64,000 nucleotides of DNA, from assembly GCF_020532805.1 (NCBI RefSeq), contig NZ_MQTQ01000021.1, positions 1-64,000 on the forward strand, written 5' to 3'. Every line of letters begins with the position of its first letter. Positions within the stretch are counted from its first letter, which is position 1. The notes under the pieces were generated by a model. That model made no database searches. It was given only the letters and a program-made list of their open reading frames with translations, and was not told the DNA's origin. The stretch comes from Arthrobacter sp. SO5. Lineage in GTDB: Bacteria > Actinomycetota > Actinomycetes > Actinomycetales > Micrococcaceae. Positions 1 to 64,000 of this stretch are shown here, in pieces. Both the position numbers and the translations under genes were made by a program.

Positions 1-53
1 GGGGGTGCGGATTCCGGCCGCCGCGGGAAGCGGGGGCGGCCGGGCCGCGAGGG

Positions 54-710
54 CTACTTGGCCGTGAACGCCCCGATGGTCAACACGTTGATGCCCGCGT
101 TGCTGCAGGCGTCATGGGGTTCGGCGAGGAACAGGGACGCGGTGTCTTCGGGCGGGTAGACCCGGAAACCTGCCGCCGGAACCACGGTGCAGTCCTGGTA
201 GTTGCGGGCCTGGGTGTAGCGCAGCGTGGCCGTTCCGGCCTGGCCCGGGGCCAGCAGCACGTCGGCAACGGGGGTGGACTCCTCGCGCGCCGCCGGGGCG
301 CCGATCGGGTCCCCGTTTGCGCCGGCGGTCAGCGAGACGCCGGCAAAACCCTTCAGCAGGCACGGCTCGGCGCCGGAATTCGTCAGGATCAGCTGCATGT
401 AGACACTGCCGGCCGCGCCGCCGCCGGTGGCATCGGTGGTTGCTGCGAGCCCGGCTGCCTTGCACAGCGCGGTGCCGGACTGGGCGGTCGCCTGGGCGGG
501 CGGCGCAGGAGGCGCCGCCGGCGCAGGGGTGGTGCCCTTGGCCGCGCCGGATGCCGCCGCCGGCTGGCTCGCCGAACTGGCCGGGGAGGACGCCGGTGCG
601 CTCGATGTCTGGGACTGCGCGGTGCTGCCCCCGCAACCGCTGAGCAGGAGCGCTGCCGCGGCAGCCGCCGTCGTGAATACGAGTCCGTTGATGATTCGCT
701 GAGCCGTCAT
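54..710 (-). CDS. DUF4232-type lipoprotein
   Basis: A 218-residue exported protein. A hydrophobic Ala-rich signal segment ends in a lipobox (LLSGC, Cys26), so it should be lipid-anchored to the outer face of the membrane. Residues 27-78 are a Ser/Ala/Pro linker. Residues 80-215 resemble the DUF4232 beta-sandwich of actinobacterial lipoproteins, with four cysteines that could form two disulfides. The start is supported by an AGGTGG Shine-Dalgarno just upstream. It follows the YcnI gene on the same strand, but a strong hairpin lies between them. The biochemical role of DUF4232 is unknown. Confidence 0.85.
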   Translation of the reverse strand: MTAQRIINGLVFTTAAAAAALLLSGCGGSTAQSQTSSAPASSPASSASQPAAASGAAKGTTPAPAAPPAPPAQATAQSGTALCKAAGLAATTDATGGGAAGSVYMQLILTNSGAEPCLLKGFAGVSLTAGANGDPIGAPAAREESTPVADVLLAPGQAGTATLRYTQARNYQDCTVVPAAGFRVYPPEDTASLFLAEPHDACSNAGINVLTIGAFTAK

Positions 711-768
711 GGCACCACCTTGGTGCCCGCTGTTGCCTGAGTCAACGACGCCACGACGGCAGCGCCCG

Positions 769-802
769 ATTGATGCCCGGATTGTGATTTCCGGGCATCA
801 AT
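769..802 (-). terminator. Perfect 13-bp-stem hairpin after the YcnI gene
   Basis: ATTGATGCCCGGA and its exact reverse complement flank an 8-nt loop, ten bases beyond the YcnI stop codon. The position suits transcription termination of the copper-protein unit. There is no clear T-run on the minus strand, so termination may be partial or the hairpin may protect the mRNA 3' end. Confidence 0.55.
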
Positions 803-811
803 CGAGGTCAG

Positions 812-1603
812 CTAGTCCTTGGGGGCGCCGCGGCGCCGCAGCAGTGCCGCGCCTCCCAGGGCCAGTCCTCCGATCCCGGCGATGAGTCCGGCCCAGCTGC
901 GGGCCTGCGCGCCGTCGTCCGTCACCGCCGCGGCCTGTACCGAGGTCGCGGCGGGTGCCGTGTCCGAGGCGGCGGCCGCCGGGGCGCCGTGCCCGTCCGT
1001 GGTGTGCCCGTCGGTGGCGTGCCCGTCCGCGCCGTGCCCGTCGGCGGCGGCGCTAACGGCGACCGACGGAGCCGGGGACTTGAGGGCGTGCGCGTCCTGT
1101 CCTTCCTGCGGAACCTGCGACCAGTCGGTCTGGCCCTGCTCACAATCCTGCAGGGTGGGGAAGTAGAGGGTCTTTCCGGCAGCGTCCGGGAGCTTGACCG
1201 AGAGCACCAGGGCGTCCCGGAGTTCCGGGTCCAGCGGGGCCTTCGCCGTATAGACGATCTGGCTGGTCCGCTTGGTGATCGAAGTTCCGTCCGCCAGCTT
1301 CTTCGGCTCGGGCAGCTGATCGATGACCTTCTGGGCCGTCCAGTTCGGGTTCACGGTGGGCTGCGCGTCGTTGAGTTCGGCGGGCAGCGTGATGGTCACC
1401 TTGGTGGTGCCGGATCCCTCACACCCGTGCGGGATGCCGAAGGTGAGCAAGGCGTAGGAGTTCGCGGCGGTCTTGTCCGGGGTGACGCCGACATGGGCCG
1501 AGGCGCCTGAGACGCCGGCGAGCATCAGCACGGCGGTTCCGCCGGCGACGGCAGCGGCGGAGAGGGCGCGGCGGAGGGCGGCCGCGTTCTTGGTGTTGCG
1601 CAT
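812..1603 (-). CDS. YcnI-family copper-binding membrane protein (DUF1775)
   Basis: A 263-residue protein. Residues 1-36 are a signal peptide ending ASA, so the predicted mature N-terminus is His37 (HVGVTPDKT). In characterised YcnI proteins this histidine binds Cu(II). The YcnI domain covers about 37-180. A low-complexity stretch with repeated DGH triplets (about 200-222) adds potential metal ligands. A C-terminal membrane helix followed by RRRGAPKD anchors the protein, leaving the domain outside the cell. The chosen ATG has GAAAGG upstream; an earlier in-frame ATG adds an unlikely Arg-rich leader. The likely role is copper handling or delivery; the partner is unknown. Confidence 0.9.
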   Translation of the reverse strand: MRNTKNAAALRRALSAAAVAGGTAVLMLAGVSGASAHVGVTPDKTAANSYALLTFGIPHGCEGSGTTKVTITLPAELNDAQPTVNPNWTAQKVIDQLPEPKKLADGTSITKRTSQIVYTAKAPLDPELRDALVLSVKLPDAAGKTLYFPTLQDCEQGQTDWSQVPQEGQDAHALKSPAPSVAVSAAADGHGADGHATDGHTTDGHGAPAAAASDTAPAATSVQAAAVTDDGAQARSWAGLIAGIGGLALGGAALLRRRGAPKD

Positions 1604-1721
1604 GGGAGAGTGCCTTTCGGGCGTGCGCTGGCGCTGCGGGCAGGCGCACAAAAATGGGGTGGCGGCGCGGCTGAGCTGTGTGGCGGATTGCCGCGGCAGG
1701 GAAGAGAGTCAGGGAGGAACG

Positions 1722-2351
1722 TCAATAAACGACGACGACGACGACGGCGGCGGCGGGCGGCCCGCGGCGGCAATCGGGGCGGAGGTTGCGCCAGGGCAGC
1801 GGTACAGACTCCTCGTGCCGGCCAGCTGCGGGCGGCGCCGCGACGGCGTCGGGAGTTACCGGGGCCGGGAGGTGGACGAGCGGGCGGAGCCATGCGGAGA
1901 GCGACCAGAGGGCGTCCTCGCCCCTGGCGAGGAGGACGGCACAGGCGAGCGTTGCCAGCGCGTGGCCGGCGAGCATCAGCAGCGAAAGGCCGGGGTCCGC
2001 CTCATGAAGCCGGGTGTGGTCTGCCACGGCGGGCACCCAGGCCGAGCCGGTGTGGTGCGGCACGGTGGCGCCGGACCCGGACCCGGATCCTGGCCCGTTC
2101 AGCGAGGTGAAAGATGCGTGCAGCGCCAGCTGACCGGCCCCCAGCAGGGCCGCCAGGGCCGGGGCGTTGAGCTTCAGACGGGTCGCGGCCGTGGAGGCCA
2201 GCCCGGTGAGGGCCAGGAGAGCCAGCACGATTCCGGGGGAAGGGAGGTGGCCGCCGGCGGTGACGTGGGCCCCGGCGGCGAGGGAAACAACCGTCAGCGC
2301 CACCAGGGCCGAGCGCAAACCGTGGAAGGGTGTCCGGTTGGCAGTGCGCAC
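1722..2351 (-). CDS. Multi-pass membrane protein next to ycnI
   Basis: A 209-residue hydrophobic protein with four to five predicted membrane segments (about 13-30, 37-58, 62-85, 122-145 and a weaker one). It starts at GTG with AAGGGAG upstream. It sits directly upstream of the YcnI gene on the same strand, suggesting a shared operon and a copper- or envelope-related role. The C-terminus is odd: after a basic stretch it ends in six consecutive valines and a tyrosine, encoded by a GAC/GTC trinucleotide run. This looks like slippage or a frame-shifted tail. I do not recognise the family. Confidence 0.75.
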   Translation of the reverse strand: MRTANRTPFHGLRSALVALTVVSLAAGAHVTAGGHLPSPGIVLALLALTGLASTAATRLKLNAPALAALLGAGQLALHASFTSLNGPGSGSGSGATVPHHTGSAWVPAVADHTRLHEADPGLSLLMLAGHALATLACAVLLARGEDALWSLSAWLRPLVHLPAPVTPDAVAAPPAAGRHEESVPLPWRNLRPDCRRGPPAAAVVVVVVY

Positions 2352-2513
2352 GGAACACTCCCTTCGGCAGCGGCTTCAGTGGCGGCTTCGGCAGCGGCAA
2401 GTCACGATTGCGCCGCAGGCTCTTACCGTCCGCGGGCTATCCCTTGATTCTAGCGGCGCATTTCTACCGCGCTGCGAAAGCCTGTGGCGCAGCCGCCGGC
2501 TGCAGTCGGGGTG

Positions 2514-2651
2514 TCAGTCCGTCTCAGGTCCCCAGCAGAAGTGGCAGTCTTCTGCGCAGAGTCCGCCGGCGGGCAGCTCGTCGCCGCCGCGGGTCTGAGC
2601 GTTGGTCTGGGCTGCCGGGGCGCCGCCGGCCCGATCTGTCTGCAAAGTCAC
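2514..2651 (-). CDS. 45-residue Cys-rich small protein (CxxxCxxCW)
   Basis: A short frame starting at GTG with AGGA six bases upstream. It encodes an Ala/Gly/Gln-rich N-terminus followed by GGLCAEDCHFCWGPETD at the end. The three cysteines, one histidine and the Trp at the C-terminus look like a metal-binding or redox motif. It lies upstream of, and on the same strand as, the membrane protein and YcnI gene. That makes a copper sensor peptide, chaperone or regulatory leader conceivable. No family is recognised. Coding status rests on the ribosome site and the motif only. Confidence 0.5.
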   Translation of the reverse strand: MTLQTDRAGGAPAAQTNAQTRGGDELPAGGLCAEDCHFCWGPETD

Positions 2652-2764
2652 GATGTGTCCTAGGTCAAGGGAGCAAACGCTGATGTGACCCAGCTAACCG
2701 CGAAAGGAAGCCGCGCCTCAATGGGCTAGTCGACGGCAATACCGGGCCGGTCCTGTGCAAATGT

Positions 2765-2816
2765 CCAGTGGAGGTGGCCAGTGCAGGTGCCCAGTGGAGG
2801 TGGTCAGGGCAGGTGC
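2765..2816. repeat. Four 13-bp direct repeats (two 26-bp units)
   Basis: Two adjacent 26-bp units differ at two positions. Each splits into two similar 13-mers: CCAGTGGAGGTGG, CCAGTGCAGGTGC, CCAGTGGAGGTGG, TCAGGGCAGGTGC. They lie just beyond the stop of the SRPBCC gene. The rest of 2652-2833 shows nothing else recognisable. Confidence 0.8.
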
Positions 2817-2833
2817 CCGGCCGCTGTCCGGCC

Positions 2834-3379
2834 CTAACCTCGGCGGAACAGCCGCCGGAAGGTGGGCGGCGGGGGCTCGGGGACGGACCAGGGTTCGCTG
2901 CCGTGGCGTCGGCGTCGCAGTTCGAGGGCGAGGCTTTCCTGGCCGCGGGCCATGGCCCAGCGGTGGTTGGCCGCGAAGGCAGGTTTCATGAGCCAGCTCA
3001 GCCGGCGGAGCAGCGGCTTGGCGGCGCTGACACGCCAGTCGTAGGTGATGACGGTCTCCGGGCCGTCCTGCTCGAAGATCCAGCGGCCTGTTCCGTTGAG
3101 GTCGCCTGCAGCGGCGAGCGCAAAACCGCGGTTAGTGACCGGTTCCGTGACGGTGAGGATCCAGCGGAGCGTGTAGGGCAGCCAGCCCTTGGTGTGAAGA
3201 CGCACGGATGGAGGGATGCCGGCGTCGCCGTCAGTGGAACGGGGCAGGGGTTCGGCGCGCAGATACACGGACGGCCACCAGCGGGGCAGGCCTGTGCCGT
3301 CAGCGAGCACGGCGGCGACTTCATCCGGGCTGCCAGCCACCCGCCACACGGTCTGGAATTCGTAGTCGGCGCTGCCCAT
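2834..3379 (-). CDS. SRPBCC (START-like) ligand-binding domain protein
   Basis: A 181-residue cytoplasmic protein with the pattern of the SRPBCC/polyketide-cyclase superfamily: an N-terminal strand (YEFQTVWRVAGSPDEVAAVL), a WWP segment, a central sheet and a long C-terminal amphipathic helix ending in basic residues. The superfamily has a deep hydrophobic pocket for small ligands; no substrate can be inferred. The ATG at 3379 has a perfect AGGAGG six bases upstream. The preceding in-frame Arg/His-rich extension is not credible. It is an isolated gene between repeats and a DUF1003 gene. Confidence 0.85.
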   Translation of the reverse strand: MGSADYEFQTVWRVAGSPDEVAAVLADGTGLPRWWPSVYLRAEPLPRSTDGDAGIPPSVRLHTKGWLPYTLRWILTVTEPVTNRGFALAAAGDLNGTGRWIFEQDGPETVITYDWRVSAAKPLLRRLSWLMKPAFAANHRWAMARGQESLALELRRRRHGSEPWSVPEPPPPTFRRLFRRG

Positions 3380-3497
3380 GGAGCCTCCTGTGCGGATGCG
3401 GGTATGCGGGTGTGCGGATGCGGGCTTGATGCGCACGACCGTACTCAGGACCGGTTGGGCCGTCAATATGGCCGCGGGCTGACCGCCCGCCAGACGG

Positions 3498-3914
3498 TCA
3501 GCTGACGGCCCGCACCGTGGCCAGCTCTCTGAGTTCCTGCAGGATTTCCAGCTGCTGGCTGTTGATGGTCATCAGCAGCTCGATCTCTTCTTTGGCCTTC
3601 ACGTTCGTGTCGTAATCGTGCTGGGCCATCGCCGCGGCGATCGCGTCCTGCCGTTTGGCGGCGATGAGGAGGATGGCACCCTGCAGTCCGGCCAGCATGG
3701 ACAGCAGGAGGTTCAGGAGGATGTAGGGGTACGGGTCCCAGGAATTCGTGGCCAGCGCCAGGGTGTTGATGGCGGCCCAGATCAGCATGAAGCCGATGAA
3801 GCCGCCCACGAAGGGCCAACTCCCCATCCCGTTCCGCATGATGTCGGCGGCGCGCTGGCCTTTGGTCAGGGTGGCTTTGTGCCCCTCGTGCCAGGTCCTA
3901 TGCTGATCGGTCAT
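3498..3914 (-). CDS. DUF1003 membrane protein
   Basis: A 138-residue protein with the DUF1003 layout: a short polar N-terminus, two membrane helices (about 33-55 and 64-86) joined by a WDPYPYILLN loop, and a cytoplasmic amphipathic tail rich in Glu/Gln that probably forms a coiled coil (about 95-135). The family is widespread and functionally uncharacterised. It is transcribed alone, convergent with nothing nearby. Confidence 0.88.
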   Translation of the reverse strand: MTDQHRTWHEGHKATLTKGQRAADIMRNGMGSWPFVGGFIGFMLIWAAINTLALATNSWDPYPYILLNLLLSMLAGLQGAILLIAAKRQDAIAAAMAQHDYDTNVKAKEEIELLMTINSQQLEILQELRELATVRAVS

Positions 3915-3981
3915 GACTCAGGGTAGCCGCGGGACAGGCGCGAACCTGCCCCGCGGCCTCCCGCGGCTCCGGCGAAGAACC

Positions 3982-6387
3982 CTAGCTCGCCCCGGCGCCT
4001 GCCCCGGCGCCCGCTGCGGTGCCGGCGAGCCGGAGCCAGGTGTCCACCACGGTGTCGGGGTTCAGCGAGACGGAGTCGATGCCCTCGCTGACCAGCCACT
4101 GGGCGAAGTCCGCATGGTCGCTAGGTCCCTGGCCGCAGATGCCCACGTATTTGCCGCGCTCCTTGCAGGCCTTGATCGCCATGCTCAGGAGCTTCTTGAC
4201 CGCCGGGTCGCGCTCGTCGAAGCTGCCCGCGACGATGGCGGAGTCCCGGTCCAGGCCCAGGGTCAGCTGGGTCATGTCATTGGAGCCGATGGAGAACCCA
4301 TCGAAGTAGTCCAGGAACTCGTCGGCCAGCAGGGCGTTCGACGGGAGCTCGCACATCATGATGACCTCAAGGCCGTTCTCGCCGCGGCGCAGGCCGTTCT
4401 CCGCGAGCAGGCTGATCACGCCGCTGGCCTCGTCCAGGGTGCGTACGAAGGGGATCATCAGCTTGACGTTGGTCAGCCCCATCTCGTTCCGCACGAAGGA
4501 CAGGGCCTCGCACTCCAGGTCGAAGCAGTCCCGGAAGGACGGCTCCAGGTAGCGGGAGGCGCCGCGGAAGCCGATCATCGGGTTCTCTTCGTGCGGTTCG
4601 TACGCCGGTCCGCCGATGAGGTTGGCGTATTCGTTGGACTTGAAATCGGACATCCGGACGATGACCGGCTCCGGTGCGAACGCCGCGGCGATCGTGGCCA
4701 CACCCTCGGCCAGGCGCTTGATGTAGTAATCCCGCGGGCTGTCATACGCCGCAATCCGCTCGCGGATTTCCGCGGCCACGTCCGCCGGCTGCTCGTCCAG
4801 GTTCAGCAGCGCCTTGGGGTGGATGCCGATCTGGCGGTTGATGATGAACTCAAGCCGGGCCAGGCCCACGCCGTGGTTGGGCAGCTGCGCGAAGGTGAAG
4901 GCCTGCTCCGGGGTGCCGACGTTCATCATGACCTTCACCGGGGCCTCGGGCAGCTGGGTGATCTCGGTTTCCTCGACGCTGAAGTCCAGGAGTCCCTCGT
5001 AGATGTAGCCGGTCTCGCCGTCGGCGCAGGAAACGGTCACTTCGAGGCCGTCGGAGAGGACGTCAGTGACGTCCCCGGTGCCGACGACGGCGGGGATCCC
5101 CAGTTCGCGGGCGATGATGGCCGCGTGGCAGGTCCGGCCGCCCCGGTTGGTCACGATCGCGGAGGCGCGCTTCATGATCGGTTCCCAGTCCGGGTCCGTC
5201 ATGTCCGCGACGAGGACGTCGCCGGTTTTGAAGGCGGCCATCTGATCGATGGCGGTGAGGATCCGGACGCGGCCGGCACCGATGCGCTGCCCGATGGCGC
5301 GGCCTTCGGAGAGCACCCGGCCGGTCTCGTGCAGGCGGAAGCGGGTCCGCTGGCCGGTGGGCCGGCGGGACTGCACGGTCTCCGGGCGCGCCTGCAGGAT
5401 GTACAGGCCGCCGTCGATCCCGTCCTTGCCCCATTCGATGTCCATGGGGCGCCCGTAGTGGGCTTCGATGGCGAGGGCATGGCGTGCCAGCTGCTCGACG
5501 TCGTCGTCCGTGAGGCTGAAGCGGTTCCGCAGCGACGCCTCGACCGGAACGAAGTCAATGGTGTGGCCGATTTCGCGGTTGCTCGTGTAGGTCATCTGGA
5601 GCGCTTTTTCGCCGAGGCCGCGTTTGAGGATGGCCGGCCGGCCCGCCAGCAGCGCCGGCTTGTACACGTAGAACTCGTCCGGGTTGACCGCGCCCTGCAC
5701 CACGGCCTCGCCCAGGCCGTAGGAGGAGGTGACGAACACGGCGTCCTGGAAGCCGGATTCGGTGTCCATGGTGAACATCACGCCGGAAGCGCCGACGTCG
5801 GAACGCACCATCCGCTGGATTCCCGCCGAGAGTGCCACCTCGGCGTGCTCGAACTTGTGGTGCACCCGGTAGGCGATGGCGCGGTCGTTGTAGAGCGAGG
5901 CGAAGACGTCCTTGATGGCCACCAGGATGTTCTCGATGCCGCGGACGTTCAGGAACGTCTCCTGCTGACCGGCGAAGGAGGCATCCGGGAGGTCTTCCGC
6001 CGTCGCGCTGGAACGGACGGCCCAGGAGAGGTCCTCGGAACCGCCGTGCTTGTCCACGAGCTGCTGGTAGGCGGCGCGGACCTGCGTCTCGAAATCGGGC
6101 AGGAACGGCGTCTCGCGGATCAGGCCCCGGATCTCCTGGCCCGCTGCGGCCAGCGCCGTCACATCATCGGTATCGAGGCCCACCAGCCTGTCGGCAATCT
6201 TTTGACCCAGGCCCGAATCTGCCAGGAAGCTGCGGTAGGCGTCCGCCGTCGTGGCGAAGCCGTCCGGTACCTGAACGCCGGCAGAGGTCAGATTCTGAAC
6301 CATTTCGCCGAGGGAGGCGTTCTTGCCGCCTACCCGGTCCAGGTCCTTGAGTCCGAGGTCCGAGAACCACAGGATGTCTGTCGTCAT
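3982..6387 (-). CDS. ppsA: Phosphoenolpyruvate synthase
   Basis: Converts pyruvate, ATP and water to PEP, AMP and phosphate, the first step of gluconeogenesis from pyruvate. The 801-residue protein has an N-terminal pyruvate phosphate dikinase ATP-grasp domain ([10 protein letters not shown] near residue 20), a swivelling phosphohistidine domain with GGRTCHAAI (catalytic His421, the same number as in E. coli PpsA), and a C-terminal PEP/pyruvate TIM barrel ([20 protein letters not shown]). The ATG at 6387 has AAGGAG upstream; the longer upstream frame is rejected. A short Gly/Ala repeat ends the protein. Its regulator ppsR lies immediately upstream on the same strand. Confidence 0.97.
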
Positions 6388-6539
6388 GGTTGCTGCTCCT
6401 TTGCAGTTGGGTGGCATGCCGGGGCGCCGCCCTGCGTCCGGCGAAGGCCGGCTGATAGGCGGAAGTCTTCCCCACACTGACAGGTCTGCGCCGGTGTTTC
6501 CACATGACCTGCGCCACACAGTGATTGTGAAAAATTTCC

Positions 6540-7358
6540 CTAATGCTTGAGATTCATCCGCTGCAGGATGGTGGCGGCCATTTCCTCCACGGACACGCTG
6601 GCCGAATTCAGGTACGGAATCCCGTGGGACACATACAAACGCTCGGCGCTGCGCAGCTCAAAACCGCACTGCCGCAGCGACGCATACGGTGAGCCGCGGC
6701 GGCGCTCGGTGCGGACTTGGCTCAGGCGCAGTGGGTTGGTGGTGAGGCCGAAGCATTTCGAAATGAAGGGCCGGAGCGGGCGGGGTAGCCCTTCCTTCTC
6801 AAAGTCCTCGTCCACCAGGGGGAAGTTCGCCGCGAAAATGCCGTGCTGTAGCGCCAGGTACATGGTGGTGGGCGTCTTGCCGCAGCGGGACGGGGCCACC
6901 AGGATCACCTGCGCCTTTTCGAGGGCGCGCAGGCTCTGGCCGTCATCGTGCTCCATGGCGTATTCGACGGCGGCCATCCGGGACTGGTAGCGGGCCGCGT
7001 TCCCCAGCCCGTGGGCCCGTCCGGGTTCCCCGCTGGCCGTCGTGCCAAGGGCGCTCTCCAGCACGCCGACGTGCGTCCCGATCAGGTCCACGACGATTCC
7101 TTCGCACTTGGCGAGGGTCTGGCGGATCTCGCTGCCCACCGCGGTGGAGAAGACGATGGGACGCAGGCCGGTAACGGCCAGCCCGTCGATGACGTTGACC
7201 ACCGCCCGCGCCTGGTCGATCGTCGTGATGAAGGGGACCGTGATGCGGTCAAAGTCGTTCTCGGGAAACTGGGTCAGCAAGGTGTTGCCGAGCGTTTCCG
7301 CGGTGATGCCCGTGCTGTCCGAGAGGAAGTAGACCGGGCGGGGAGCGTCATTGGTCAT
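6540..7358 (-). CDS. ppsR: PEP synthase regulatory protein (bifunctional kinase/pyrophosphorylase)
   Basis: A 272-residue DUF299-family protein that switches PEP synthase off by ADP-dependent phosphorylation of an active-site threonine and back on by phosphorolysis. The N-terminus [16 protein letters not shown] and the P-loop-like [13 protein letters not shown] (Gly160-Lys161-Thr162) are diagnostic. It lies 152 bases upstream of ppsA on the same strand, which favours PEP synthase over pyruvate phosphate dikinase as its target. The start is set at the ATG before [11 protein letters not shown]. Confidence 0.93.
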
Positions 7359-7452
7359 AGAGGCATTGTGCACCAGTGCGGGCCTATCCGCCCTCCGGGG
7401 CCCGGACATAGACTGCTCGCGTACAACGCCACCAACGCCACAGGAGATGGAC

Positions 7453-7791
7453 ATGAGCTATTCGGGGACCGGTAACGAGAAGGCCGTCACGGCAAGCGAT
7501 CTTGACCGGACACATGTCGGACTGACCGTGAGCTTCGAGCCGGACGAGTTCACCCTGGTGTTTGGCCGGATCGGCGCCATCGCGCGCAAGGAGGGCGGAG
7601 TGACTCTCGTCCTGGCCGGTGTGGACGGCGCGGGCGGCATGCCCGCCCACTACAGCCTGCCGCCCACCCAGCAGGTCTACGTCCAACCGGACAAGCTCAC
7701 CAGCACGGAGACTGCCATCAAGGATATGTTCGGGAAGGTGCAGGATAACCTGCGGACCCACAAGGGTGACCAGCGGCCGGGTGGCATGTAG
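7453..7791 (+). CDS. Conserved-looking hypothetical protein
   Basis: A 112-residue soluble acidic protein with no recognised domain. It starts MSYSGTGNEKAV with GGAG six bases upstream; a second ATG two codons earlier is possible but sits too close to the ribosome site. The middle (VSFEPDEFTLVFGRIGAIAR) looks like a beta-strand-rich fold. It is divergent from ppsR, with about 95 bases of shared promoter region, and precedes a tRNA terminator. Confidence 0.7.
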   Translation: MSYSGTGNEKAVTASDLDRTHVGLTVSFEPDEFTLVFGRIGAIARKEGGVTLVLAGVDGAGGMPAHYSLPPTQQVYVQPDKLTSTETAIKDMFGKVQDNLRTHKGDQRPGGM

Positions 7792-7832
7792 GGCCTCAGA
7801 CTCTTTCCGGCCGGGCACGCCGGCACGGGCAA

Positions 7833-7880
7833 AGCAAAAGCCCCTGCTTGCCTTGTAAACAAAGGGAAGCAGGGGCCTCG
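7833..7880 (-). terminator. Terminator of tRNA-Ser(CGA)
   Basis: A perfect 10-bp stem (GCCCCTGCTT / AAGCAGGGGC) lies just past the tRNA 3' end. On the minus strand it is followed by a TTTTGCTTT tract. Confidence 0.85.
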
Positions 7881-7885
7881 CTATC

Positions 7886-7973
7886 TGGCGGTGACGGTGG
7901 GATTTGAACCCACGTTGGCTTTCACCAAACAACATTTCGAGTGTTGCACCTTCGGCCGCTCGGACACGTCACC
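7886..7973 (-). tRNA. tRNA-Ser(CGA)
   Basis: 88 nt including an encoded CCA. The 7-bp acceptor stem pairs GGTGACG with CGTCACC, with G as discriminator. The long variable arm is typical of serine tRNA. The anticodon loop CTCGAAA gives anticodon CGA, reading UCG. The T arm GTGGGTTCAAATCCCAC is intact. Confidence 0.96.
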
Positions 7974-8100
7974 AACCTGTATAGGGTACCGGAGCAATGC
8001 GCTCATCCCCAAAACGGCGCCCTCCGTGCCGGACGCGACGGCACGCCGGGGCGGACAACACTTCCCCGCGCAGCCCCACGGGACTAGATTCGTCAGCAAG

Positions 8101-9150
8101 ATGAGCAACTCTCAACAGCAGACCCACCAGCAGACCGCAGCCACCGCCTACTGGACCGTCGGACCCGAGAAAGGTGAGCTCCGGCGTGAGGTCCTGCCCG
8201 CGCCCGGACCGCATGAAGCCCTCGTGCGTACCCTGTTTTCGGGCATCAGCAAAGGCACCGAACTCGTGGTCCACAACGCCCGAGTTCCGGAGTGCGTCGC
8301 CGCGGAAATGGCCGCGCCGAACCAGGAAGGCTCCTTTCCCGGACCGGTGAAGTTCGGCTATTTGTCCGTAGGGGTCGTCGAAGAGGGCCCGGCTGAATGG
8401 CTGGGCAAAACGGTCTTCTGCCTGTACCCGCACCAGGACCTTTACGTCGTTCCGGTGGAGTCGCTCACTGTGGTCCCGGAGGATGTTCCCGCCCGCCGCG
8501 CGGTGCTGACCGGCACCGTCGAGACGGCGATCAACGGGCTCTGGGAAGCAGGCCCGCGCCTCGGCGACCGCGTCACCGTAATCGGAGCAGGGCTCGTCGG
8601 CGGCATGGTGGCCAAGCTTCTCAGCGACTTTCCGCTGGGACGGCTGCAACTGGTCGACGTCGACCCCGCCAAGCGCGCGTTCGCCGAAACCCTCGGCGTT
8701 GACTTCAGCCACCCCGACGACGCCCTGCCGGACTGCGACATCGTCATCCACTGCTCCGCCTCGGAGGCTGGCCTTGCGCGCGCCCTGCAGCTCGCGGGAG
8801 ACGACGGCGACGTCATCGAAATGTCCTGGTACGCCGACCGCAAAGTCACCGTGCCTCTGGGCGAAGACTTCCACGCACGCCGGCTGTCCATCCGTGCCAG
8901 CCAGGTCGGCGTCGTGGCCCGCGCACGCCGCCACCGCCGCACCAACGCCGACCGGCTCCGGCTCGCCGTCTCCCTGCTGCGCGATCCGGGCTTTGACGTG
9001 TTCCTGACCGGCTCATCCCCGCTCGCAGAGCTGCCCGACGTCGTCCAGCAGCTCTCGGACGGCACGCGGGAAGCGCTGTGCCACGTCATTGAGTACCCGG
9101 TGAGTGAAGACCCCGCCACCGAACCCGCCACAACAGAAGCTACGAGGTAA
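8101..9150 (+). CDS. Zinc-binding/medium-chain dehydrogenase paired with a PTPS-like enzyme
   Basis: A 349-residue medium-chain dehydrogenase/reductase relative. An N-terminal GroES-like half (SGISKGTELVVHN) is followed by a Rossmann fold with VIGAGLVGGMVAKLL (about 160-175) and a conserved SWYADRKVTVPLG segment. The usual structural-zinc cysteine cluster is absent. Five bases separate its stop from the next gene, a PTPS/QueD-family protein, so the two are surely co-transcribed. Such pairs occur in actinobacterial clusters with pteridine-like chemistry, but the substrate is not known. The first ATG after the tRNA region was chosen. Confidence 0.83.
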   Translation: MSNSQQQTHQQTAATAYWTVGPEKGELRREVLPAPGPHEALVRTLFSGISKGTELVVHNARVPECVAAEMAAPNQEGSFPGPVKFGYLSVGVVEEGPAEWLGKTVFCLYPHQDLYVVPVESLTVVPEDVPARRAVLTGTVETAINGLWEAGPRLGDRVTVIGAGLVGGMVAKLLSDFPLGRLQLVDVDPAKRAFAETLGVDFSHPDDALPDCDIVIHCSASEAGLARALQLAGDDGDVIEMSWYADRKVTVPLGEDFHARRLSIRASQVGVVARARRHRRTNADRLRLAVSLLRDPGFDVFLTGSSPLAELPDVVQQLSDGTREALCHVIEYPVSEDPATEPATTEATR

Positions 9151-9155
9151 CGTCC

Positions 9156-9554
9156 GTGTTCAGCCTGACCGTCCGCCGCAACTTCATGATCGCCCACAGC
9201 CTCCCGCGGGAGGCGTTCGGCCCCGCCCAGGGCCTGCACGGCGCCACTTTCGTCACGGAGGTGACCTTCCGCCGCCGCACGCTGAATGAGGACTCGATCG
9301 TGATCGATATCGGCGAGGCCGGCGAAGTGCTGGATTCGATCCTTGCTGGGCTGAACTATCAGAACCTGGACGAGCACCCAGATTTCGCCGGGAAGCTGAC
9401 CACCACCGAGGCCCTGGCCCGGTACATCGCAGACGCCGTGGCAGCCCGGATCCGCGAGGGACAGGACGGGCGAGAGCTGGCCGGCTTGGACGTTACCCTG
9501 CGCGAAACCCCCGATGCCTGGGCCGCCTACTCCCTCGGCTTCGACCCGCGCTAG
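9156..9554 (+). CDS. 6-pyruvoyl-tetrahydropterin synthase/QueD family protein
   Basis: A 132-residue protein starting at GTG, with GAGG overlapping the stop of the preceding dehydrogenase. The PTPS fold is suggested by FMIAHSLP (first zinc histidine) and GLHGATFVTEV (the usual HGHNY motif altered to HGATF) at the expected spacing, then VIDIGEAGEVLDSIL, LNYQNLDEHP (the LDH..L motif region) and TLRETPDAWAAY with the conserved catalytic Glu. The altered second zinc motif suggests a paralogue with a different substrate from classical QueD. Function is inferred from the family only. Confidence 0.85.
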   Translation: MFSLTVRRNFMIAHSLPREAFGPAQGLHGATFVTEVTFRRRTLNEDSIVIDIGEAGEVLDSILAGLNYQNLDEHPDFAGKLTTTEALARYIADAVAARIREGQDGRELAGLDVTLRETPDAWAAYSLGFDPR

Positions 9555-9561
9555 GAACCCC

Positions 9562-10830
9562 ATGACGCCTGAGCCGCTGAGTACCGAGTCCGTGACCGCG
9601 CACATGCCTCCGGCCGGGACGCTCACCCCGGAACGGCTCCGGGCCTGGGCCTGGCACAAACAGGGTCTGGACGGCTCGCTGGCCGGCTGTACCGCCGAAC
9701 AGGTCTTTGCCCGGGCGGGCTGGGCTCGTTCCGTGGGCGGCGCCAACCCCTACCTCACGCTCTTTGCCCGGGCCGGCATCCGCCGCGAACAGGTGGATGC
9801 CGACGTCCTCTCGCACCGGATCCTCGAACTCCCCACGGCGCGCGGCTGCACCTATGTCCTGGGCCGTGACGATTTCGCCTGGTCGCTGCAGCTAAGCCTG
9901 GACGCGGCGGAGGCGACGTTCAGGGTGCTCGGCCGGCTCGGCGTCGACCGCGGCGAAATCGCGCTGCTGGAGGAGCAGGTACTGCACACGCTAGCCGAGG
10001 CCGGCGCGCCCCTGGATCCGCGCCAGCTCAAGGAGGAGCTCGGCGATTCCGTGCGCAACCTTGGCGAGGAAGGCAAGCGAAAGGGCGCCACCACTACGCT
10101 GCCCACCGCCCTCGGAATCCTGCAGTCCCAGGGGCGGATCCGCCGCGTCCCGGCCAACGGACGACTTGACCAGCAGCGGTACGCCTACGAGGCCTGGGGT
10201 CTTCCGCCCAGCCCGTTTGACGACGACGGCGCCCGCACCGAGCTGGTCCGCCGGTACCTCGGGTGGACCGGCGGAGCCACGTTCAAGCAGTCGCAATGGT
10301 TCACGGGCTTTACCGTGGCACAGAGCAGGGCCGCGCTGGCCGCCGTCGGCGCCGTGGAGGTGCCCACCGCGGAGACCGCCGCCGGGGGAGCGGGGATGTG
10401 GATGCTGCCCGACGACGTCGGCCGCCTCGCTGCGTTCGAGGAATCCGCGGGAGAGCAGATCCAGCTGCTGGCCGGGACGGATTCGCTCGTGCTGCTGCGC
10501 CGCAACGCGGCGGACCTGCTCGACGAGGCCGATCGGGACAAGAAGGTCATGGCCTCCCTGGCGCTGCAGGCGGACCTCCCGGACCACCCGATCCTGGACC
10601 GAGGCCGGATCATCGGGCTCTGGCAGTACGAACCGGGCAGGGAGCGGATTGTGCCCTGGCTGTTCCACGCCCCGACCCCCGCGGTGATGCGGCGGATTGC
10701 CGAGGTGGAGGCCTGGATCCGGGAAGACCTGGGCGACTTCCGCGCCTTCAGCCTCGATTCGCCGGCCACCCGGCAGAAACGGATCGACGCGCTGGCGGTG
10801 TCCGCGGGCGCATCCCCTGCCGGCCTGTAG
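9562..10830 (+). CDS. AlkZ/YcaQ-like winged-helix DNA glycosylase family protein
   Basis: A 422-residue protein of the AlkZ/YcaQ (HTH_42) superfamily, whose characterised members excise alkylated bases and unhook interstrand crosslinks. Visible elements are an N-terminal RAWAWHKQGLDGSL segment in the region that carries catalytic residues in the family, the GWARSVGGANPYLTLF block, and TFKQSQWFTGFTVAQ, with tandem winged-helix folds predicted. Whether it acts on crosslinks or is only a structural relative cannot be decided here. It starts eight bases after the PTPS-like gene, so it may belong to the same transcript. Confidence 0.8.
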   Translation: MTPEPLSTESVTAHMPPAGTLTPERLRAWAWHKQGLDGSLAGCTAEQVFARAGWARSVGGANPYLTLFARAGIRREQVDADVLSHRILELPTARGCTYVLGRDDFAWSLQLSLDAAEATFRVLGRLGVDRGEIALLEEQVLHTLAEAGAPLDPRQLKEELGDSVRNLGEEGKRKGATTTLPTALGILQSQGRIRRVPANGRLDQQRYAYEAWGLPPSPFDDDGARTELVRRYLGWTGGATFKQSQWFTGFTVAQSRAALAAVGAVEVPTAETAAGGAGMWMLPDDVGRLAAFEESAGEQIQLLAGTDSLVLLRRNAADLLDEADRDKKVMASLALQADLPDHPILDRGRIIGLWQYEPGRERIVPWLFHAPTPAVMRRIAEVEAWIREDLGDFRAFSLDSPATRQKRIDALAVSAGASPAGL

Positions 10831-10879
10831 GGCTCGGGCGATGCGAATGAGGAAGAGGGAGAACCGGGGTGTCCGGGAT

Positions 10880-11383
10880 TCAGCGTCCGCGGTGTCCGGC
10901 GAAGAAGTCCCGCAGCAGCGCGGCGCATTCCTGCTCCCGGACCCCCGCATACACTTCGGCCCAGTGGTTGAGCCGGCGTTCGCGGAGGATGTCGAACACG
11001 GAGCCCGCAGCCCCGGCTTTTTCGTCCCAGGCGCCGAACACCACCCTGGGGATCCGGGCCAGCACCGCGGCCCCGGCGCACATCGAGCAGGGCTCCAGTG
11101 TCACCACCAGCGTGCAGTCCTCCAAACGCCAGCCGTCTCCCGGTTTTCCGGCCTGGGCGCTTCGTATCTGCAGCCGGGCCGCGGCCTCGCGGATGGCCAC
11201 CATCTCGGCGTGCGCCGTCGGGTCCCCGAGGGCTTCGCGTTCGTTGCGCCCCGACCCGAGCACCGCGCCGTCGGGCCCGATCACGACGGCGCCGATCGGG
11301 ACGTCACCGGTGGCAAGCGCCCGCCGGGCCTCGTCGAGGGCGAGGCCCATCCATTCGGCATGGCGGGGCTCAGGTGATGTCAT
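10880..11383 (-). CDS. tadA: tRNA-specific adenosine deaminase
   Basis: Deaminates wobble A34 to inosine in tRNA-Arg(ACG), a tRNA whose gene is also in this window (31257-31330). The 167-residue cytidine-deaminase fold has His58-Ala-Glu60 and Pro98-Cys99-Ser-Met-Cys102, the zinc ligands and the proton-shuttling Glu. Length fits TadA. It is convergent with the glycosylase gene and divergent from the PAP2 gene. Confidence 0.95.
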   Translation of the reverse strand: MTSPEPRHAEWMGLALDEARRALATGDVPIGAVVIGPDGAVLGSGRNEREALGDPTAHAEMVAIREAAARLQIRSAQAGKPGDGWRLEDCTLVVTLEPCSMCAGAAVLARIPRVVFGAWDEKAGAAGSVFDILRERRLNHWAEVYAGVREQECAALLRDFFAGHRGR

Positions 11384-11443
11384 GGCTCAATGATAGTTTC
11401 GACGCTAAGTAGGCTGTGCAACAGAGAAGAGTAGGAGACGGTC

Positions 11444-12271
11444 GTGAACGCCTTAACTGAGCGTTGGGGGAAATGGGTAGTCCCCTACGCCGCTTTGTGG
11501 ATCACCCTGCTGGCCGGGGGCCTGGTGGTCGTCTTCCTGGCCTTCCTCGGCGCCGAGGTGTACGACAACGTCGTGGACGACGCCGGCCTCGCGAGCCTGG
11601 ACAAGCCCACGCTGGCCTGGGTGGAGCAACTGCGCAGCCCGGCCCTGGACTCGGCCGTGACGGCTTTCACCAATATCGGTGGCGGGATCGGCATGCCGAT
11701 CCTGGCCAGCATCCTCACGGCGTGGCTCATCTGGGTCAGCCGGACCTGGCGGCCGCTGATCCTGGTCGGCGGCGCGGCGGCGGTGTCCATCACCGCCACC
11801 GCCTTTGGCAAGAGGCTGGTGGGCCGGACCCGCCCGGACCACGCCGACGCGGTCCCACCCTATGAGAACTCACCGTCGTTCCCCAGCGGCCACACGCTCA
11901 ACACCACCGTGGTGATCGGGGTGGTCGTGTACTTGGCCTGCCTGCAGGTGAAACGGATGATGGCCCGCGTGGCTTTGATCGCGGCGGGTGTGATTTTCGT
12001 TGCGGCCATGGGCCTCAGCAGGGTCTACCTGGGCCACCACTGGATGACGGATGTGATCTTCGGGTGGCTGCTGGGGCTGGCCTGGCTGGGGATCGTGATC
12101 CTGGCCCACCGGCTCTTCCATGTGCTGCGGCACCGCGAACACGCGGGGCCCGCGCCCACCTTTGACAACGAGGCGCACCTTGGCGACGGTGCCGCAGCCG
12201 GCGGCGCTCAAGGGGACAAGGACGACGTCGGCGCCGGCGGTCCCACGGGCGGACCCACGCCGGCCGGGTGA
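11444..12271 (+). CDS. PAP2-superfamily membrane phosphatase
   Basis: A 275-residue integral membrane lipid phosphatase. The three PAP2 signatures are complete: Lys123-x6-Arg130-Pro131, Pro147-Ser-Gly-His150, and Ser192-Arg193-x5-His199-x3-Asp203. Five to six helices surround them, with the active site expected on the outer face. It probably dephosphorylates a lipid pyrophosphate such as undecaprenyl diphosphate or phosphatidic acid. The Gly/Ala/Pro-rich tail (after about 235) is cytoplasmic. It starts at GTG with GGAG upstream, and upp follows 12 bases after its stop. Confidence 0.92.
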   Translation: MNALTERWGKWVVPYAALWITLLAGGLVVVFLAFLGAEVYDNVVDDAGLASLDKPTLAWVEQLRSPALDSAVTAFTNIGGGIGMPILASILTAWLIWVSRTWRPLILVGGAAAVSITATAFGKRLVGRTRPDHADAVPPYENSPSFPSGHTLNTTVVIGVVVYLACLQVKRMMARVALIAAGVIFVAAMGLSRVYLGHHWMTDVIFGWLLGLAWLGIVILAHRLFHVLRHREHAGPAPTFDNEAHLGDGAAAGGAQGDKDDVGAGGPTGGPTPAG

Positions 12272-12283
12272 TAGTTTTGACCC

Positions 12284-12919
12284 ATGCGCACTCTCGTTGT
12301 GGACCACCCGCTGGTCGCCCATAAGCTCACCGTTCTGCGGGACAAGAACACTCCGTCGCCGGTCTTCCGCCAGCTCACCGAGGAACTCGTCACCCTCCTG
12401 GCCTACGAGGCCACCCGCGAGGTCCGCACCGAACCGGTGACCATCGAGACCCCGGTCAGCACCACGGTCGGCACAGCGTTCACCAAACCCACCCCGCTGG
12501 TGGTCCCCATCCTGCGGGCCGGCCTCGGCATGCTCGAAGGCATGACCAAGCTGGTCCCCACCGCTGAGGTCGGATTCCTGGGCATGGCACGGGATGAAGA
12601 AACCCTGGACATCATCACCTACGCCGAGCGCCTCCCCGAGGACCTCACAGACCGCCAGATCTTCGTCCTGGATCCCATGCTGGCCACCGGCGGTACCCTG
12701 CGTGAGGCCATCAAGTTCCTCTTCAAGCGCGGCGCCTCCGACGTCACATGCATCTGCCTGCTCGCCGCCCCGGAGGGCCTGGCCAAGCTGGAGGAAGAGC
12801 TCGCCGACGCCAACGTCACCATCGTCCTGGCATCCATTGACGAGAGGCTCAACGAGAAGTCCTACATCGTGCCGGGCCTGGGCGATGCCGGGGACCGCCT
12901 CTACGGCATCGCCGGCTGA
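12284..12919 (+). CDS. upp: Uracil phosphoribosyltransferase
   Basis: Salvages uracil with PRPP to give UMP. The 211-residue protein shows the type I PRTase PRPP loop ([11 protein letters not shown], about 128-138), the [11 protein letters not shown] block near residue 68 and the uracil-binding C-terminal [15 protein letters not shown]. Length matches bacterial Upp. It is probably co-transcribed with the PAP2 gene just upstream. Confidence 0.97.
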
Positions 12920-13001
12920 ACAGCCGCGTCAGCGGAGCCGCCGGACTGGGCCGGCCGTTGGTCCCTTCCGGAAATCCATGGTCCGGGCTAGCCTGTGCGC
13001 C

Positions 13002-13379
13002 ATGGACTGGAAACTTGAACTCGTCTTTGTCCCCGTGTCCGATGTGGACCGCGCCAAGGACTTCTACGTCAACAAAGTCGGCTTCAACGCCGACTACGAC
13101 GAGCGGCCCTCGGACGGCGTCCGCTTCGTCCAGCTGACCCCGCCAGGCTCCGGTTGCTCGATCGCCATTGGCGAGGGGCTCACCGATGCCCCGCCCGGGA
13201 CCGCCCCGAGTCTGCAGATTGTGGTCAGCGACATCCAGGCCGCGTATCAGCAGCTCAAGACCAACGGCGTGGACGTCAGCGACGTCGACGTCCAGGACTG
13301 GGGGCAGTTCGTCTACTTTGCCGATCCCGACGGCAACAAATGGGCCGTGCAGTGCCTCCCCGGCAGGCCCAACGGCTAG
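13002..13379 (+). CDS. VOC (glyoxalase/bleomycin-resistance fold) protein
   Basis: A 125-residue single-module vicinal oxygen chelate protein. FVPVSDVDRAKDFYVNKVGF at the N-terminus and VYFADPDGNKWAVQ at the C-terminus are typical. The family includes metal-dependent dioxygenases, isomerases and antibiotic-binding proteins; the substrate cannot be named. An in-frame ATG eight codons earlier is a possible alternative start. Confidence 0.88.
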   Translation: MDWKLELVFVPVSDVDRAKDFYVNKVGFNADYDERPSDGVRFVQLTPPGSGCSIAIGEGLTDAPPGTAPSLQIVVSDIQAAYQQLKTNGVDVSDVDVQDWGQFVYFADPDGNKWAVQCLPGRPNG

Positions 13380-13416
13380 ACGCCTCAGCGCAGGCCGGCC
13401 CTTGGGGGCTGCGGGC

Positions 13417-14175
13417 TCAGTACCAGTTGTTGGCGTAGTGGAAGTTCAGGGCACCGCAGGGGGACCCGTAGCGCTGCTTGACGTAGTTCAGGCCCCAGTT
13501 GATCTGGGTCCGGTAGTTGGTCCGGTAGTCGGCGCCGGCGCTCGCCATCTTCTCGGCGGGCAGGGACTGGACCACTCCGTAGGCGCCACTGCTGGCGTTG
13601 GTGGCCGTGGTCTTCCAGTCGGACTCTTTGGTCCAGAGTTTCAGGAGGCACTGCATCTCACTCGGCGCCCAACCGTAGCTGCCCAGTTGGGCGGCGGCGT
13701 AGGCCTGCGCACCGGCAGGATCGTCGACGGCAACGGGCTTTGCCGGCTCGGGCGCAGGCGCCGGTGCAGGCGCCGGCTCAGGCGCCGGTGCGGGTGCGGG
13801 TGCCTCGGCGGGCTTGACCTTGGCGGACTGGGGCGCGACGCCGGCCACGGAGGGCAGGGCTTCCTGTGAAGTGACGCGGACCCGTTCGAAGTCCAGGTGC
13901 GTGAGCGGCGCGGCGGTGCTGGGGGCCGCGGTCGAGCTGGCGTCGCTGGCGCTGTGGTTGGCGGTGTCGGCGGCCTGGCCGGATGCGCCAACCCCGACGA
14001 GCACCGCACAGGCGGTGGCGACGAGGGCGGCGCGGCGGCCGGTGGATCCAAGGCCGGCGGTGAACCGGGACAGGGCCGACGCGGGCTTGGCGGGCTCGGC
14101 GCGGTGGCGGGAGGACGCCGCACGGGATGTCCGTGAATCCCCCTCAGGGCGCGGGTGTACCTTGAAGTCAGTCAT
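13417..14175 (-). CDS. Secreted lytic-transglycosylase-like protein under c-di-AMP riboswitch
   Basis: A 252-residue exported protein. The cytoplasmic N-terminus (1-48) is basic, then a membrane or signal segment spans about 49-70, a Pro/Ala linker (about 118-145) follows, and the C-terminal 90 residues form an SLT/aggregation-promoting-factor-like domain with LWTKESDWKTTATN (probable catalytic Glu) and GAYGVVQSLP. The protein ends NFHYANNWY, as in Micrococcaceae wall hydrolases. It probably cleaves peptidoglycan glycan strands. A c-di-AMP riboswitch fills its 5' leader, linking expression to cell-wall and osmotic state. Confidence 0.88.
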   Translation of the reverse strand: MTDFKVHPRPEGDSRTSRAASSRHRAEPAKPASALSRFTAGLGSTGRRAALVATACAVLVGVGASGQAADTANHSASDASSTAAPSTAAPLTHLDFERVRVTSQEALPSVAGVAPQSAKVKPAEAPAPAPAPEPAPAPAPAPEPAKPVAVDDPAGAQAYAAAQLGSYGWAPSEMQCLLKLWTKESDWKTTATNASSGAYGVVQSLPAEKMASAGADYRTNYRTQINWGLNYVKQRYGSPCGALNFHYANNWY

Positions 14176-14186
14176 GATCGCCTCTC

Positions 14187-14352
14187 AACGCCTGCGGAGT
14201 TAGCTGTCGGGTTCGGATGCGATATCCGGCCGCACGGAACCTCACGTGTCGGCTTCACCCCAAGGGTGCAAAGTTGCTGGATGCCCGGGAACTCTGGGTT
14301 CCCCGCCTCTGCCTGGTCGAGCGGAATCCGGCAAGCGGCAGAGCTTGGCGTC
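14187..14352 (-). promoter_or_regulatory. c-di-AMP riboswitch (ydaO-yuaA class)
   Basis: On the minus strand, conserved blocks of the class occur in order: GACGCC at the 5' edge, AAGCTCTGCCG, a central TTGGGGTGAAGCC, then CCGAACCCGACAGCTAAC and GCAGGCGTT. The outer P1 stem forms from GACGCC and GGCGTT. GAGAGG, the ribosome site of the transglycosylase gene, follows P1 directly. The class is known to control wall-hydrolase genes in Actinobacteria and normally lowers expression when c-di-AMP is high. The stretch 14353-14525 upstream holds only the presumed promoter. Confidence 0.9.
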
Positions 14353-14525
14353 AGTCCGGATATGCGGCCACAGTAGCGGCCGCACCCTAAAAACGGTACA
14401 GGAGTCCCACGTAGAAGTCACATTTTGATAACAGGAACGGCTACGGCGGTGCGTCGACTTGTGCGTGGCGGCTCTCTCATGACCCCGCTTCGACGGCGCC
14501 GCGCCCACTCGATGCTGCCGAACGT

Positions 14526-16106
14526 CTAACGCGCAGGGAACCGTCGAAATGGCGGGCCTGCGGCGGGAAGGCGGACGACGAACTCCGTCCTGCCCGGCCG
14601 GGAGGTCACACCGACGGTTCCACCGTGGGCCTCCACGATCGACTGCACGATGGAGAGTCCCAGTCCGCTGGTCCCTTCGGAGGTGCCCTGCGTCGGTGCT
14701 CCCACCGGCGTTCCGGCGGCCAACGGGCTGCCGGCCCGGACCATGGCCGCGGCGGGGTTATGCCTCGAGGGATCGGCCCGGGCGAAGCGCGAAAAGATCC
14801 GGCCCACAAAGTCCGGGTCGATCCCGGCGCCGTTGTCCGTGACCGTCACGACGGCGCCGCCGCCGGGGGAGCGCATGACCCCCGTGACCACGGTCGTCCC
14901 GGGCTCGGTATGCTTGCGCGCGTTGGACAGCAGGTTGGCAAGCACCTGGTGGAGCCGCGCCGCATCGCCGCGGACCATCACCGGCTCTTCGGAGAGCTCC
15001 AGTTGCCAAGTGTGGTCCGGCGCCATGACCTTCTCGTCGCTGACCGTCTCGATCGCCAGTTGGGTGAGGTCGACGTCGCTCGGCTTGAGCGGCTGGCCCT
15101 CATCCAGGCGTGCCAGCAGCAACAGGTCCTCCACAAGGGTGCTCATGCGCAAGGACTGGTTTTGCACCCGGGCCAGGGACTGCTCACCGTCGGGCGTGAA
15201 ATGTTCGCTCATCCGCAGCAGCTCGGTGTAGCCGCGGATGGCGGTCAGCGGGGTGCGCAACTCGTGGGACGCGTCCGCGACAAACTGGCGCACCTTCGTT
15301 TCGCTCTGCTGCCGGGCCTCGAGCGCGTTGGAGACGTTGTCGAGCATCTGGTTGAGGGCATGGCCCACGCTGCCCACTTCCGTGCCGGGGTGGGCTGCCG
15401 ACGCCGGCACGCGCACCGCGAGTGCCACCTCGCCGGCGTCGAGCCGTAAGCGGGAGACCTGGGTGGCCACCGCCGACAGCTGTTCCAGCGGCTGCATGGT
15501 CCGGCGGATCAGCGCCGTGCCCGCGAGTCCGATGATGACGAGGCCCCCGCCGGACACGACCAGCATGGTCCAGACGAGCGAGGCGAGGGTGTTCTGCTTC
15601 TCCGCCAGCGGAAGCCCCGTGATGATCACGTCGCCATAGGGAGCCCGCACCGCCGTGAGCCGGTAGTCGCCGGCGGACAGGGTGCGGTCCGCCGGGATAC
15701 CGTTGGGCGCGAGTTCGAGCAGGACGTCATCGTCGCCGGGGGAGAGGCTCTTCCGCGTGGCGTCTCCGGCCAGGAAGCCGGCGCGGCTGACGGCGCCGTT
15801 GAGGATCCGCGCATTGAGCGTGCCAACGCCCTGGCCCCTGGCGTCCAGGGGATCGGGCCTGCCGCCGGCAATGCCCTGCGCGGGGCGGCCGAATTCGCGG
15901 GCACGCTCGGACGCCTGGCCGATTTGGGCGTCGAGCTGCTTCGTGAGGAACAGGTCCATGGAGGCGTAACTGAACAGCCCGACGGCGCCGCAGATCGCCA
16001 CGAGCAGGCCCATGGCGACCAGGACCAGCCGGGTGCGCAGGTGCCAGGTGGAGGGGTCGCGCCAGTCGCGCCCGGGGGCGCGGACCTCACCGGAAGGTGT
16101 GGGCAC
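14526..16106 (-). CDS. Two-component sensor histidine kinase
   Basis: A 526-residue membrane kinase. Membrane helix 1 is near residues 26-48; an extracytoplasmic sensor of about 130 residues follows; helix 2 is near 175-200; then HAMP, a HisKA dimerisation helix with ASHELRTPLTAIRGY (phospho-acceptor His281), and a HATPase domain (NLLSNARKH N-box, DNGAGIDP G1 box, GTSGLGLSIV G2 box). It starts at GTG three bases after the response-regulator stop, so the two are translated together. The stimulus is unknown. Confidence 0.94.
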   Translation of the reverse strand: MPTPSGEVRAPGRDWRDPSTWHLRTRLVLVAMGLLVAICGAVGLFSYASMDLFLTKQLDAQIGQASERAREFGRPAQGIAGGRPDPLDARGQGVGTLNARILNGAVSRAGFLAGDATRKSLSPGDDDVLLELAPNGIPADRTLSAGDYRLTAVRAPYGDVIITGLPLAEKQNTLASLVWTMLVVSGGGLVIIGLAGTALIRRTMQPLEQLSAVATQVSRLRLDAGEVALAVRVPASAAHPGTEVGSVGHALNQMLDNVSNALEARQQSETKVRQFVADASHELRTPLTAIRGYTELLRMSEHFTPDGEQSLARVQNQSLRMSTLVEDLLLLARLDEGQPLKPSDVDLTQLAIETVSDEKVMAPDHTWQLELSEEPVMVRGDAARLHQVLANLLSNARKHTEPGTTVVTGVMRSPGGGAVVTVTDNGAGIDPDFVGRIFSRFARADPSRHNPAAAMVRAGSPLAAGTPVGAPTQGTSEGTSGLGLSIVQSIVEAHGGTVGVTSRPGRTEFVVRLPAAGPPFRRFPAR

Positions 16107-16109
16107 GGA

Positions 16110-16850
16110 TCAGTCCGCCGGCTTCAGGACATAGCCGGCGCCCCGCACGGTGTGGATCATGGGCGGGTGGGCGGCGTCGACCTTTTTGCGGAGGTAGGAA
16201 ATGTACAGTTCGACGATGTTGGCCTGGCCGCCGAAGTCGTAGTCCCAGACACGGTCCAGGATCTGGGCCTTGCTGATGACGCGCTTGGGATTCTCCATGA
16301 GGTAGCGCAGCAGCTCGAACTGCGTCGCGGTGAGGTGAAGTTCCTCCCCGGCCCGGGTGACGTCGCGGGTATCGACATTGAGGACAAGGTCCCCCACCAC
16401 AAGTTCGGCGGAGTCCGTCGCGGCGACGCCGGAGCGCTGCACGAGGCGGTGCAGGCGCAACAGGACTTCCTCCATGCTGAAGGGCTTTGTGACGTAGTCG
16501 TCCCCGCCTGCGGCGAGGCCCGTGATCCGGTCCTGGACGTCGTCCTTGGCGGTGAGGAACAGGGCAGGGACCTTAGGTGCGAACGCGTGGATCCGGCCGA
16601 GGAGTTCGACGCCGTCGAAGCCGGGGAGCATCACGTCCAGAACCAGCACGTCGGGGCGGAAGTCCTTGGCGAGCTTGACCGCCGCGGGGCCGTCGGCCGC
16701 GATCGCGACGGACCACCCGGCCATCCGCAGCCCCATGCTCATGAGCTCGGAGAGGCTGGGCTCGTCATCCACCACGAGCGCCCGGATCGGGGAGCCGTCC
16801 GGATGCGAGAGCTGGGGAAGGTTGTTGGTCAAAGAGTGCGAGGTGGCCAT
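16110..16850 (-). CDS. OmpR/PhoB-family response regulator
   Basis: A 246-residue regulator. The receiver domain holds the acidic pair VVDDEPS, the phosphorylation site Asp72 (VLDVMLPG) and the conserved Lys of VTKPF. A winged-helix Trans_reg_C domain follows (ATQFELLRYLMEN ... VRGAGYVLKP). The ATG at 16850 has GGAAGG upstream. It is the first gene of the pair with the downstream kinase and faces a long regulatory region shared with a receiver-less winged-helix gene. Confidence 0.94.
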   Translation of the reverse strand: MATSHSLTNNLPQLSHPDGSPIRALVVDDEPSLSELMSMGLRMAGWSVAIAADGPAAVKLAKDFRPDVLVLDVMLPGFDGVELLGRIHAFAPKVPALFLTAKDDVQDRITGLAAGGDDYVTKPFSMEEVLLRLHRLVQRSGVAATDSAELVVGDLVLNVDTRDVTRAGEELHLTATQFELLRYLMENPKRVISKAQILDRVWDYDFGGQANIVELYISYLRKKVDAAHPPMIHTVRGAGYVLKPAD

Positions 16851-17435
16851 GGGACAACCTTCCGTCTTTCCGGTGAGGTGCGGCTTTGGAGATACTGTGC
16901 GGAAGCTGTGAACCCCAGCGTCGTGAGCTGGATGCAATGACCACCCTGTGGGACAGTGGACATTTAATGCTAAGTAGACATAGGTTTTCGACGGCTTGAT
17001 TTCGAGTGAATAAAACTGAACGTAACGCTGTTTGTGCCGAACGATCTTCGGCCTACCTTAATTACCGAACGTCCATTCTGCAAAACACTTGGTTTTCGCT
17101 CGGCGTGGAAGAACTGTGATTTGTACTACATTTCCGCTTTTAGTCTCACAGTGTGGACTTGGCGGCCCATTGTTACTTGCAAGTCTTCATTGTTACGTTG
17201 CACACTTCACTTGTGAACAAGAACTCAACAGCACCTGCAGCCGCAGCTTCCTGGACCAGCACACCCGCTGGTTTCGAGATGCGCTGTTGTCGAATGCACG
17301 CCTAAACGTCTCCACCCCAGATAGTTTTCTAGGCATTCGCCCCCAGTCCAGCGTAGGGCGCCCCTCCCCACTTCCATTGCGGGGAAATGCAGCATTCGAT
17401 CCGCGCACGGCCATTCACTTTTGAGGTAGCAATCC
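16851..17435. other. 585-base AT-richer divergent regulatory region
   Basis: This gap separates two divergent regulator genes. The middle (about 16955-17230) is clearly richer in A+T than the flanks. No convincing gene is seen on either strand. It contains an exact direct repeat at 17168-17196, and TTGAGG just before the start of the plus-strand gene is a plausible ribosome site. A long 5' leader or several regulator sites could account for it. Confidence 0.6.
17168..17196. promoter_or_regulatory. Direct repeat CATTGTTAC, 20-bp spacing
   Basis: CATTGTTAC occurs at 17168-17176 and 17188-17196, a start-to-start distance of 20 bp, about two helical turns. That geometry suits tandem binding of an OmpR-type winged-helix dimer on one face of DNA. 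Both neighbouring genes encode such proteins. The site assignment is inference. Confidence 0.45.
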
Positions 17436-18299
17436 ATGTCAGTTGCATCCGGATACGTCCACATCTCCGTCCGTAACGCCAGCAAGGCCGGCCAGGCCTC
17501 CGGTATCCGCCAAGGCTTCGGCGGCCGCACGCCGTTCGTCCCCGCGGGATCCGGCAGCAGCTTCCCGGCCCCGGGTTACGCAGCGCAGGGCTATAACCCG
17601 AACTCCTACGGCCAGCTCCGGGCCGTTCCCGCGTCGCCCGCCACGGCGCCGACTCCCGTGATCGCCCCGGGTGAGGGCACCGCGCTCCGCCCTGTCCCGG
17701 CCGACAACGTGGCCCGGGGCTTCGTGCTGTACATGGGGATCGACGAGGAGACCGCCGCGGCGGCCGGAACCTCCATCGCCAAGCTGGCCCAGGAGATCCG
17801 GGCTTACGCCCAGTCCCTGGTGGCCGGCGCTGAAAGCTACGCGGCAGTCGCCGTTGCGCCGGCCAGCACCCCGGGTTCCGCGCTCGACGTCGTCCGTTCC
17901 ACCTTCGGTGACCCCACTGTCGGCGCCCGCCAGCGTGCCGAGACCGGCCGGCTCCAGCAGCCGCAGGATCTGCGCCCCACCGGCGTCCTCATCGACCTTG
18001 CTCGCCGCGAGGTGCACCTCGACGGCGAATCCCTGAACCTCACGTTCAAGGAATTCGAGCTCCTGAACTACCTCGTGGAGAACGGCACCCGCACCGTGGG
18101 CCGCGACGAGCTCCTCGAGGGCCTGTGGCGTAACGCCGAAGAGGTGCCGAATGAGCGCACCATCGACGTGCACATCCGCCGGCTGCGCTCCAAGCTTGGA
18201 CGTCTCGCCAACACCGTGCGCACGGTGCGAGGCCAGGGCTACCGCTTCTACGAGCACCCCGAGGTGGTTGTCTGGGCCGCTCCGGAATACTCGATCTAG
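17436..18299 (+). CDS. Receiver-less winged-helix transcriptional regulator
   Basis: A 287-residue protein with a C-terminal OmpR-type DNA-binding domain (about 185-275): LTFKEFELLNYLVENGTRTV, RTIDVHIRRLRSKLG and TVRGQGYRFY. No receiver domain precedes it. Instead there is a low-complexity Gly/Ala/Pro N-terminus (1-90) and a short conserved-looking helix-rich block, GFVLYMGIDEETAAAAGTSI (about 94-125), of unknown role. It therefore cannot be switched by aspartate phosphorylation in the usual way. It stands divergent from the two-component operon and has its own terminator. Confidence 0.85.
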   Translation: MSVASGYVHISVRNASKAGQASGIRQGFGGRTPFVPAGSGSSFPAPGYAAQGYNPNSYGQLRAVPASPATAPTPVIAPGEGTALRPVPADNVARGFVLYMGIDEETAAAAGTSIAKLAQEIRAYAQSLVAGAESYAAVAVAPASTPGSALDVVRSTFGDPTVGARQRAETGRLQQPQDLRPTGVLIDLARREVHLDGESLNLTFKEFELLNYLVENGTRTVGRDELLEGLWRNAEEVPNERTIDVHIRRLRSKLGRLANTVRTVRGQGYRFYEHPEVVVWAAPEYSI

Positions 18300-18313
18300 C
18301 TTCTGGCCTGCGC

Positions 18314-18348
18314 AAAGCGTCCGTCCCTCTTGTGGGGACGGGCGCTTT
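18314..18348 (+). terminator. Intrinsic-type terminator after winged-helix gene
   Basis: The stem AAAGCGTCCGTCCC pairs with GGGACGGGCGCTTT (one bulge). It lies 15 bases past the stop codon. Confidence 0.75.
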
Positions 18349-18455
18349 CGCTCGTCCTGTGATCGTTTCTCGCGCATCGGGCGGCTCTTGGACTCTGTTG
18401 GGTTTCGGGGCTCCGGCGTAGGCTCTGAGCGTTGATCCGACTATTGGGAGGAACC

Positions 18456-18659
18456 ATGTCTGTTGCACGTATTACTACCCTGAGCTCGAACTCCAAGACC
18501 TCGTTCGACGACGCGATCAAAGAGGGGATCGAAAGGGCCAACAAGACTCTGCGCAATGTCACGGGCGCCTGGGTCAAGGACCAGAAGGTGGAGGTCAACG
18601 ACGGCGCTGTGGTCGCGTGGCACGTCGTGCTGGAAGTGACGTTCGTCCTGGACGACTGA
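18456..18659 (+). CDS. Dodecin family flavin-binding protein
   Basis: A 67-residue protein matching dodecins, small beta-alpha-beta-beta proteins that assemble into hollow dodecamers that store or buffer flavin. SSKTSFDDAIKEGIERA-like helix and WVKDQKVEVNDGAVVAWHVVLEVTF strands fit (here split by short loops). The ATG has a perfect GGGAGG upstream. It is monocistronic. Confidence 0.93.
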   Translation: MSVARITTLSSNSKTSFDDAIKEGIERANKTLRNVTGAWVKDQKVEVNDGAVVAWHVVLEVTFVLDD

Positions 18660-18712
18660 CCCCGGCGCCGGTGTGATGCCCGGGGGAACGGCGTCAGCAC
18701 TAGGCTTGACCC

Positions 18713-19240
18713 ATGAGTGCGCATCACATCAAACGGCTGGTGATCATGCGGCACGCCAAGGCGGACTGGCCAGGCGGCGTCGCGGACCACGACCGCCCGC
18801 TGGAGGAACGCGGCCACCGGGAGGCGCCGTTGGCCGGGCAATGGCTGCTCAAGCACGGCGTGGTCCCCGACTTCATCCTCTGTTCCAGTGCGCTCCGGAC
18901 GCGGCAGACCTGCACCTGGGTATGCAGCGAGCTGGGCGACAAGGCTCCGACGCCGAAGCTGGAGGACGGTCTCTACGCCGCCTCCGCGCTGCGCATGCTC
19001 GCGGTGATCAACCATGTCCCGGACACCGTCACCACGCTGATGGTGATTTCCCACATGCCCGGCGTCCAGGACCTGGCCATGCACCTGGCCTCGCGTGATT
19101 CCGACCATGATGCCTATATGGACGCCGCCACTCGGTACCCCACGAGCGCATTGACCGTGATGGAGACCGAGAAAACCTGGGCGGAGCTGGACGGACAGGA
19201 TGCCCGGCTCACGCATTTCAAGGTTCCCCGCCCCAAGTAG
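18713..19240 (+). CDS. SixA-type histidine phosphatase
   Basis: A 175-residue branch-2 histidine phosphatase. The catalytic Arg13-His14-Ala15 is at the N-terminus (LVIMRHAKAD), with a second arginine in CSSALRTRQT and the second catalytic histidine in MVISHMPGV. SixA proteins dephosphorylate phosphohistidine on signalling proteins. No phosphotransferase partner is adjacent, so the target is unknown. Confidence 0.9.
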   Translation: MSAHHIKRLVIMRHAKADWPGGVADHDRPLEERGHREAPLAGQWLLKHGVVPDFILCSSALRTRQTCTWVCSELGDKAPTPKLEDGLYAASALRMLAVINHVPDTVTTLMVISHMPGVQDLAMHLASRDSDHDAYMDAATRYPTSALTVMETEKTWAELDGQDARLTHFKVPRPK

Positions 19241-19243
19241 CGG

Positions 19244-19280
19244 CTAGTGGGGCCGCCGTCGTCCATAATCCGGCCCCTAG
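19244..19280 (+). terminator. Hairpin after sixA-like gene
   Basis: CTAG-t-GGGGCCG pairs with CGGCCCCTAG, with one bulged base, four bases past the stop codon. There is no strong T-run. Confidence 0.55.
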
Positions 19281-19366
19281 TGCATGGCCTCACGGTCGAT
19301 TCTGCGGTTTACTGATCCTGTTTACCCCTTGATTTTCATTGGGGCCCAGAGAAAAGGTGGATCATC

Positions 19367-19849
19367 GTGGATTCAGGACAGCTCATCGGGATCATCATCG
19401 GCGTCGTTGTGGTGCTCGCCATCGCCGCAGCGGCAATCATGGTCAGCCGCAGGCGCAAGGTAGCCGAGGACCGAAACCGGGCCGTGGAGATGCGCGAGAA
19501 AGCCAGGACCGACGAGATTGGCGCCAGGGAGCGCGAGGCGAAGGCCGCACGTGCCGAGGCGGACGCCAAGCAGGCGGAAGTCGAGGCCGAGCGTCTGCGC
19601 GAGGAGGCCCGCGACCGCCAGGCAGAGGCCGAGGACGTCCGGGCCGGCGCCCAGGAACAGCTGCGCAAGGCCGACGAAGTGGATCCGGACGTGGTCACCA
19701 GCGAACGCGGCGACGTCCAGGCGGAAACGCCCGGCGGGGCAACGGGCGGCGAGCTGCGCCGGGACCGCAGTGCACGGAATCCCGCCGAGGATCAGACCGT
19801 AAATCCGGACAACGACGGAACCAGGGACGACCACCCCCGGAACCTCTGA
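19367..19849 (+). CDS. Single-pass membrane protein with charged coiled coil
   Basis: A 160-residue protein starting at GTG with AAAGGTGG upstream. A single membrane helix (about 6-27) is followed by RRRK and a heptad-like Arg/Glu/Ala coiled coil (about 30-110), then an acidic, disordered tail. It should have the coil in the cytoplasm. The family is not recognised. A scaffold or stress-related envelope role is possible but unsupported. Confidence 0.75.
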   Translation: MDSGQLIGIIIGVVVVLAIAAAAIMVSRRRKVAEDRNRAVEMREKARTDEIGAREREAKAARAEADAKQAEVEAERLREEARDRQAEAEDVRAGAQEQLRKADEVDPDVVTSERGDVQAETPGGATGGELRRDRSARNPAEDQTVNPDNDGTRDDHPRNL

Positions 19850-19943
19850 ACCCGTCGACCGCCGCTGCGCCGCTCACTCGGCTGGTCCCGCTGGCCGGCC
19901 TGACGACGGCGGTGGCCCGGCCGTGGAATCTGCGGATGCGCGC

Positions 19944-20606
19944 TTAGCGGCGGGGCGAAGTGGTCGCGGAGGGGCGACGAGCGGCGGATTTCGCCGGGGC
20001 CTTGGCTGCGGGCCGCGGGGCTGCCCCTTTGGTCGAGGTCCCGCCCGGTGCGCCCCGTGGGCCTGAAACCCGGGAAACCTGGCCACGGTTCGCAGCTGCC
20101 GGATTCCTGGTTGCCGGGTTAGTAGCTGTCCGGTTCGTAGGCGTCCGGGATGTTGTCCGCGAGGCCGTCGCGGGGCGGCGTCGCGGGGAAGACGCGGCCC
20201 CCCGGCGCCTGCCGGGGAGCACCGTGCCGGCGAAAAGCAGCAGCAATGTCAGCGCACCGGCGGCCACGGCGAGGTAGAAGTACAGGTCCGGATGCTCGGA
20301 ATCCACCCGGGTGGACATCGCGTCCGGATCGGCGTTGAAAGCCAGCCCCCATTGCCGCAGGAACGCGATGCCGAACGCGATGAAGAGGATGCTGCCGATC
20401 CCACTGGCCACCAGCGTCCTGTGGCGCCGTCGGATGACCACCTCGGACACGCACGCCACATAGGCGGCGACGGAGGCGGCCAGGAACCACAGCGCCACCG
20501 TCCCGTGCAGGGTCACGACGGTCAGCACCAGCAACGCGAGGGCAGCCAGAAACGCTCCGATGGCCATCTTGCCGCTGTTACCCATGTGACGCATGTGGAC
20601 AATCAT
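19944..20606 (-). CDS. Four-helix membrane protein with basic tail
   Basis: A 220-residue protein with four predicted membrane helices within residues 14-130 and a long Arg/Ala/Pro/Thr-rich basic tail (about 135-220), likely cytoplasmic and disordered. Three in-frame ATGs lie in the first eight codons; the true start is uncertain. It is followed by nothing on the same strand for over 90 bases and preceded by the TetR gene 12 bases away, so it may be read through from the TetR operon. Function unknown. Confidence 0.72.
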   Translation of the reverse strand: MIVHMRHMGNSGKMAIGAFLAALALLVLTVVTLHGTVALWFLAASVAAYVACVSEVVIRRRHRTLVASGIGSILFIAFGIAFLRQWGLAFNADPDAMSTRVDSEHPDLYFYLAVAAGALTLLLLFAGTVLPGRRRGAASSPRRRPATASRTTSRTPTNRTATNPATRNPAAANRGQVSRVSGPRGAPGGTSTKGAAPRPAAKAPAKSAARRPSATTSPRR

Positions 20607-20618
20607 CCCCGAGAAGGG

Positions 20619-21272
20619 CTACTTCATCACGTAGCCGCGCACGGACGCCATGATTGCGGCGACACTTTGCTCCCGTGTCCGTTCCGGGTTGTAGGTTTGC
20701 CGGTCCAGGCCCACCACAAAACAGGCCCCGAAGATGGCTGTCTCCAGGCTGCCCCGCGAAACCTTCGGGTCCACCGCGTATGCGGCAGCCACCGCGTCAA
20801 TAGCAGCCCCCACCACGGCGAGCAGCCTGCCGCGCAGCTCGGCGAAGGTGTCCTGCCACTCGCTGCGGGTCCGCCAGTTTTCGCTGACCCAGAGCCGGGC
20901 GAACGCGGGGTAATCCGCCATGAAATCCATGGCCTGCCCGATCATCCCCTCCATCGCCACGAGCGGGTCCGCCGATTCGTCCTTGACGCTCAGCAGCCGT
21001 GCCAGCAGGATGTCCACCCCGTGGCGCAGGAACTGGGCGACCAGGTCCGACTTGCTGCCGAAGTTGTAGTAGACGGAGCCCTTGGACACCCCGGCGGACG
21101 CGGCGATCTCATCGACCGTCACCCCTGCAACGCCGCGCTCGCCGATCAGTTCCATGGAAGCCTCGAAAAGCTTCTGCCGGGTCGCGTTGGTGCGGGCCGG
21201 GCGGAGCTTCTTTCCGGAGTCGACCGCCTCTGTGTCGCCGGGGACCCCGGTGGCGCCTGCCTCCGTGCTCAT
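20619..21272 (-). CDS. TetR-family transcriptional repressor
   Basis: A 217-residue regulator. The N-terminal helix-turn-helix (VTVDEIAASAGVSKGSVYYNFGSKSDL, here split around residue 55) is classical TetR. The C-terminal ligand domain carries MEGMIGQAMDF and RLWVSENWRTR. Its ATG overlaps the stop of the upstream YhgE-like gene (ATGA), so translation is coupled. It probably represses its own operon through the perfect palindrome at 24076-24093 ahead of the first gene. Confidence 0.93.
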   Translation of the reverse strand: MSTEAGATGVPGDTEAVDSGKKLRPARTNATRQKLFEASMELIGERGVAGVTVDEIAASAGVSKGSVYYNFGSKSDLVAQFLRHGVDILLARLLSVKDESADPLVAMEGMIGQAMDFMADYPAFARLWVSENWRTRSEWQDTFAELRGRLLAVVGAAIDAVAAAYAVDPKVSRGSLETAIFGACFVVGLDRQTYNPERTREQSVAAIMASVRGYVMK

Positions 21273-23317
21273 ACGGCGATCTCCGGTTTCAGGGTCTTCA
21301 GGGTCCAAAACTTGTGCTTCCGGACGGCGAGTGTGGACATGGCAATTCCCAGCAATGTGTAGCCAAGCAGCCCCAGCATTGTGGGGAGGATGACGGCCAG
21401 GTCCGCGCCGTAGATCAAGTGCCGCATGCCGTTGACCACGTACCCCATGGGCAGGAGCTGGTGTACCACGTGGAGCGGCTGGGGTGTGGTCTGCCACGGG
21501 AACGTGCCTCCGGAGGAGACCAGTTGGAGCACCAGCAGGATGAGCACCACGAGCTTGCCGGGCGTGCCGAGCAAGGCGACGACGCCCTGGATGATCGCGC
21601 TGAACGCCATGGCAGCGGCCAGCATAAGGAACCACATCAGCCAGGGGTGGGCGGGGTTGAGGCCCAGGCCCACATCGACCACGAGGGTGAGCAGGCTCGC
21701 CTGGAGGGCCGAGACGGCCAGGAAGGGAAGCCAGCCGCCGACGGCGATTTTCCACGCGGGGGCGTTGGACGCCAGCGCCCGCTGGGTAACGGGCCGCATC
21801 GCCTGGACCAGCATGAATACGCCGATCCACAGGGCCAGCGTGAGGAAGAACGGGGCGAGCCCCGCGCCGTAGGAGCCGGCCTTGGCCTGTGAGACGTTGC
21901 TGACGGCCACCGGATCCGCCATCACCTTGGCGACGCTGTTCTTCTGGGTGTCGTCGGGATTGGGGACCTGCCCGGCGCCCTTGGCGATTTCAGCGGCAAG
22001 GGTGCCCGCGCCGTCGGAGGCCGTGGCGGCCCCGGTCTCGAGTTGCGCGGCACCGTCGTCGAGCTTCTGTGCGCCTTCGGAGAGTTTTGCGTCACCGTCG
22101 AGTGCACTCTGCTGCCCGGCGGCGAGGGTTGCGGCGCCGCTGGAGAGCTGGTCCGCGCCGGTGGATGCCTGGCTGATGGCCCCGCCGAGGGCGGGAGTGG
22201 CTGCCGCTAGCCTGGCTGCGCCCGCACTGACGCCAGCGGACCCGTCCGCCAGTTGCTGGATCTGCCCTGCTGCGGTCTTGAGGGCAGCTGCGGGGCCCGC
22301 GGACCCGGGCGGGGCCGGGTTGGCATCGAAGTCCGCCAGGATTGCCTCTGCCTGGGCGGGGGTGATGGTTCCGGCGCCGACGAGCCGGCCGTTGGAGGCG
22401 ACCACCCGGTTGCGCTGTGCCTGGGCGGCTGCCTGATCGCTGGCGGCCACCTGGCCGGCCAGCGCCTGCATCTTGGTATTGAGCGCGGCGTTCCCGGCCG
22501 CCACCTGCGCGGCGCCGTCCGCGAGTGCCCGGGAATCGGCCGGCAAGGTGGCGGTCTTGTCCTTGAGCTGGGTGAGTCCGGCGCCGAGCTGGCCGGCGCC
22601 GCTGCTGAGCGCGTTGGCGCCGTCCCGGAGCTTAAGCTGGCCCTTGTAGAGCTCCGCGGCGCCGTTTCTGAGCTCGCCTGTGCCCTGGTGCAGGGTGACT
22701 GTCCCGTCGTGGAGGCTGGCGACGCCGTCGGAGAGTTTCCCTGCGCCGTCGGATGCCTTGAGCATCTTGGAGTGGATGGTCCCGAAGCCGGTGAGGAGCT
22801 GGTTCGCGGTTTCCTCTCCGACCTCGGTGGCCACCGTGGTGTGCACGGCCGTGGTGAGCTTGTCCACGATGGTGCCCAGCAGGTAGTTGTTCGCGTCGTT
22901 GGTGGTGACATTGAGCATGGCCTGGTTGGCGGCGTCGAAGCTGCCGGGGGAGACCAGGTTCGCGGAGAAATCCTTGGGGATCTTCAGGGCGAAGGCGTAC
23001 TTGCCGTCGCTGACGCCCTTGTCCGCTTCTTCGGTGTCGGAGACCGTCTGCCAGTTGAAGACGTGACCGTCCACCAGGCTGTCGGCGACTTTTTTACCGG
23101 CCTCAAGCCGGGATCCGTCGGCGGCGGGGGCGCCGGTGTCCTCCACCACGAGCGCCGCGTCGATCTGGTTCAGCTTGCCGTAGGGATCCCAGTTGGCGTA
23201 CAGGTACACGGCGCCGTACAGAAGGGGCACCATGGTCAGCGCCAGGATGGTCAGCTTGGGCAACAGCCCGCCGGTCATGCGCTTGAGTTCGGAGCGGGCC
23301 AGCCGCAGCACAGTCAC
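21269..23317 (-). CDS. YhgE/Pip-family ABC-2-like membrane protein
   Basis: A 682-residue protein. One membrane helix near residues 21-40 (LPKLTILALTMVPLLYGAVY), a large extracytoplasmic region (about 45-465) with many repeats of the GAxxLxxGAxQLxxGA type forming a long coiled coil, then five or six helices at the C-terminus. This is the YhgE/Pip layout, related to ABC-2 permeases and phage-infection proteins. It starts at GTG overlapping the previous stop (GTGA). It probably forms an export complex with the ATPase-like upstream protein. Confidence 0.9.
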   Translation of the reverse strand: MTVLRLARSELKRMTGGLLPKLTILALTMVPLLYGAVYLYANWDPYGKLNQIDAALVVEDTGAPAADGSRLEAGKKVADSLVDGHVFNWQTVSDTEEADKGVSDGKYAFALKIPKDFSANLVSPGSFDAANQAMLNVTTNDANNYLLGTIVDKLTTAVHTTVATEVGEETANQLLTGFGTIHSKMLKASDGAGKLSDGVASLHDGTVTLHQGTGELRNGAAELYKGQLKLRDGANALSSGAGQLGAGLTQLKDKTATLPADSRALADGAAQVAAGNAALNTKMQALAGQVAASDQAAAQAQRNRVVASNGRLVGAGTITPAQAEAILADFDANPAPPGSAGPAAALKTAAGQIQQLADGSAGVSAGAARLAAATPALGGAISQASTGADQLSSGAATLAAGQQSALDGDAKLSEGAQKLDDGAAQLETGAATASDGAGTLAAEIAKGAGQVPNPDDTQKNSVAKVMADPVAVSNVSQAKAGSYGAGLAPFFLTLALWIGVFMLVQAMRPVTQRALASNAPAWKIAVGGWLPFLAVSALQASLLTLVVDVGLGLNPAHPWLMWFLMLAAAMAFSAIIQGVVALLGTPGKLVVLILLVLQLVSSGGTFPWQTTPQPLHVVHQLLPMGYVVNGMRHLIYGADLAVILPTMLGLLGYTLLGIAMSTLAVRKHKFWTLKTLKPEIAV

Positions 23318-24036
23318 TTAACGTCCTCGGTTTCTAAGGCCTCGAATGATTCGAGGGCACCTGGTTGTTCAGGGGAAATGTCGTCTTCAGCGGGGATGCC
23401 GGCAGGGTCGGTGGCGGCCGCGTTGCCGATGGCCGCGCAGCGGCCGTCCCAGCCCGCCGGGATGCTCGTGACGGTGGCGACGACGGCGAGCGGCCGCCCG
23501 GCGTCGTGCGCCAGGTCCTCCAGTCGCGTCAGCCAGTCCGCGGGATCGGCGCCGTGGCGGTCCGGGGAATCCACCACGAGCAGGTCCGTGGCCGGGTTGG
23601 CGAGGGCGAGGGCCGTGAGGAGATGGATCCGCCGGGCGGCCGTGAGTTGTTCGGTCCACAACCCGGCGATGTCCTCGAAGCGGTTCACCTTGAGCCAGGG
23701 TTTGCTGAGCAGCCCGCCGCGGTAGCGCCGGGGAACGAGGGCCAGATCCTCGGTCACGAGGTCGCGCACGCTCAGGTGCTGCTCCGGCTCGTTGACCCCG
23801 GGGGCATCCACCACGGCGCTCGCCTGCCGGAGGTTCTTGATCCTGGCGCTGCCGTCCCAGGTGAAACGGCCGCTGGAGGGCTTCATGCGTCCGGTCAGGG
23901 CCAGGGCCAGGGCGGTGCGCTGGTCCTGGCGGTTGCCGGAAACCAGCAGGAGTTCGCCGCGCTTGACCTGAAGGGTGGTGGCCGGAAGCAGCTTGTCCCG
24001 TCTGCCGTTCACTGAGAGGTGGTGCACGCGGAGCAA
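23314..24036 (-). CDS. ABC-type ATPase-like protein with degenerate motifs
   Basis: A 240-residue protein with the overall order of an ABC ATPase domain, but with key motifs lost. The Walker A position reads GNRQDQRTAL instead of GxxGxGKS/T. The signature reads LTAARR instead of LSGGQ. Walker B reads DLLVVDSPD, with Ser replacing the catalytic Glu. No clear switch histidine is seen. It starts at TTG with GAAAGG upstream and is translationally coupled to the YhgE-like permease. It may be an ATPase-dead regulatory partner. Translation is open throughout, so it is not an obvious pseudogene. Confidence 0.75.
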   Translation of the reverse strand: MLRVHHLSVNGRRDKLLPATTLQVKRGELLLVSGNRQDQRTALALALTGRMKPSSGRFTWDGSARIKNLRQASAVVDAPGVNEPEQHLSVRDLVTEDLALVPRRYRGGLLSKPWLKVNRFEDIAGLWTEQLTAARRIHLLTALALANPATDLLVVDSPDRHGADPADWLTRLEDLAHDAGRPLAVVATVTSIPAGWDGRCAAIGNAAATDPAGIPAEDDISPEQPGALESFEALETEDVK

Positions 24037-24075
24037 AGGGAGCCTTTCGCAGATGGATGTCTACCAAGGCTAACC

Positions 24076-24093
24076 GAACTGACCGGTCAGTTC
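24076..24093. promoter_or_regulatory. Perfect 18-bp palindrome, TetR operator candidate
   Basis: GAACTGACCGGTCAGTTC is its own reverse complement. It lies 40 bases upstream of the first gene of an operon ending with a TetR repressor. Length and symmetry are typical of TetR operators, so autoregulation is the simplest reading. Confidence 0.8.
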
Positions 24094-24147
24094 AAATAGA
24101 ATGCGCGGGACGCAGCAGCCGCCGCCCGGCAGAGGGCGGTGAGCGGC

Positions 24148-25602
24148 TCAGAGCCCGTATTCTTCGAGGAGCCGGAGCCACACCTCGCTGATGGTCGGGT
24201 AGGACGGCACAGCGTGCCAGAGCCGGTCCAGCGGCACCTCGCCGACGATCGCGATGGTGGCGGCGTGCAGCAGTTCGGCCACGTCCGGCCCCGCGAAGGT
24301 GGCGCCGAGTAGGAGCCTGCGGTCCTCGTCGATCACCAGCTGCGCCCAGCCCTCGTAGTGTTCGGCGTGCAGCGAGGACCCGGCCACCTGGATGGGGAGT
24401 TCCACGGAGGACGCCCGGTAACCGTCCTTTTCGGCCTGCTGGACGCTGCGGCCCACATTGGCCAGCTCCGGGTCCGTGAACACCACGTTAGGCACGGCGT
24501 GGTCATCGGCCGTCCGGGCGTAGCGGCTCCAGGGCACCGGATTGCCGTTGAGTTCACCCCTGGCCCTGGCCGCGATGGCGTCGCCCGTGGCCCGGGCCTC
24601 ATACTTGCCCTGGTGCGTGAGCAAGACCTTCCCGGCGGCGTCGCCGGCCGCGTAGAGCCAGGGATTGCCGTCGCCGGCCGCGCCGATGACCTGGCCGGTG
24701 GAGTCGGTGCGGAGCCTCAGGCCCTTGCCCTCGGCCAGGGCAAGTCCCACGCTTTCGAGCCCTAGTCCTTCCAGGGCGGGGTGCCTGCCCGTGGTGACGA
24801 GGAGCTTGTCCGCGGTGACGGTGCGTCCGCCGTCGAGCGCAAGGGTGAGGGAACCGTCCTCGTTCTCGCTGACGCTGCTCGTCCCGGTGTGGAGGTGGAG
24901 GTCGACGCCGTCGGCGCGCAGCCCGGCCGCGACGAGCTTCGACGCCTCCGCCGGGAATGCGCCGAGCAGGCTGCCGCGGGCCACGAGTGTCACGGCGGCG
25001 CCCAGCCGCGCGAAGGCCTGGGCGAGTTCTGTGCCGGCCACTCCGCCGCCGAGCACGGCGAGCCGGGCGGGAACCTCGCGGGCGGAGGTCGCTTCCCGCG
25101 TCGTCCAGTACTCGACGTCGGACAGTCCTTCGATGGGCGGCATAGTGGGGGTGGACCCCGTCGCCAGTACGACGGCGTGCCGCGCCGACAGGGAGTAGCT
25201 GTTGCCGTCCAGCCCGGCTACCTCGACTTTCCGGGGGCCGGTGATCCAGCCGTGGCCGCGGATCAGCTCGATCCCGGTCTCCTGAACCCACTTGACCTGG
25301 CTGTCGTCTTGCCAGTTCGACGTGAAGTAGTCGCGGCGCTTGAGGACGGCAGCCACGTCCAGGGTCCGGGTGACGGCCTCCGCCGCGCCGGGAACGCTCT
25401 GGGCCCCGTGGAGCGCGGTGCCGGGCCGGAGGAGGGCCTTGGAGGGCATGCAGGCCCAGTAGGAGCACTCGCCTCCTACCAGCTCGGCTTCGACCAGCAC
25501 CGCCGTGAGTCCGCCCCGGACCACGCGGGCGGCCACGTTCTCGCCCACGGCGCCGGCGCCGATCACAATGACATCGAATTCCTGCTCACGTTGTGCCGTC
25601 AT
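24148..25602 (-). CDS. FAD-dependent pyridine nucleotide-disulfide oxidoreductase
   Basis: A 484-residue class I flavoprotein disulfide reductase. An FAD-binding GAGAVGENVA is at 16-25. The redox-active pair is Cys46-x4-Cys51 (GGECSYWACMPSK). The NAD(P)H Rossmann motif is VLGGGVAGTELAQ (about 185). The dimerisation domain ends HAVPSYPTISEVW with the His/Glu catalytic dyad. It resembles dihydrolipoamide dehydrogenase and mercuric reductase, but no lipoyl or mercury genes are nearby, so the substrate is open. It is monocistronic. Confidence 0.93.
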   Translation of the reverse strand: MTAQREQEFDVIVIGAGAVGENVAARVVRGGLTAVLVEAELVGGECSYWACMPSKALLRPGTALHGAQSVPGAAEAVTRTLDVAAVLKRRDYFTSNWQDDSQVKWVQETGIELIRGHGWITGPRKVEVAGLDGNSYSLSARHAVVLATGSTPTMPPIEGLSDVEYWTTREATSAREVPARLAVLGGGVAGTELAQAFARLGAAVTLVARGSLLGAFPAEASKLVAAGLRADGVDLHLHTGTSSVSENEDGSLTLALDGGRTVTADKLLVTTGRHPALEGLGLESVGLALAEGKGLRLRTDSTGQVIGAAGDGNPWLYAAGDAAGKVLLTHQGKYEARATGDAIAARARGELNGNPVPWSRYARTADDHAVPNVVFTDPELANVGRSVQQAEKDGYRASSVELPIQVAGSSLHAEHYEGWAQLVIDEDRRLLLGATFAGPDVAELLHAATIAIVGEVPLDRLWHAVPSYPTISEVWLRLLEEYGL

Positions 25603-25701
25603 GGCAAAAGACTACGCCGGAGCGGCGCCGGGCCACGGCTGGGTTCCTCGGGTGTCGGAGCGGGGCTTGTTGGACAGTAAGTGTGTCCGTGATCGACGTG
25701 T

Positions 25702-25763
25702 GTGACTGTTACTTCAGATGGCGGCTAAATCGCAGCTTGAAATCGCGGTTTTGCCCTTGATGC
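25702..25763. repeat. Left flanking repeat of the EamA/LysR module
   Basis: GTGACTGTTA, then ATGGCGG, then CGCGGTTTTGC in order. The same blocks recur at 27789-27835 (GTGACTGTTA, ATGGCGG, TGGCGGTTTGC) in the same orientation. The pattern resembles the repeated ends of IS21-type elements, but no transposase remains. The interval 25603-25815 holds no gene. Confidence 0.55.
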
Positions 25764-25815
25764 CAACCTGAAGTGCGCGGCCGGTCGTTGGCCGGGATCT
25801 CGCAGAGATTTTCAG

Positions 25816-26805
25816 TTAGAGCCCCGCGTTTTCGTTCTCCGAGATCGCTGCCCTCGGCTCTGAGCGGAGAGGTTGCATCTCCCGCTCTGGCTGGCGGTGC
25901 CGCTGTTCCGTTACTCGGCCCCAGGCAGTTCCGGTGAGAATGAGGGCAATGCCGACGTACCCGGCGATCCCTATGCTGTCGTGCGCGATGACTATTCCGA
26001 TGACGGCTGCCCAGACCGGTTCTGTGCCGAGGAGGAGGCTGACCCGTGATGCTGAGGTTCGCCTGACCGCCCAGATCTGAACGAAGAACGCAAACACGGT
26101 GCAGATGAGCACCAGGTAGAGGAACATCACTCCCTGCCCTGTGTCCATCCGGGAGAGGTAGTGCGGGATGGAATCCCCGTAAATGAACGAGCCTGTCGTA
26201 AATAGAAGGGCGCAGGTTCCCAGCTGCACGGTCGTGAGGTGCAGCGAATCCATGGCTTTGCCGCCGGTGAGTTTGTGCATGGAGACAACGTGCGCGGCGC
26301 GAACGACCGCGGCGCCCAGCACGAGAAGGTCTCCAAAGCTGGGAAGGTCGAAGGTGCCGTTGCCGGCCAGCAGAACCACGCCGACTACCGCAATTATGGC
26401 GGCTGCGAAGAACGCGGCGGGTAGCCGCCGGCGCAAGACGACGGACTCAAGGACCGGGGTGAAGACCATCGTGAGGCTGATGATGAGCCCAGCATTCGTT
26501 GCAGAGGTATGCGCGATCCCGAATGTTTCGAAGACGAAGACCGCTGCAAGCAGCACCCCGATCGGTATGCCGGCGAACACCTCTTTACGGATCAAGCGAT
26601 TGCGCCGCACGCCTGCGATTGCAGCCATGACCCCGGCCGCGAGCAGCATCCGCAGAGCCAGAAGGGCCAACACCGTGCTCGCAGTGACGAGTTCCTTTGC
26701 CACCAGGTAGGTCGATCCCCAGGACACCGCCACCAAAAGCAGCAGGAGATCGACCCGGAACCGCACAAGAAAAGTACCCATCGGCCAATCGTTCCCCACA
26801 TACAT
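25816..26805 (-). CDS. EamA/DMT-superfamily transporter
   Basis: A 329-residue protein with ten predicted membrane helices in two EamA repeats. SWGSTYLVAKE in the first repeat and the duplicated pattern (VSLLLGTEPVWAAVIG) in the second are typical. The superfamily exports metabolites such as amino acids or purine derivatives. The polar tail is short. It is divergent from a LysR regulator, which probably controls it. The ribosome site at 26805 is weak and a second ATG eight codons later is possible. Confidence 0.9.
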   Translation of the reverse strand: MYVGNDWPMGTFLVRFRVDLLLLLVAVSWGSTYLVAKELVTASTVLALLALRMLLAAGVMAAIAGVRRNRLIRKEVFAGIPIGVLLAAVFVFETFGIAHTSATNAGLIISLTMVFTPVLESVVLRRRLPAAFFAAAIIAVVGVVLLAGNGTFDLPSFGDLLVLGAAVVRAAHVVSMHKLTGGKAMDSLHLTTVQLGTCALLFTTGSFIYGDSIPHYLSRMDTGQGVMFLYLVLICTVFAFFVQIWAVRRTSASRVSLLLGTEPVWAAVIGIVIAHDSIGIAGYVGIALILTGTAWGRVTEQRHRQPEREMQPLRSEPRAAISENENAGL

Positions 26806-26839
26806 CCATTAGCACCAGAGGCTCGTTTTGAGGCCCATG

Positions 26840-26857
26840 CATTAGTTTGAACTAATG
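26840..26857. promoter_or_regulatory. Palindrome CATTAGTT-TG-AACTAATG over the lysR start
   Basis: Perfect 8-bp arms with a 2-bp centre. The right arm includes the ATG of the LysR gene. It sits between two divergent genes, so it could serve as the LysR binding site for autorepression and for control of the transporter. Confidence 0.65.
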
Positions 26858-27799
26858 GAATTGGGACAGCTTCGCGCTTTGAGGGAATTGGGCGAGAGGG
26901 GCAGCATCGCCGCTGTCGCGGCAGCCCTCCACGTCACACCTTCGTCGGTGTCGCAGCAGCTCAGCGCCCTGCAGCGCGGCGTGGCTGTTCCGCTGACCTT
27001 TAAAGACGGACGGCGGACCGCCCTGACGGATGCCGGGCGCGCCTTGGCCCTGGCGGCTGTGGAAGTGGAGGTGGCGCTTGAACGGGCGGAGCAGGCGGTC
27101 ACGCAGTTCCAGAGCGAACCGCAGGGCGTAGTGGCGGTCACGGCATTCCATAGTGCTGCGCTGGCCCTCTTCGGCCCTCTACTCACCAAGTTGAACGCCC
27201 CGGGCCAGCCCGGCGTTACCCTGAGCGACTTCGACGTGGCCCAGGAAAGCTTTCCCGCCCTCACCCAGGATCACGACCTGGTCATCGCCCACCGGTGGAC
27301 GGGCAGTCCGCCGTGGCCGGCATCGGTGCGCGTGGAACCGCTGTTGTTCGAACCCCTGGACCTCGTCATCCGCAAGGACCACCAGCTAGCGGCCAAAGAA
27401 TCCATTGACCCGGAAGACCTCCGCGGAGAAATCTGGGTGGCCGTCCACCAAGGCTTTCCTCTCGAAAACGCCATCGAACAAATCGCCGGCATCGCAGGTG
27501 GCGAAGCATGCATCGGACACCGGATCAACGAATTCTTCGTCGCTGCTGCCGTTGTCGCCGCCAGCGACTGCGTGGCCTTAATGCCCCGCTACACCCTCGA
27601 TATGCATCATCATCCCGAACTTGTCCTCCGACCGATTTCCGGCCTTGGACCCGGCCGGCATATCGACTGCCTGGGCCGCCCCGAAACCCTCGAACGAGCA
27701 AACGTGAAAACCGTCCTAGCCCACCTCCGGGCCATCACAGCCAGACACACGTCGCCCCCACCTTCTTACAGAGACGGTGCCGACGCCCGTGACTGTTAG
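26855..27799 (+). CDS. LysR-family transcriptional regulator
   Basis: A 314-residue regulator with an N-terminal winged helix-turn-helix (GSIAAVAAALHVTPSSVSQQL, split around residue 25) and a type 2 periplasmic-binding-like effector domain (from about 90). It is divergent from the EamA transporter, the common arrangement for LysR control of an exporter. No Shine-Dalgarno is visible because the start lies inside a palindrome, so the mRNA may be leaderless or the start may be downstream. Its stop codon falls inside a repeat that flanks the module. Confidence 0.9.
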   Translation: MELGQLRALRELGERGSIAAVAAALHVTPSSVSQQLSALQRGVAVPLTFKDGRRTALTDAGRALALAAVEVEVALERAEQAVTQFQSEPQGVVAVTAFHSAALALFGPLLTKLNAPGQPGVTLSDFDVAQESFPALTQDHDLVIAHRWTGSPPWPASVRVEPLLFEPLDLVIRKDHQLAAKESIDPEDLRGEIWVAVHQGFPLENAIEQIAGIAGGEACIGHRINEFFVAAAVVAASDCVALMPRYTLDMHHHPELVLRPISGLGPGRHIDCLGRPETLERANVKTVLAHLRAITARHTSPPPSYRDGADARDC

Positions 27800-27835
27800 C
27801 CGAGAATGGCGGTTCATAGTGGCGGTTTGCTTGGG
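27789..27835. repeat. Right flanking repeat of the EamA/LysR module
   Basis: This is the partner of the repeat at 25702-25763: GTGACTGTTA, ATGGCGG and GGCGGTTTGC in the same order and orientation. A third related fragment (GGCGGTAAATGGCGGTCTTC) lies at 28441-28460. Confidence 0.5.
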
Positions 27836-27849
27836 AGTTAAAGCAGTCA

Positions 27850-27889
27850 AGAGACGGCCGGTCACCCCCAATGGTGTCCGGCCGTCTCT
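27850..27889 (+). terminator. Terminator after lysR
   Basis: A 17-bp stem (AGAGACGGCCGG... / ...CCGGCCGTCTCT) with one mismatch and a 6-nt loop, 50 bases past the LysR stop. Confidence 0.8.
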
Positions 27890-27935
27890 GCTCTGTTGCA
27901 ACTCTGGTTGAACGATGACCCTGCGAGTGTTGACC

Positions 27936-27966
27936 AAGGGGTGGCCGCGTAGCGCGGCCACCCCTT
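27936..27966 (-). terminator. Perfect 14-bp hairpin abutting the sigma fragment
   Basis: AAGGGGTGGCCGCG pairs exactly with CGCGGCCACCCCTT around a 3-nt loop. It lies five bases beyond the stop of the truncated sigma gene and looks like the original terminator brought close by a deletion. Confidence 0.7.
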
Positions 27967-27970
27967 GTCG

Positions 27971-28231
27971 TCAGGAGCTTAGGGCGTGCCGCCGGAGAAG
28001 GTTGGTGGCGATGCCGAACAGCCAGGGCCGGGCGTCATCCCTGTCGAGGTCGTAGGTTTCCAGCTTCTCCCCGGCGACCAGAAAGGTTTCGGACGTCACG
28101 TCGTCGGCGGCGAAGTCACCAGCCCTTCGTGCGGCGTATCTGTAAATGACTGAAGCGTGTCTGTCGTACAAATCCCCGAAAACTGCGGGGCTGTCCCGGG
28201 ACCGCCTGATGATGTCGTTGTCTGTGCTCAC
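27971..28231 (-). pseudogene. Truncated ECF sigma-70 factor (region 2 only)
   Basis: An 86-codon frame from a GTG start. FGDLYDRHASVIYRYAARR and the region 2 block ETFLVAGEKLETYDLDRDDARPWLFGIATNLLRRH (given here only as landmarks, about residues 19-82) match extracytoplasmic-function sigma factors. The frame then stops with ALSS. Region 4, needed for -35 recognition, is absent, and a hairpin follows at once. A deletion of the 3' half is the simplest explanation. A working short regulator is unlikely but not excluded. Confidence 0.8.
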
Positions 28232-28590
28232 ACTATGTATTGCCCGTTGGCCGCAAAAGGGTTCACGGAGCTTGCCCTTCTTCGCGCCCGATGGATCTTC
28301 ATCGAAGCGTAGCGGTGCCCGATAGCCGCATTTACTTATGATGCAAATCCGACAATGGCCGACTGCTCGTCCGGACTTCGTATCGAAAAGACCATATCTG
28401 CTACAAGCGAGCCAATTCATGGAAGAGATTTGTGACCTTCGGCGGTAAATGGCGGTCTTCTTGCGGGGCTATTTGGCGCCGGATGCGGCCCGTAAGGGGA
28501 TCCTTCAGCGGGACGCTTCGTGGCCGTAGCCCCTGACGGCTATCGACTGACGATGACCCATGCTGGAGTCATGGTTTGGAGGATCCGGGC
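28232..28590. other. 359-base gap without gene
   Basis: This interval lies between the divergent sigma fragment and an orphan gene. It holds the presumed promoters, one fragment related to the flanking repeats of the EamA/LysR module (GGCGGTAAATGGCGGTCTTC at 28441-28460), and no frame with a credible start or motif. Base composition is a little less GC-rich than the core genes. Confidence 0.6.
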
Positions 28591-29007
28591 ATGAAATCGG
28601 GGGCGTTTGTGAAGATCTATTCGATGGACGACGAATTCAATGTGGAAGTCGATGCAGCCTCTGTGTCTGGCCGGATCCTGGCGTCTTTGGATAAAGCGGG
28701 ACTTCGAGCCACCCAGACCGAATCCGGAATACAGGCTCACTCCGGATCAGATTTTCTGTTTCGTCTCTCCGGGATACCGATGGGCTCCAGTCGATTGCCA
28801 GTAGGCATTGACGTCCGGGTCACGTCAGCCGGCGACGAGACGTTGGTATCAGCGACTGCCTACGATCGCTTGGGCTGGTTCGCCAATAGGAAGCTCCCGT
28901 GGGGCGATGACGTGGTGGACCGAAAACTGACCGGTCTTCTAAACACGGTCCGGTCAGCTGCCCACCAGCCGATGCTCCCTGAACGAAAAGCCACCTTCAA
29001 TCCCTAG
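28591..29007 (+). CDS. Orphan hypothetical protein
   Basis: A 138-residue protein starting at ATG with GGAGG eight bases upstream (an earlier in-frame TTG overlaps that site). The sequence alternates short strands (VKIYSMDDEFNVEVDAA; VGIDVRVTSAGDETLVSATAY) with helices, and could be a small alpha/beta or SRPBCC-like fold. No motif is recognised. It has lower GC content than core neighbours and lies among gene remnants, consistent with horizontal origin. Confidence 0.6.
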   Translation: MKSGAFVKIYSMDDEFNVEVDAASVSGRILASLDKAGLRATQTESGIQAHSGSDFLFRLSGIPMGSSRLPVGIDVRVTSAGDETLVSATAYDRLGWFANRKLPWGDDVVDRKLTGLLNTVRSAAHQPMLPERKATFNP

Positions 29008-29110
29008 GCGGACAGTGGTCCTTCGAGGAACCATCTACGGGACGGGCACGATGCTCGATCGTCGTCAGTCACACTTCAATATAGCGTGAAATGTATATAG
29101 CGTAGGGTGC

Positions 29111-29476
29111 ATGGTGGATCTGTACGGAGTCGAGATCGAACCCGAGGTGCGGGCATGGCTGGAAAGCCTCACTGACCGCGACTTTGGTCGTGTCGACTTC
29201 CTTGTGGGCCTGCTTGCCGAACGCGCCGAGACCCTCAGCGAACCGTATGCTCGCCATCTCGGCGGGAAGGTTCGCGAGCTGCGGTTCCGTCTGCTCAGAC
29301 AGCAGACCAGAGTGACCTATTGGCTGGCACCGGGTCGTCGCGTGGTCTTGCTTACCACGTTCCACAAGACCCGCAGTGCTGAGACGCACGAGGTCGAACG
29401 GGCCGTACGAGCGCAGCGGACCTGCGAAGAGTCCCATGGTGCCGCGCATACCATCTACGAACGTGAGGAAAGTTGA
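29111..29476 (+). CDS. higB: RelE/HigB-type toxin
   Basis: A 121-residue protein of the RelE/ParE superfamily, HigB-like (phage Gp49-like) branch: RHLGGKVRELRFRLLRQQTRVTYW and VVLLTTFHKTR with the conserved basic residues. Such toxins cleave mRNA on the ribosome. One base separates it from an XRE-family antitoxin. The toxin-first order is the hallmark of higBA. The symbol reflects family resemblance, not proven activity. Confidence 0.85.
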   Translation: MVDLYGVEIEPEVRAWLESLTDRDFGRVDFLVGLLAERAETLSEPYARHLGGKVRELRFRLLRQQTRVTYWLAPGRRVVLLTTFHKTRSAETHEVERAVRAQRTCEESHGAAHTIYEREES

Positions 29477-29477
29477 G

Positions 29478-29774
29478 ATGAACCCTACGCATAACTCCTA
29501 TGAAGAGGTCGCACACCAGCGCCGGGGCAGTGCGGACTATCGTGAAGGCTACGACGAGGCACGGCGGGCGTTCTTGATCGGCCAGGCCGTTCGCGAACGC
29601 CGACTCGCGCTGGGTCTGTCACAGACGGAGGTCGCCGCCAGGGCTGGCATGACCCAGTCGGCCCTCTCCCGCCTTGAGGCCGGCGGAGCCGTGCCCACGA
29701 TCCCCGTACTGGAGCGAGTCGCCGTCGCTCTAGACTCCGAGCTCAGCGTGACGATCTCTCCGCACGCTGCCTAA
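29478..29774 (+). CDS. higA: XRE-family antitoxin
   Basis: A 98-residue protein with a helix-turn-helix (LGLSQTEVAARAGMTQSALSR, split around residue 65; LEAGGAVPTIPVLERVAVAL). It should neutralise the upstream toxin and repress the operon. The ATG follows the toxin stop by one base, and GAGGAAAG lies in the toxin's last codons, so the two are co-translated. Confidence 0.88.
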   Translation: MNPTHNSYEEVAHQRRGSADYREGYDEARRAFLIGQAVRERRLALGLSQTEVAARAGMTQSALSRLEAGGAVPTIPVLERVAVALDSELSVTISPHAA

Positions 29775-30122
29775 ACGCGGCCGCAATCACCGGCACGGTC
29801 AGGCTTCCGTAGCGGCAACGCTCTGGGCGGCATCGGGAGTTGAGGCAGCGCCGCCTTGGCTGCTTTGCTGTGGTGCTTGGCGGTGCCGTTGCGGCGGCGG
29901 TCTCGGCGAAGGTGAAGGGAAAGCGGCCCTCATTGGGGTCTCGGGCGCATGGTGGCCCCAGTCGACGGGCCGGGCAGGTGGGCAGGACTGTGCAGGTGCA
30001 AGGGCGCTGCAGGCTTCATGGAGGACCAGCGGTGCCGGCACGACGCTCCCGGCGCCGGTGTGGGCGCGGGCGTGCGCATCACGTTTCCTTTCGCGTCAGA
30101 TCCCCACCGGCGGTCCGGAGGG
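29775..30122. other. 348-base decayed stretch after higBA
   Basis: No intact gene. On the minus strand, just past the ArsR remnant, AAAGGAAACGTGATG looks like a ribosome site and start. A frame-shifted peptide with HARAHTGAG resembles the His-rich start of a cation-diffusion-facilitator protein, a usual neighbour of such regulators. This is only suggestive; no longer homologous stretch can be read. Confidence 0.35.
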
Positions 30123-30269
30123 TCAGTCGTGGGCGGGTTCGCCGGTGACCTTGTGGTCGGCGTGGTTCAGGCCTTCCATGACCAGGCGCGTCAGGTGTCC
30201 GTCGGCGATGCTGTAGACGACGCGGCGGCTGTGCTTCTGGGTGGTGACGAGCCCGCTGAAGCGCAGCTT
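30123..30269 (-). pseudogene. ArsR/SmtB metal-sensor remnant (C-terminal part)
   Basis: The frame reads KLRFSGLVTTQKHSRRVVYS, then IADGHLTRLVMEGLNHADHK, ending VTGEPAHD and a stop. This is the wing and C-terminal helix of ArsR/SmtB repressors (LRxxGLV...RxVYYSLADxHVxxLLxxxLxHA pattern). The N-terminal half, including the recognition helix, is missing. A transposase remnant lies on the upstream side, so insertion followed by decay is likely. Confidence 0.7.
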
Positions 30270-30367
30270 TGGAGGCTCGCAGCAGGGATGCGTTGCGCGT
30301 TTTCCACCCGTTCACCCCTTCGTGCTTGCCGGCCGGGCGTCGGTCCTAATTGTTGTAGCGGGTTTGA

Positions 30368-30493
30368 GCCGTCCTTCCCGGTCGCTTTCACCGGCAGTCG
30401 CTGATCTCCCACGCCGGAGTCGCGGTCTTCACCGGCTTCATGGATGCCCTGGGCTTTGGCAGGCTGTGCGAAGACAGGCTCGGCCGGTTTTGA
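30368..30493 (+). pseudogene. Transposase N-terminal remnant (possibly IS1380-like)
   Basis: The frame reads AVLPGRF...QSLISHAGVAVFTGFMD, then ALGFGRLCEDRLGRF and a stop. I associate the LxSHAGVAV...LDALGFGRL pattern with IS1380-family transposases. A single-base shift near 30380 breaks the frame, and the rest of the gene is absent. Terminal inverted repeats are not recognised. Confidence 0.5.
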
Positions 30494-30496
30494 CGG

Positions 30497-31051
30497 CTAC
30501 TCGTTCTTGAAGTTGAGCGTTTCCGGTCCGCTTCGCCAATTCAGAATGCCTTCGCTGAAAGTCATTTCGATCGGTCGCTTCAGAAACTCCATGACCCATA
30601 GGTGTTGGGTGCTGATGTCACCCTCGCACCCCACGGCGCCTACCGCGATTTCGCCGACGACCATGGTGCTCCGTGTGATGGTCACTGGCCCGCTGAGGGG
30701 GCCGCATTTGTCCTGCACGCTCAGGTGGCGGGTTCCGTTCACGGAGGCCAATTGAACCTTGACGCTTCCGGATGCCACCCAGGGTAGATCTGTGCCCTTT
30801 GAGGTCCCCGAAACGCTAACGTAGTTAGCACAAGGGGCCGATGGAAGGAACGTAGGGCAGCCTCCCGGGGGTGGTGTGGGGCTGGTAGGTGCGGCGCTGG
30901 TACCAGGCGATGCGGCCGTGGAGCTGCTTGACTCGTAAGTTGGCGCGCCAGTACTTTGCCCACCCGAGGGTGGGGTTCCGCAGGCTGCCAGGAGCGTGCA
31001 GAGGCATAGGGTTGGAAGAGTGAGTTTCCACAAATGAATGCTTTTCATCAT
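30497..31051 (-). CDS. META/HslJ-like lipoprotein
   Basis: A 184-residue lipoprotein. The signal peptide ends in LLAAC (Cys24). A Ser/Thr/Pro linker (25-65) leads to a domain resembling META/HslJ proteins: DKCGPLSGPVTITRSTMVVG, then MEFLKRPIEMTFSEGILNW. The conserved GPxSG turn and paired strands fit. HslJ-type proteins are linked to stress and antibiotic tolerance. AAGGA precedes two consecutive ATG codons. It sits at the tRNA-proximal end of the accessory block. Confidence 0.82.
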   Translation of the reverse strand: MMKSIHLWKLTLPTLCLCTLLAACGTPPSGGQSTGAPTYESSSSTAASPGTSAAPTSPTPPPGGCPTFLPSAPCANYVSVSGTSKGTDLPWVASGSVKVQLASVNGTRHLSVQDKCGPLSGPVTITRSTMVVGEIAVGAVGCEGDISTQHLWVMEFLKRPIEMTFSEGILNWRSGPETLNFKNE

Positions 31052-31212
31052 GTTCCTTAGCTATGCGTTGTGTGGAGTGTATACAGGCTTCCGGATCGAG
31101 AGTGTAGTGGCGTCCCGCGGGACACGGTGACGAGCACTCAGCGCAACCGAAGGTCTCTGGGCCAGGAAATAGACGCCCGGAGCGGTGCCGTATGCGGCGA
31201 AGGGAGCTTAAA

Positions 31213-31244
31213 CAAAAAATCCGCACCGGCGGACCGGTGCGGAT
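31213..31244 (-). terminator. Terminator of tRNA-Arg(ACG)
   Basis: ATCCGCACCGG pairs exactly with CCGGTGCGGAT and is followed on the minus strand by TTTTTTG, 13 bases after the tRNA. Confidence 0.9.
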
Positions 31245-31256
31245 CTTTGTTTCTCG

Positions 31257-31330
<74 letters not shown>

Positions 31331-31430
31331 ATCATGGCCTTCTGGGAACTTCTCGCTCCCTCGAACCTCGAATTACTTTACGCGAGGTGGGGCTGTAGTT
31401 ACAAATCGAAGCTGGTGTAATCTGGCCGAC

Positions 31431-31458
31431 TAGACCGGTCTACGTGACCTTAGTCACA
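31431..31458. promoter_or_regulatory. Two palindromes upstream of pckG (CRP/GlxR-like site)
   Basis: TAGACCGGTCTA (31431-31442) is a perfect palindrome. Immediately after it, CGTGACCTTAGTCACA (31443-31458) matches the CRP/GlxR pattern TGTGA-N6-TCACA at 9 of 10 fixed positions. They lie about 150 bases before the pckG start. The rest of 31331-31607 shows no gene. The regulators are inferred. Confidence 0.65.
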
Positions 31459-31607
31459 TAAATGAGACGAATCGGACCGCCTGTTCCTTGAATTCGCGCG
31501 ATTTTGATTCCTGCGCCGCGGGTCAGGCCATGTCCGGGCCCGAAACGGGGCCCCGAGCGCCACCTAGCATTTAGGACACACGACTGAACCCGAGGAAGGG
31601 AACCGTA

Positions 31608-33434
31608 ATGGCCGATCTGGCGCGACTGCCGTTGCTTGAAAAAGCACCCACCACCCATGCTGGCCTGCTGGCCTGGGTTGAAGAGGTGGCTGAACTGACC
31701 CGGCCGGACCGGATCCACTGGGTCGACGGCACCGAAGAGGAGAACACCCGGCTCACGGATGAGCTCGTGGCCGCGGGCACACTGACCCGGCTGAACGAGG
31801 AGCTCTTCCCCAACTCCTTCGCCGCGTTCTCCGATCCCGCCGATGTGGCCCGCGTCGAAGAGCAGACCTTCATCTGCTCCGAGAAGGAACGCGATGCCGG
31901 GTTTACGAACAACTGGATGGCGCCGGCGGACATGAAGCATAAGCTGCGCGGCCTGTTCGCCGGTTCCATGCGCGGCCGCACCATGTACGTCATCCCCTTC
32001 GTGATGGGCCACCTTGACGCCGAGGACCCCAAGTTTGGCGTGGAGATTACGGACAGCGCCTACGTTGTCGCCTCCATGCGCATCATGGCCAACATCGGCA
32101 CCGAGGTGCTGGACCGCATCACGTCCACGAACGCCTTCTTCGTCCCGGCCCTGCACTCCCTCGGCGCTCCGCTGGCCGACGGCCAGGCCGACGTCGCCTG
32201 GCCGTGCAACCCGGACAAGTGGATTGTGCACTTCCCCGAAGAGCGGTCCATCTGGTCCTACGGCTCGGGCTACGGCGGCAACGCACTCCTGGGCAAGAAG
32301 TGCTACGCCCTGCGCATCGCCTCCGTCATGGCCCGCGACGAGGGCTGGCTCGCCGAGCACATGCTGATCCTCAAGCTCACCTCGCCGGAGCAGAAGAAGT
32401 ACTACATCTCCGCGGCCTTCCCGTCGGCGTGCGGCAAGACCAACCTCGCGCTCCTCGATCCCGCCATCACGGGCTGGAAAGTCGAAACCCTCGGGGATGA
32501 CATCACGTGGATGCGGATCGGCAAGGAAGGCGAACTGCGGGCCACCAACCCGGAGGCCGGCCTGTTCGGCGTCGCCCCCGGCACCGGCTGGGGCACCAAC
32601 CCCAACGCCATGCGCGCCATCGCCAAGGGCCACAGCATCTTCACCAACGTCGCGCTGACCGACGACGGCGGTGTCTGGTGGGAGGGCATGACCGAGGAGG
32701 TCCCGGCGCACCTGACCGACTGGCAGGGCAACTCCTGGACCCCCGAGTCGGACACGCCGGCGGCCCACCCGAACTCGCGGTTCTGCACCCCGATCTCCCA
32801 AATCGACATGCTGGCCGAGGAGTACTTCAGCCCGGAAGGCGTGGAGCTCTCCGCGATCCTGTTCGGTGGCCGCCGCAAGACCACCATTCCGCTGGTGACC
32901 CAGTCCCGCAGCTGGTCCAACGGCGTCTTCATGGGTTCCACGCTGTCCTCGGAGACCACGGCGGCGGCCGCCGGGCAGGTCGGCGTGCTGCGGCGCGATC
33001 CCATGGCCATGCTGCCGTTCATCGGGTACGACGCCGGCGACTACCTGAACCACTGGGTCAACCTCTCCGCCAAGGCCAACCAGGAACGCCTGCCCCACAT
33101 CTTCCTGGTCAACTGGTTCCGGCGCACGGCGGACGGTGGCTTCGCCTGGCCCGGATTCGGCGACAACGCCCGCGTCCTCAAATGGGCCATCGAGCGCATC
33201 GAGGGCAAGGCGGACGCCGTCGAGACCCCCATCGGCTACGTGCCGACCGGTGACTCGCTGGACCTCACCGGCCTGGACCTGACCCACGCCCACGTGGAGG
33301 ACGCAGTCCGCGTCGACCCCGAGGAGTGGGCGGCCGAGCTCGCCTCGATCGAGGAATGGTACGCCCGGTTCGGCGACTCACTGCCCGAGGCCCTGCGTTC
33401 CGAGCTCGCGGGCCTGAAGGCACGCCTGAGCTAG
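31608..33434 (+). CDS. pckG: Phosphoenolpyruvate carboxykinase (GTP)
   Basis: Converts oxaloacetate and GTP to PEP, CO2 and GDP, the main entry to gluconeogenesis. The 608-residue protein has the GTP-class P-loop FPSACGKT (Phe271-Thr278), the preceding KKYYISAAF, the metal-binding GDDITWM and the C-terminal NWFRR block. Length fits GTP-dependent enzymes rather than the shorter ATP class. It is monocistronic with its own terminator. Confidence 0.98.
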
Positions 33435-33448
33435 TTCCACTACTCAGC

Positions 33449-33492
33449 ACGACGGCGGCCCCGCACCTAATGATGGGTGCGGGGCCGTCGTC
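33449..33492. terminator. Bidirectional terminator between pckG and hmp
   Basis: A long stem, ACGACGGC-GGCCCCGCACC with GGGTGCGGGGCC-GTCGT, and a short AT-rich loop between two convergent genes. Confidence 0.85.
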
Positions 33493-33514
33493 GCTAAGCT
33501 GTCGCCGCGGGGAT

Positions 33515-34675
33515 TTAGCTGGCGAGCCAGATGTCCGGGCCGAAGACCTCGTAGTGGATTTTGGTGGCCGGGATGCCGGCGTTGATGGCCTCGTTGCGGA
33601 TGTGCTTCATGAAGGGCAGCGGTCCGCAGAGGTACAGCGACGCGTTGGCGGGAAGGTCCACTTCGCGCAGGGTCATGAAGCCTTCCCTGGCCCCGGCTTC
33701 CGGGCGCTCCAGCCAGAGCTGGAGGTCGGCGCCATCGAGGCGTTCGACGTCGTCGGTCATCTGGGAGCGCAGTGCCCAGCTCTCCAGATCGCTCTCCGCA
33801 TGCAGGACCAGGACCTGGCGGTCCGAGCCGGACTCGGCGAGGGAGCGCAGGATGGACGCCGTGGGGGTGCAGCCGATGCCGGCGGAGGCCAGGATCACCG
33901 GGCTGTCGCCTTCCTTGAGGGTGATCTCACCGTAGGGGTTGGAGATTTCCAGGACGTCGCCGACCTCGACGGTGTTGTGCAGCACGGGGGAGACCTCGCC
34001 GCCGTCGTCGATTTTGGTGGTGAAGCTGCGGCTGGCGCCCGCGTCGCCGGAGAGGGAGTACTGGCGGACCTGGCGCAGGCCGTCCGGCAGGGTGACCTTA
34101 ACGCTGACGTACTGGCCCGGCAGGGCCGGCGTGATGGGGGTGTCGTCCGCCGGTTCCAGGGTGAAGGTCATGGAGCCCGTGCCGGCGGGGGCCTTGGCGG
34201 CAACCCTCCACGGGGTCCACATCACGCCGTTGGCCTGCGCGGCGTAGAGGCCCTTTTCAAGCTTGATCAGCGCGTCGGCCATGAGCCAGTACACCTCGGT
34301 CCAGGCCTCGGCGATTTCCGGGGTGATGACCTCGGCCAGGTCCTCGGCGATGGCGGCGAAGAGGTGCTCGTAGACCACCTGGTACTGCGGTTCGGTGATG
34401 CCGAGGGAGGCGTGGCGGTGTGCGATGCGGGCGAGAACGGTCTCCGGCAGGGTGCCCGGGTTGCTGACGAGGTGGCTGGCGAAGGCGGCGATGCTTCCGG
34501 CCAGGGCTTGCTGCTGGTTGCCGTTGCGCTGGTTCGAGCGGCTGAAGAGCCCGTCCAGCAGTTCCGGATGCGCTGCGAAGAGCCGGGAGTAGAACTTGGG
34601 GGTGATCTCCCCGATCCGGGAACCGACCAGCGGCAAGGTGGCCTCGATGACGGGAAAGGACTTGTCCGAGAGCAT
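33515..34675 (-). CDS. hmp: Flavohemoglobin, nitric oxide dioxygenase
   Basis: Detoxifies NO to nitrate using O2 and NAD(P)H. The 386-residue protein has an N-terminal globin (1-about 140) with the proximal-histidine region IAHRHASLGI, then an FAD-binding reductase domain with RQYSLSG, and a C-terminal NAD-binding domain (ASAGIGCTPTASIL). The ATG at 34675 has AGGAG upstream. An NsrR-type repressor is encoded just upstream on the same strand. Confidence 0.96.
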   Translation of the reverse strand: MLSDKSFPVIEATLPLVGSRIGEITPKFYSRLFAAHPELLDGLFSRSNQRNGNQQQALAGSIAAFASHLVSNPGTLPETVLARIAHRHASLGITEPQYQVVYEHLFAAIAEDLAEVITPEIAEAWTEVYWLMADALIKLEKGLYAAQANGVMWTPWRVAAKAPAGTGSMTFTLEPADDTPITPALPGQYVSVKVTLPDGLRQVRQYSLSGDAGASRSFTTKIDDGGEVSPVLHNTVEVGDVLEISNPYGEITLKEGDSPVILASAGIGCTPTASILRSLAESGSDRQVLVLHAESDLESWALRSQMTDDVERLDGADLQLWLERPEAGAREGFMTLREVDLPANASLYLCGPLPFMKHIRNEAINAGIPATKIHYEVFGPDIWLAS

Positions 34676-34736
34676 GTTGACTCCTGAGATAGTGGCCCGG
34701 GGATCTTCAACCGGACCGATGAAATACCTGCATTTG

Positions 34737-34750
34737 AAATACGAGTATCT
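34737..34750. promoter_or_regulatory. Candidate NsrR site upstream of hmp
   Basis: AAATAC-GA-GTATCT is an imperfect inverted repeat (one mismatch) in an AT-rich patch 62 bases before the hmp start. Rrf2/NsrR operators are AT-rich inverted repeats of this kind. The site is an inference from position and symmetry. Confidence 0.45.
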
Positions 34751-34834
34751 ATACCCTGTTCTACAGGTTGTAGAAAGCAACTTCAAATCGGGCGGATTCC
34801 CGGGCGCGGCTGATTGCGTCTCAGCGGGCGCGGC

Positions 34835-35284
34835 TCAGAGGGCGGGGCGCAGCCCGATGGACTGGAACACCGGGGTCATCTGGCGGGTGGTCGGCAGGGA
34901 GGCGACCACAATGTCATCGAGTTCGCGGTAGAAAGCTTCGCGGGCGCGGGCCAGGGCGCTGCGGAGGAGGCATTCGTTGATCAGGGGGCATGTCCCGCCA
35001 GGGGCGACGCAGTCTGCCGGGTCCAGCCGGGTGTCGAGCTGGCGGAGGAGCTGGCCCACCGTGGCGACGCGCCCGGCACGGCTGATCCGGGCGCCGCCGC
35101 GGCGCCCCCGCTCGACGTCGATCATCCCGAGTTCACGCAGTTTCGCCATCGCCTTGCTGACGTGGTTGTACGGGGTTCCGACCGCGTCGGCGATGCTCTG
35201 GGTGGTGAGCAGCCCGCCGTCGGGGGCGGCCGCGAGTACCATCATGGCGCGCAGGCTCACATCCGCGAAGGCATTGATCTTCAT
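34835..35284 (-). CDS. nsrR: Rrf2-family NO-sensing repressor
   Basis: A 149-residue regulator. The winged helix (TTQSIADAVGTPYNHVSKAM) and the iron-sulfur ligands Cys92, Cys99 and Cys105 (spacing x6 and x5) match NsrR, which releases DNA when NO attacks its cluster. It lies upstream of hmp, its classical target. The spacing between the first two cysteines is one longer than in E. coli NsrR. Confidence 0.92.
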   Translation of the reverse strand: MKINAFADVSLRAMMVLAAAPDGGLLTTQSIADAVGTPYNHVSKAMAKLRELGMIDVERGRRGGARISRAGRVATVGQLLRQLDTRLDPADCVAPGGTCPLINECLLRSALARAREAFYRELDDIVVASLPTTRQMTPVFQSIGLRPAL

Positions 35285-35302
35285 AGTTCAGCTTAGGCCG
35301 GT

Positions 35303-35818
35303 CTAGTCCACCCAGACACCGGGCTCGTTGGTATCGGCGGAGAGCTCGCCGAACTCCAGCTCGTGCGTCGCGGGATTGGCGGCGTAGGGCAGGACAGCGG
35401 CGAACAGTGAGCCGTCCCGGTGTTCGGCGGCCACATGGATGGCATCCGAGTCCTCCTCGAGCAGCGTGATGTCGCAGACGATGGCGGCGGCGCGGAACTC
35501 ATCCCGGTGCTGCCGGAGGAGCTCGGTGAGATCGCTGATCATCGAATCAGCATCGAAGTCCGCGTCGGTTCCCGCGACCGCGTCGGCGGGGGTCACGGCA
35601 ACGAGCCGGACCTCGCCGTCGTTCTCGACCACCAGCGCGAACGGCAGGAATCCTCCGTTGCGTTCCAGCTGCTCCTGGGCGGAGCCGACGCCGGTGCCGA
35701 GCAGGTTCTCCAGATCCGTCGCACTCGCCTCGGGCACCGAGTCGCGCCAGGAGCCAGCAGGGGTGTCGGATGATTCGGAAGGCATGTCCTGCAGAACTTC
35801 TGCCGGTGTTTCTGACAT
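35303..35818 (-). CDS. Acidic hypothetical protein
   Basis: A 171-residue soluble acidic protein. After a disordered N-terminus (1-45), it appears to be a compact alpha/beta fold (FLPFALVVENDGEVRLVAV, FRAAAIVCDITLL, IHVAAEHRDGSLFAAVLPY). No family is recognised with confidence. It ends 18 bases before nsrR on the same strand and starts five bases after the phosphomannomutase stop. It could therefore be transcribed with both. Confidence 0.78.
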   Translation of the reverse strand: MSETPAEVLQDMPSESSDTPAGSWRDSVPEASATDLENLLGTGVGSAQEQLERNGGFLPFALVVENDGEVRLVAVTPADAVAGTDADFDADSMISDLTELLRQHRDEFRAAAIVCDITLLEEDSDAIHVAAEHRDGSLFAAVLPYAANPATHELEFGELSADTNEPGVWVD

Positions 35819-35823
35819 CCTGC

Positions 35824-37242
35824 TTAGCCCCGGACCAGCGCCAGGACGCGGTCGCGGACGCGCTCCATGGTGGCGGCATCGGTGGCTTCGACGTTGAGCC
35901 GGAGGAACGGCTCCGTGTTGGAGGGCCGCAGGTTGAACCAGTAGCTGCCGTCCGTGGCGATGAAGGTGCTCCCGTCCAGGTAGTCGACCTCGACGTCCTC
36001 TGCCTGGAAGTCTGCGCGGACCCGCTCCACGGCTGCGGCCTTGTCCTCGATCTCTGAGTTAATCTCCCCGGAGGACCTATAGGGCTCGTACTCGCGGCCG
36101 AGTTCGGACAGCGGACCCTCCTGCTGGCCGAGGGCGGCCAGGACGTGCATCGCCGCGAGCATGCCGGTGTCGGCGTTCCAGAAGTCGCGGAAGTAGAAGT
36201 GCGCCGAGTGCTCGCCGCCGAAGATGGCGCCTTCGGCAGCCATGACGGCCTTGATGAAGGAGTGGCCCACCCGGGTGCGCACTGCCCGGCCGCCGTGGCG
36301 TTCCACGAGCTCGGGGACGGCGCGGGAGGTCAGCAGGTTGTGGATGATTGTGGGGTTTTCCTCGCCGAGGCCCTGCGCGCGGGCGATCTCGCGGCGGGCT
36401 ACCATTCCGGTGACGGCCGAGGGGGAGACCGGCTCGCCCGTTTCGTCGATCACGAAGCAGCGGTCCGCGTCGCCGTCGAACGCAAGTCCGATGTCCGCGC
36501 CGTGCTCGAGGACGGCTGCCTGCAGGTCGCGCAGGTTCTCCGGCTCGAGCGGGTTGGCGGGGTGGTTCGGGAAAGAACCGTCCAGCTCGAAGTACAGCGG
36601 GATGATCTCCAGCGGCAGCTGGGGCAGGAGTGCGTCGCCCAGCACTGCGGGGGTGGTCAGGCCAGCCATTCCGTTGCCTGCGTCCACGACCACCTTGAGC
36701 CGGCGCGTGCCGCGGAGGTCCACGAGGCTGCGCAGGTATTCGGCGTAGCCCTTGAGGACATCATGCACGCCGATGAGCCCGCGGGTGGGGGCAGCGGGGA
36801 TGGAACCGGCGTTGAGGTACTGCTCGGCCAGGGCCTGGATTTCCTTGAGACCGGTTTCGGAGGAGATCGGGACGGCGCCGGCCTTGGCCAACTTGATGCC
36901 GTTGTATTCGGCCGGGTTATGGCTCGCGGTGAACACGGCCCCGGCGGCGTTGAGTGACCCGCACGCGTAGTAGAGCTCGTCCGTGGAGATGAGGTCCAGG
37001 AGCTGGACGTTGGCGCCGCGCCGGGCGGCGCCGTTGGCGAAGGCCTTGCTGAACTCGGGGGAGGAGGGGCGCATGTCCCCGCCGACCAGCACGGTCTGGC
37101 CCGCAAGCTCCAGAACGTCGACGAACGCGGCGCCGACTGCTTCGACGATCTCGGCGGTGATCGATTCGCCCACAATGCCGCGCACGTCATAGGCCTTGAA
37201 GGAGGCCGAGAGGTCAAAAGTCTTTGTCTTTTCCGTAGTCAC
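35824..37242 (-). CDS. manB: Phosphomannomutase/phosphoglucomutase
   Basis: Interconverts hexose 6- and 1-phosphates, feeding GDP-mannose and glycan synthesis. The 472-residue alpha-D-phosphohexomutase has VRGIVGES near residue 20, the phosphoserine loop TASHNPAEYNG (Ser107), metal-binding DGDADRC, and the C-terminal phosphate loop RPSNTEPFLRL. The start is the GTG before TTEKTKTF; its ribosome site is weak. It is divergent from the RecQ-like helicase. Confidence 0.95.
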   Translation of the reverse strand: MTTEKTKTFDLSASFKAYDVRGIVGESITAEIVEAVGAAFVDVLELAGQTVLVGGDMRPSSPEFSKAFANGAARRGANVQLLDLISTDELYYACGSLNAAGAVFTASHNPAEYNGIKLAKAGAVPISSETGLKEIQALAEQYLNAGSIPAAPTRGLIGVHDVLKGYAEYLRSLVDLRGTRRLKVVVDAGNGMAGLTTPAVLGDALLPQLPLEIIPLYFELDGSFPNHPANPLEPENLRDLQAAVLEHGADIGLAFDGDADRCFVIDETGEPVSPSAVTGMVARREIARAQGLGEENPTIIHNLLTSRAVPELVERHGGRAVRTRVGHSFIKAVMAAEGAIFGGEHSAHFYFRDFWNADTGMLAAMHVLAALGQQEGPLSELGREYEPYRSSGEINSEIEDKAAAVERVRADFQAEDVEVDYLDGSTFIATDGSYWFNLRPSNTEPFLRLNVEATDAATMERVRDRVLALVRG

Positions 37243-37271
37243 GCGTCTTATCTTACGTTGAGGGCGGGTCT

Positions 37272-37311
37272 GGGCTGTGGAGGACGGGCTGTGGAGGGCG
37301 GGCTGTGGAGG
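37272..37311. repeat. Three 14-bp tandem copies of GGGCTGTGGAGG
   Basis: Copies start at 37272, 37286 and 37300 in the divergent manB/recQ promoter region. Each contains TCCACA on the minus strand, the core of an actinobacterial DnaA box. Confidence 0.8.
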
Positions 37312-37354
37312 AACAGGGGCTTGGCGGCGCCGGCGCGGTGCTGGCGCGGTGTGA

Positions 37355-37363
37355 TTGTCCACA
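37355..37363 (+). promoter_or_regulatory. TTGTCCACA, consensus DnaA box
   Basis: An exact match to the high-GC actinobacterial DnaA box, 52 bases before the helicase start and close to three repeats that carry its TCCACA core. One 9-mer alone can occur by chance. Confidence 0.4.
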
Positions 37364-37415
37364 TGTCGGTGCTCTGGGCTTCGCCGGTGTCGGAGGCGGC
37401 TGGGATACTGAAGCA

Positions 37416-39650
37416 ATGGCCGATCACCAGAACTCTGCAGTCCTTTCCCCGTCCGCCCCCGCTGCCGCCCCCGCTGCTGCCGCCGGTTCCGCCGGCGGTT
37501 CTGCCGGCGGCGGCAGGTCCGCCGGGACGCGGGAGCAGGCCCAGGAAGTGCTGCGCGAGCTCGTCGGGCACCCGGCCGCGGAGTTCCACGACGGCCAGTT
37601 CGAGGCTATCGAAGCCCTGGTCGACGGCGGCCGCCGGGCCCTCGTGGTGCAGCGCACCGGCTGGGGAAAATCGGCCGTCTACTTTGTGTCGTCGCTTCTG
37701 CTGCGCCGCCGCGGTGCCGGGCCCACCCTGATTGTGTCCCCGCTGCTGGCGCTCATGCGCGACCAGGTGGCCGCCGCCGCCCGGGCCGGGGTCCGCGCCG
37801 TGGCGATTAACTCCGCCAACCAGCTGGACTGGGACACCGTCCGCGAGCAGCTCGCGGCGGACGAGGTCGACGTCCTGCTCGTGTCCCCCGAACGGCTCAC
37901 GAACCCCGCCTTCCGTGAGAACCAGCTGCCCGAGCTGATCCGCCGCACCGGGCTCCTGGTGATCGACGAAGCCCACTGCATCTCGGACTGGGGCCACGAC
38001 TTCCGCCCGGACTACCGCCGCATCGCGGACCTGATCACGCAGTTGCCGGATTCCGTTCCCGTGCTGGCCACCACCGCTACGGCCAACTCGCGGGTGGTCC
38101 ACGACATCGAGGAGCAGCTGGGCGCAGGTGTGCTGACCATCCGCGGTGCCCTGGGCCGTGAGTCGCTCCGCCTGGGTGTCCTGAGCCTGCCAGACTCCCG
38201 CGACCGGCTCGGCTGGCTGCTGACGCACCTGACCGAGTTGCCGGGAAGCGGCATCATCTACACCCTCACGGTGTCCGCCGCCGAGGACACTGCCCGGCTG
38301 CTGGCCGAGGCCGGGCACGAGGTCCTCGCCTACACCGGCCGCACGGACCCCGCGGACCGGGAACGCGCCGAACAGCTCCTCAAGGACAACCAGGTCAAGG
38401 CCCTCGTGGCCACGTCCGCCCTCGGCATGGGCTTCGACAAACCGGACCTCGGCTTCGTGGTGCACCTGGGCGCTCCGTCCTCTCCCGTGGCGTACTACCA
38501 GCAGGTGGGCCGTGCCGGCCGTGGCGCCGCCAACGCCGACGTGCTGCTGCTGCCCGGCTCCGAGGACCGCGACATCTGGCAGTATTTCGCGACGGCGTCG
38601 ATGCCCTCGGAGGAAAAGGCCGCGGCGGTCCTGACGGCCCTCGCCGAAGCGGGGACCGCCGTCTCCACCGTGGCGCTCGAAGCGCGGGTGGACCTGCGCC
38701 GCACCCCGCTGGAGCTGCTGCTGAAGGTGCTGGCCGTCGACGGCGCCGTGGAGCGGGTAGGCGGCGGATGGCGCTCGACGGGCCGGCCGTGGAACTATGA
38801 CGCCGAGCGGTACGGCAGGATTGCCGAGGCGCGGGTGGATGAGCAGGATTCCATGGTGATCTATCAGGACACGGCGGGCTGCCGGATGGAGTACATCACC
38901 TCGGTCCTGGATGATGAGACCGCGCACGCCTGCGGCCGCTGCGACAACTGCGCCGGACAGTGGTTCCCGGCAGACATCGCCGCCTCCGCCACGGAAGCCG
39001 CAGGTCAGACGCTGAGCCGCGCGGGCGTGCCGATGGAACCGCGGCTGCAGTGGCCCAGCGGCATGGACCGGCTGGGCGTCCCCGTGAAGGGCAAGATCAA
39101 GCCGGCGGAAAGCGTTGCCAGCGGCCGGGCGCTGGCACGGCTCACGGACCTGGGCTGGGGCGGCGCGCTGCGCGAGACCTTCTCCGCCGGCGCACCGGAC
39201 CGGACAGTGGACCCCGGCATGCTGCAGGCCTGCGTCCAGGTCCTGCGCGAGTGGGGTGCGGGCGACGCTCGCACGCCGGGCTGGAGCGGCGCCGGCCGTC
39301 CCGCCGCGATCATCAGCGTCCCGTCCCGCAACAAACCGGCCCTCGTGGATTCACTGGCCCGCGGCATCTCGGAGATCGGCCGCATCCCGTACCTCGGACA
39401 GCTGCAGCTCGAACACGGCGGGCCTACGGGCGGGCGGGGCGGCAACAGCGCCTACCGGCTCGCCGGCGTCTGGGACCGCCTCGTGGTGGGACCGGAGCTG
39501 GAAGCGGCCCTGGCAGCCATCCAGGGCCACAGCGTGATGCTCATCGACGATCTGGTTGACAGCCGCTGGACCGTGACAGTCGGCGGACGGGCACTCCGGC
39601 TCGCCGGCGCCGGCGCCGTGCTTCCGCTGGTGCTTGGGCAGGCCGGCTGA
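37416..39650 (+). CDS. RecQ-family helicase with C-terminal phosphoribosyltransferase-like domain
   Basis: A 744-residue protein. Walker A is RTGWGKSAVY (Lys85), the helicase box is Asp184-Glu-Ala-His187 followed by CISDWGHDFRPDY, and motif VI is YYQQVGRAGRG. A RecQ-type zinc site ends in Cys506-x2-Cys509-x2-Cys512. Instead of an HRDC domain, the last 110 residues (about 635-744) resemble a type I PRTase: PAAIISVPSRNKPALVDSLA, then VMLIDDLVDSRWTVTVGGRAL (cut here; Asp711-Asp712) in place of the PRPP loop. An Ala/Pro-rich N-terminus precedes the helicase. Likely DNA unwinding; the PRTase-like part may sense a nucleotide. Confidence 0.9.
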   Translation: MADHQNSAVLSPSAPAAAPAAAAGSAGGSAGGGRSAGTREQAQEVLRELVGHPAAEFHDGQFEAIEALVDGGRRALVVQRTGWGKSAVYFVSSLLLRRRGAGPTLIVSPLLALMRDQVAAAARAGVRAVAINSANQLDWDTVREQLAADEVDVLLVSPERLTNPAFRENQLPELIRRTGLLVIDEAHCISDWGHDFRPDYRRIADLITQLPDSVPVLATTATANSRVVHDIEEQLGAGVLTIRGALGRESLRLGVLSLPDSRDRLGWLLTHLTELPGSGIIYTLTVSAAEDTARLLAEAGHEVLAYTGRTDPADRERAEQLLKDNQVKALVATSALGMGFDKPDLGFVVHLGAPSSPVAYYQQVGRAGRGAANADVLLLPGSEDRDIWQYFATASMPSEEKAAAVLTALAEAGTAVSTVALEARVDLRRTPLELLLKVLAVDGAVERVGGGWRSTGRPWNYDAERYGRIAEARVDEQDSMVIYQDTAGCRMEYITSVLDDETAHACGRCDNCAGQWFPADIAASATEAAGQTLSRAGVPMEPRLQWPSGMDRLGVPVKGKIKPAESVASGRALARLTDLGWGGALRETFSAGAPDRTVDPGMLQACVQVLREWGAGDARTPGWSGAGRPAAIISVPSRNKPALVDSLARGISEIGRIPYLGQLQLEHGGPTGGRGGNSAYRLAGVWDRLVVGPELEAALAAIQGHSVMLIDDLVDSRWTVTVGGRALRLAGAGAVLPLVLGQAG

Positions 39651-39728
39651 CCGCGGCGGCCTGCCGGGTGCCGCTGGCCTCGAGCACCCGGATCAGCAGA
39701 GCCACGGCGGCAATCCCGGGGGCCGTCG

Positions 39729-41375
39729 CTAGCTGCCGGCCTCCAGCACCGCCATCGCGGCGTTGTGTCCGCCGATGGCGCTGACGGCACCGCCGCGTCG
39801 TGCGCCGGAGCCGCAGAGCAGGATCTGCGGGTCGTCGGTCGCCACACCCCAGCGCTGCGCGGGGGTGTCCAGGGGCGCGTTGTCCTCGACGAATGGCCAG
39901 TCGAGGCCGCCGTGGAAGATATTGCCCCGCGGCATGCCCACCGCCCGTTCGATGTCCAGCGTCGTCTTGGTTTCGATGCAGGGCCGTCCGTCCGGGCCGG
40001 TCAGCAGCAGTCCCTCGATGGGCTCAGCCAGGACCGAGTTCAAAGATTTCAGGACGGCGTCCTGCAGTTCAGCGCGCCTTTCCTCGTTGTTGTCCGCGGT
40101 GATCAGCCGGTCCGGGACGTGCAGGCCGAAGACCGTGAGGGTCTGGGCTCCCGCCGCCTGCAACTCGGGGGAAAGGATGCTGGGATCGGTCAGCGAGTGG
40201 CAGTAGATCTCGCACGGCAACGGGTCCGGCACCGTGCCGGATGCGGCGGCGAGGTAGGCGGCGTCGAGCTGGGCCCAGCTCTCGTTGACGTGGAAGGTCC
40301 CGCCGAACGCCGCTTCCGGTCTGACACTGCGGTCCAGGAGCCGGGGGAGCCTCTTGAGCAGCAGGTTCACCTTGACCTGGGCACCCTCGCGCAGGTGGTT
40401 CGGGTTCTGCCCCGGGCGCGGCGCGGGGGAGCCCGGGGCAGCGCCGGAGTGCCGGAGCCGGTCCAGCACCACCGGGGCGACGTTGGCTAGGACCCACGGT
40501 GCCGTGGCCTCGTGCTCGGCACCATCGTGGCGGTAGCCGACCACGCCGCCTGGGCGGACCGCAGTGACCTCGGCGGAGGTCAGGATCATCGCTCCGGCGT
40601 CGCGGGCGGAGCGTTCCAGCTCCCCGGACACTGCACCCATGCCGCCGATGGGTACGTCCCAGTCGCCCGTGCCGCCGCCGATCAGGTGGTACAGGAAGCA
40701 GATGTTCTGCTGGAGATCCTCGTCATCAGCCCGGGCGAACGTGCCGATCAGCGCATCCGTCAGCACCACGCCGCGGACCAGATCGTGCCGGAGTTCTCCG
40801 GTGATCGCGTGTCCGATCGGCTGCTCGATCATCGCTTCCCACACGCCACCGGCCCCGGCCCCGGCTGCGAGGTTTTTCGCCTCGGACCGGGTCAGGAGCG
40901 GTGCGGTCATAGTGGGCCACAAGGCTTCGGTGAGCTGGCGGCAGCCGGCGTAGAACGTTGTGAAGGCGCGGAACTCGCCGTCCGGAGCGCCGATGGCAGC
41001 GAAAGATGCAGCGGGCGCGCCGTCGTCCCCGTTGTCAATCAGCAGGGCACGGCCGCCGTGGTGCGGGTCCGGCGTGTAGGACGAATAGCGGCGCCGGGCC
41101 AGCTCGATGCGCAGGCCGAGGTCGTCGATGACCTGCTGCGGCAGGAGGCTGACGAGGTAGGAGTAGCGCGAAAGCCGGGCGTCGACGCCGTCGAACGCCC
41201 GGGCTGACACCGCGGCGCCGCCGGGATGCTCGAGCTTTTCCAGCAGCAGGACCTTGCGGCCGGCCCTGGACAAGTAGGCTGCCGCGGCCAGTCCGTTGTG
41301 GCCACCGCCTACGATGATTGCGTCAAACGCGCTGGTGCTCGATGCGGGGGTGCTCTTTACGGGGTTGCTCGACAT
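39729..41375 (-). CDS. NAD(P)/FAD-dependent oxidoreductase (phytoene desaturase-like)
   Basis: A 548-residue flavoprotein. The N-terminal FAD motif AIIVGGGHNGLAAAAYLSRAGRK (broken here at 20: residues 14-36) and VLLLEKLEHPGGAA fit the amine oxidase/phytoene desaturase group. The C-terminus has the second FAD-contact motif LLCGSGARRGGAVSAIGG. No carotenoid genes are adjacent, and members of this branch (pyridine nucleotide-disulfide oxidoreductase domain 2 type) have unclear substrates. The start is the ATG before SSNPVKS with AGGATAGG upstream. Confidence 0.88.
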   Translation of the reverse strand: MSSNPVKSTPASSTSAFDAIIVGGGHNGLAAAAYLSRAGRKVLLLEKLEHPGGAAVSARAFDGVDARLSRYSYLVSLLPQQVIDDLGLRIELARRRYSSYTPDPHHGGRALLIDNGDDGAPAASFAAIGAPDGEFRAFTTFYAGCRQLTEALWPTMTAPLLTRSEAKNLAAGAGAGGVWEAMIEQPIGHAITGELRHDLVRGVVLTDALIGTFARADDEDLQQNICFLYHLIGGGTGDWDVPIGGMGAVSGELERSARDAGAMILTSAEVTAVRPGGVVGYRHDGAEHEATAPWVLANVAPVVLDRLRHSGAAPGSPAPRPGQNPNHLREGAQVKVNLLLKRLPRLLDRSVRPEAAFGGTFHVNESWAQLDAAYLAAASGTVPDPLPCEIYCHSLTDPSILSPELQAAGAQTLTVFGLHVPDRLITADNNEERRAELQDAVLKSLNSVLAEPIEGLLLTGPDGRPCIETKTTLDIERAVGMPRGNIFHGGLDWPFVEDNAPLDTPAQRWGVATDDPQILLCGSGARRGGAVSAIGGHNAAMAVLEAGS

Positions 41376-41396
41376 GGGCCTATCCTGCCATGGCAC

Positions 41397-41428
41397 GCAA
41401 AAGGCCCCGGTCCTGGGACCGGGGCCAA
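41397..41428 (-). terminator. Terminator of tRNA-Ser(GCT)
   Basis: GGCCCCGGTCC pairs exactly with GGACCGGGGCC, followed on the minus strand by TTTTGCG. Confidence 0.85.
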
Positions 41429-41431
41429 ACG

Positions 41432-41519
41432 CGGAGACGGGGGGATTTGAACCCCCGGTGGAGTTGTGCCCCACACTTCATTAGCAGTGAAGCCCATTCG
41501 GCCGCTCTGGCACGTCTCC
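41432..41519 (-). tRNA. tRNA-Ser(GCT)
   Basis: 88 nt without encoded CCA. Acceptor GGAGACG/CGTCTCC, discriminator G, long variable arm, anticodon loop CTGCTAA (anticodon GCT, reading AGC and AGU), T arm GGGGGTTCAAATCCCCC. Confidence 0.96.
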
Positions 41520-41660
41520 AATTGCTATCAACTAGCCCACCAAGGATACGCAGAACGTGCCATGCAGCGCAAAACGGCCAACGCGGGGTCACTCCGCGCC
41601 CATGTCGGGCCGCCTGATGGGCCGGAAGTGACCCTGCGTTGCTCTGGGAGGGGACCCGGG

Positions 41661-43970
41661 TCAGGCTACCCGGCCCGCCAGCGCCCGCCACAGGAAGTGC
41701 TGGCTGCGGCTCTGCAGTGCTGCGGCCTGGCGGTTGTCCGAGGCGCCGGCGTGCCCGCCCTCAAGGGCCTCGTGGAACCAGACGTTGGGGATGCCCATCG
41801 CCTGCATCCGCGCCGCCATCTTGCGGGCCTGGACCGGACCCACGCGGTCATCCGAGGTGGCCGTCCAGATAAACGTCTCCGGGTACTCCACGCCGTCCCG
41901 GAGCAGGTGGTACGGCGAGAACGTCCTGATGAACTCCCACTGTTCCGGCACATCCGGGTCACCGTACTCGCCGATCCAGGAGTGCCCGGCGGACAGTTTG
42001 CTGTACCGGCGCATGTCCAGCAGCGGCACGCCGCAGGACACGGCGCCGAAGAGCTCCGGGTACTGGGTGAGCATGTTCCCCACCAGCAGCCCGCCGTTGG
42101 AACCGCCCACGCAGCCCAGGCGCTGGCGGGAGGTGACGCCGCGGGAGACCAGGTCTGCCGCGACGGCGGCGAAGTCCTCGTAGGCCTTGTGGCGGTTTTC
42201 CTGCAGCGCTGCCCTGTGCCAGGACGGGCCGTATTCGCCGCCGCCGCGGATGTTGGCCACGACGTAGACGCCGCCGCGGCTGTGCGGAGCGTCGCCCTCG
42301 GCACCGGCCGATTCCGCGGTGCGCCGTTCCAGCCAGGCGCGGCCGACCGCGCCGCTGTACGCGGGCGTCCGGGAGATCTCGAAGCCGCCGTACCCGGAGA
42401 GCTGGGTGGGGTTCTGGCCGTCCAGCACGAGATCCTTGGACCCCACCTGGAAGTACGGCACGCGCGTGCCGTCCTTGGACACCGCGAAGTGCTGCTGGAC
42501 CTCGTACCCGGCTTCGTTGAAGAACGACGGCGACGTGCGGATCACCGCGTGCGTGCTGGCCACACGGAGACCGCCGGCGTCACTTACGCGCGTGAGCGTG
42601 CCCCGGGTGAGGGTGCTCGGCGTCGTGAAGCCCGTGGCCACGAGCCAGAAGTCGTTCCCCGCGCCCGGAGCCTCGCGCTCCACCGCCGCGGCGGTGCCGC
42701 CGGTCGCGTCGTCATCCGTGGCCTCGGCGTCGTCTTCGTCGTCCACCGCGTAGGCGTTGACGTCGTGCAGCGGCGGGCAGGCGTCCAGCACTGTGGCGGC
42801 CCAGGCGGCGTCGGTGCCGGGCTGTTGCGGGTCCAGGACCCGGATCTCCGAGGACACATCGCGGAGCAGGTTCAGCAGCAGGAAGTCCCGCGTCCAGCTC
42901 CAGGACTGCAGCGAGGTGTGCCCGTCCGGGGTGAACAGCACGGACAGCTCCCGGCTGCCGGCCAGGAAGGACTCGAAATCGGCGGCGAGCAGGGAACCGG
43001 CCGGGTGCCTCGTCCCGTCGACTGTCCAGTCCCGCTGCGGCCGGAACAGGAGCCATTCACGGTGCGAGCTCACGTTCACGTCGGCAGGGACGTCGAGCTG
43101 AACCCACTGCCCGTCGCGCAGTACCGACGTGGTCTTTTCGAAGAAGCTGATCCAGTCCAGGGCGAAGGTCCGCTCGAAGCCCGGGGTGGAGTCGTGGACC
43201 ACGAGCGCCATCATGTGGTCCTCGGGGACCTCGAACAGGCGCTCGGCGGATGCCAGGGAGCCGCCGCGGCGCAGTTTGACTCCCGTCCGGGCATAGGAGG
43301 ACGTTGTGCTGGGCAGTCCCTCGGCCGTGCTGGATACCAACAGCGTGTCTGCGTCCAGCCAGACGGCGTTGCCCTTCGCCGTCGGGAGGTCAAAGCCGCC
43401 GGCGCCGGGGTCCACGAAGCGGCGGGTCCCGACGTCGAACTCGCGGTAGCGGTTCGCGTCGCCGCCGTCGGGCGAGAGCGCCAGCAGTGCCAGGCGGTGC
43501 GGCTCGCCGTCGGCCGGCCGGAGGAAATTGGCTCCATGGAAGACCCATTCCTGGCCCTCCGCGGCCGCCAGCGCGTCCACGTCCAGGAGGATGTCCCACT
43601 CCGGGGAACCGTCCCGGTAGCTCTCCCAGTTGGTCCGGCGCCACAGGCCCTTCGGGTTCTGCTGGTCCTTCCAGAAGTTGTAGTACCACTCGCCGTGCTT
43701 GCCGACCATCGCGATGCGGTCCGTGGAGTCCAGGACCTCGAGGATGCGGCCCTCGAGCTCGGCGTACTCGCTATCCTCAAGGAGCTCCTCGGTGCGGGCA
43801 TTTTGTTCGCGGACCCAGGCCAGCTGCTCCGTGCCGTAAATGTCCTCAAGCCAGATGTTCTCGTCAACAGGTTCGGGGCTGGTTGCCGGTGCTGCGGCGG
43901 TTGCTGGTGCTGCGGCGGTGCCGGACGGGTGGGCGGGCACGGACGGGCGAGCGGCTTCGGTGGCGGTCAT
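41661..43970 (-). CDS. Prolyl oligopeptidase family serine peptidase
   Basis: A 769-residue S9A peptidase without signal peptide, so cytoplasmic. A seven-bladed propeller (about 60-470) precedes the alpha/beta-hydrolase domain. The nucleophile is Ser624 in GGSNGG, with SDDRVGPVQARK (Asp) and EGGHAG (His) completing the triad. It cuts after proline in short peptides. An Ala/Pro-rich N-terminus (about 1-33) is unusual. The ATG at 43970 is preceded by TGGAG, and the gene is divergent from an FAD/NAD(P)-binding protein. Confidence 0.95.
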   Translation of the reverse strand: MTATEAARPSVPAHPSGTAAAPATAAAPATSPEPVDENIWLEDIYGTEQLAWVREQNARTEELLEDSEYAELEGRILEVLDSTDRIAMVGKHGEWYYNFWKDQQNPKGLWRRTNWESYRDGSPEWDILLDVDALAAAEGQEWVFHGANFLRPADGEPHRLALLALSPDGGDANRYREFDVGTRRFVDPGAGGFDLPTAKGNAVWLDADTLLVSSTAEGLPSTTSSYARTGVKLRRGGSLASAERLFEVPEDHMMALVVHDSTPGFERTFALDWISFFEKTTSVLRDGQWVQLDVPADVNVSSHREWLLFRPQRDWTVDGTRHPAGSLLAADFESFLAGSRELSVLFTPDGHTSLQSWSWTRDFLLLNLLRDVSSEIRVLDPQQPGTDAAWAATVLDACPPLHDVNAYAVDDEDDAEATDDDATGGTAAAVEREAPGAGNDFWLVATGFTTPSTLTRGTLTRVSDAGGLRVASTHAVIRTSPSFFNEAGYEVQQHFAVSKDGTRVPYFQVGSKDLVLDGQNPTQLSGYGGFEISRTPAYSGAVGRAWLERRTAESAGAEGDAPHSRGGVYVVANIRGGGEYGPSWHRAALQENRHKAYEDFAAVAADLVSRGVTSRQRLGCVGGSNGGLLVGNMLTQYPELFGAVSCGVPLLDMRRYSKLSAGHSWIGEYGDPDVPEQWEFIRTFSPYHLLRDGVEYPETFIWTATSDDRVGPVQARKMAARMQAMGIPNVWFHEALEGGHAGASDNRQAAALQSRSQHFLWRALAGRVA

Positions 43971-44056
43971 CGCTCCATCCAAGCAACATCGTCGCGCCGG
44001 TAGCAAGTCACCGCCGCCGTCCGGGACGACGGCGGCGTACCGATACGCTGGATGCC

Positions 44057-46009
44057 GTGGGTACATCGCAGAGCATCCGGACGGCACTGATAGGCGCCGG
44101 TCCCCGGGGCACGAGTGTCCTGGAGCGCCTGCTCGCCAACTGGAGTCCGGAGGGGCCCGGCAGTACGCTGCACATCGACGTGGTCGATCCCTATCCCGCC
44201 GGTCCAGGGCACGTCTGGCAGCCCGGCCAGTCCCGGCTCTACCTGATGAACACGCAGTCCTTCTACCCCACAATCGTCCCGGAGGATGAGGATCTTGCGC
44301 GGCCGCTGGCCGGAAGCACTTTCGACCGCTGGCGCGAGCTCCAGCGGGCGAGCCCCTGCCCCTCGCTGACCGCCGCGGAACGCACAGAGCTCGCCGGGCT
44401 GGGCTCCGCCGACTTCCCCAGCCGCGCCCTCTACGGGCGCTACCTCCGCTCCACCGTGGAGGACTTGCTCACCCGGGTGCCCGACGGCGTCACGGTGGAC
44501 TTCCACGAAACGACGGCGACCTCCGTCTGCGAGACAGCTCCCGGCGAGGGTGGCGGCCGAGCGAGGTTCGACGTCGGGCTTGCGGACGGCGCAGTGCTCG
44601 GCGCCGACTCCGTGGTGCTGGCCCTGGGCCACCTCGCGTCGCGGCTGAACCCGGAGCAGCGGGAGCTGCAGTCCGCGGCGAACGAGCTTGGCCTGCTCTA
44701 CCTGCCGCCGGCGGCTCCGGCCGACGTCGACTGGTCGTGCGTGCCGGCCGGCAAACCGGTCCTGGTGCGCGGAATGGGCCTGAATTTCTTTGACGCGATG
44801 GGCCAGCTGACCGAGGGGCGCGGCGGCCGGTTCCGCACCGCGGACGACGGCGGGCTCAGCTACGTGCCCTCCGGCCGGGAACCGCTCATCATCGCCGCCT
44901 CCCGCCGCGGCACCCCGTACCGGGCCAAGGCCGGCCTCGCCGGGTATTATCCGGCCGCCGTGACCCTGCGCTACTGCACCGAGAAGGCGCTCGCGAGGTT
45001 CGCCGAGGCCGGCATCCAGCCCGCCTTCGACCACGACCTCTGGCCGCTCCTGCACCGCGACGCCATCTGGGCCTACTACTCGACACTCGCGCGCTCGCAG
45101 CCGGGCGCCCTTCTCACGGATCCCCGGGCGTTCCTGGCCGCGCTGGCGGAAGCCCTGCGTCCGCACGCGCACTCCACGGCCAAGTGGGAAGACACCGTGG
45201 ATTCGGTGCTCGATGTGCATGTCCGCCCCGCCCACCGGCTGGACCTGCTGGGCCTTGCAGCGCCCCTGGCCGGGAGGTCTTTTGGTTCCCGGGCGGAGCT
45301 CGACGCCGCCGTCGTCGAGTATCTGCTCGATGACGCCCGGCGCTCGGCGCTGGGTGAGGACGATCCGGTGAAGATGGCCATCGGGGCCCTGCATCACGGC
45401 CGGGCGGCGCTCAAGACGGCGGTGGCCGACGGCGGCATCACCGACGAATCGTGGGTCGCCGGGCTCCGTGGCTGGTTCGAATCCTTCGTGGAAGGACTCG
45501 CCAGCGGCCCGCCCGCGCTCCGTGCCGCACAGCTCGCCGCCCTGGTGCGTGCCGGCGTCGTCCGCTTTGTGGGGCCGGACCCCAAATTTGCCGTGGACCG
45601 CAAGTCCGGGACCTTCACGGCCGCGTCACCCTGGGTCGGCGGCGGGCCGGTCAGCGCAGTGGCCATGGTCGAGGCGCTCGCGCCGGCCAACCGGGTGGCA
45701 GTCAACGAGTCGCCCCTGCTGGAACAGCTGCTCGCCGAGGGCCTGGTCCGGCCGCGCCTCATGATGACGGTGGAAGGTGTCCCGGTGCAGACCTCCGGGC
45801 TTGACGTCACTCCGCACCCGTACCGGCCGCTGCGTGCGAACGGCTCCGTGACGGAAGGCCTCTACGTCCTGGGCCTGCAGCTCTCCGCTGCGCAGTGGGG
45901 GATCGCCATCGCGGCCGAGGCCCGGCCGACGTCGGGCCCCGTTTACCGCAGCGGCCAGCGCACCCTTCGGGACGCCGACGAGATCGCCCGGGGCATCCTG
46001 GGACGCTAG
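44057..46009 (+). CDS. FAD/NAD(P)-binding protein (NAD_binding_9-like)
   Basis: A 650-residue protein starting at GTG. The N-terminal Rossmann motif TALIGAGPRGTSVLERLLAN is followed by GHVWQPGQSRLYLMNT, which matches the FAD-NAD(P)-binding group related to L-lysine N6-monooxygenases and hydroxyacylglutathione-like oxidoreductases. VLALGHLASRLN and GMGLNFFDAMGQLTEGRGG are family-typical. The substrate is unknown. The initiation site is not well marked. The gene is convergent with the giant nuclease gene. Confidence 0.85.
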   Translation: MGTSQSIRTALIGAGPRGTSVLERLLANWSPEGPGSTLHIDVVDPYPAGPGHVWQPGQSRLYLMNTQSFYPTIVPEDEDLARPLAGSTFDRWRELQRASPCPSLTAAERTELAGLGSADFPSRALYGRYLRSTVEDLLTRVPDGVTVDFHETTATSVCETAPGEGGGRARFDVGLADGAVLGADSVVLALGHLASRLNPEQRELQSAANELGLLYLPPAAPADVDWSCVPAGKPVLVRGMGLNFFDAMGQLTEGRGGRFRTADDGGLSYVPSGREPLIIAASRRGTPYRAKAGLAGYYPAAVTLRYCTEKALARFAEAGIQPAFDHDLWPLLHRDAIWAYYSTLARSQPGALLTDPRAFLAALAEALRPHAHSTAKWEDTVDSVLDVHVRPAHRLDLLGLAAPLAGRSFGSRAELDAAVVEYLLDDARRSALGEDDPVKMAIGALHHGRAALKTAVADGGITDESWVAGLRGWFESFVEGLASGPPALRAAQLAALVRAGVVRFVGPDPKFAVDRKSGTFTAASPWVGGGPVSAVAMVEALAPANRVAVNESPLLEQLLAEGLVRPRLMMTVEGVPVQTSGLDVTPHPYRPLRANGSVTEGLYVLGLQLSAAQWGIAIAAEARPTSGPVYRSGQRTLRDADEIARGILGR

Positions 46010-46052
46010 GGGCGCGCAGCAGACCTCGGCATCAGACCCCCGCAACGAAAAA

Positions 46053-46133
46053 TGAGCATGCCCCACCCCCGGGCCGAGCAACGGACATCTTGGCACTATG
46101 TCCGCCGCTGCAGCCCAGGGGAGGGCATGCTCA
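46053..46133 (-). terminator. Nested double hairpin, terminator of the nuclease gene
   Basis: The outer arms TGAGCATGCCCC...CCGGGC and GCCCAGGGGAGGGCATGCTCA pair with a few mismatches. Inside, CGGACAT (46082-46088) pairs exactly with ATGTCCG (46098-46104). On the minus strand the structure is followed by TTTTT, so it ends the nuclease transcript; it may also block readthrough from the convergent gene. Confidence 0.75.
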
Positions 46134-46152
46134 CTGGTGCGGGGCTAGGAAA

Positions 46153-49100
46153 CTAGCCCTTGAGGCACTTCTGGTACTGGATCCAGGCGATCGTGTACTT
46201 GATCCACCCGAACACGTCGTACCACTTCTTCGGCGGAACCGGGGCGGTGCACGTCGGCGGGACGGGCGCGCTGGCGGCGACCAGCACGTCCGCCTTCACC
46301 ACAGTGGCGGATTCGACGGCGGTGAGCACCAGGGTGCCCGTGCCGGCGGCCGCGCCCGCGGGAACCTTCACATCCACTGTGGCGGCGCCGGCGGTAACCG
46401 GTACCGTCCCCAGAGCCGTGACGGTGCCCTTGGCATCTGTGAACTCGGCGCGCAGCGAGGCGTTGGCCGGGCTGCCCAGCGAGGTGAGGTCCAGCTTGGA
46501 GACCGCCAGGGTGATGGCTTCCCCGCTCTTGACCTGGGCGGCAGTGGTGTTCACAACTGCCACGGAACGGCGGGCGAAGTCGGGCGAGACCGGGTTGTGG
46601 GTCTGCAGGTGCTTGATCCACGCGTCACGGTCCACGAGTCCTGAGTCCTTGGTGCCGGTGCCGGACTTGAAGATGCGGAAGTTGTCTCCGCCGGTTGCCA
46701 GGAAGTTGAACGTGCCGATCCGGTAGGACTTCGCCGGGTCGACTACCCTGCCGTTGACCCGGATGGAGGTGATCCGGTCTCCGGCGGCGCGGGCGGCGTC
46801 GTAGGTGTAGTTGACGTTCTTGGACAGGCCCAGCTGCTGGTAGGCGCGGCTGGGAACCGTGCCGTCAGCGTTGGTCTGCCACTGCTGCTCCAGGAGCGTC
46901 TTGAACTGCGCCCCGGTCAGGGACGTGGTCCACAGATTGTTCACGAACGGCAGGACCGCATTGGCCTCGGCGTAGGTGATGGTGCCGTCCGGGGCGTAGT
47001 ACAGCTCATTGCGCAGACCGCCCGGATTGACGACGCCGATTTCGGCGGCGCCGAGTTCCGGCGCCTTGAGTGCGTCCACGAGGGAGTCGGCCACCAGGTT
47101 GCCCAGGGTGGATTCGCTGGCACGGTCATCACGCACGGCTGGGGAACCGGCGAACGCGGTGGTGATATCCGCGGTCACCTTGCCGACCGGCTGGTTGCCG
47201 ACCGCTGCCGCGTCGGCGACGGCCTTGTCAACAATGGCCTTGACCGCCGCAACCCGAGGGTAGGCGGCCACGAGGTCGGCGGCCGGCTGCTCCGCGGTGG
47301 TGGTGCGCTTGACGTTGCCCGCCTTGTAGCCGGTCACGGACATCGTCTTGGTGTCGATGGTCAGCTGGATCTGGCCGATGTACTCGCCGTAGTTTCCGGT
47401 CTGGACGATCGGGCGGGTCTTGCCCGTCGGCTGACCGGCAGAATCCAGTACCGGGGCGTCCCAGGAGTACTGCTTGTGCGTGTGGCCGTTGAAGATCGCG
47501 GCAACGTCCGGAGTGACCTCCTTGATCATCCTGGCGAAGGGTCCGCCGGCGGCGACTTCCTGCTCCAGGGTGGCGCCTTCGGGGGCACCGGAACCGGCGC
47601 CGTCGTGGTTCTCCACGATGATGACGTCGGCGAGCTTGCCGGCCTTGATCTTCGCGGCGACGCGGTTGATGGCGTCCACGGGATCGCCGAACTCGAGATC
47701 GGCGATGCCCGCGGGGGTGACCAGGGAAGGCACTTCCTGCGTGACAGTGCCGATCACGGCGACCTTCACACCGTTCATGTCCAGCACGGTGTACTCCGGC
47801 AGGGCCGGTTCGGTGGTGCCCTTCTTGTAAACGTTGGCACCCAGGTACGGGAACTTGGCGTTGGCGCCGCCGGCGATGACCCGGTCACGCAAGTCGGCCC
47901 AGCCGCCGTCGAACTCGTGGTTGCCCACCGCGGAAGTCCGCAGGTCCAGGGCGTTCAGCACATCGATGGTCGGCTGGTCCTTGGCGATCGCCGAGGCGAA
48001 CAGCGAGGCGCCGATGTTGTCGCCAGCCGAAATGAAGGCCGTGGCGCCCGGGGCGGCAGCGGCACGCAGCTTCTCGATGGTTCCCGCGAACAGCACGGTG
48101 TTGGAATCGATGCGGCCGTGGAAATCGTTGATGCCCAGGAAGTTCAGGTCAACGCTGGCCGGGGTGACGGGCAGGTTCAGGCCCACCACCACCGGATCGT
48201 GGTCGCTCGCCCGGAACTGGTTCGGAGCGTAGTAATCGGTGACGTTGTTGTTGTAGCGGCTGTACTCCAGCGCCACGGACTCCACCGAGTTGATGTTCCA
48301 GATGTCAGCGCCGGTGACCGCGGCATTGGCTGCGGGGGAGGCGAGGATGTGGTCCAGCGAGCCCACGAGGCCGCCGAAGAGGTAAGAGTGCTTCGCGGTG
48401 CCGTCGGCGTTCTTGGCTTTTTCGTCCTGGTTGACGTACCCGGCGCCCGTGAGGACGTTGAGCGGGTCCTCCTTGGCGTAGGAGTTGAAGTCGCCGATCA
48501 GGAAGACCTTATCGGTGCCCTTGGACTTCTGCAGGTCATCCGAGAACGCGAGCAGGGACTTGGCCTGCGCGGTGCGGGCAAGGTTTGAGTTGCCCTGGCC
48601 CTTGTCGGTGTCGTCCGGCGTGGCAGCCGAGCCCTTGGACTTGAAGTGGTTGGCGATCGCGATGAACTTCTTGTCATCGGCGGCGCCGACGGGCTTGAAG
48701 ACCTGGGCCATCGGCTTGCGCGCGCTGGAGAAGGCGGCGGTGTCGTTGTGGATGATGGACTCGCCGATGGGTTCGGCGACGGCCTTCTTGAAGATGAACG
48801 CGGTGCGGATGACGTCCTCGTCCGCCAGCGGGGGAGCGTTCGCGGGTGTGCGGACGTAGTCCCAGATGCCGGGCGTGGCGATGTTCAGGGCGTCAACCAG
48901 CTTGGCGAGGGCATCGTCACGGTTCTTGCCGAACTTGGCCGAGTTCTCGACCTCCATCAGGGTGACGACGTCGGCGCCGGACTTGGAGATGGCGGCAACG
49001 ATCTTGTCCTGCTGGCGCTTGAAGTTCTCGGCGTTCGCGGCGCCGCGGACGTCGCAGCCGCCCTTGACGGTGATGGGGTTCCCTGCCCGGTCCGGGTAGA

Positions 49101-50703
49101 ACGTGCAGCCGGAGACCTGGTCGCCGGTGGTCGGGAAGTAGTTCAGTACGTTGAACGAGGCAATCTTGAGGTTACCGCCCACGGACGCCGGGGCCTCAGC
49201 GCGGGTGGCGCCGAATCCGGCCGGCTGGACCGCGTCCGCGTTGGCGGCGGTCAGCTGGGTCAGCGGCTGGAACTTCCAGGAGTTGTTGGCGTAGCTGAGC
49301 ACCACGTTGGTCTTGAACGTCACCGGCGCGCCCACCCGGACGGGGTCCGCGGTGGTCAGGTACGGCAGCGTCAGGGCCTTGGTGCTGGCGTCCTTGAGGA
49401 AGTTGGTGCTGGCGCCGTCGTCGAGCTTGATGCCGCGCGCGGCGTTCGCCGCAACGGTGGCGGTGTACTCGGCGGAACCGTAAGGGGCGACGGCGGTCGG
49501 CTGCTCCAGCGCGGTTGTGCCGCCGGCCAGGCCGATCTCGCCGTACTGGTTGAGCGAGAAATTGTCAGCGACCGTGACAGGACCCTGCGGCGTCAGCAGC
49601 ATGGCCTCCAGGGATTCGCGGAATGACTCGTCCGCCGGGAGGGCGAAGCCGGTGGCCTTGACCTCGGGGGCGGCGTCGGTGAGCTTGGTGACCCCGGCAG
49701 CGCCGGCGACGTTGAGCTGGGTCATGCCGTAGAACTCGGCGACATCGCCGGTGACTTCGAGGTAGTCGCCGGTCTGCACGGACGCGACGGCGGACGGCGC
49801 GTAGACGAAGATGGCGTCCGACGCCGTGTGGTTGGCGGGCGTCAGGTCGCCGCCGGTGCCGGGGGTCTGGAGATAGAAGCCGGCGAAGCCGCCGGTCGGG
49901 AACGTCGCGGTGACCTTGCCGCGGGTGGTGACGGGCGAGCCGGCGAGCGGGCTGGCCGTGCCGGTGCCCTGGATCTCGGCGATGCTCTTCAGCGCCGGGG
50001 GAGTCACCGGTCCGGGGTCAACCGGTCCGGGAGCGGCGGTGCCGTTGGCGGCCTTGGGCGTGATGGCGGCGTTGAGCGTGAAGTCGGCGGCGTTGTTGTT
50101 GCTGTCCGCACCACCGGTGCGGTTCATGCTCTTGACGTCCGTGTTGCCCGACGGCGCGGTGGCGGCCTGGGTTTCGAAGGTGTTGGAGCTGCCGTAGCCG
50201 AGCAGATCGGCAACGTTGGCGGGTTCGATGACCGAGCCGGTGGCCAAAGGGTTCAGGGCCGTGGACTGCTTGGCCAGGACGATCGTGCCGCCCCCGCCCG
50301 CCGGGTTGAATCCGGTGGCCGTGGCATCGGCGGCGGGCAAATCCAGCCCCACAGTGCCGTTGCTGCCGCCCTTGAACAGGTAATACCCCTTGGCCGGGAT
50401 GGTGCCGGCGAGAGGCGCGGTGGTGCTCGGTCCTGCGGTGCCGGTGGCGGAGCGGTACTGGATGGACCAGCCGTCCAGCGAGACCGGGGCGTCCGAGCTG
50501 TTGTACAACTCGACGAACTTGTTCTTGTAGGCCGCTCCGGCGCTGCCGCCGCTGAGGTAGGCCTCGCTGATGATGACCGGCGAAGTGCCGGCCGCTGCCG
50601 GGGAGACCTCCACGGCGAACGCCGGCACGGCTGCCAGCGGCGCTGCTATGAGCGCCGCAGACAGTGCTGTGCCCAGCGCTGTTTTCCAAGGTGTGTATTT
50701 CAT
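46153..50703 (-). CDS. Secreted ExeM/NucH-type endonuclease fused to 5'-nucleotidase
   Basis: A 1516-residue exported protein. Order: signal peptide (1-about 30, ending AFA); lamin-tail domain (about 40-200, VIISEAYLSGGS ... DGWSIQYR); OB-fold-like region (about 235-330); endonuclease/exonuclease/phosphatase domain (about 500-830: SFNVLNYF, VTLMEVENSA, LIGDFNSY, SDHDPVV); metallophosphatase (about 850-1100: INDFHGRID, GNHEFDGG, NGHTHKQ); 5'-nucleotidase C-terminal domain (about 1150-1370); Ig-like tail ending in a basic, aromatic stretch. It should degrade extracellular DNA and release nucleosides and phosphate. No sortase motif is seen. Confidence 0.94.
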   Translation of the reverse strand: MKYTPWKTALGTALSAALIAAPLAAVPAFAVEVSPAAAGTSPVIISEAYLSGGSAGAAYKNKFVELYNSSDAPVSLDGWSIQYRSATGTAGPSTTAPLAGTIPAKGYYLFKGGSNGTVGLDLPAADATATGFNPAGGGGTIVLAKQSTALNPLATGSVIEPANVADLLGYGSSNTFETQAATAPSGNTDVKSMNRTGGADSNNNAADFTLNAAITPKAANGTAAPGPVDPGPVTPPALKSIAEIQGTGTASPLAGSPVTTRGKVTATFPTGGFAGFYLQTPGTGGDLTPANHTASDAIFVYAPSAVASVQTGDYLEVTGDVAEFYGMTQLNVAGAAGVTKLTDAAPEVKATGFALPADESFRESLEAMLLTPQGPVTVADNFSLNQYGEIGLAGGTTALEQPTAVAPYGSAEYTATVAANAARGIKLDDGASTNFLKDASTKALTLPYLTTADPVRVGAPVTFKTNVVLSYANNSWKFQPLTQLTAANADAVQPAGFGATRAEAPASVGGNLKIASFNVLNYFPTTGDQVSGCTFYPDRAGNPITVKGGCDVRGAANAENFKRQQDKIVAAISKSGADVVTLMEVENSAKFGKNRDDALAKLVDALNIATPGIWDYVRTPANAPPLADEDVIRTAFIFKKAVAEPIGESIIHNDTAAFSSARKPMAQVFKPVGAADDKKFIAIANHFKSKGSAATPDDTDKGQGNSNLARTAQAKSLLAFSDDLQKSKGTDKVFLIGDFNSYAKEDPLNVLTGAGYVNQDEKAKNADGTAKHSYLFGGLVGSLDHILASPAANAAVTGADIWNINSVESVALEYSRYNNNVTDYYAPNQFRASDHDPVVVGLNLPVTPASVDLNFLGINDFHGRIDSNTVLFAGTIEKLRAAAAPGATAFISAGDNIGASLFASAIAKDQPTIDVLNALDLRTSAVGNHEFDGGWADLRDRVIAGGANAKFPYLGANVYKKGTTEPALPEYTVLDMNGVKVAVIGTVTQEVPSLVTPAGIADLEFGDPVDAINRVAAKIKAGKLADVIIVENHDGAGSGAPEGATLEQEVAAGGPFARMIKEVTPDVAAIFNGHTHKQYSWDAPVLDSAGQPTGKTRPIVQTGNYGEYIGQIQLTIDTKTMSVTGYKAGNVKRTTTAEQPAADLVAAYPRVAAVKAIVDKAVADAAAVGNQPVGKVTADITTAFAGSPAVRDDRASESTLGNLVADSLVDALKAPELGAAEIGVVNPGGLRNELYYAPDGTITYAEANAVLPFVNNLWTTSLTGAQFKTLLEQQWQTNADGTVPSRAYQQLGLSKNVNYTYDAARAAGDRITSIRVNGRVVDPAKSYRIGTFNFLATGGDNFRIFKSGTGTKDSGLVDRDAWIKHLQTHNPVSPDFARRSVAVVNTTAAQVKSGEAITLAVSKLDLTSLGSPANASLRAEFTDAKGTVTALGTVPVTAGAATVDVKVPAGAAAGTGTLVLTAVESATVVKADVLVAASAPVPPTCTAPVPPKKWYDVFGWIKYTIAWIQYQKCLKG

Positions 50704-51114
50704 CCGCTCTAACTCTCATGAGGGTGCCCAGGTATGGGCTGGGTGGAATGTGTCCGGGAAGATGGCCCGCGGACCGGCCGGTCTGCTCCTGGTCAAGCAG
50801 TTCCGGGCACAGCAAATCAGTGGTGAATGAACATAAGGTGGACTGCATGTGCATTCGGCGAGACGGCCCCCAGCGGAACGCCTCACAGGCTCCCTGGAGA
50901 CCTCAAAGGCGGCCCCAGAGACGGTGTGGGCAGAGCTTGTGAACTGCGCAAATGTCCTACGCGCGGCGGCTCCGGGCGCCGGGCATGCCAAAAGAATACC
51001 GGCCAGTTTCCGGGAAGGAAGAGGCCGGCCGGCATTTACTGCAGCAGTTTTCCTGGAGTTTTTCCTCAGCTTTTCTGAAGTTTTTCCGGGCGCCCGATCC
51101 GCTGGGGCCAGGCC
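50704..51114. other. 411-base region upstream of the nuclease gene
   Basis: It holds the promoter of the nuclease gene and no credible gene. GTTCATTCACC on the minus strand (50822-50832) weakly resembles one unit of an actinobacterial PHO box. A TTTTTCC motif repeats at about 51057-51092. The part nearest 51115 adjoins a VOC gene fragment. Confidence 0.5.
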
Positions 51115-51261
51115 TCAGCGATTTTCGGCGACGATCTTGAACACGGCTCCGGTGGGATCCGTAAGGGTGGCGACCCGTCCGAAAGTACTGTCCTCCGGTG
51201 CGTGGATTAGCTTTGCGCCCCTCGACACGCTGTAGCGCGGCCAGGTGGCCGTGCTGTCGCC
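51115..51261 (-). pseudogene. VOC-family gene remnant (C-terminal part)
   Basis: The frame reads WPRYSVSRGAKLIHAPEDST, then FGRVATLTDPTGAVFKIVAE, NR and a stop. The HAPEDSxFGRxATLxDPxGAVFKI pattern is the final strand pair of VOC (glyoxalase-fold) proteins. No start or N-terminal module lies upstream before the tRNA terminator, so the gene is 5'-truncated. Confidence 0.75.
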
Positions 51262-51303
51262 TGGGGCTCTCGATAACCCGAGGGCCGACCACCGGCGGAA
51301 CGC

Positions 51304-51347
51304 AAAAATGCCCCCGGCTCTGCGGCAAGCGCATTAGCCAGGGGCAT
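51304..51347 (-). terminator. Terminator of tRNA-Ser(TGA)
   Basis: ATGCCCC-c-GGCT pairs with AGCC-a-GGGGCAT and is followed on the minus strand by TTTTTGCG. Confidence 0.8.
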
Positions 51348-51354
51348 CATTTCG

Positions 51355-51442
51355 CGGAAGGTAAGAGATTCGAACTCTTGGTACGGGGTCACCGCACACT
51401 GGTTTTCAAGACCAGCTCCATCGGCCGCTCGGACAACCTTCC
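51355..51442 (-). tRNA. tRNA-Ser(TGA)
   Basis: 88 nt without encoded CCA. Acceptor GGAAGGT/ACCTTCC, discriminator G, long variable arm, anticodon loop CTTGAAA (anticodon TGA, reading UCA), T arm AGAGTTCGAATCTCT. Confidence 0.95.
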
Positions 51443-51602
51443 CTAACCAGTAGTGTTCCACAGCCGGTGGACAGCCACAAAAAACGCGGCGGCGCTCGCG
51501 GACGGTCGCAGCTACCCCGCATACTCTGGGAGTGGTGCTGCCGGACGTGGTGTGCCGCAGGAGCATCCCTGCACGAAGTCAGTTAGAAAATCGGAGTTCT
51601 CC

Positions 51603-52586
51603 ATGAAGGCTGTCTACATTTCAGAGCCGGGCGGGCCCGAGGCCCTGGAGATCCGTGAGGTCCCGGCCCCGGTGCCCGGCCCCGGCGAGGTGCTGATCGA
51701 CGTCGTCGCCGCGGGACTCAACCGTGCCGACGTCCAGCAGCGGAAGGGCCTGTACCCGCCGCCCCCGGGCGCCTCCGAGATCCCCGGACTGGAAGTTTCC
51801 GGCAGGATCGCCGGCTTCGGCCCCGGCGTGAGCAAGCCATTCTCCATCGGGGACAAGGTGGTTGCGCTGCTGGCCGGCGGCGGCTACGCCGGGCAGGTCG
51901 CTGTTCCGGCGGGGCAGGTCCTGCGGGTTCCCGACGGCGTTGACCTGGTCACCGCCGCATCCCTGCCGGAAGTGGCGGCCACGGTCTACTCCAACCTGAT
52001 CATGACGGCCCAGTTGCAGCCGGGCGAGACCGTGCTCATCCACGGCGCCACGGGCGGCATCGGCACGATGGCCATCCAGCTCGCCAAAGCCTTCGGCGCC
52101 CGCGTGGCTGCGACGGCGGGGACCGCGGAGAAGGTCGGCACGGCAAAGGCGTTCCTGGGAGCGGACATCGCGATCAACTATGCCGAGGAGGACTTCCCGG
52201 AGAGCCTTCGTGCGCAGAACGACGGCAAGGGCGCGGACGTCATCCTCGACGTCGTCGGCGCAAAATACCTCAAACAGAACGTCGAGGCCCTGGCGGACTA
52301 CGGCCGGCTCGTGGTCATTGGGCTGCAGGGCGGTGCCAAGGGCGAGCTGGACCTCGGCAGGCTCCTGAGCAAGCGGGCCGCCATCATTGCCACGGCCCTG
52401 CGCCCCCGCCCGGTCGAGGAGAAGACCGTCATCATGGACGCGGTCCGCGACGCCGTCTGGCCGCTGCTGGCAGACGGAAGGATCCGGCCGCTCGTGGCGA
52501 GGACCTTCCCGCTGGACGAGGTCCGCGCCGCGCACCGCTACTTCGACAGCGGGGATCACGTAGGCAAGATCCTGCTGGTTATGTAG
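51603..52586 (+). CDS. NAD(P)H:quinone oxidoreductase (PIG3/QOR-like)
   Basis: A 327-residue medium-chain reductase without zinc ligands. MKAVYISEPGGPEALEIREV opens the GroES-like domain; GLNRADVQQRKGLYPPPPGAS is the PIG3-type signature (split around residue 45); the NADPH fold has LIHGATGGIGTMAIQLA (about 142-158). It probably reduces quinones or small alpha,beta-unsaturated carbonyls, limiting oxidative damage. Monocistronic. Confidence 0.93.
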   Translation: MKAVYISEPGGPEALEIREVPAPVPGPGEVLIDVVAAGLNRADVQQRKGLYPPPPGASEIPGLEVSGRIAGFGPGVSKPFSIGDKVVALLAGGGYAGQVAVPAGQVLRVPDGVDLVTAASLPEVAATVYSNLIMTAQLQPGETVLIHGATGGIGTMAIQLAKAFGARVAATAGTAEKVGTAKAFLGADIAINYAEEDFPESLRAQNDGKGADVILDVVGAKYLKQNVEALADYGRLVVIGLQGGAKGELDLGRLLSKRAAIIATALRPRPVEEKTVIMDAVRDAVWPLLADGRIRPLVARTFPLDEVRAAHRYFDSGDHVGKILLVM

Positions 52587-52616
52587 GCGGCGGCCGGCCA
52601 GGGGCGGCAGGGACGA

Positions 52617-52713
52617 CGTATGCCCGGTATGGCATACGCCGGATTGCGTCCGGACCGTAAATGCCGGTACGGTAATTCCATACGCGGTATACACGCGTCT
52701 TGGGGCGCGTGTA
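52617..52713. promoter_or_regulatory. Two perfect inverted repeats upstream of the PadR gene
   Basis: CGTATGCC-N6-GGCATACG at 52617-52638 and TACACGCG-N8-CGCGTGTA at 52690-52713. The second ends 30 bases before the PadR start. Their spacing and position suit operators of a dimeric repressor acting on its own promoter; the first could also end the upstream quinone-reductase transcript. Confidence 0.55.
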
Positions 52714-52743
52714 TGCTGTCGTCCCGCTACCTCCGGGAGCCCC

Positions 52744-53280
52744 ATGTCGATTCGCCACAGCCTCCTCGCACTGCTGCAGGACCGGCCACGCTATGGCTAT
52801 CAGCTGCGGCTTGAGTTCCAGGACCGTACCGGCTCGTCCTGGCCGCTCAATATTGGTCAGGTCTACACCACCCTGGACCGGCTGGAGCGCGACGGCCTCG
52901 TCCGCAAGGAAGGCGCCGACGGCGCGGGCCACGTCAACTACTCCATCACCCCGGAGGGCCAGGCCGAGGTCCGGGCCTGGTTCACGTCGCCCGTTTCGCG
53001 CGCCAATCCGCCGCGCAATGAGCTGGCCATTAAACTCGCGCTGGGGCTGACCCTTCCCGGAGTCGACGTCGGGGCAACCATCCAGGCCCAGCGCGCGGTC
53101 TCCATCCGCGCCCTGCAGGAGTACACCAAGGCCCGGCGCGACACCGCGGCGATGCAGCGCCACGCCGACACCGCCCGCCTCCTGGTCCTGGATTCGCTCA
53201 TCTTCCAGACCGAAGCGGAGGTCCGCTGGCTGGACCTGTGCGAGGCCCGGCTCATGCAACTGGCCAACCCGCCGCTCTAG
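52744..53280 (+). CDS. PadR-family transcriptional regulator
   Basis: A 178-residue regulator: N-terminal winged helix (SLLALLQDRPRYGYQLRLEF, then LNIGQVYTTLDRLERDGLV) and a C-terminal helical dimerisation arm. PadR repressors often respond to phenolics or drugs and control exporters or stress genes. No exporter is adjacent; the gene precedes a CstA gene by 163 bases on the same strand, so control of peptide or pyruvate uptake is possible. Confidence 0.92.
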   Translation: MSIRHSLLALLQDRPRYGYQLRLEFQDRTGSSWPLNIGQVYTTLDRLERDGLVRKEGADGAGHVNYSITPEGQAEVRAWFTSPVSRANPPRNELAIKLALGLTLPGVDVGATIQAQRAVSIRALQEYTKARRDTAAMQRHADTARLLVLDSLIFQTEAEVRWLDLCEARLMQLANPPL

Positions 53281-53443
53281 CGCTTCCCTTCTTCCTGGCG
53301 TTTCCCTACCGTTCGACGCCCCCGCCGGGCCGCCCGGCGCACCGCGGGCGCCAATCCATACCCCGCGGTTGCCAGGTTGGTAGGGTGCCTTGGGGCAGGT
53401 TTGTCGAGTGGATTTGCCCAGTTGGGATTCTCAAGGAGGAGAC

Positions 53444-55744
53444 GTGGGCATCATGCCGCACAGCACGCAAAGTAATTTACAAGTCGATGATGGCATTGTG
53501 CCGGACCCGGCGCTCCCGCCCACTGGGATAGACCCGGGCGTCGCCGACGCCGAGGATCGCACCTGGACGCCGGCAAAAATCGCACTCTGGGCTGCGATCG
53601 CCCTGCTGGGCGGTGTTGCCTGGTTTATGCTGGCCATCGTCCGCGGCGAAACCGTCAACGCCATCTGGTTTGTCTTCGCGTCTGTGTGTACGTACCTGAT
53701 TGGCTACCGCTTCTACTCCAAGGTCATTGAGCGCTACCTGACCAAGCCGAACGACCGCCGCGCCACCCCGGCCGAGTACAAGGCCGACGGCAAGGACTAC
53801 GTCCGTACGGACCGCAACGTCCTGTTCGGCCACCACTTCGCCGCCATCGCCGGTGCCGGCCCGCTGGTTGGCCCGATCATCGCAGCCCAGATGGGGTACC
53901 TTCCGGGCACGATCTGGATCATCATCGGCGTCGTTCTGGCCGGTGCCGTCCAGGACTACCTCGTGCTGTTCTTCTCCATGCGCCGCGGGGGACGCTCCCT
54001 GGGCCAGATGGCGCGCGAAGAGCTCGGCGTGATCGGCGGCACCGCTGCCCTGGTCGCGACACTGCTCATCATGGTGATCATCGTCGCGATCCTCGCCCTC
54101 GTCGTCGTGAACGCCCTCGGCGAGAGCCCCTGGGGTGTCTTCTCCGTGGGCATGACCATTCCGATCGCCCTGTTCATGGGCGTGTACCTGCGCTACCTCC
54201 GGCCCGGCAAGGTCATGGAGGTCTCCCTCATCGGCTTCGTGCTGCTCATGGCGGCCATCATCGGCGGCGGCGCCGTCGCCGGCACCGAATGGGGCGCGGC
54301 CGTCTTCCACCTGGACAAGGTCACCATCGCCTGGGGACTCATCATCTACGGCTTCATCGCCGCGGTCCTGCCCGTATGGCTCCTGCTCGCACCCCGCGAC
54401 TACCTGTCCACGTTCATGAAGATCGGTGTGATTGCGATGCTGGCCGTGGCCGTCATCGTGGTCCGTCCGGAAGTCACGGTCCCGGCGTTCAGCGAGTTCG
54501 CCAGCCGGGACAACGGACCGGTCTTGTCAGGTTCCTTGTTCCCGTTCCTTTTTGTCACGATCGCCTGCGGTGCATTGTCCGGCTTCCATGCCCTGATCGC
54601 CTCCGGCACCACGCCTAAGCTGCTCGAGAAGGAACGCCAGACCCGATTCATCGGCTACGGCGGCATGCTGATGGAATCCTTCGTAGCCATCATGGCACTC
54701 GTCGCCGCGATCTCCATTGACCGCGGCCTGTACTTTGCCATGAACGCCCCCGCGGCCCTGACCGGCGGGACCGTGGAGACCGCCGCGCAGTGGGTCAACA
54801 GCCTGGGACTGGCCGGCGTGAACATCACTCCGGATTTCCTGGCCGAGACGGCCAGGAACGTTGGCGAGCAGAGCATCGTTTCCCGCACCGGCGGCGCCCC
54901 GACCCTCGCGGTCGGGCTGGCACACATCATGCAGCAGTTCATTGGCGGCACGGCCATGATGGCGTTCTGGTACCACTTCGCCATCATGTTCGAGGCGCTG
55001 TTCATCCTGACCGCAGTCGACGCCGGCACCCGTGTGGCCCGCTTCATGTTGCAGGACTCCATCGGCAACTTCGTTCCCAAGTTCAAGGAGCACTCCTGGC
55101 GCCCCGGCGCGTGGCTGTGCACCGCAATCATGGTCGCGGCCTGGGGCGCCGTCCTGCTGATGGGCGTCACCGATCCGCTGGGCGGCATTAACACGCTGTT
55201 CCCGCTGTTCGGCATCGCCAACCAGCTGCTGGCTGCCATCGCCCTCTCGGTCTGCATGGCCATCGCGGCCAAGCGCGGGTCCTTCAAGTACCTCTGGATC
55301 GTCGCGCTTCCACTGACCTTCGCGGCCGTCGTGACCATCACGGCCAGCTTCTACAAGATCTTTTCGCCGGTGCCGGCCGTGGGCTACTTCGCTAACAACG
55401 CGGCCTTCGCCAAGGCCCTCGCGGACGGCAAGACCTCCTTCGGCACCGCCAAGACCCAGCTGGCGATGGAGGCCGTGGTCCGCAACACCATGATCCAGGG
55501 CTGGCTGTCGGTGATCTTTGTGGTCTTGAGCATCATCGTCATCATCACGGCGGTCCTGGCGACGGTGAAGGCATTCCGCAACGCAACGCGCGGTGTGCCG
55601 AACCCGAATCACGAGGACCCCGCCGTCGCGTCGCGCATTTTCGCCCCCGCCGGCGTGATCCCCACCCCGGCAGAGCGGGAGCTCATGGCCGAGTGGGAAA
55701 AACTCCCGGCCGATGTTCGGTTCGAAAAGGCCGGGCAGCACTGA
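53444..55744 (+). CDS. cstA: Carbon starvation protein CstA family transporter
   Basis: A 766-residue integral membrane protein with about 16 helices. GHHFAAIAGAGPLVGPIIAAQ (split at residue 20) is the CstA signature; GCGALSGFHALIASGTTPK-like and GGTAMMAFWYHFAIMFEALF blocks follow. Family members import peptides or pyruvate under starvation. It starts at GTG with AAGGAGGA upstream; the ATG three codons on is spaced too far. A small YbdD-like gene follows in the same operon, as in E. coli. Confidence 0.95.
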   Translation: MGIMPHSTQSNLQVDDGIVPDPALPPTGIDPGVADAEDRTWTPAKIALWAAIALLGGVAWFMLAIVRGETVNAIWFVFASVCTYLIGYRFYSKVIERYLTKPNDRRATPAEYKADGKDYVRTDRNVLFGHHFAAIAGAGPLVGPIIAAQMGYLPGTIWIIIGVVLAGAVQDYLVLFFSMRRGGRSLGQMAREELGVIGGTAALVATLLIMVIIVAILALVVVNALGESPWGVFSVGMTIPIALFMGVYLRYLRPGKVMEVSLIGFVLLMAAIIGGGAVAGTEWGAAVFHLDKVTIAWGLIIYGFIAAVLPVWLLLAPRDYLSTFMKIGVIAMLAVAVIVVRPEVTVPAFSEFASRDNGPVLSGSLFPFLFVTIACGALSGFHALIASGTTPKLLEKERQTRFIGYGGMLMESFVAIMALVAAISIDRGLYFAMNAPAALTGGTVETAAQWVNSLGLAGVNITPDFLAETARNVGEQSIVSRTGGAPTLAVGLAHIMQQFIGGTAMMAFWYHFAIMFEALFILTAVDAGTRVARFMLQDSIGNFVPKFKEHSWRPGAWLCTAIMVAAWGAVLLMGVTDPLGGINTLFPLFGIANQLLAAIALSVCMAIAAKRGSFKYLWIVALPLTFAAVVTITASFYKIFSPVPAVGYFANNAAFAKALADGKTSFGTAKTQLAMEAVVRNTMIQGWLSVIFVVLSIIVIITAVLATVKAFRNATRGVPNPNHEDPAVASRIFAPAGVIPTPAERELMAEWEKLPADVRFEKAGQH

Positions 55745-55757
55745 TGCGGCCGCGGAC

Positions 55758-55949
55758 ATGAACGCGGTGATTGACGGGTTCCGGGGTTTCGCCCGGTACC
55801 TGGGCGGCGTGATGGGCGCGGATGCCTACACGAAGTACCTGGAGCATCATGCAGCCGCGGGACAGGGCATTCCGCCGCTGACGGAACGGGAGTTTTGGCG
55901 GGACCACACGGACCGCCAGGACAGCAACCCGCAGAGCCGGTGCTGCTGA
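55758..55949 (+). CDS. YbdD/YjiX-family small protein (DUF466)
   Basis: A 63-residue protein with the family core RYLGGVMGADAYTKYLEHHA, then LTEREFWRDHTDRQDSNPQSRCC. The double-Cys end is typical. Family members are encoded next to CstA/BtsT transporters and appear needed for their function. The start lies 13 bases after the cstA stop; no strong ribosome site, so coupling is likely. Confidence 0.9.
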   Translation: MNAVIDGFRGFARYLGGVMGADAYTKYLEHHAAAGQGIPPLTEREFWRDHTDRQDSNPQSRCC

Positions 55950-56127
55950 CGGGCGAATGCTGCCTGTGTTGGTTGACCGGGCCGTGTTGATCGGCCGCTG
56001 CTTTCCGGAAGGCGCCGTTGTGCACCATCGTGCTCGACGGCGTCTTCCGCCGTTTCCGGCGTCGGCGGCCCGGGTGCCGCGTTGCGGCGCCCGGTTCGCC
56101 GCCCGCGGCTCGTGAGAGTATGAAGCC

Positions 56128-56844
56128 ATGAGCGATCCGAACGCCACGCAGCCTGCCAACGGCGGTCCCGTCGAGGGGACCGCGCTGGATCCCGAACCCG
56201 CCCGGGATGGCAGCCAGGCGCCGCCATTTGCCGCGGCTGGAACGCCAGGACCGGCAGCCGGCGCGGGAGCACCGGGAGGCTGGGGAGCACCGGGAACGCC
56301 CGGAGACAGGCCCGCCGCGGCCCGGCCCAAAGCCAGCCAGCTCCAGGACATGGTGGATGAACCGGCCAAGGTGATGCGGATCGGAACCATGATGAAGCAG
56401 TTGCTGGACGAGGTGAAGTCTGCCCCGCTGGATGACGCCGCACGGGTCCGGCTCGCCGGAATCCACCGGCGCTCCATCAAGGAACTCGAGGCCGGCCTGG
56501 CCCCGGAGCTCGTCGCTGAACTGGAACGGATCAATCTGCCGTTCCCCGATGAGACCACCCCCACGGACGCGGAATTGCGCATTGCCCAGGCCCAGCTGGT
56601 CGGCTGGCTCGAGGGGCTTTTCCATGGCATCCAGACGGCCCTTGCGGCGCAGCACGCCGCCCGGGAACAGGCCAACGCCCAGCTGCGGCTCCGCCAGTTA
56701 CCGCCCGGAACGGTGATTGCGCCGGGCGTCATTATCGGGGAAGACGGTGAACCGCAACGTGCCGCGGCGCCTAAGCCCGGCGCGGATGCCTCGCAGCGTC
56801 CGGCGCCGGCTGATCCGGAACATGGCCCCGGCCAGTACCTCTAG
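56128..56844 (+). CDS. bpa: Bacterial proteasome activator
   Basis: A 238-residue DUF2587 protein. A disordered Ala/Pro-rich N-terminus (1-65) precedes the helical Bpa domain (QDMVDEPAKVMRIGTMMKQL ... GLFHGIQTALAAQHAAREQA). The C-terminus is GPGQYL. The GQYL tail is the docking motif by which Bpa (PafE) rings open the 20S proteasome gate for ATP-independent protein degradation. The proteasome genes are not in this window. A short hypothetical gene follows. Confidence 0.93.
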   Translation: MSDPNATQPANGGPVEGTALDPEPARDGSQAPPFAAAGTPGPAAGAGAPGGWGAPGTPGDRPAAARPKASQLQDMVDEPAKVMRIGTMMKQLLDEVKSAPLDDAARVRLAGIHRRSIKELEAGLAPELVAELERINLPFPDETTPTDAELRIAQAQLVGWLEGLFHGIQTALAAQHAAREQANAQLRLRQLPPGTVIAPGVIIGEDGEPQRAAAPKPGADASQRPAPADPEHGPGQYL

Positions 56845-56851
56845 GACACCC

Positions 56852-57307
56852 TTGGGATTCTTCAGCACCGCCCGGCAGGGACGCAAAGACGACGCCGAGC
56901 TCGGCAAGGGCCTCTGGCGGCGCGCCCATGACCGCTTCATCCGTGGCCTGGACCGCTACCACCAGATCCTCGAGGGCGTAGAGGACGAGGCGCTTTATGC
57001 CGAGCTCCTGGAAATCGCCAACGAACTCTCGGCGCTTTCGGGCCGGGTCCGGAGCATCTGCGTCGAGGCCCAGCGCCGGTCCCCGAGCGAGGGCCTGGAC
57101 ATCCCCGGCGCGTTGTCCGGGGTCCACCGGGCGCTGTCGACCGCCGGCAACTCCCTGGCGACGACGGCCGAAGCCGCGGCGATGCTCCGGCTCGCCGTCG
57201 GGCCCGTCTCCGCAGGGGCAGAGTCGGTGCGGCGCCGCGCCGAAGCGGTGCTGGAGCACGTCAGTGACGCCGAACGGCGGCTGGCCGGGGACCCGCCCCG
57301 GAACTAA
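56852..57307 (+). CDS. Helical hypothetical protein downstream of bpa
   Basis: A 151-residue all-helical protein (DRFIRGLDRYHQILEGVEDE; LLEIANELSALSGRVRSICV). The proposed TTG start at 56852 has AGGA six bases upstream, eight bases after the bpa stop; an earlier ATG inside bpa (56822) is possible. Co-transcription with bpa suggests a link, but no domain is recognised. Confidence 0.68.
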   Translation: MGFFSTARQGRKDDAELGKGLWRRAHDRFIRGLDRYHQILEGVEDEALYAELLEIANELSALSGRVRSICVEAQRRSPSEGLDIPGALSGVHRALSTAGNSLATTAEAAAMLRLAVGPVSAGAESVRRRAEAVLEHVSDAERRLAGDPPRN

Positions 57308-57425
57308 AGACAAGGAACAGAAACACGGCGGCACCCGGCTTGCCGCCGGGTATTCCCCGTTACGCGCGTAGCTTAGCCTCGCTTCTGCGCTGGCCCGTGG
57401 GCTGTGACGTTGGCAGGATAGTTCT

Positions 57426-58271
57426 ATGACTCTTTCACCGGTACTGACTTTCAATGACGGCAACACCATTCCCCAGCTCGGCTTCGGGGTGTGGCAGGTT
57501 GAAGATGACGTGGCCGAAAAGGTGGTTGTTCAGGCGTTCGAGGCCGGCTTCCGCCACATCGACACCGCCAAGATCTACGGCAACGAAGCCGGCGTGGGCC
57601 GGGCGATCGGACGCTCAGGCCTCAAGCCTGAGGAAATCTTCATCACCACCAAGCTGTGGAACGCGGACCAGGGCTACGAGTCCACGCTGAAGGCCTTCGA
57701 GGACTCCATGGAGCGCCTCGGCCTGGAGACCCTGGACATGTACCTCATCCACTGGATGCAGCCCAAGCAGGACAAGTACGTGGACACCTGGAAGGCTCTT
57801 ATCGAGCTGCAGAAGCAGGGCCGGGTGAAGACCATCGGCGTCTCCAACTTCACCAAGGAAGGCCTGCAGCGCCTGATCGACGAGACCGGAGTGGTGCCCG
57901 CCATCAACCAGGTCGAGCTGCACCCCTTCTTCAACCAGGCCGAACTGCGCGAATTCAACGCCTCCAAGGGCATCCTCACCCAGGCGTGGTCGCCGCTCGG
58001 CCAGGGCGGCGAGCTGCTGGAGAGCCCGGTCATCGGCCAGATCGCAGCCAAGCACAACGCCACTCCGGCCCAGGTCGTGATCGCCTGGCACCTGGCCATC
58101 GGCAACGTGGTCATCCCCAAGTCCGTGACCGAATCCCGAATCCGCGAGAACTACGCCGCGCTGGATGTCAGCCTGGATGAGACCGATGTGCAGGCCATCA
58201 ACGGCCTGGACAACTCGGCGGAGGGTGCCGGCCGGATCGGCGCGGACCCGGCTGTCTCCGATTTCGCCTAA
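57426..58271 (+). CDS. Aldo/keto reductase (2,5-diketo-D-gluconate reductase-like)
   Basis: A 281-residue NADPH-dependent TIM-barrel reductase. The catalytic tetrad is Asp46, Tyr51, Lys76 and His109; signatures GFRHIDTAKIYGNEAGVG and the C-terminal IPKSVTESRIRENY (NADP phosphate binding) are clear. It probably reduces small aldehydes, methylglyoxal or keto-sugars. Monocistronic with a terminator. Confidence 0.95.
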   Translation: MTLSPVLTFNDGNTIPQLGFGVWQVEDDVAEKVVVQAFEAGFRHIDTAKIYGNEAGVGRAIGRSGLKPEEIFITTKLWNADQGYESTLKAFEDSMERLGLETLDMYLIHWMQPKQDKYVDTWKALIELQKQGRVKTIGVSNFTKEGLQRLIDETGVVPAINQVELHPFFNQAELREFNASKGILTQAWSPLGQGGELLESPVIGQIAAKHNATPAQVVIAWHLAIGNVVIPKSVTESRIRENYAALDVSLDETDVQAINGLDNSAEGAGRIGADPAVSDFA

Positions 58272-58346
58272 GCCACCCGCGTAACTGAGCAGGTCAACGG
58301 CCAGGCACGCTGGCTGCTGAGTCCGCGGCCTGGCCGACGCCGCAGC

Positions 58347-58376
58347 AGGGCCTTCACCCGGACGGGTGGGGGCCCT
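58347..58376 (+). terminator. Intrinsic terminator after the aldo/keto reductase gene
   Basis: AGGGCC-tt-CACCC pairs with GGGTG-gg-GGCCCT and is followed by TTTCTG. Confidence 0.8.
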
Positions 58377-58405
58377 TTCTGCCGCCAGGGTGTCGTTCCG
58401 GCGTG

Positions 58406-58600
58406 TCAGGCAGCCTGCCGGTCCCGCCGCAGCGGCACGGCGTCGATGACGGCCCAGCCGTCCTCATCCACTATGCGGCGGTCCGCGAAGCGTTCTGCCT
58501 CGGCGGCCTCCGCGAAACGTTCGGTGCGGATCCGGCCACACTCCGTGTCCAGGTACGTCACGTCAAAAGATGTCGCTTCAAAGCACTGGTTCGTCTCCAT
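58406..58600 (-). CDS. Small hypothetical protein
   Basis: A 64-residue acidic protein (METNQCFEATSFDVTYLDTE ... DEDGWAVIDAVPLRRDRQAA). Alternation of strands and charged residues looks like a real small fold. No ribosome site is obvious. It lies 39 bases downstream of a coiled-coil gene on the same strand. Family unknown. Confidence 0.6.
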   Translation of the reverse strand: METNQCFEATSFDVTYLDTECGRIRTERFAEAAEAERFADRRIVDEDGWAVIDAVPLRRDRQAA

Positions 58601-58639
58601 GAATTAAGTGTGCAGCCGGCCTGTGACACTAACGCCGCA

Positions 58640-59605
58640 TCACTCCGGCGTGTTGCCAAGCCGCAGGACCCGCTCGCGGGCAAGGTCCGCTTTGCGCCGT
58701 GCCCTGACTGAAGCCCGGACCGCCTGCTGAGCCTGGGCCGCCGCCAGCTCCTGCCGCTGACGTGCCGACTTGAGGTCCAGCTCTGTTTGTTCCAGCTGCT
58801 CCCGCAAGGTTCGCGCGGCCCCGGCCAGCCCGGCCGCGTGCTTGCCGGCGGCTGCCCGTTCCTCCTCATGCCGTCCCGATTCCTCAGCAGCCTGGCGAGC
58901 GGCCTGCTCGGCGTCCTGCAGCGCGGCCCGCGCGCGTTCCAAGGCCGAGGGGGTGGCCGTGCGGGGCTCCTGCCGTACTGCCCGCAGCCGGGGTTGCTCC
59001 CATTTCTCCGTTGCCATGGCGCTGTCCGGCGGGGAGGACCCGGAAGGAAGCTGGCCGGACGCGTCCGGGGGCACCGGAGCTGCTGTTGAGGGCACGGCAA
59101 GGCCGGGGAGTGCGACGGCGCCGGCTAGGTCCAGGGCGTCCACCCCGTCTGCGGACAGTGCACGCAGCAGGCGCCCGCTCTGCACGGCGGCCGCTGCACC
59201 CGCATCCGCCGTCGCTGCCCGAAGCGTCTCTTCGACCTCCGCTGCGATGGCCGCGCTGATCCTGCGGCCCTGTTGCTGCGCCGCCGCCTGGGCTTCCTTG
59301 ACGGCGCGGGAGAGCAGTTGCCGCCGCTCGTGGCTCAGTTTCCGCAGTTCCGCCGCGTCGAGGGCCGACTGCGCGGCACGCATGGATTCCCCCAGTGCGG
59401 AGAGCTCGTGGAGCGTATCGGGGTGCCGGGCCGCGAACATGTTCACCGTCCAGGCTGCGACGGACGGCTTGGAAAGGGAGCGCACGTCTGCCGCAGTGCC
59501 GGCGGACGTGGCGTCCTTGGCAGCGGCGGTCCGGGCGGCCACGAAGTCGTCGAACGCCAAGGCGTACAGCCGTGCCGCAATGCCCGCCAGCTCCAGCTCT
59601 CCCAT
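58640..59605 (-). CDS. Coiled-coil hypothetical protein
   Basis: A 321-residue protein. The N-terminal third (LYALAFDDFVAARTAAAKDA ... VAAWTVNMFAARHPDTLHEL) is conserved-looking in actinobacteria; the rest is Ala/Glu/Arg-rich with a long coiled coil from about 210 to 320. No enzyme motif or signal is visible. Start set at ATG before GELELAGIA. It is divergent from a DUF2231 gene. Confidence 0.78.
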   Translation of the reverse strand: MGELELAGIAARLYALAFDDFVAARTAAAKDATSAGTAADVRSLSKPSVAAWTVNMFAARHPDTLHELSALGESMRAAQSALDAAELRKLSHERRQLLSRAVKEAQAAAQQQGRRISAAIAAEVEETLRAATADAGAAAAVQSGRLLRALSADGVDALDLAGAVALPGLAVPSTAAPVPPDASGQLPSGSSPPDSAMATEKWEQPRLRAVRQEPRTATPSALERARAALQDAEQAARQAAEESGRHEEERAAAGKHAAGLAGAARTLREQLEQTELDLKSARQRQELAAAQAQQAVRASVRARRKADLARERVLRLGNTPE

Positions 59606-59674
59606 GCAAGAATCATAGAAGCCGAGCCCGGGGCCTGGGCCGCGGGCAGGCACATTCTTCGGAGGAGAGCAGAA

Positions 59675-60151
59675 TTGATCGAGATCGGCGGGCTCCCGGC
59701 CCATATCCTGCTCATCCACGCCGTGGTGGTGCTGGCGCCCGTCGCGGGACTGGGCGCGATCATCTACGCCGCAGCCCAGCGCTGGCGCGGCTACCTCGCG
59801 TGGCCCCTGGCACTGCTGTCCCTGGGCATGGTTCCCCTGTCGCTGCTGACCGCGCAGGCCGGCGAACAGCTGCAAGAGTCCCGGCCATCGTCGGCATTGA
59901 TTCGTGAGCACGCCGAGCAGGGTGACGTGCTCAAGGCCGTGGCCGTGATCTTCTTTGCCGTGGTTGTTGCGATGATCGTTGTCACCTACGAGCCGATCGG
60001 CCGGCGCTTCGCGTTCCTGGGCGGCCTGCGGACCAACCGCGGCGTGGGCATTGTCCTGCTGGTGGCGGGGGCCGCCGTCGGCGCCTTCTTCATCTACCAG
60101 AGCATCGTCACCGGCCATTCCGGAGCCACGTCCGTCTGGTCCTCGCGCTAG
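59675..60151 (+). CDS. DUF2231-type membrane protein
   Basis: A 158-residue protein starting at TTG with GGAGGAG upstream. Four membrane helices, with an N-terminal GLPAHILLIHAVVVLAPVAG typical of DUF2231. The histidines in the first helices could bind heme, as suggested for related proteins; this is inference. Its stop overlaps the convergent MFS gene by four bases. Confidence 0.85.
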   Translation: MIEIGGLPAHILLIHAVVVLAPVAGLGAIIYAAAQRWRGYLAWPLALLSLGMVPLSLLTAQAGEQLQESRPSSALIREHAEQGDVLKAVAVIFFAVVVAMIVVTYEPIGRRFAFLGGLRTNRGVGIVLLVAGAAVGAFFIYQSIVTGHSGATSVWSSR

Positions 60152-61467
60152 AGCCAGGGAACAGGCAACCGGGACCGGCGCGCTTTCCGCATGGTCAAAA
60201 GAAGGACGACGAAGGCGAGCACCTGCAGGCCGGCCACCACGCCGATCAGGAGCGCCCGGCTGCCGTACAGCGCGCCGTACAGTACCCCGCCGGCCAGCGC
60301 CCCGGCCCCTTCGAAGGCGGCAAAGACGCCATAGGCCGTGCCTTGCCGGAGTTCGGGGACCAGATCGGCGATCAGTGCCTTGACCGTGGAGTCCTGGATG
60401 CCGGTAGCGGCGCCCCAGATCAGGACGCCGGCAAGGGCCAGCCCTGCGCCAGGGGCCAGCGCCAGCACGGGCACGGCAGTGATCAGCACCGGCAGGCCGA
60501 GCAGCACGGCCCCGCCCGCCCGGTCGTACAGGACGCCGCTGGCGAGGGCGCCGAGGGCGCCGGCCCCCATCGCCGCCGCATAGAAGAGCGGGACAGCCGC
60601 GACGGGAACGGCCGCCGTCGTCGTCAGATGGAACGATATGACGCCGAAGGCAACCAGCCCCACGCTCCAGAAGAAAGCTGCGATGGCGAACAGCAGGAAG
60701 CTTCCTGTCAACAACGACGGCGGCCGGCCGGCGGAGGCAGGCGCCGCTGCGTCGGCGTCGTCGTCGGGGGCCGCCCCGCCAGCATCAGCGTCAGCTCCGG
60801 CCGCATCGGCTGGCGTCGCCCGGACCGTGCCCGGATCCTGGACGCGGCGGCGGAGCCAGACCAACAGTCCGAGGGCCGCCGCCGCCGGGATGGCCAGCAC
60901 AGCGAGGGCCACCGAAATGCTGCCCGTGGCGGCCAGCACTGCGGAGACCAGGAGCGGGCCGATCAGGGCCCCGGCGAGGTCGAGGGATTTGTGGACCGCG
61001 AAGCCACGGCCACGGCCTACCGGCTTGGCAGCAGCGGCCAGCAGGACGGTCTTGGCCGGGCTGCGGACGGCTTTGCCCACCCGGTCTCCGATGATGAGTG
61101 CGCCGGCCAGTAGCAGCCCCGCCGCCCCGAGGAAGGGCGTCAGAGCCAGCAAGGGTATACAGACGGCGGTGAGCGTGTAGCCGGCCATCGTGAAGGTCCA
61201 GTACCGCCGGGTCCGGTCCGCCCACGGTCCGAAGACCAGCCGCAGCCCTTGCGCGGCGGCCTCGGCGGCGCCCGTCACGAGGCCCACGAGCAGGGCGGAG
61301 CCGCCAAGCTCTGCCAACAGCGGACCGGCCAGCGGGCGGGCGCCGTCGGAGACCACATCCGCGGCCAGGCTGACCAGGCCGAAGCCGACCACCGGGCCCC
61401 ACACGATGTGCCGCTTCACGCCGGGCACTGCGGCATGACCGTTCCGCATCCGCCCGGGCCCTTCCAT
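60148..61467 (-). CDS. MFS transporter
   Basis: A 439-residue transporter with about twelve helices. FGPWADRTRRYWTFT is the loop 2-3 motif A, and FAVHKSLDLAGALIGPLL is the segment 4-5 motif. A long acidic loop (about 205-245, many Asp/Ala) separates the halves. Relatives are annotated as drug or metabolite exporters; the substrate is unknown. The ATG at 61467 is followed by a second at 61449. It is divergent from the cellulase gene. Confidence 0.9.
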   Translation of the reverse strand: MEGPGRMRNGHAAVPGVKRHIVWGPVVGFGLVSLAADVVSDGARPLAGPLLAELGGSALLVGLVTGAAEAAAQGLRLVFGPWADRTRRYWTFTMAGYTLTAVCIPLLALTPFLGAAGLLLAGALIIGDRVGKAVRSPAKTVLLAAAAKPVGRGRGFAVHKSLDLAGALIGPLLVSAVLAATGSISVALAVLAIPAAAALGLLVWLRRRVQDPGTVRATPADAAGADADAGGAAPDDDADAAAPASAGRPPSLLTGSFLLFAIAAFFWSVGLVAFGVISFHLTTTAAVPVAAVPLFYAAAMGAGALGALASGVLYDRAGGAVLLGLPVLITAVPVLALAPGAGLALAGVLIWGAATGIQDSTVKALIADLVPELRQGTAYGVFAAFEGAGALAGGVLYGALYGSRALLIGVVAGLQVLAFVVLLLTMRKARRSRLPVPWL

Positions 61468-61648
61468 GTCCCTAGGGTTGTCCAAGGTCCGCCCAAAGAC
61501 AAGGCCACGGAAGCCCGGCTCTCCTGCCGGGGCTGTTCTGCGGCACGGGCAGGAAATATTCAGCGAACTGCATATTTTTACGGGTGCGCTTGGTAGTTTT
61601 TGTTTGCCGCCCGTGAAAAAGTGCGCGCCACCATCCTTTGGAGGAAAT

Positions 61649-63337
61649 TTGAAGCTTTTGTCGAACCAGCCACGCCACTCCGGCGTCAGGCCCAAGGCCG
61701 TGGCGGCTGGCGTTGCCACCTGCGTGCTGGCCGGAGCGATCGCTCTCTCCGCCTTCACCGTCCCGGCGCAGGCAGCCGGTCCCAGCGGGGCCGCCATCAC
61801 TGCCGAGCCGGCCGCCCCAGCACCGTCGACCGGCTGGCTGCACACCGACGGCGGGACCATCCGCGATTCGAACAACGCGGCATACACGATCAAGGCCACG
61901 TCCTGGTTCGGGATGGAGACCTCCGACTGCATGCCGCACGGACTGTGGGGGACGCTCACCATCGACGACGCCCTGGCCAACATCAAGTCCATGGGATTCA
62001 ATACCGTCCGGCTGCCGTACTCCAACGAGTGCCTCGCCGCAACGTCCATCAAGGGCAACATGAACTACTGGGCCAACCGGGCCTACGCGCTCGAGGGCAA
62101 GGCGCCGCTGGTCCTGATGGACACTGTCGTCGCCCGGGCCAAGGCCAACGGCCTCAAGATCATCCTGGACCGCCACCGCCCGTCCAGTGCGGACCAATCG
62201 CCGCTCTGGTACACCTCCGCGTACCCGGAGTCGAGGTGGATTTCTGACTGGAAGATGCTCGCCGAACGCTACAAGAATGATCCCACCGTGATCGGCGCCG
62301 ACCTCCACAACGAGCCCGCCGGGGCAGCGACGTGGGGCGGGGCGGCCGCGACCGACTGGCACGCGGCGGCCACGCGGGGCGGCAATGCCGTTCTGGCATC
62401 AAACCCGCAGCTGCTCATCCTGGTCGAGGGTATCGAGAACCAGGGGAGCGGCGGCGCCACCTGGTGGGGCGGCGGGCTCGCCGACGCCGGCGCGAAGCCC
62501 GTGCTACTGGCCACGCCACACCGCGTCGTCTACTCGCCGCACGACTATCCGGCCTCGCTGTACCCGCAGAAGTGGTTCAGCGACGCCAACTACCCGAACA
62601 ACCTGCCCGCCGTCTGGGACAAGAACTGGGGCTACCTCCAGAAACAGGGCATTGCCCCGGTCCTGCTGGGCGAGTTCGGGTCCGCGCTGCAGACCGCCTC
62701 GGACAAGCAGTGGATGGATCAGATGGTGTCCTATCTCGGCGCTCATTCGATGAGCTACGCCTACTGGGCCTTCAACCCGAACAGCGGCATCACCGGCGGC
62801 CTCGTCCAGGCGGACTGGCGCACCCCGGAGGCGGCGAAGCTGGCCGCGCTGGCGCCCATCCTGACGGGTACGACGCCGACCGCCACGCCGACGCCGACAG
62901 CTACCCCTTCGCCGTCGCCGACGGTTGCACCGACCGCGACGCCGACAGCTACCCCTTCGCCGTCGCCGACGGTTGCACCGACCGCGACGCCGACGCAGAC
63001 GCCGACAGCTACCCCTTCGCCGTCGCCCGCCCCGTCGCCCGGGTCAGCCGTCAGCGCCGGCTGGCGGGTCACCAGTTCCTGGAACGGCGGCTACGTCGCC
63101 AACATCGATGTCACCGGACTGCGGAGTGCCCTCACCTGGTCCGTGACCTGGCCGGATCCGAACGTCACGAGGGTGGCCAACTCCTGGGGTGTGAAGTGCA
63201 CGTTCATCGCCAGGGTCTCCGTCACCTGCACCGGCTCCGACTGGGCCACCACCATCAGCACAGGCCAGAAGCGCACCGTCGGTCTGCAGGTCGATGCCGC
63301 GACGGCCCCGGTGAACCCGGTTCTGACCGCCAGGTAG
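61649..63337 (+). CDS. Secreted GH5 cellulase with CBM2
   Basis: A 562-residue endo-beta-glucanase-type enzyme. It starts at TTG with GGAGG upstream. Signal peptide 1-about 46 (ending AQA); GH5 barrel about 60-405 with acid/base Glu222 (LHNEP) and nucleophile Glu342 (LLGEFGS); Thr/Pro/Ser/Ala linker about 408-465; CBM2 about 466-562 (GWRVTSSWNGGYVANIDVT). Family and modules support secretion and binding of crystalline cellulose. The MFS gene is divergent, and no sugar transporter is adjacent. Confidence 0.95.
   Translation: MKLLSNQPRHSGVRPKAVAAGVATCVLAGAIALSAFTVPAQAAGPSGAAITAEPAAPAPSTGWLHTDGGTIRDSNNAAYTIKATSWFGMETSDCMPHGLWGTLTIDDALANIKSMGFNTVRLPYSNECLAATSIKGNMNYWANRAYALEGKAPLVLMDTVVARAKANGLKIILDRHRPSSADQSPLWYTSAYPESRWISDWKMLAERYKNDPTVIGADLHNEPAGAATWGGAAATDWHAAATRGGNAVLASNPQLLILVEGIENQGSGGATWWGGGLADAGAKPVLLATPHRVVYSPHDYPASLYPQKWFSDANYPNNLPAVWDKNWGYLQKQGIAPVLLGEFGSALQTASDKQWMDQMVSYLGAHSMSYAYWAFNPNSGITGGLVQADWRTPEAAKLAALAPILTGTTPTATPTPTATPSPSPTVAPTATPTATPSPSPTVAPTATPTQTPTATPSPSPAPSPGSAVSAGWRVTSSWNGGYVANIDVTGLRSALTWSVTWPDPNVTRVANSWGVKCTFIARVSVTCTGSDWATTISTGQKRTVGLQVDAATAPVNPVLTAR
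62891..63027 (+). repeat. Tandem repeats in the cellulase linker
   Basis: A 48-bp unit starting ACGCCGACAGCTACCCCTTC begins at 62891 and 62939 and again, partial, at 62999 (spacing 48 then 60). It encodes the TPTATPSPSPTVAPTA linker. High identity at DNA level indicates recent slippage. Confidence 0.85.
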
Positions 63338-63340
63338 CTC

Positions 63341-63889
63341 TCAGGCGCGCCGTCGGAGGCCGGCCCCGGCCCAGACCATCAGCAGGAGGCCACCGAGTGA
63401 CAGCAGGAATGGGCCGGGAGCGCCACCGCCGTCGTTTGCGTCGGACATCGGGGGCTCCGCTGGTACTCCGGGAGCCTGCCTCGGGGCGGCCGCGGGAAAG
63501 GACGGGGCAGCGGAGGCCGTCTGTTCGGCGGGCGCCGGGACGCTCCGGTCCACTGCCGGTGGCACCGTCACCGGCTGACCGGCAGTCGCGGCCGGGGCCA
63601 GGGCGGCGGCTGGTTCTGGAGCAGCCGGTGCCGGTGCCGGGGGCAGTACCCGGGCCGACGTCGTTGGTGCGGCGGTGCCCGCAGGTGGGGCCGGTGCTGG
63701 GGGCATCGGCGGCGGCGCTGGTGGCGCCGGCGGGCCGCTTGGGGACGGGATCGGGCAGATCAGCACCGGGATAACGCCACCGATCGCTCCACACGGTTCG
63801 GCCACTGCGGGCACGGCGAGGACGATCGGCGGAAACGCCAGAGCCAGGGCAACTGCGGAGGCGTAGCCTGCGCGCTTGGTGATCCTCAT
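63341..63889 (-). CDS. Pro/Ala-rich exported protein with C-terminal anchor
   Basis: A 182-residue protein. Signal peptide (1-about 31, ending VAE region), then EPCGAIGGVIPVLICPIPSP with two cysteines, a long Pro/Ala/Thr-rich stretch (about 50-145) and a C-terminal helix (FLLSLGGLLLMVWAGAGL) followed by RRRA. This is a wall-spanning tail-anchored layout without an LPxTG motif. Ribosome site unclear; starts three and nine codons earlier are possible. It is convergent with the cellulase gene. Confidence 0.75.
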   Translation of the reverse strand: MRITKRAGYASAVALALAFPPIVLAVPAVAEPCGAIGGVIPVLICPIPSPSGPPAPPAPPPMPPAPAPPAGTAAPTTSARVLPPAPAPAAPEPAAALAPAATAGQPVTVPPAVDRSVPAPAEQTASAAPSFPAAAPRQAPGVPAEPPMSDANDGGGAPGPFLLSLGGLLLMVWAGAGLRRRA

Positions 63890-64000
63890 CCGGACCATCG
63901 TAGGCGCCAACACCACGCCGGGCCGGGATTTCGCCCGGCCAGGGCTCTTGGCCGGCTTCCAGGCTGCGCAGGCTAAGGGCGGATGTTCTGGTTCATCCGG

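Follow-up and report, generated by a model that had tools for sequence, protein, structure and literature searches.

The protein of 744 amino acids encoded by the stretch of Arthrobacter sp. SO5 DNA analysed here (64,000 nucleotides, called the window below) is, judging by sequence comparison, a partnerless chromosomal orthologue of RqlH (PsyrT family). The fusion of a helicase to a phosphoribosyltransferase (PRTase) is not new, because the same architecture is that of RqlH, known from M. smegmatis since 2012 and from E. coli since 2015, i.e. that of the PsyrT family. What appears new is the placement of the protein in a partnerless clade whose members have an incomplete PRTase active-site set, together with a flexible loop that seems to have been rebuilt in the window's own branch.

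The PsyrT model of PADLOC (PDLC03928) matches the protein over its full length (residues 39-742, E 1.1e-211). DpdF was considered as another identity and rejected: the PADLOC model PDLC02866 matches over the C-terminus at E 4.9e-57, the PsyrT model scoring far higher and over the full length, and the NCBIfam DpdF model reaches 163.6 bits for a cut-off of 550. Many DpdF models are also present among the PADLOC matches of the window protein. A plasmid collection gave 346 matching records, 11 of which align over 80% of the query or more. The RqlH of an E. coli plasmid is 41.2% identical to the window protein over 92%; its K49 and D148 coincide with those helicase residues that the E. coli study singles out and correspond to K85 and D184 of the window protein, and its gene, located in a type I restriction locus, is directly followed by dprA. 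On an Acinetobacter plasmid, rqlH and dprA sit between the BREX genes pglX and pglZ; the rqlH of a Nostoc plasmid also has a dprA, and that of a Tsukamurella plasmid is solo, adjoining secretion genes.

Within the genus, all 61 genomes sampled, that of the window among them, contain rqlH, which in G048 is divided between two contigs, and the frame cannot be a chance one since the best matches in the other 60 are 84-97% identical to it. Judged by gene orientation, rqlH is a single-gene unit in the window: the phosphomannomutase gene upstream is divergent, and the gene downstream, which codes for an FAD oxidoreductase and not for a DprA, is convergent. A scan of positions 37150-39900, made with a consensus that may not suit the host organism, revealed no sigma-70-like promoter. 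The features of the gene are collected in Table 1.

Table 1. Features of the rqlH gene in the window (residue numbers are those of the encoded protein).
Feature	Positions	Strand	Basis
rqlH (psyrT family) gene, 744 aa + stop	37416..39650	+	open frame
RecQ-type helicase core, residues 45-372, Walker A TGWGKS (K85), DEAH (D184)	37548..38531	+	
Linker from RecA2 to zinc site, residues 399-455, H-H-H-E-E in the model, putatively winged-helix-like	38610..38780	+	
Helical hairpin and Cys4 zinc site, residues 463-515 (Cys 489, 506, 509, 512)	38802..38960	+	
Segment preceding the PRTase core, residues 534-625, inside the ComFC-aligned range	39015..39290	+	
ComFC/ShosT-like type I PRTase-fold domain, residues 626-744	39291..39647	+	AF2 models and structure comparison
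Putative PPi loop VPSRNKP, residues 635-641	39318..39338	+	alignment
Flexible-loop region, residues 665-686, motif GGNSAYRLAG	39408..39473	+	alignment
PRPP loop DDLVDSRWT, residues 711-719	39546..39572	+	

The sequence-only reading of this gene had regarded the coupling of helicase and PRTase as unexplained. That view is superseded, for the combination defines the RqlH family, whose E. coli member has a PRTase that is genotoxic unless the downstream DprA-like RqlI is present (PMC4670107); the window's rqlH, by contrast, has no partner. Passages of the same source describe RqlH as a 3'-5' helicase first found in M. smegmatis, where it is solo like the window protein and where the PRTase is dispensable for the ATPase and helicase activities. 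They also describe changes of the D-I-V-D residues in the PRPP loop of E. coli RqlH, which removed growth inhibition, SOS and filamentation while a modest effect on viable counts remained (PMC4670107). By their published descriptions, the RqlH proteins of M. smegmatis (MSMEG_5935) and E. coli F11 (EcF11_3932) would share with the window protein the domain order, the tetracysteine site and the C-terminal ComF-like PRTase. PsyrT and PsyrA of PsyrTA (Pseudomonas syringae) are orthologues of RqlH and RqlI respectively according to Russell and Mulvey (PMC4670107); the window gene, which matches the PsyrT profile over its full length, differs in having neither PsyrA nor RqlI and in lying outside a defence locus. 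Another source, too, describes an SFII helicase with a fused PRTase that is coupled with DprA, and suggests a repair or SOS-like response to invasive DNA (PMC5512222). On the other hand, the PsyrTA of E. coli NILS69 is described as giving no detectable protection against phages under the conditions tested (PMC12409345), and an anti-phage function of the RqlH/PsyrT family is uncertain.

The helicase core and the zinc site, which the sequence-only reading took to be kept, are indeed recognisable. Pfam matches are DEAD (residues 61-230) and Helicase_C (273-369), with RecQ_Zn_bind (472-512) narrowly below its cut-off (24.8 vs 25 bits); TIGR00614 (recQ_fam) is above its cut-off (223.9 vs 219.8 bits), and TIGR01389, the equivalog of full RecQ, is far below (284.2 vs 640.2 bits). 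The AF2 model of the full-length protein (pLDDT 85.0, pTM 0.80) aligns with RecQ structures over residues ~38-516 at Z ~34: RECQL5 (Z 34.5, 402 aligned residues, 2.4 A), Deinococcus RecQ (Z 34.1, 391 aligned, 2.5 A) and WRN (Z 33.9) count as tied, and E. coli RecQ gives Z 29.8. Core and zinc site are therefore common to the window protein and to RecQ of E. coli and Deinococcus. Two differences from the canonical RecQ appear. A Pfam search of the protein found no HRDC domain at E up to 1, and the tail models as a PRTase instead, as the same reading had proposed. Besides, the zinc-site cysteines are separated from the core by residues 373-470, inside which the three helices and two strands of the AF2 model resemble a winged helix that precedes the zinc site, whereas the RQC winged helix of RecQ follows it; an HTH_IclR match in this segment is weak (E 0.084). 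In the 2012 M. smegmatis paper, the tetracysteine site of RqlH is said to be set off from the core by a family-specific linker.

The identity of the tail as a PRTase is weak by sequence but, in the models, clear by fold. No PRTase model of Pfam matched the C-terminus of the window protein at E<1; PF00156 does match, at the same threshold, 12 of 21 aligned family members (best E 9.4e-6), and a 21-row profile searched against the PDB returned PRPP synthetases with E values no better than 0.0012 and with an alignment confined to the surroundings of the PRPP loop. When the C-terminal 239 residues are modelled alone (AF2; pLDDT 91.9, pTM 0.86), Foldseek returns PRTase-fold chains, at E 1.4e-5 at best and with TM-scores <=0.47. 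The top structural neighbour is ComFC of H. pylori (PDB 7p0h; Z 13.5, 165 aligned residues, 3.4 A), followed by ShosT (172 aligned, 3.7 A), with which the APRTs, from Z 10.5, are tied; an unrelated fold, the outcome that would have spoken against a PRTase, did not occur. The domain reading made from the sequence alone thus holds, and its choice of residues 630-744 for structure prediction was a good one. ShosT (PDB 8zvb-8zvd), which is not known to carry a helicase domain, is resembled in its PRPP-Mg bound form (Z 11.3). The PRPP loop announced by the earlier reading (IDDLVDSRWT) is readily recognised; it conforms to DDxxD, and its fifth-place Asp occupies what we take to be the place of the catalytic Asp of 6-oxopurine PRTases.

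Both structural neighbours are instructive by their differences. In ComFC too, the PRT domain stands after a zinc finger (PMC9005727), but ComFC is a separate competence protein without helicase, whereas the window tail is fused to one, and their PRPP loops read DDIITTGTTL and DDLVDSRWTV respectively. That of H. pylori ComFC is described as binding PRPP and NMPs, its pocket as closed by a flexible loop, and the change T165A as abolishing the binding of nucleotides while leaving that of ssDNA (PMC9005727); T165 aligns with T719 of the window protein. ShosTA is, according to its PDB title, a phage-defence toxin-antitoxin system, and its antitoxin is a DprA homologue (PMC9122126); ShosT is thus paired, whereas the window's genome is without such a partner.

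Indeed a search with an RqlI query found no RqlI-type DprA anywhere in the window's genome, and gave among 31 genomes of the genus marginal matches only, in 3/31 (E 3.7e-4 to 9.4e-4). As a control, the same query finds the linked partner in 7/7 paired genomes, at E 5.5e-20 or better. The search for an unlinked RqlI covered 49 genomes, i.e. these 7 paired controls, 40 with a solo rqlH, and G252 and G305, the 11 solos of the class search (see below) and two solo plasmids standing outside it. Some match was obtained in 33 of the 42 non-control genomes, with a best E of 4e-13, and these are probably canonical DprA. One match that stands out is that of G199, where a stretch of 50 residues matches the RqlI query at 59%.

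How solo and paired RqlH compare was examined on 79 loci. In a sample of the phylum, 59/296 genomes match the C-terminal domain, and 51 stretches were taken from 50 of them, leaving out the window's own genome, one of the same genus, G252, G305, G117, G266, G311 and G331, as well as G172, which joined later with the class-search set. The class search, in which 76/148 genomes match, many by short PRTase matches only, added 20 stretches; two rows were dropped, one near a contig edge (G150) and one partial with a stop (G460). Six plasmid and two viral loci, the latter from one collection, complete the set and are its sole source of non-actinobacterial rows. We called paired an rqlH with a DprA-like match in the same orientation whose start lies in the interval from 12 bases before the end of rqlH to 267 bases past it, and solo an rqlH with no DprA-like match and more than 1.5 kb of downstream sequence; this gives 21 paired rows, 53 solo and 5 without partner call.

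All paired proteins (21/21) keep the DD pair of the PRPP loop and the Q/N/Q/N residues of the flexible loop (Q....N...Q..N, a feature defined from the alignment of the present analysis), and 19/21 also keep the fifth-place Asp (DDxxD). The full set, DDxxD plus Q/N/Q/N, is found in only 8/53 solos. Fisher tests of paired against solo give p values of 5e-5, 7e-6 and 1.6e-9, but they should not count as independent support, since the partnerless rows of the tree fall mainly into one clade, and independent contrasts, 4 on supported branches and 8 on all, lead to a sign test with a median p of 1. This tree, an IQ-TREE quick search on the helicase columns only, from which one fragment (L171) was dropped, places the window in an actinobacterial, all-partnerless clade of 42 rows (support 92; the next node inwards, with 41 rows, has 98). 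Leaving the window aside, the clade counts 41 rows (40 solo, 1 without partner call), and the full set is found in none of them, against 8/13 solos and 19/21 paired proteins outside the clade. The DD pair is kept in 27/40 solos of the clade, and its losses all lie inside the clade, except for L160. The contrast between paired and solo proteins is thus strong in count but rests largely on one phylogenetic event. It is weak in the class-search loci taken alone (full set in 6/8 paired and 6/11 solo), and the solo state by itself does not require a remodelling, since solos outside the clade often keep the full site. The Arg of the PRPP loop (SRWT) was also considered as a mark of the solo state and discarded, for the DprA-paired proteins of Nostoc and Sinorhizobium have it too. 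Russell and Mulvey report, in the passages dealing with this point, that solo and paired RqlH do not differ in sequence in any major way (PMC4670107); for the actinobacterial clade, our comparison of the aligned active sites disagrees with this statement. In the literature searched, a limited collection of titles and passages, we found no earlier account of an active-site remodelling of solo RqlH.

The window's branch does not simply follow the rest of its clade. Among the 80 loci most like the window, mostly Micrococcales by title, 78 have a readable PRPP loop (L095 and L111 do not), and by a tally made by eye DD is present in 77/78, the fifth-place Asp in 75/78 and the seventh-place Arg in 74/78; these loci were chosen by their likeness to the window, so that they are not independent. 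Of the 33 remaining rows of the clade, 20 have DD and 8 have it together with the fifth-place Asp. The flexible loop, for its part, reads G/N/R/G in the window at the places where the 21 paired proteins have Q/N/Q/N, the E. coli plasmid homologue being one that has the latter. At least 90% of 33 near-window rows share P670, G672, G675, G676, N677, S678, R681, L682, A683 and W686. The alignment thus indicates that the flexible loop of this branch is a different conserved loop, and not the product of random decay.

From these data we favour, with a probability of about 0.6, that this partnerless RqlH is a housekeeping helicase with a ligand-binding, non-genotoxic PRTase-fold module. What was observed here is the architecture, the folds, the solo state, the presence in every genome sampled in the genus, and a changed flexible loop beside a kept PRPP loop. 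The protein would most likely act, as a RecQ-like 3'-5' DNA translocase or helicase, on intermediates containing ssDNA; its helicase activity is presumed by analogy with the published relatives, which supply the 3'-5' activity. In this lineage the role of the PRTase part would be regulation or DNA handling, through binding of PRPP or a nucleotide and perhaps also of ssDNA; this part would not behave as a genotoxin, unlike E. coli RqlH without RqlI. No other RecQ-family helicase was found in the window's genome, where the next RecQ-type match has an E of 4.2e-10 only; with 104 contigs and 99.96% completeness, however, the assembly may have a gap that hides a second RecQ. Elsewhere in the genus, by a hand count of ranked matches, a second RecQ-type match occurs in at least 43/61 genomes: in 41 of them at E 4.8e-56 or better, that of G052 having internal stops and that of G008 being partial, and in G032 and G048 only as split or partial matches of ~1e-32. 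The remaining 18/61, the window's included, have no second RecQ among the matches listed. The housekeeping reading draws on this distribution, on the neighbours kept among near relatives and on the purifying selection of the PRTase part (see below); the weaker constraint on that part, compared with the helicase, and the loss of the neighbours farther out speak against it.

We would go further only tentatively, at odds clearly below even: in the actinobacterial clade, RqlH may have lost its DprA-like antitoxin and its PRTase may then have been detoxified by remodelling of the active site, while the Micrococcales branch kept the PRPP loop and gained its flexible-loop motif, making of the module a PurR-like sensor of PRPP or nucleotides that would tie a RecQ-type motor to the cellular nucleotide state.

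It is unlikely, in our opinion, that the PRTase has remained a strong genotoxic effector which the helicase domain or an unlinked protein restrains, so that solo RqlH would be a one-gene abortive-infection or stress toxin. The strong conservation of DDxxDSRWT near the window goes in this direction, as do the family's name in PADLOC, PsyrT, and the restraint that the helicase domain of E. coli RqlH helps to exert on its PRTase (PMC4670107). The PRTase part is moreover under purifying selection: its pN/pS over 16 Arthrobacter-type loci is 0.18, against 0.07 for the helicase part, which indicates that it is constrained, though less so than the helicase. However, the flexible-loop residues of all 21 paired proteins differ here, no RqlI-type partner was found in the genome, and rqlH is not patchy like a defence gene: no sampled genome of the genus lacks it, and its neighbour, the phosphomannomutase gene, is kept in near relatives. 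This neighbour is present in 25 of 26 Arthrobacter-type loci, and the small orf 35303 in 24; they fall to 12 and 5 respectively in 54 further genome loci, and both are absent from the 51 phylum loci, so that the neighbours of rqlH are not kept beyond near relatives. A connection with defence, also envisaged by the sequence-only reading, does exist for the relatives, with their PsyrT naming, their DprA partner and their BREX or type I restriction neighbours; nothing speaks for it in the window copy, given the same partnerless state, kept neighbour and occurrence in 61/61 genomes.

An active enzyme, using as substrates the nucleobases or the DNA ends exposed by unwinding, for salvage or DNA modification, seems improbable as well. 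The kept PRPP loop, and especially its fifth-place Asp, could mean that catalysis is live with another base or acceptor, and a model drawn by Russell and Mulvey has the PRTase modify a nucleotide of the DNA (PMC4670107); but the Q/N residues of the paired proteins are absent from the flexible loop of the window, and relatives of the same clade lose the DD pair, so that catalysis is not a shared need. Finally, a helicase serving DNA uptake, as a RecQ-based counterpart of the ComFA-ComFC pair, is quite unlikely: ComFC is the nearest solved structure to the tail, it binds ssDNA and PRPP and interacts with ComFA in S. pneumoniae (PMC9005727), and ComEC-type genes occur in 21/21 genus genomes, but no competence genes adjoin rqlH, and the ComF-model matches in these 21 genomes, all below the cut-off, are unspecific since the model also responds in 14/14 controls, archaea included.

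As a member of a known family the protein is ordinary; the comparison, on the other hand, touches on a problem raised in the literature. That RqlH is present without RqlI in many bacteria was called surprising by Russell and Mulvey in 2015 (PMC4670107), and our comparison bears on why a solo RqlH is tolerated, the question then left open. The comparison also draws attention to an Arthrobacter-type soil genus whose sampled genomes all have RqlH, more than a quarter of them with no second RecQ among the matches listed; the difference in the active site makes it testable with few proteins.

The flavohemoprotein gene of the window and the adjoining gene of an Rrf2 regulator, present in 16 and 17 respectively of the 26 Arthrobacter-type loci, likely form a nitric-oxide response pair, the regulator being NsrR-like. 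The CrtO-like FAD oxidoreductase gene occurs in only 6 of these loci, and might therefore be an insertion at the tRNA. As its listed frame overlaps tRNA-Ser(gct), its true start lies further in.

Genes neighbouring rqlH in the window
Feature	Position	Strand	Remark
Flavohemoprotein gene	33515-35284	-	adjoins the gene of an NsrR-like Rrf2 regulator
CrtO-like FAD oxidoreductase gene	39729-41519	-	adjoins tRNA-Ser(gct)
tRNA-Ser(gct)	41431-41519		beside the CrtO-like FAD oxidoreductase gene

Within RqlH of the window, the linker between the helicase core and the zinc site (38610-38780) is predicted by modelling to adopt a winged-helix-like fold, in another position than the winged helix of RecQ. 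In two compared loci, L095 (Pseudarthrobacter sp. Fe7) and L111 (Kocuria atrinae), the C-terminal PRTase frame of rqlH cannot be read end to end, which may reflect either a sequencing error or a pseudogene.

In one actinobacterial genome, two rqlH-dprA pairs (L155 and L156, G104:C10) share a contig and lie about 21 kb from each other. On Sinorhizobium pSymB, a stretch directly 3' of rqlH in which no gene is annotated (L125:6073-6828) displays 50.6% identity to the Nostoc DprA partner; a closely akin rqlH is found on a viral-collection contig (L128), where the DprA-like match spans 341 residues. In the actinobacterial genome G199, classed as solo (rqlH without partner), 50 residues encoded away from rqlH (G199:C53:38695-38841) share 59% identity with Nostoc RqlI.

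Two plasmid-borne rqlH-dprA pairs are lodged within defence operons: the pair of an E. coli plasmid (L121:3998-7515) is flanked by the genes of type I restriction S and R subunits, and that of an Acinetobacter plasmid (L122:3998-7527) by BREX pglX and pglZ.
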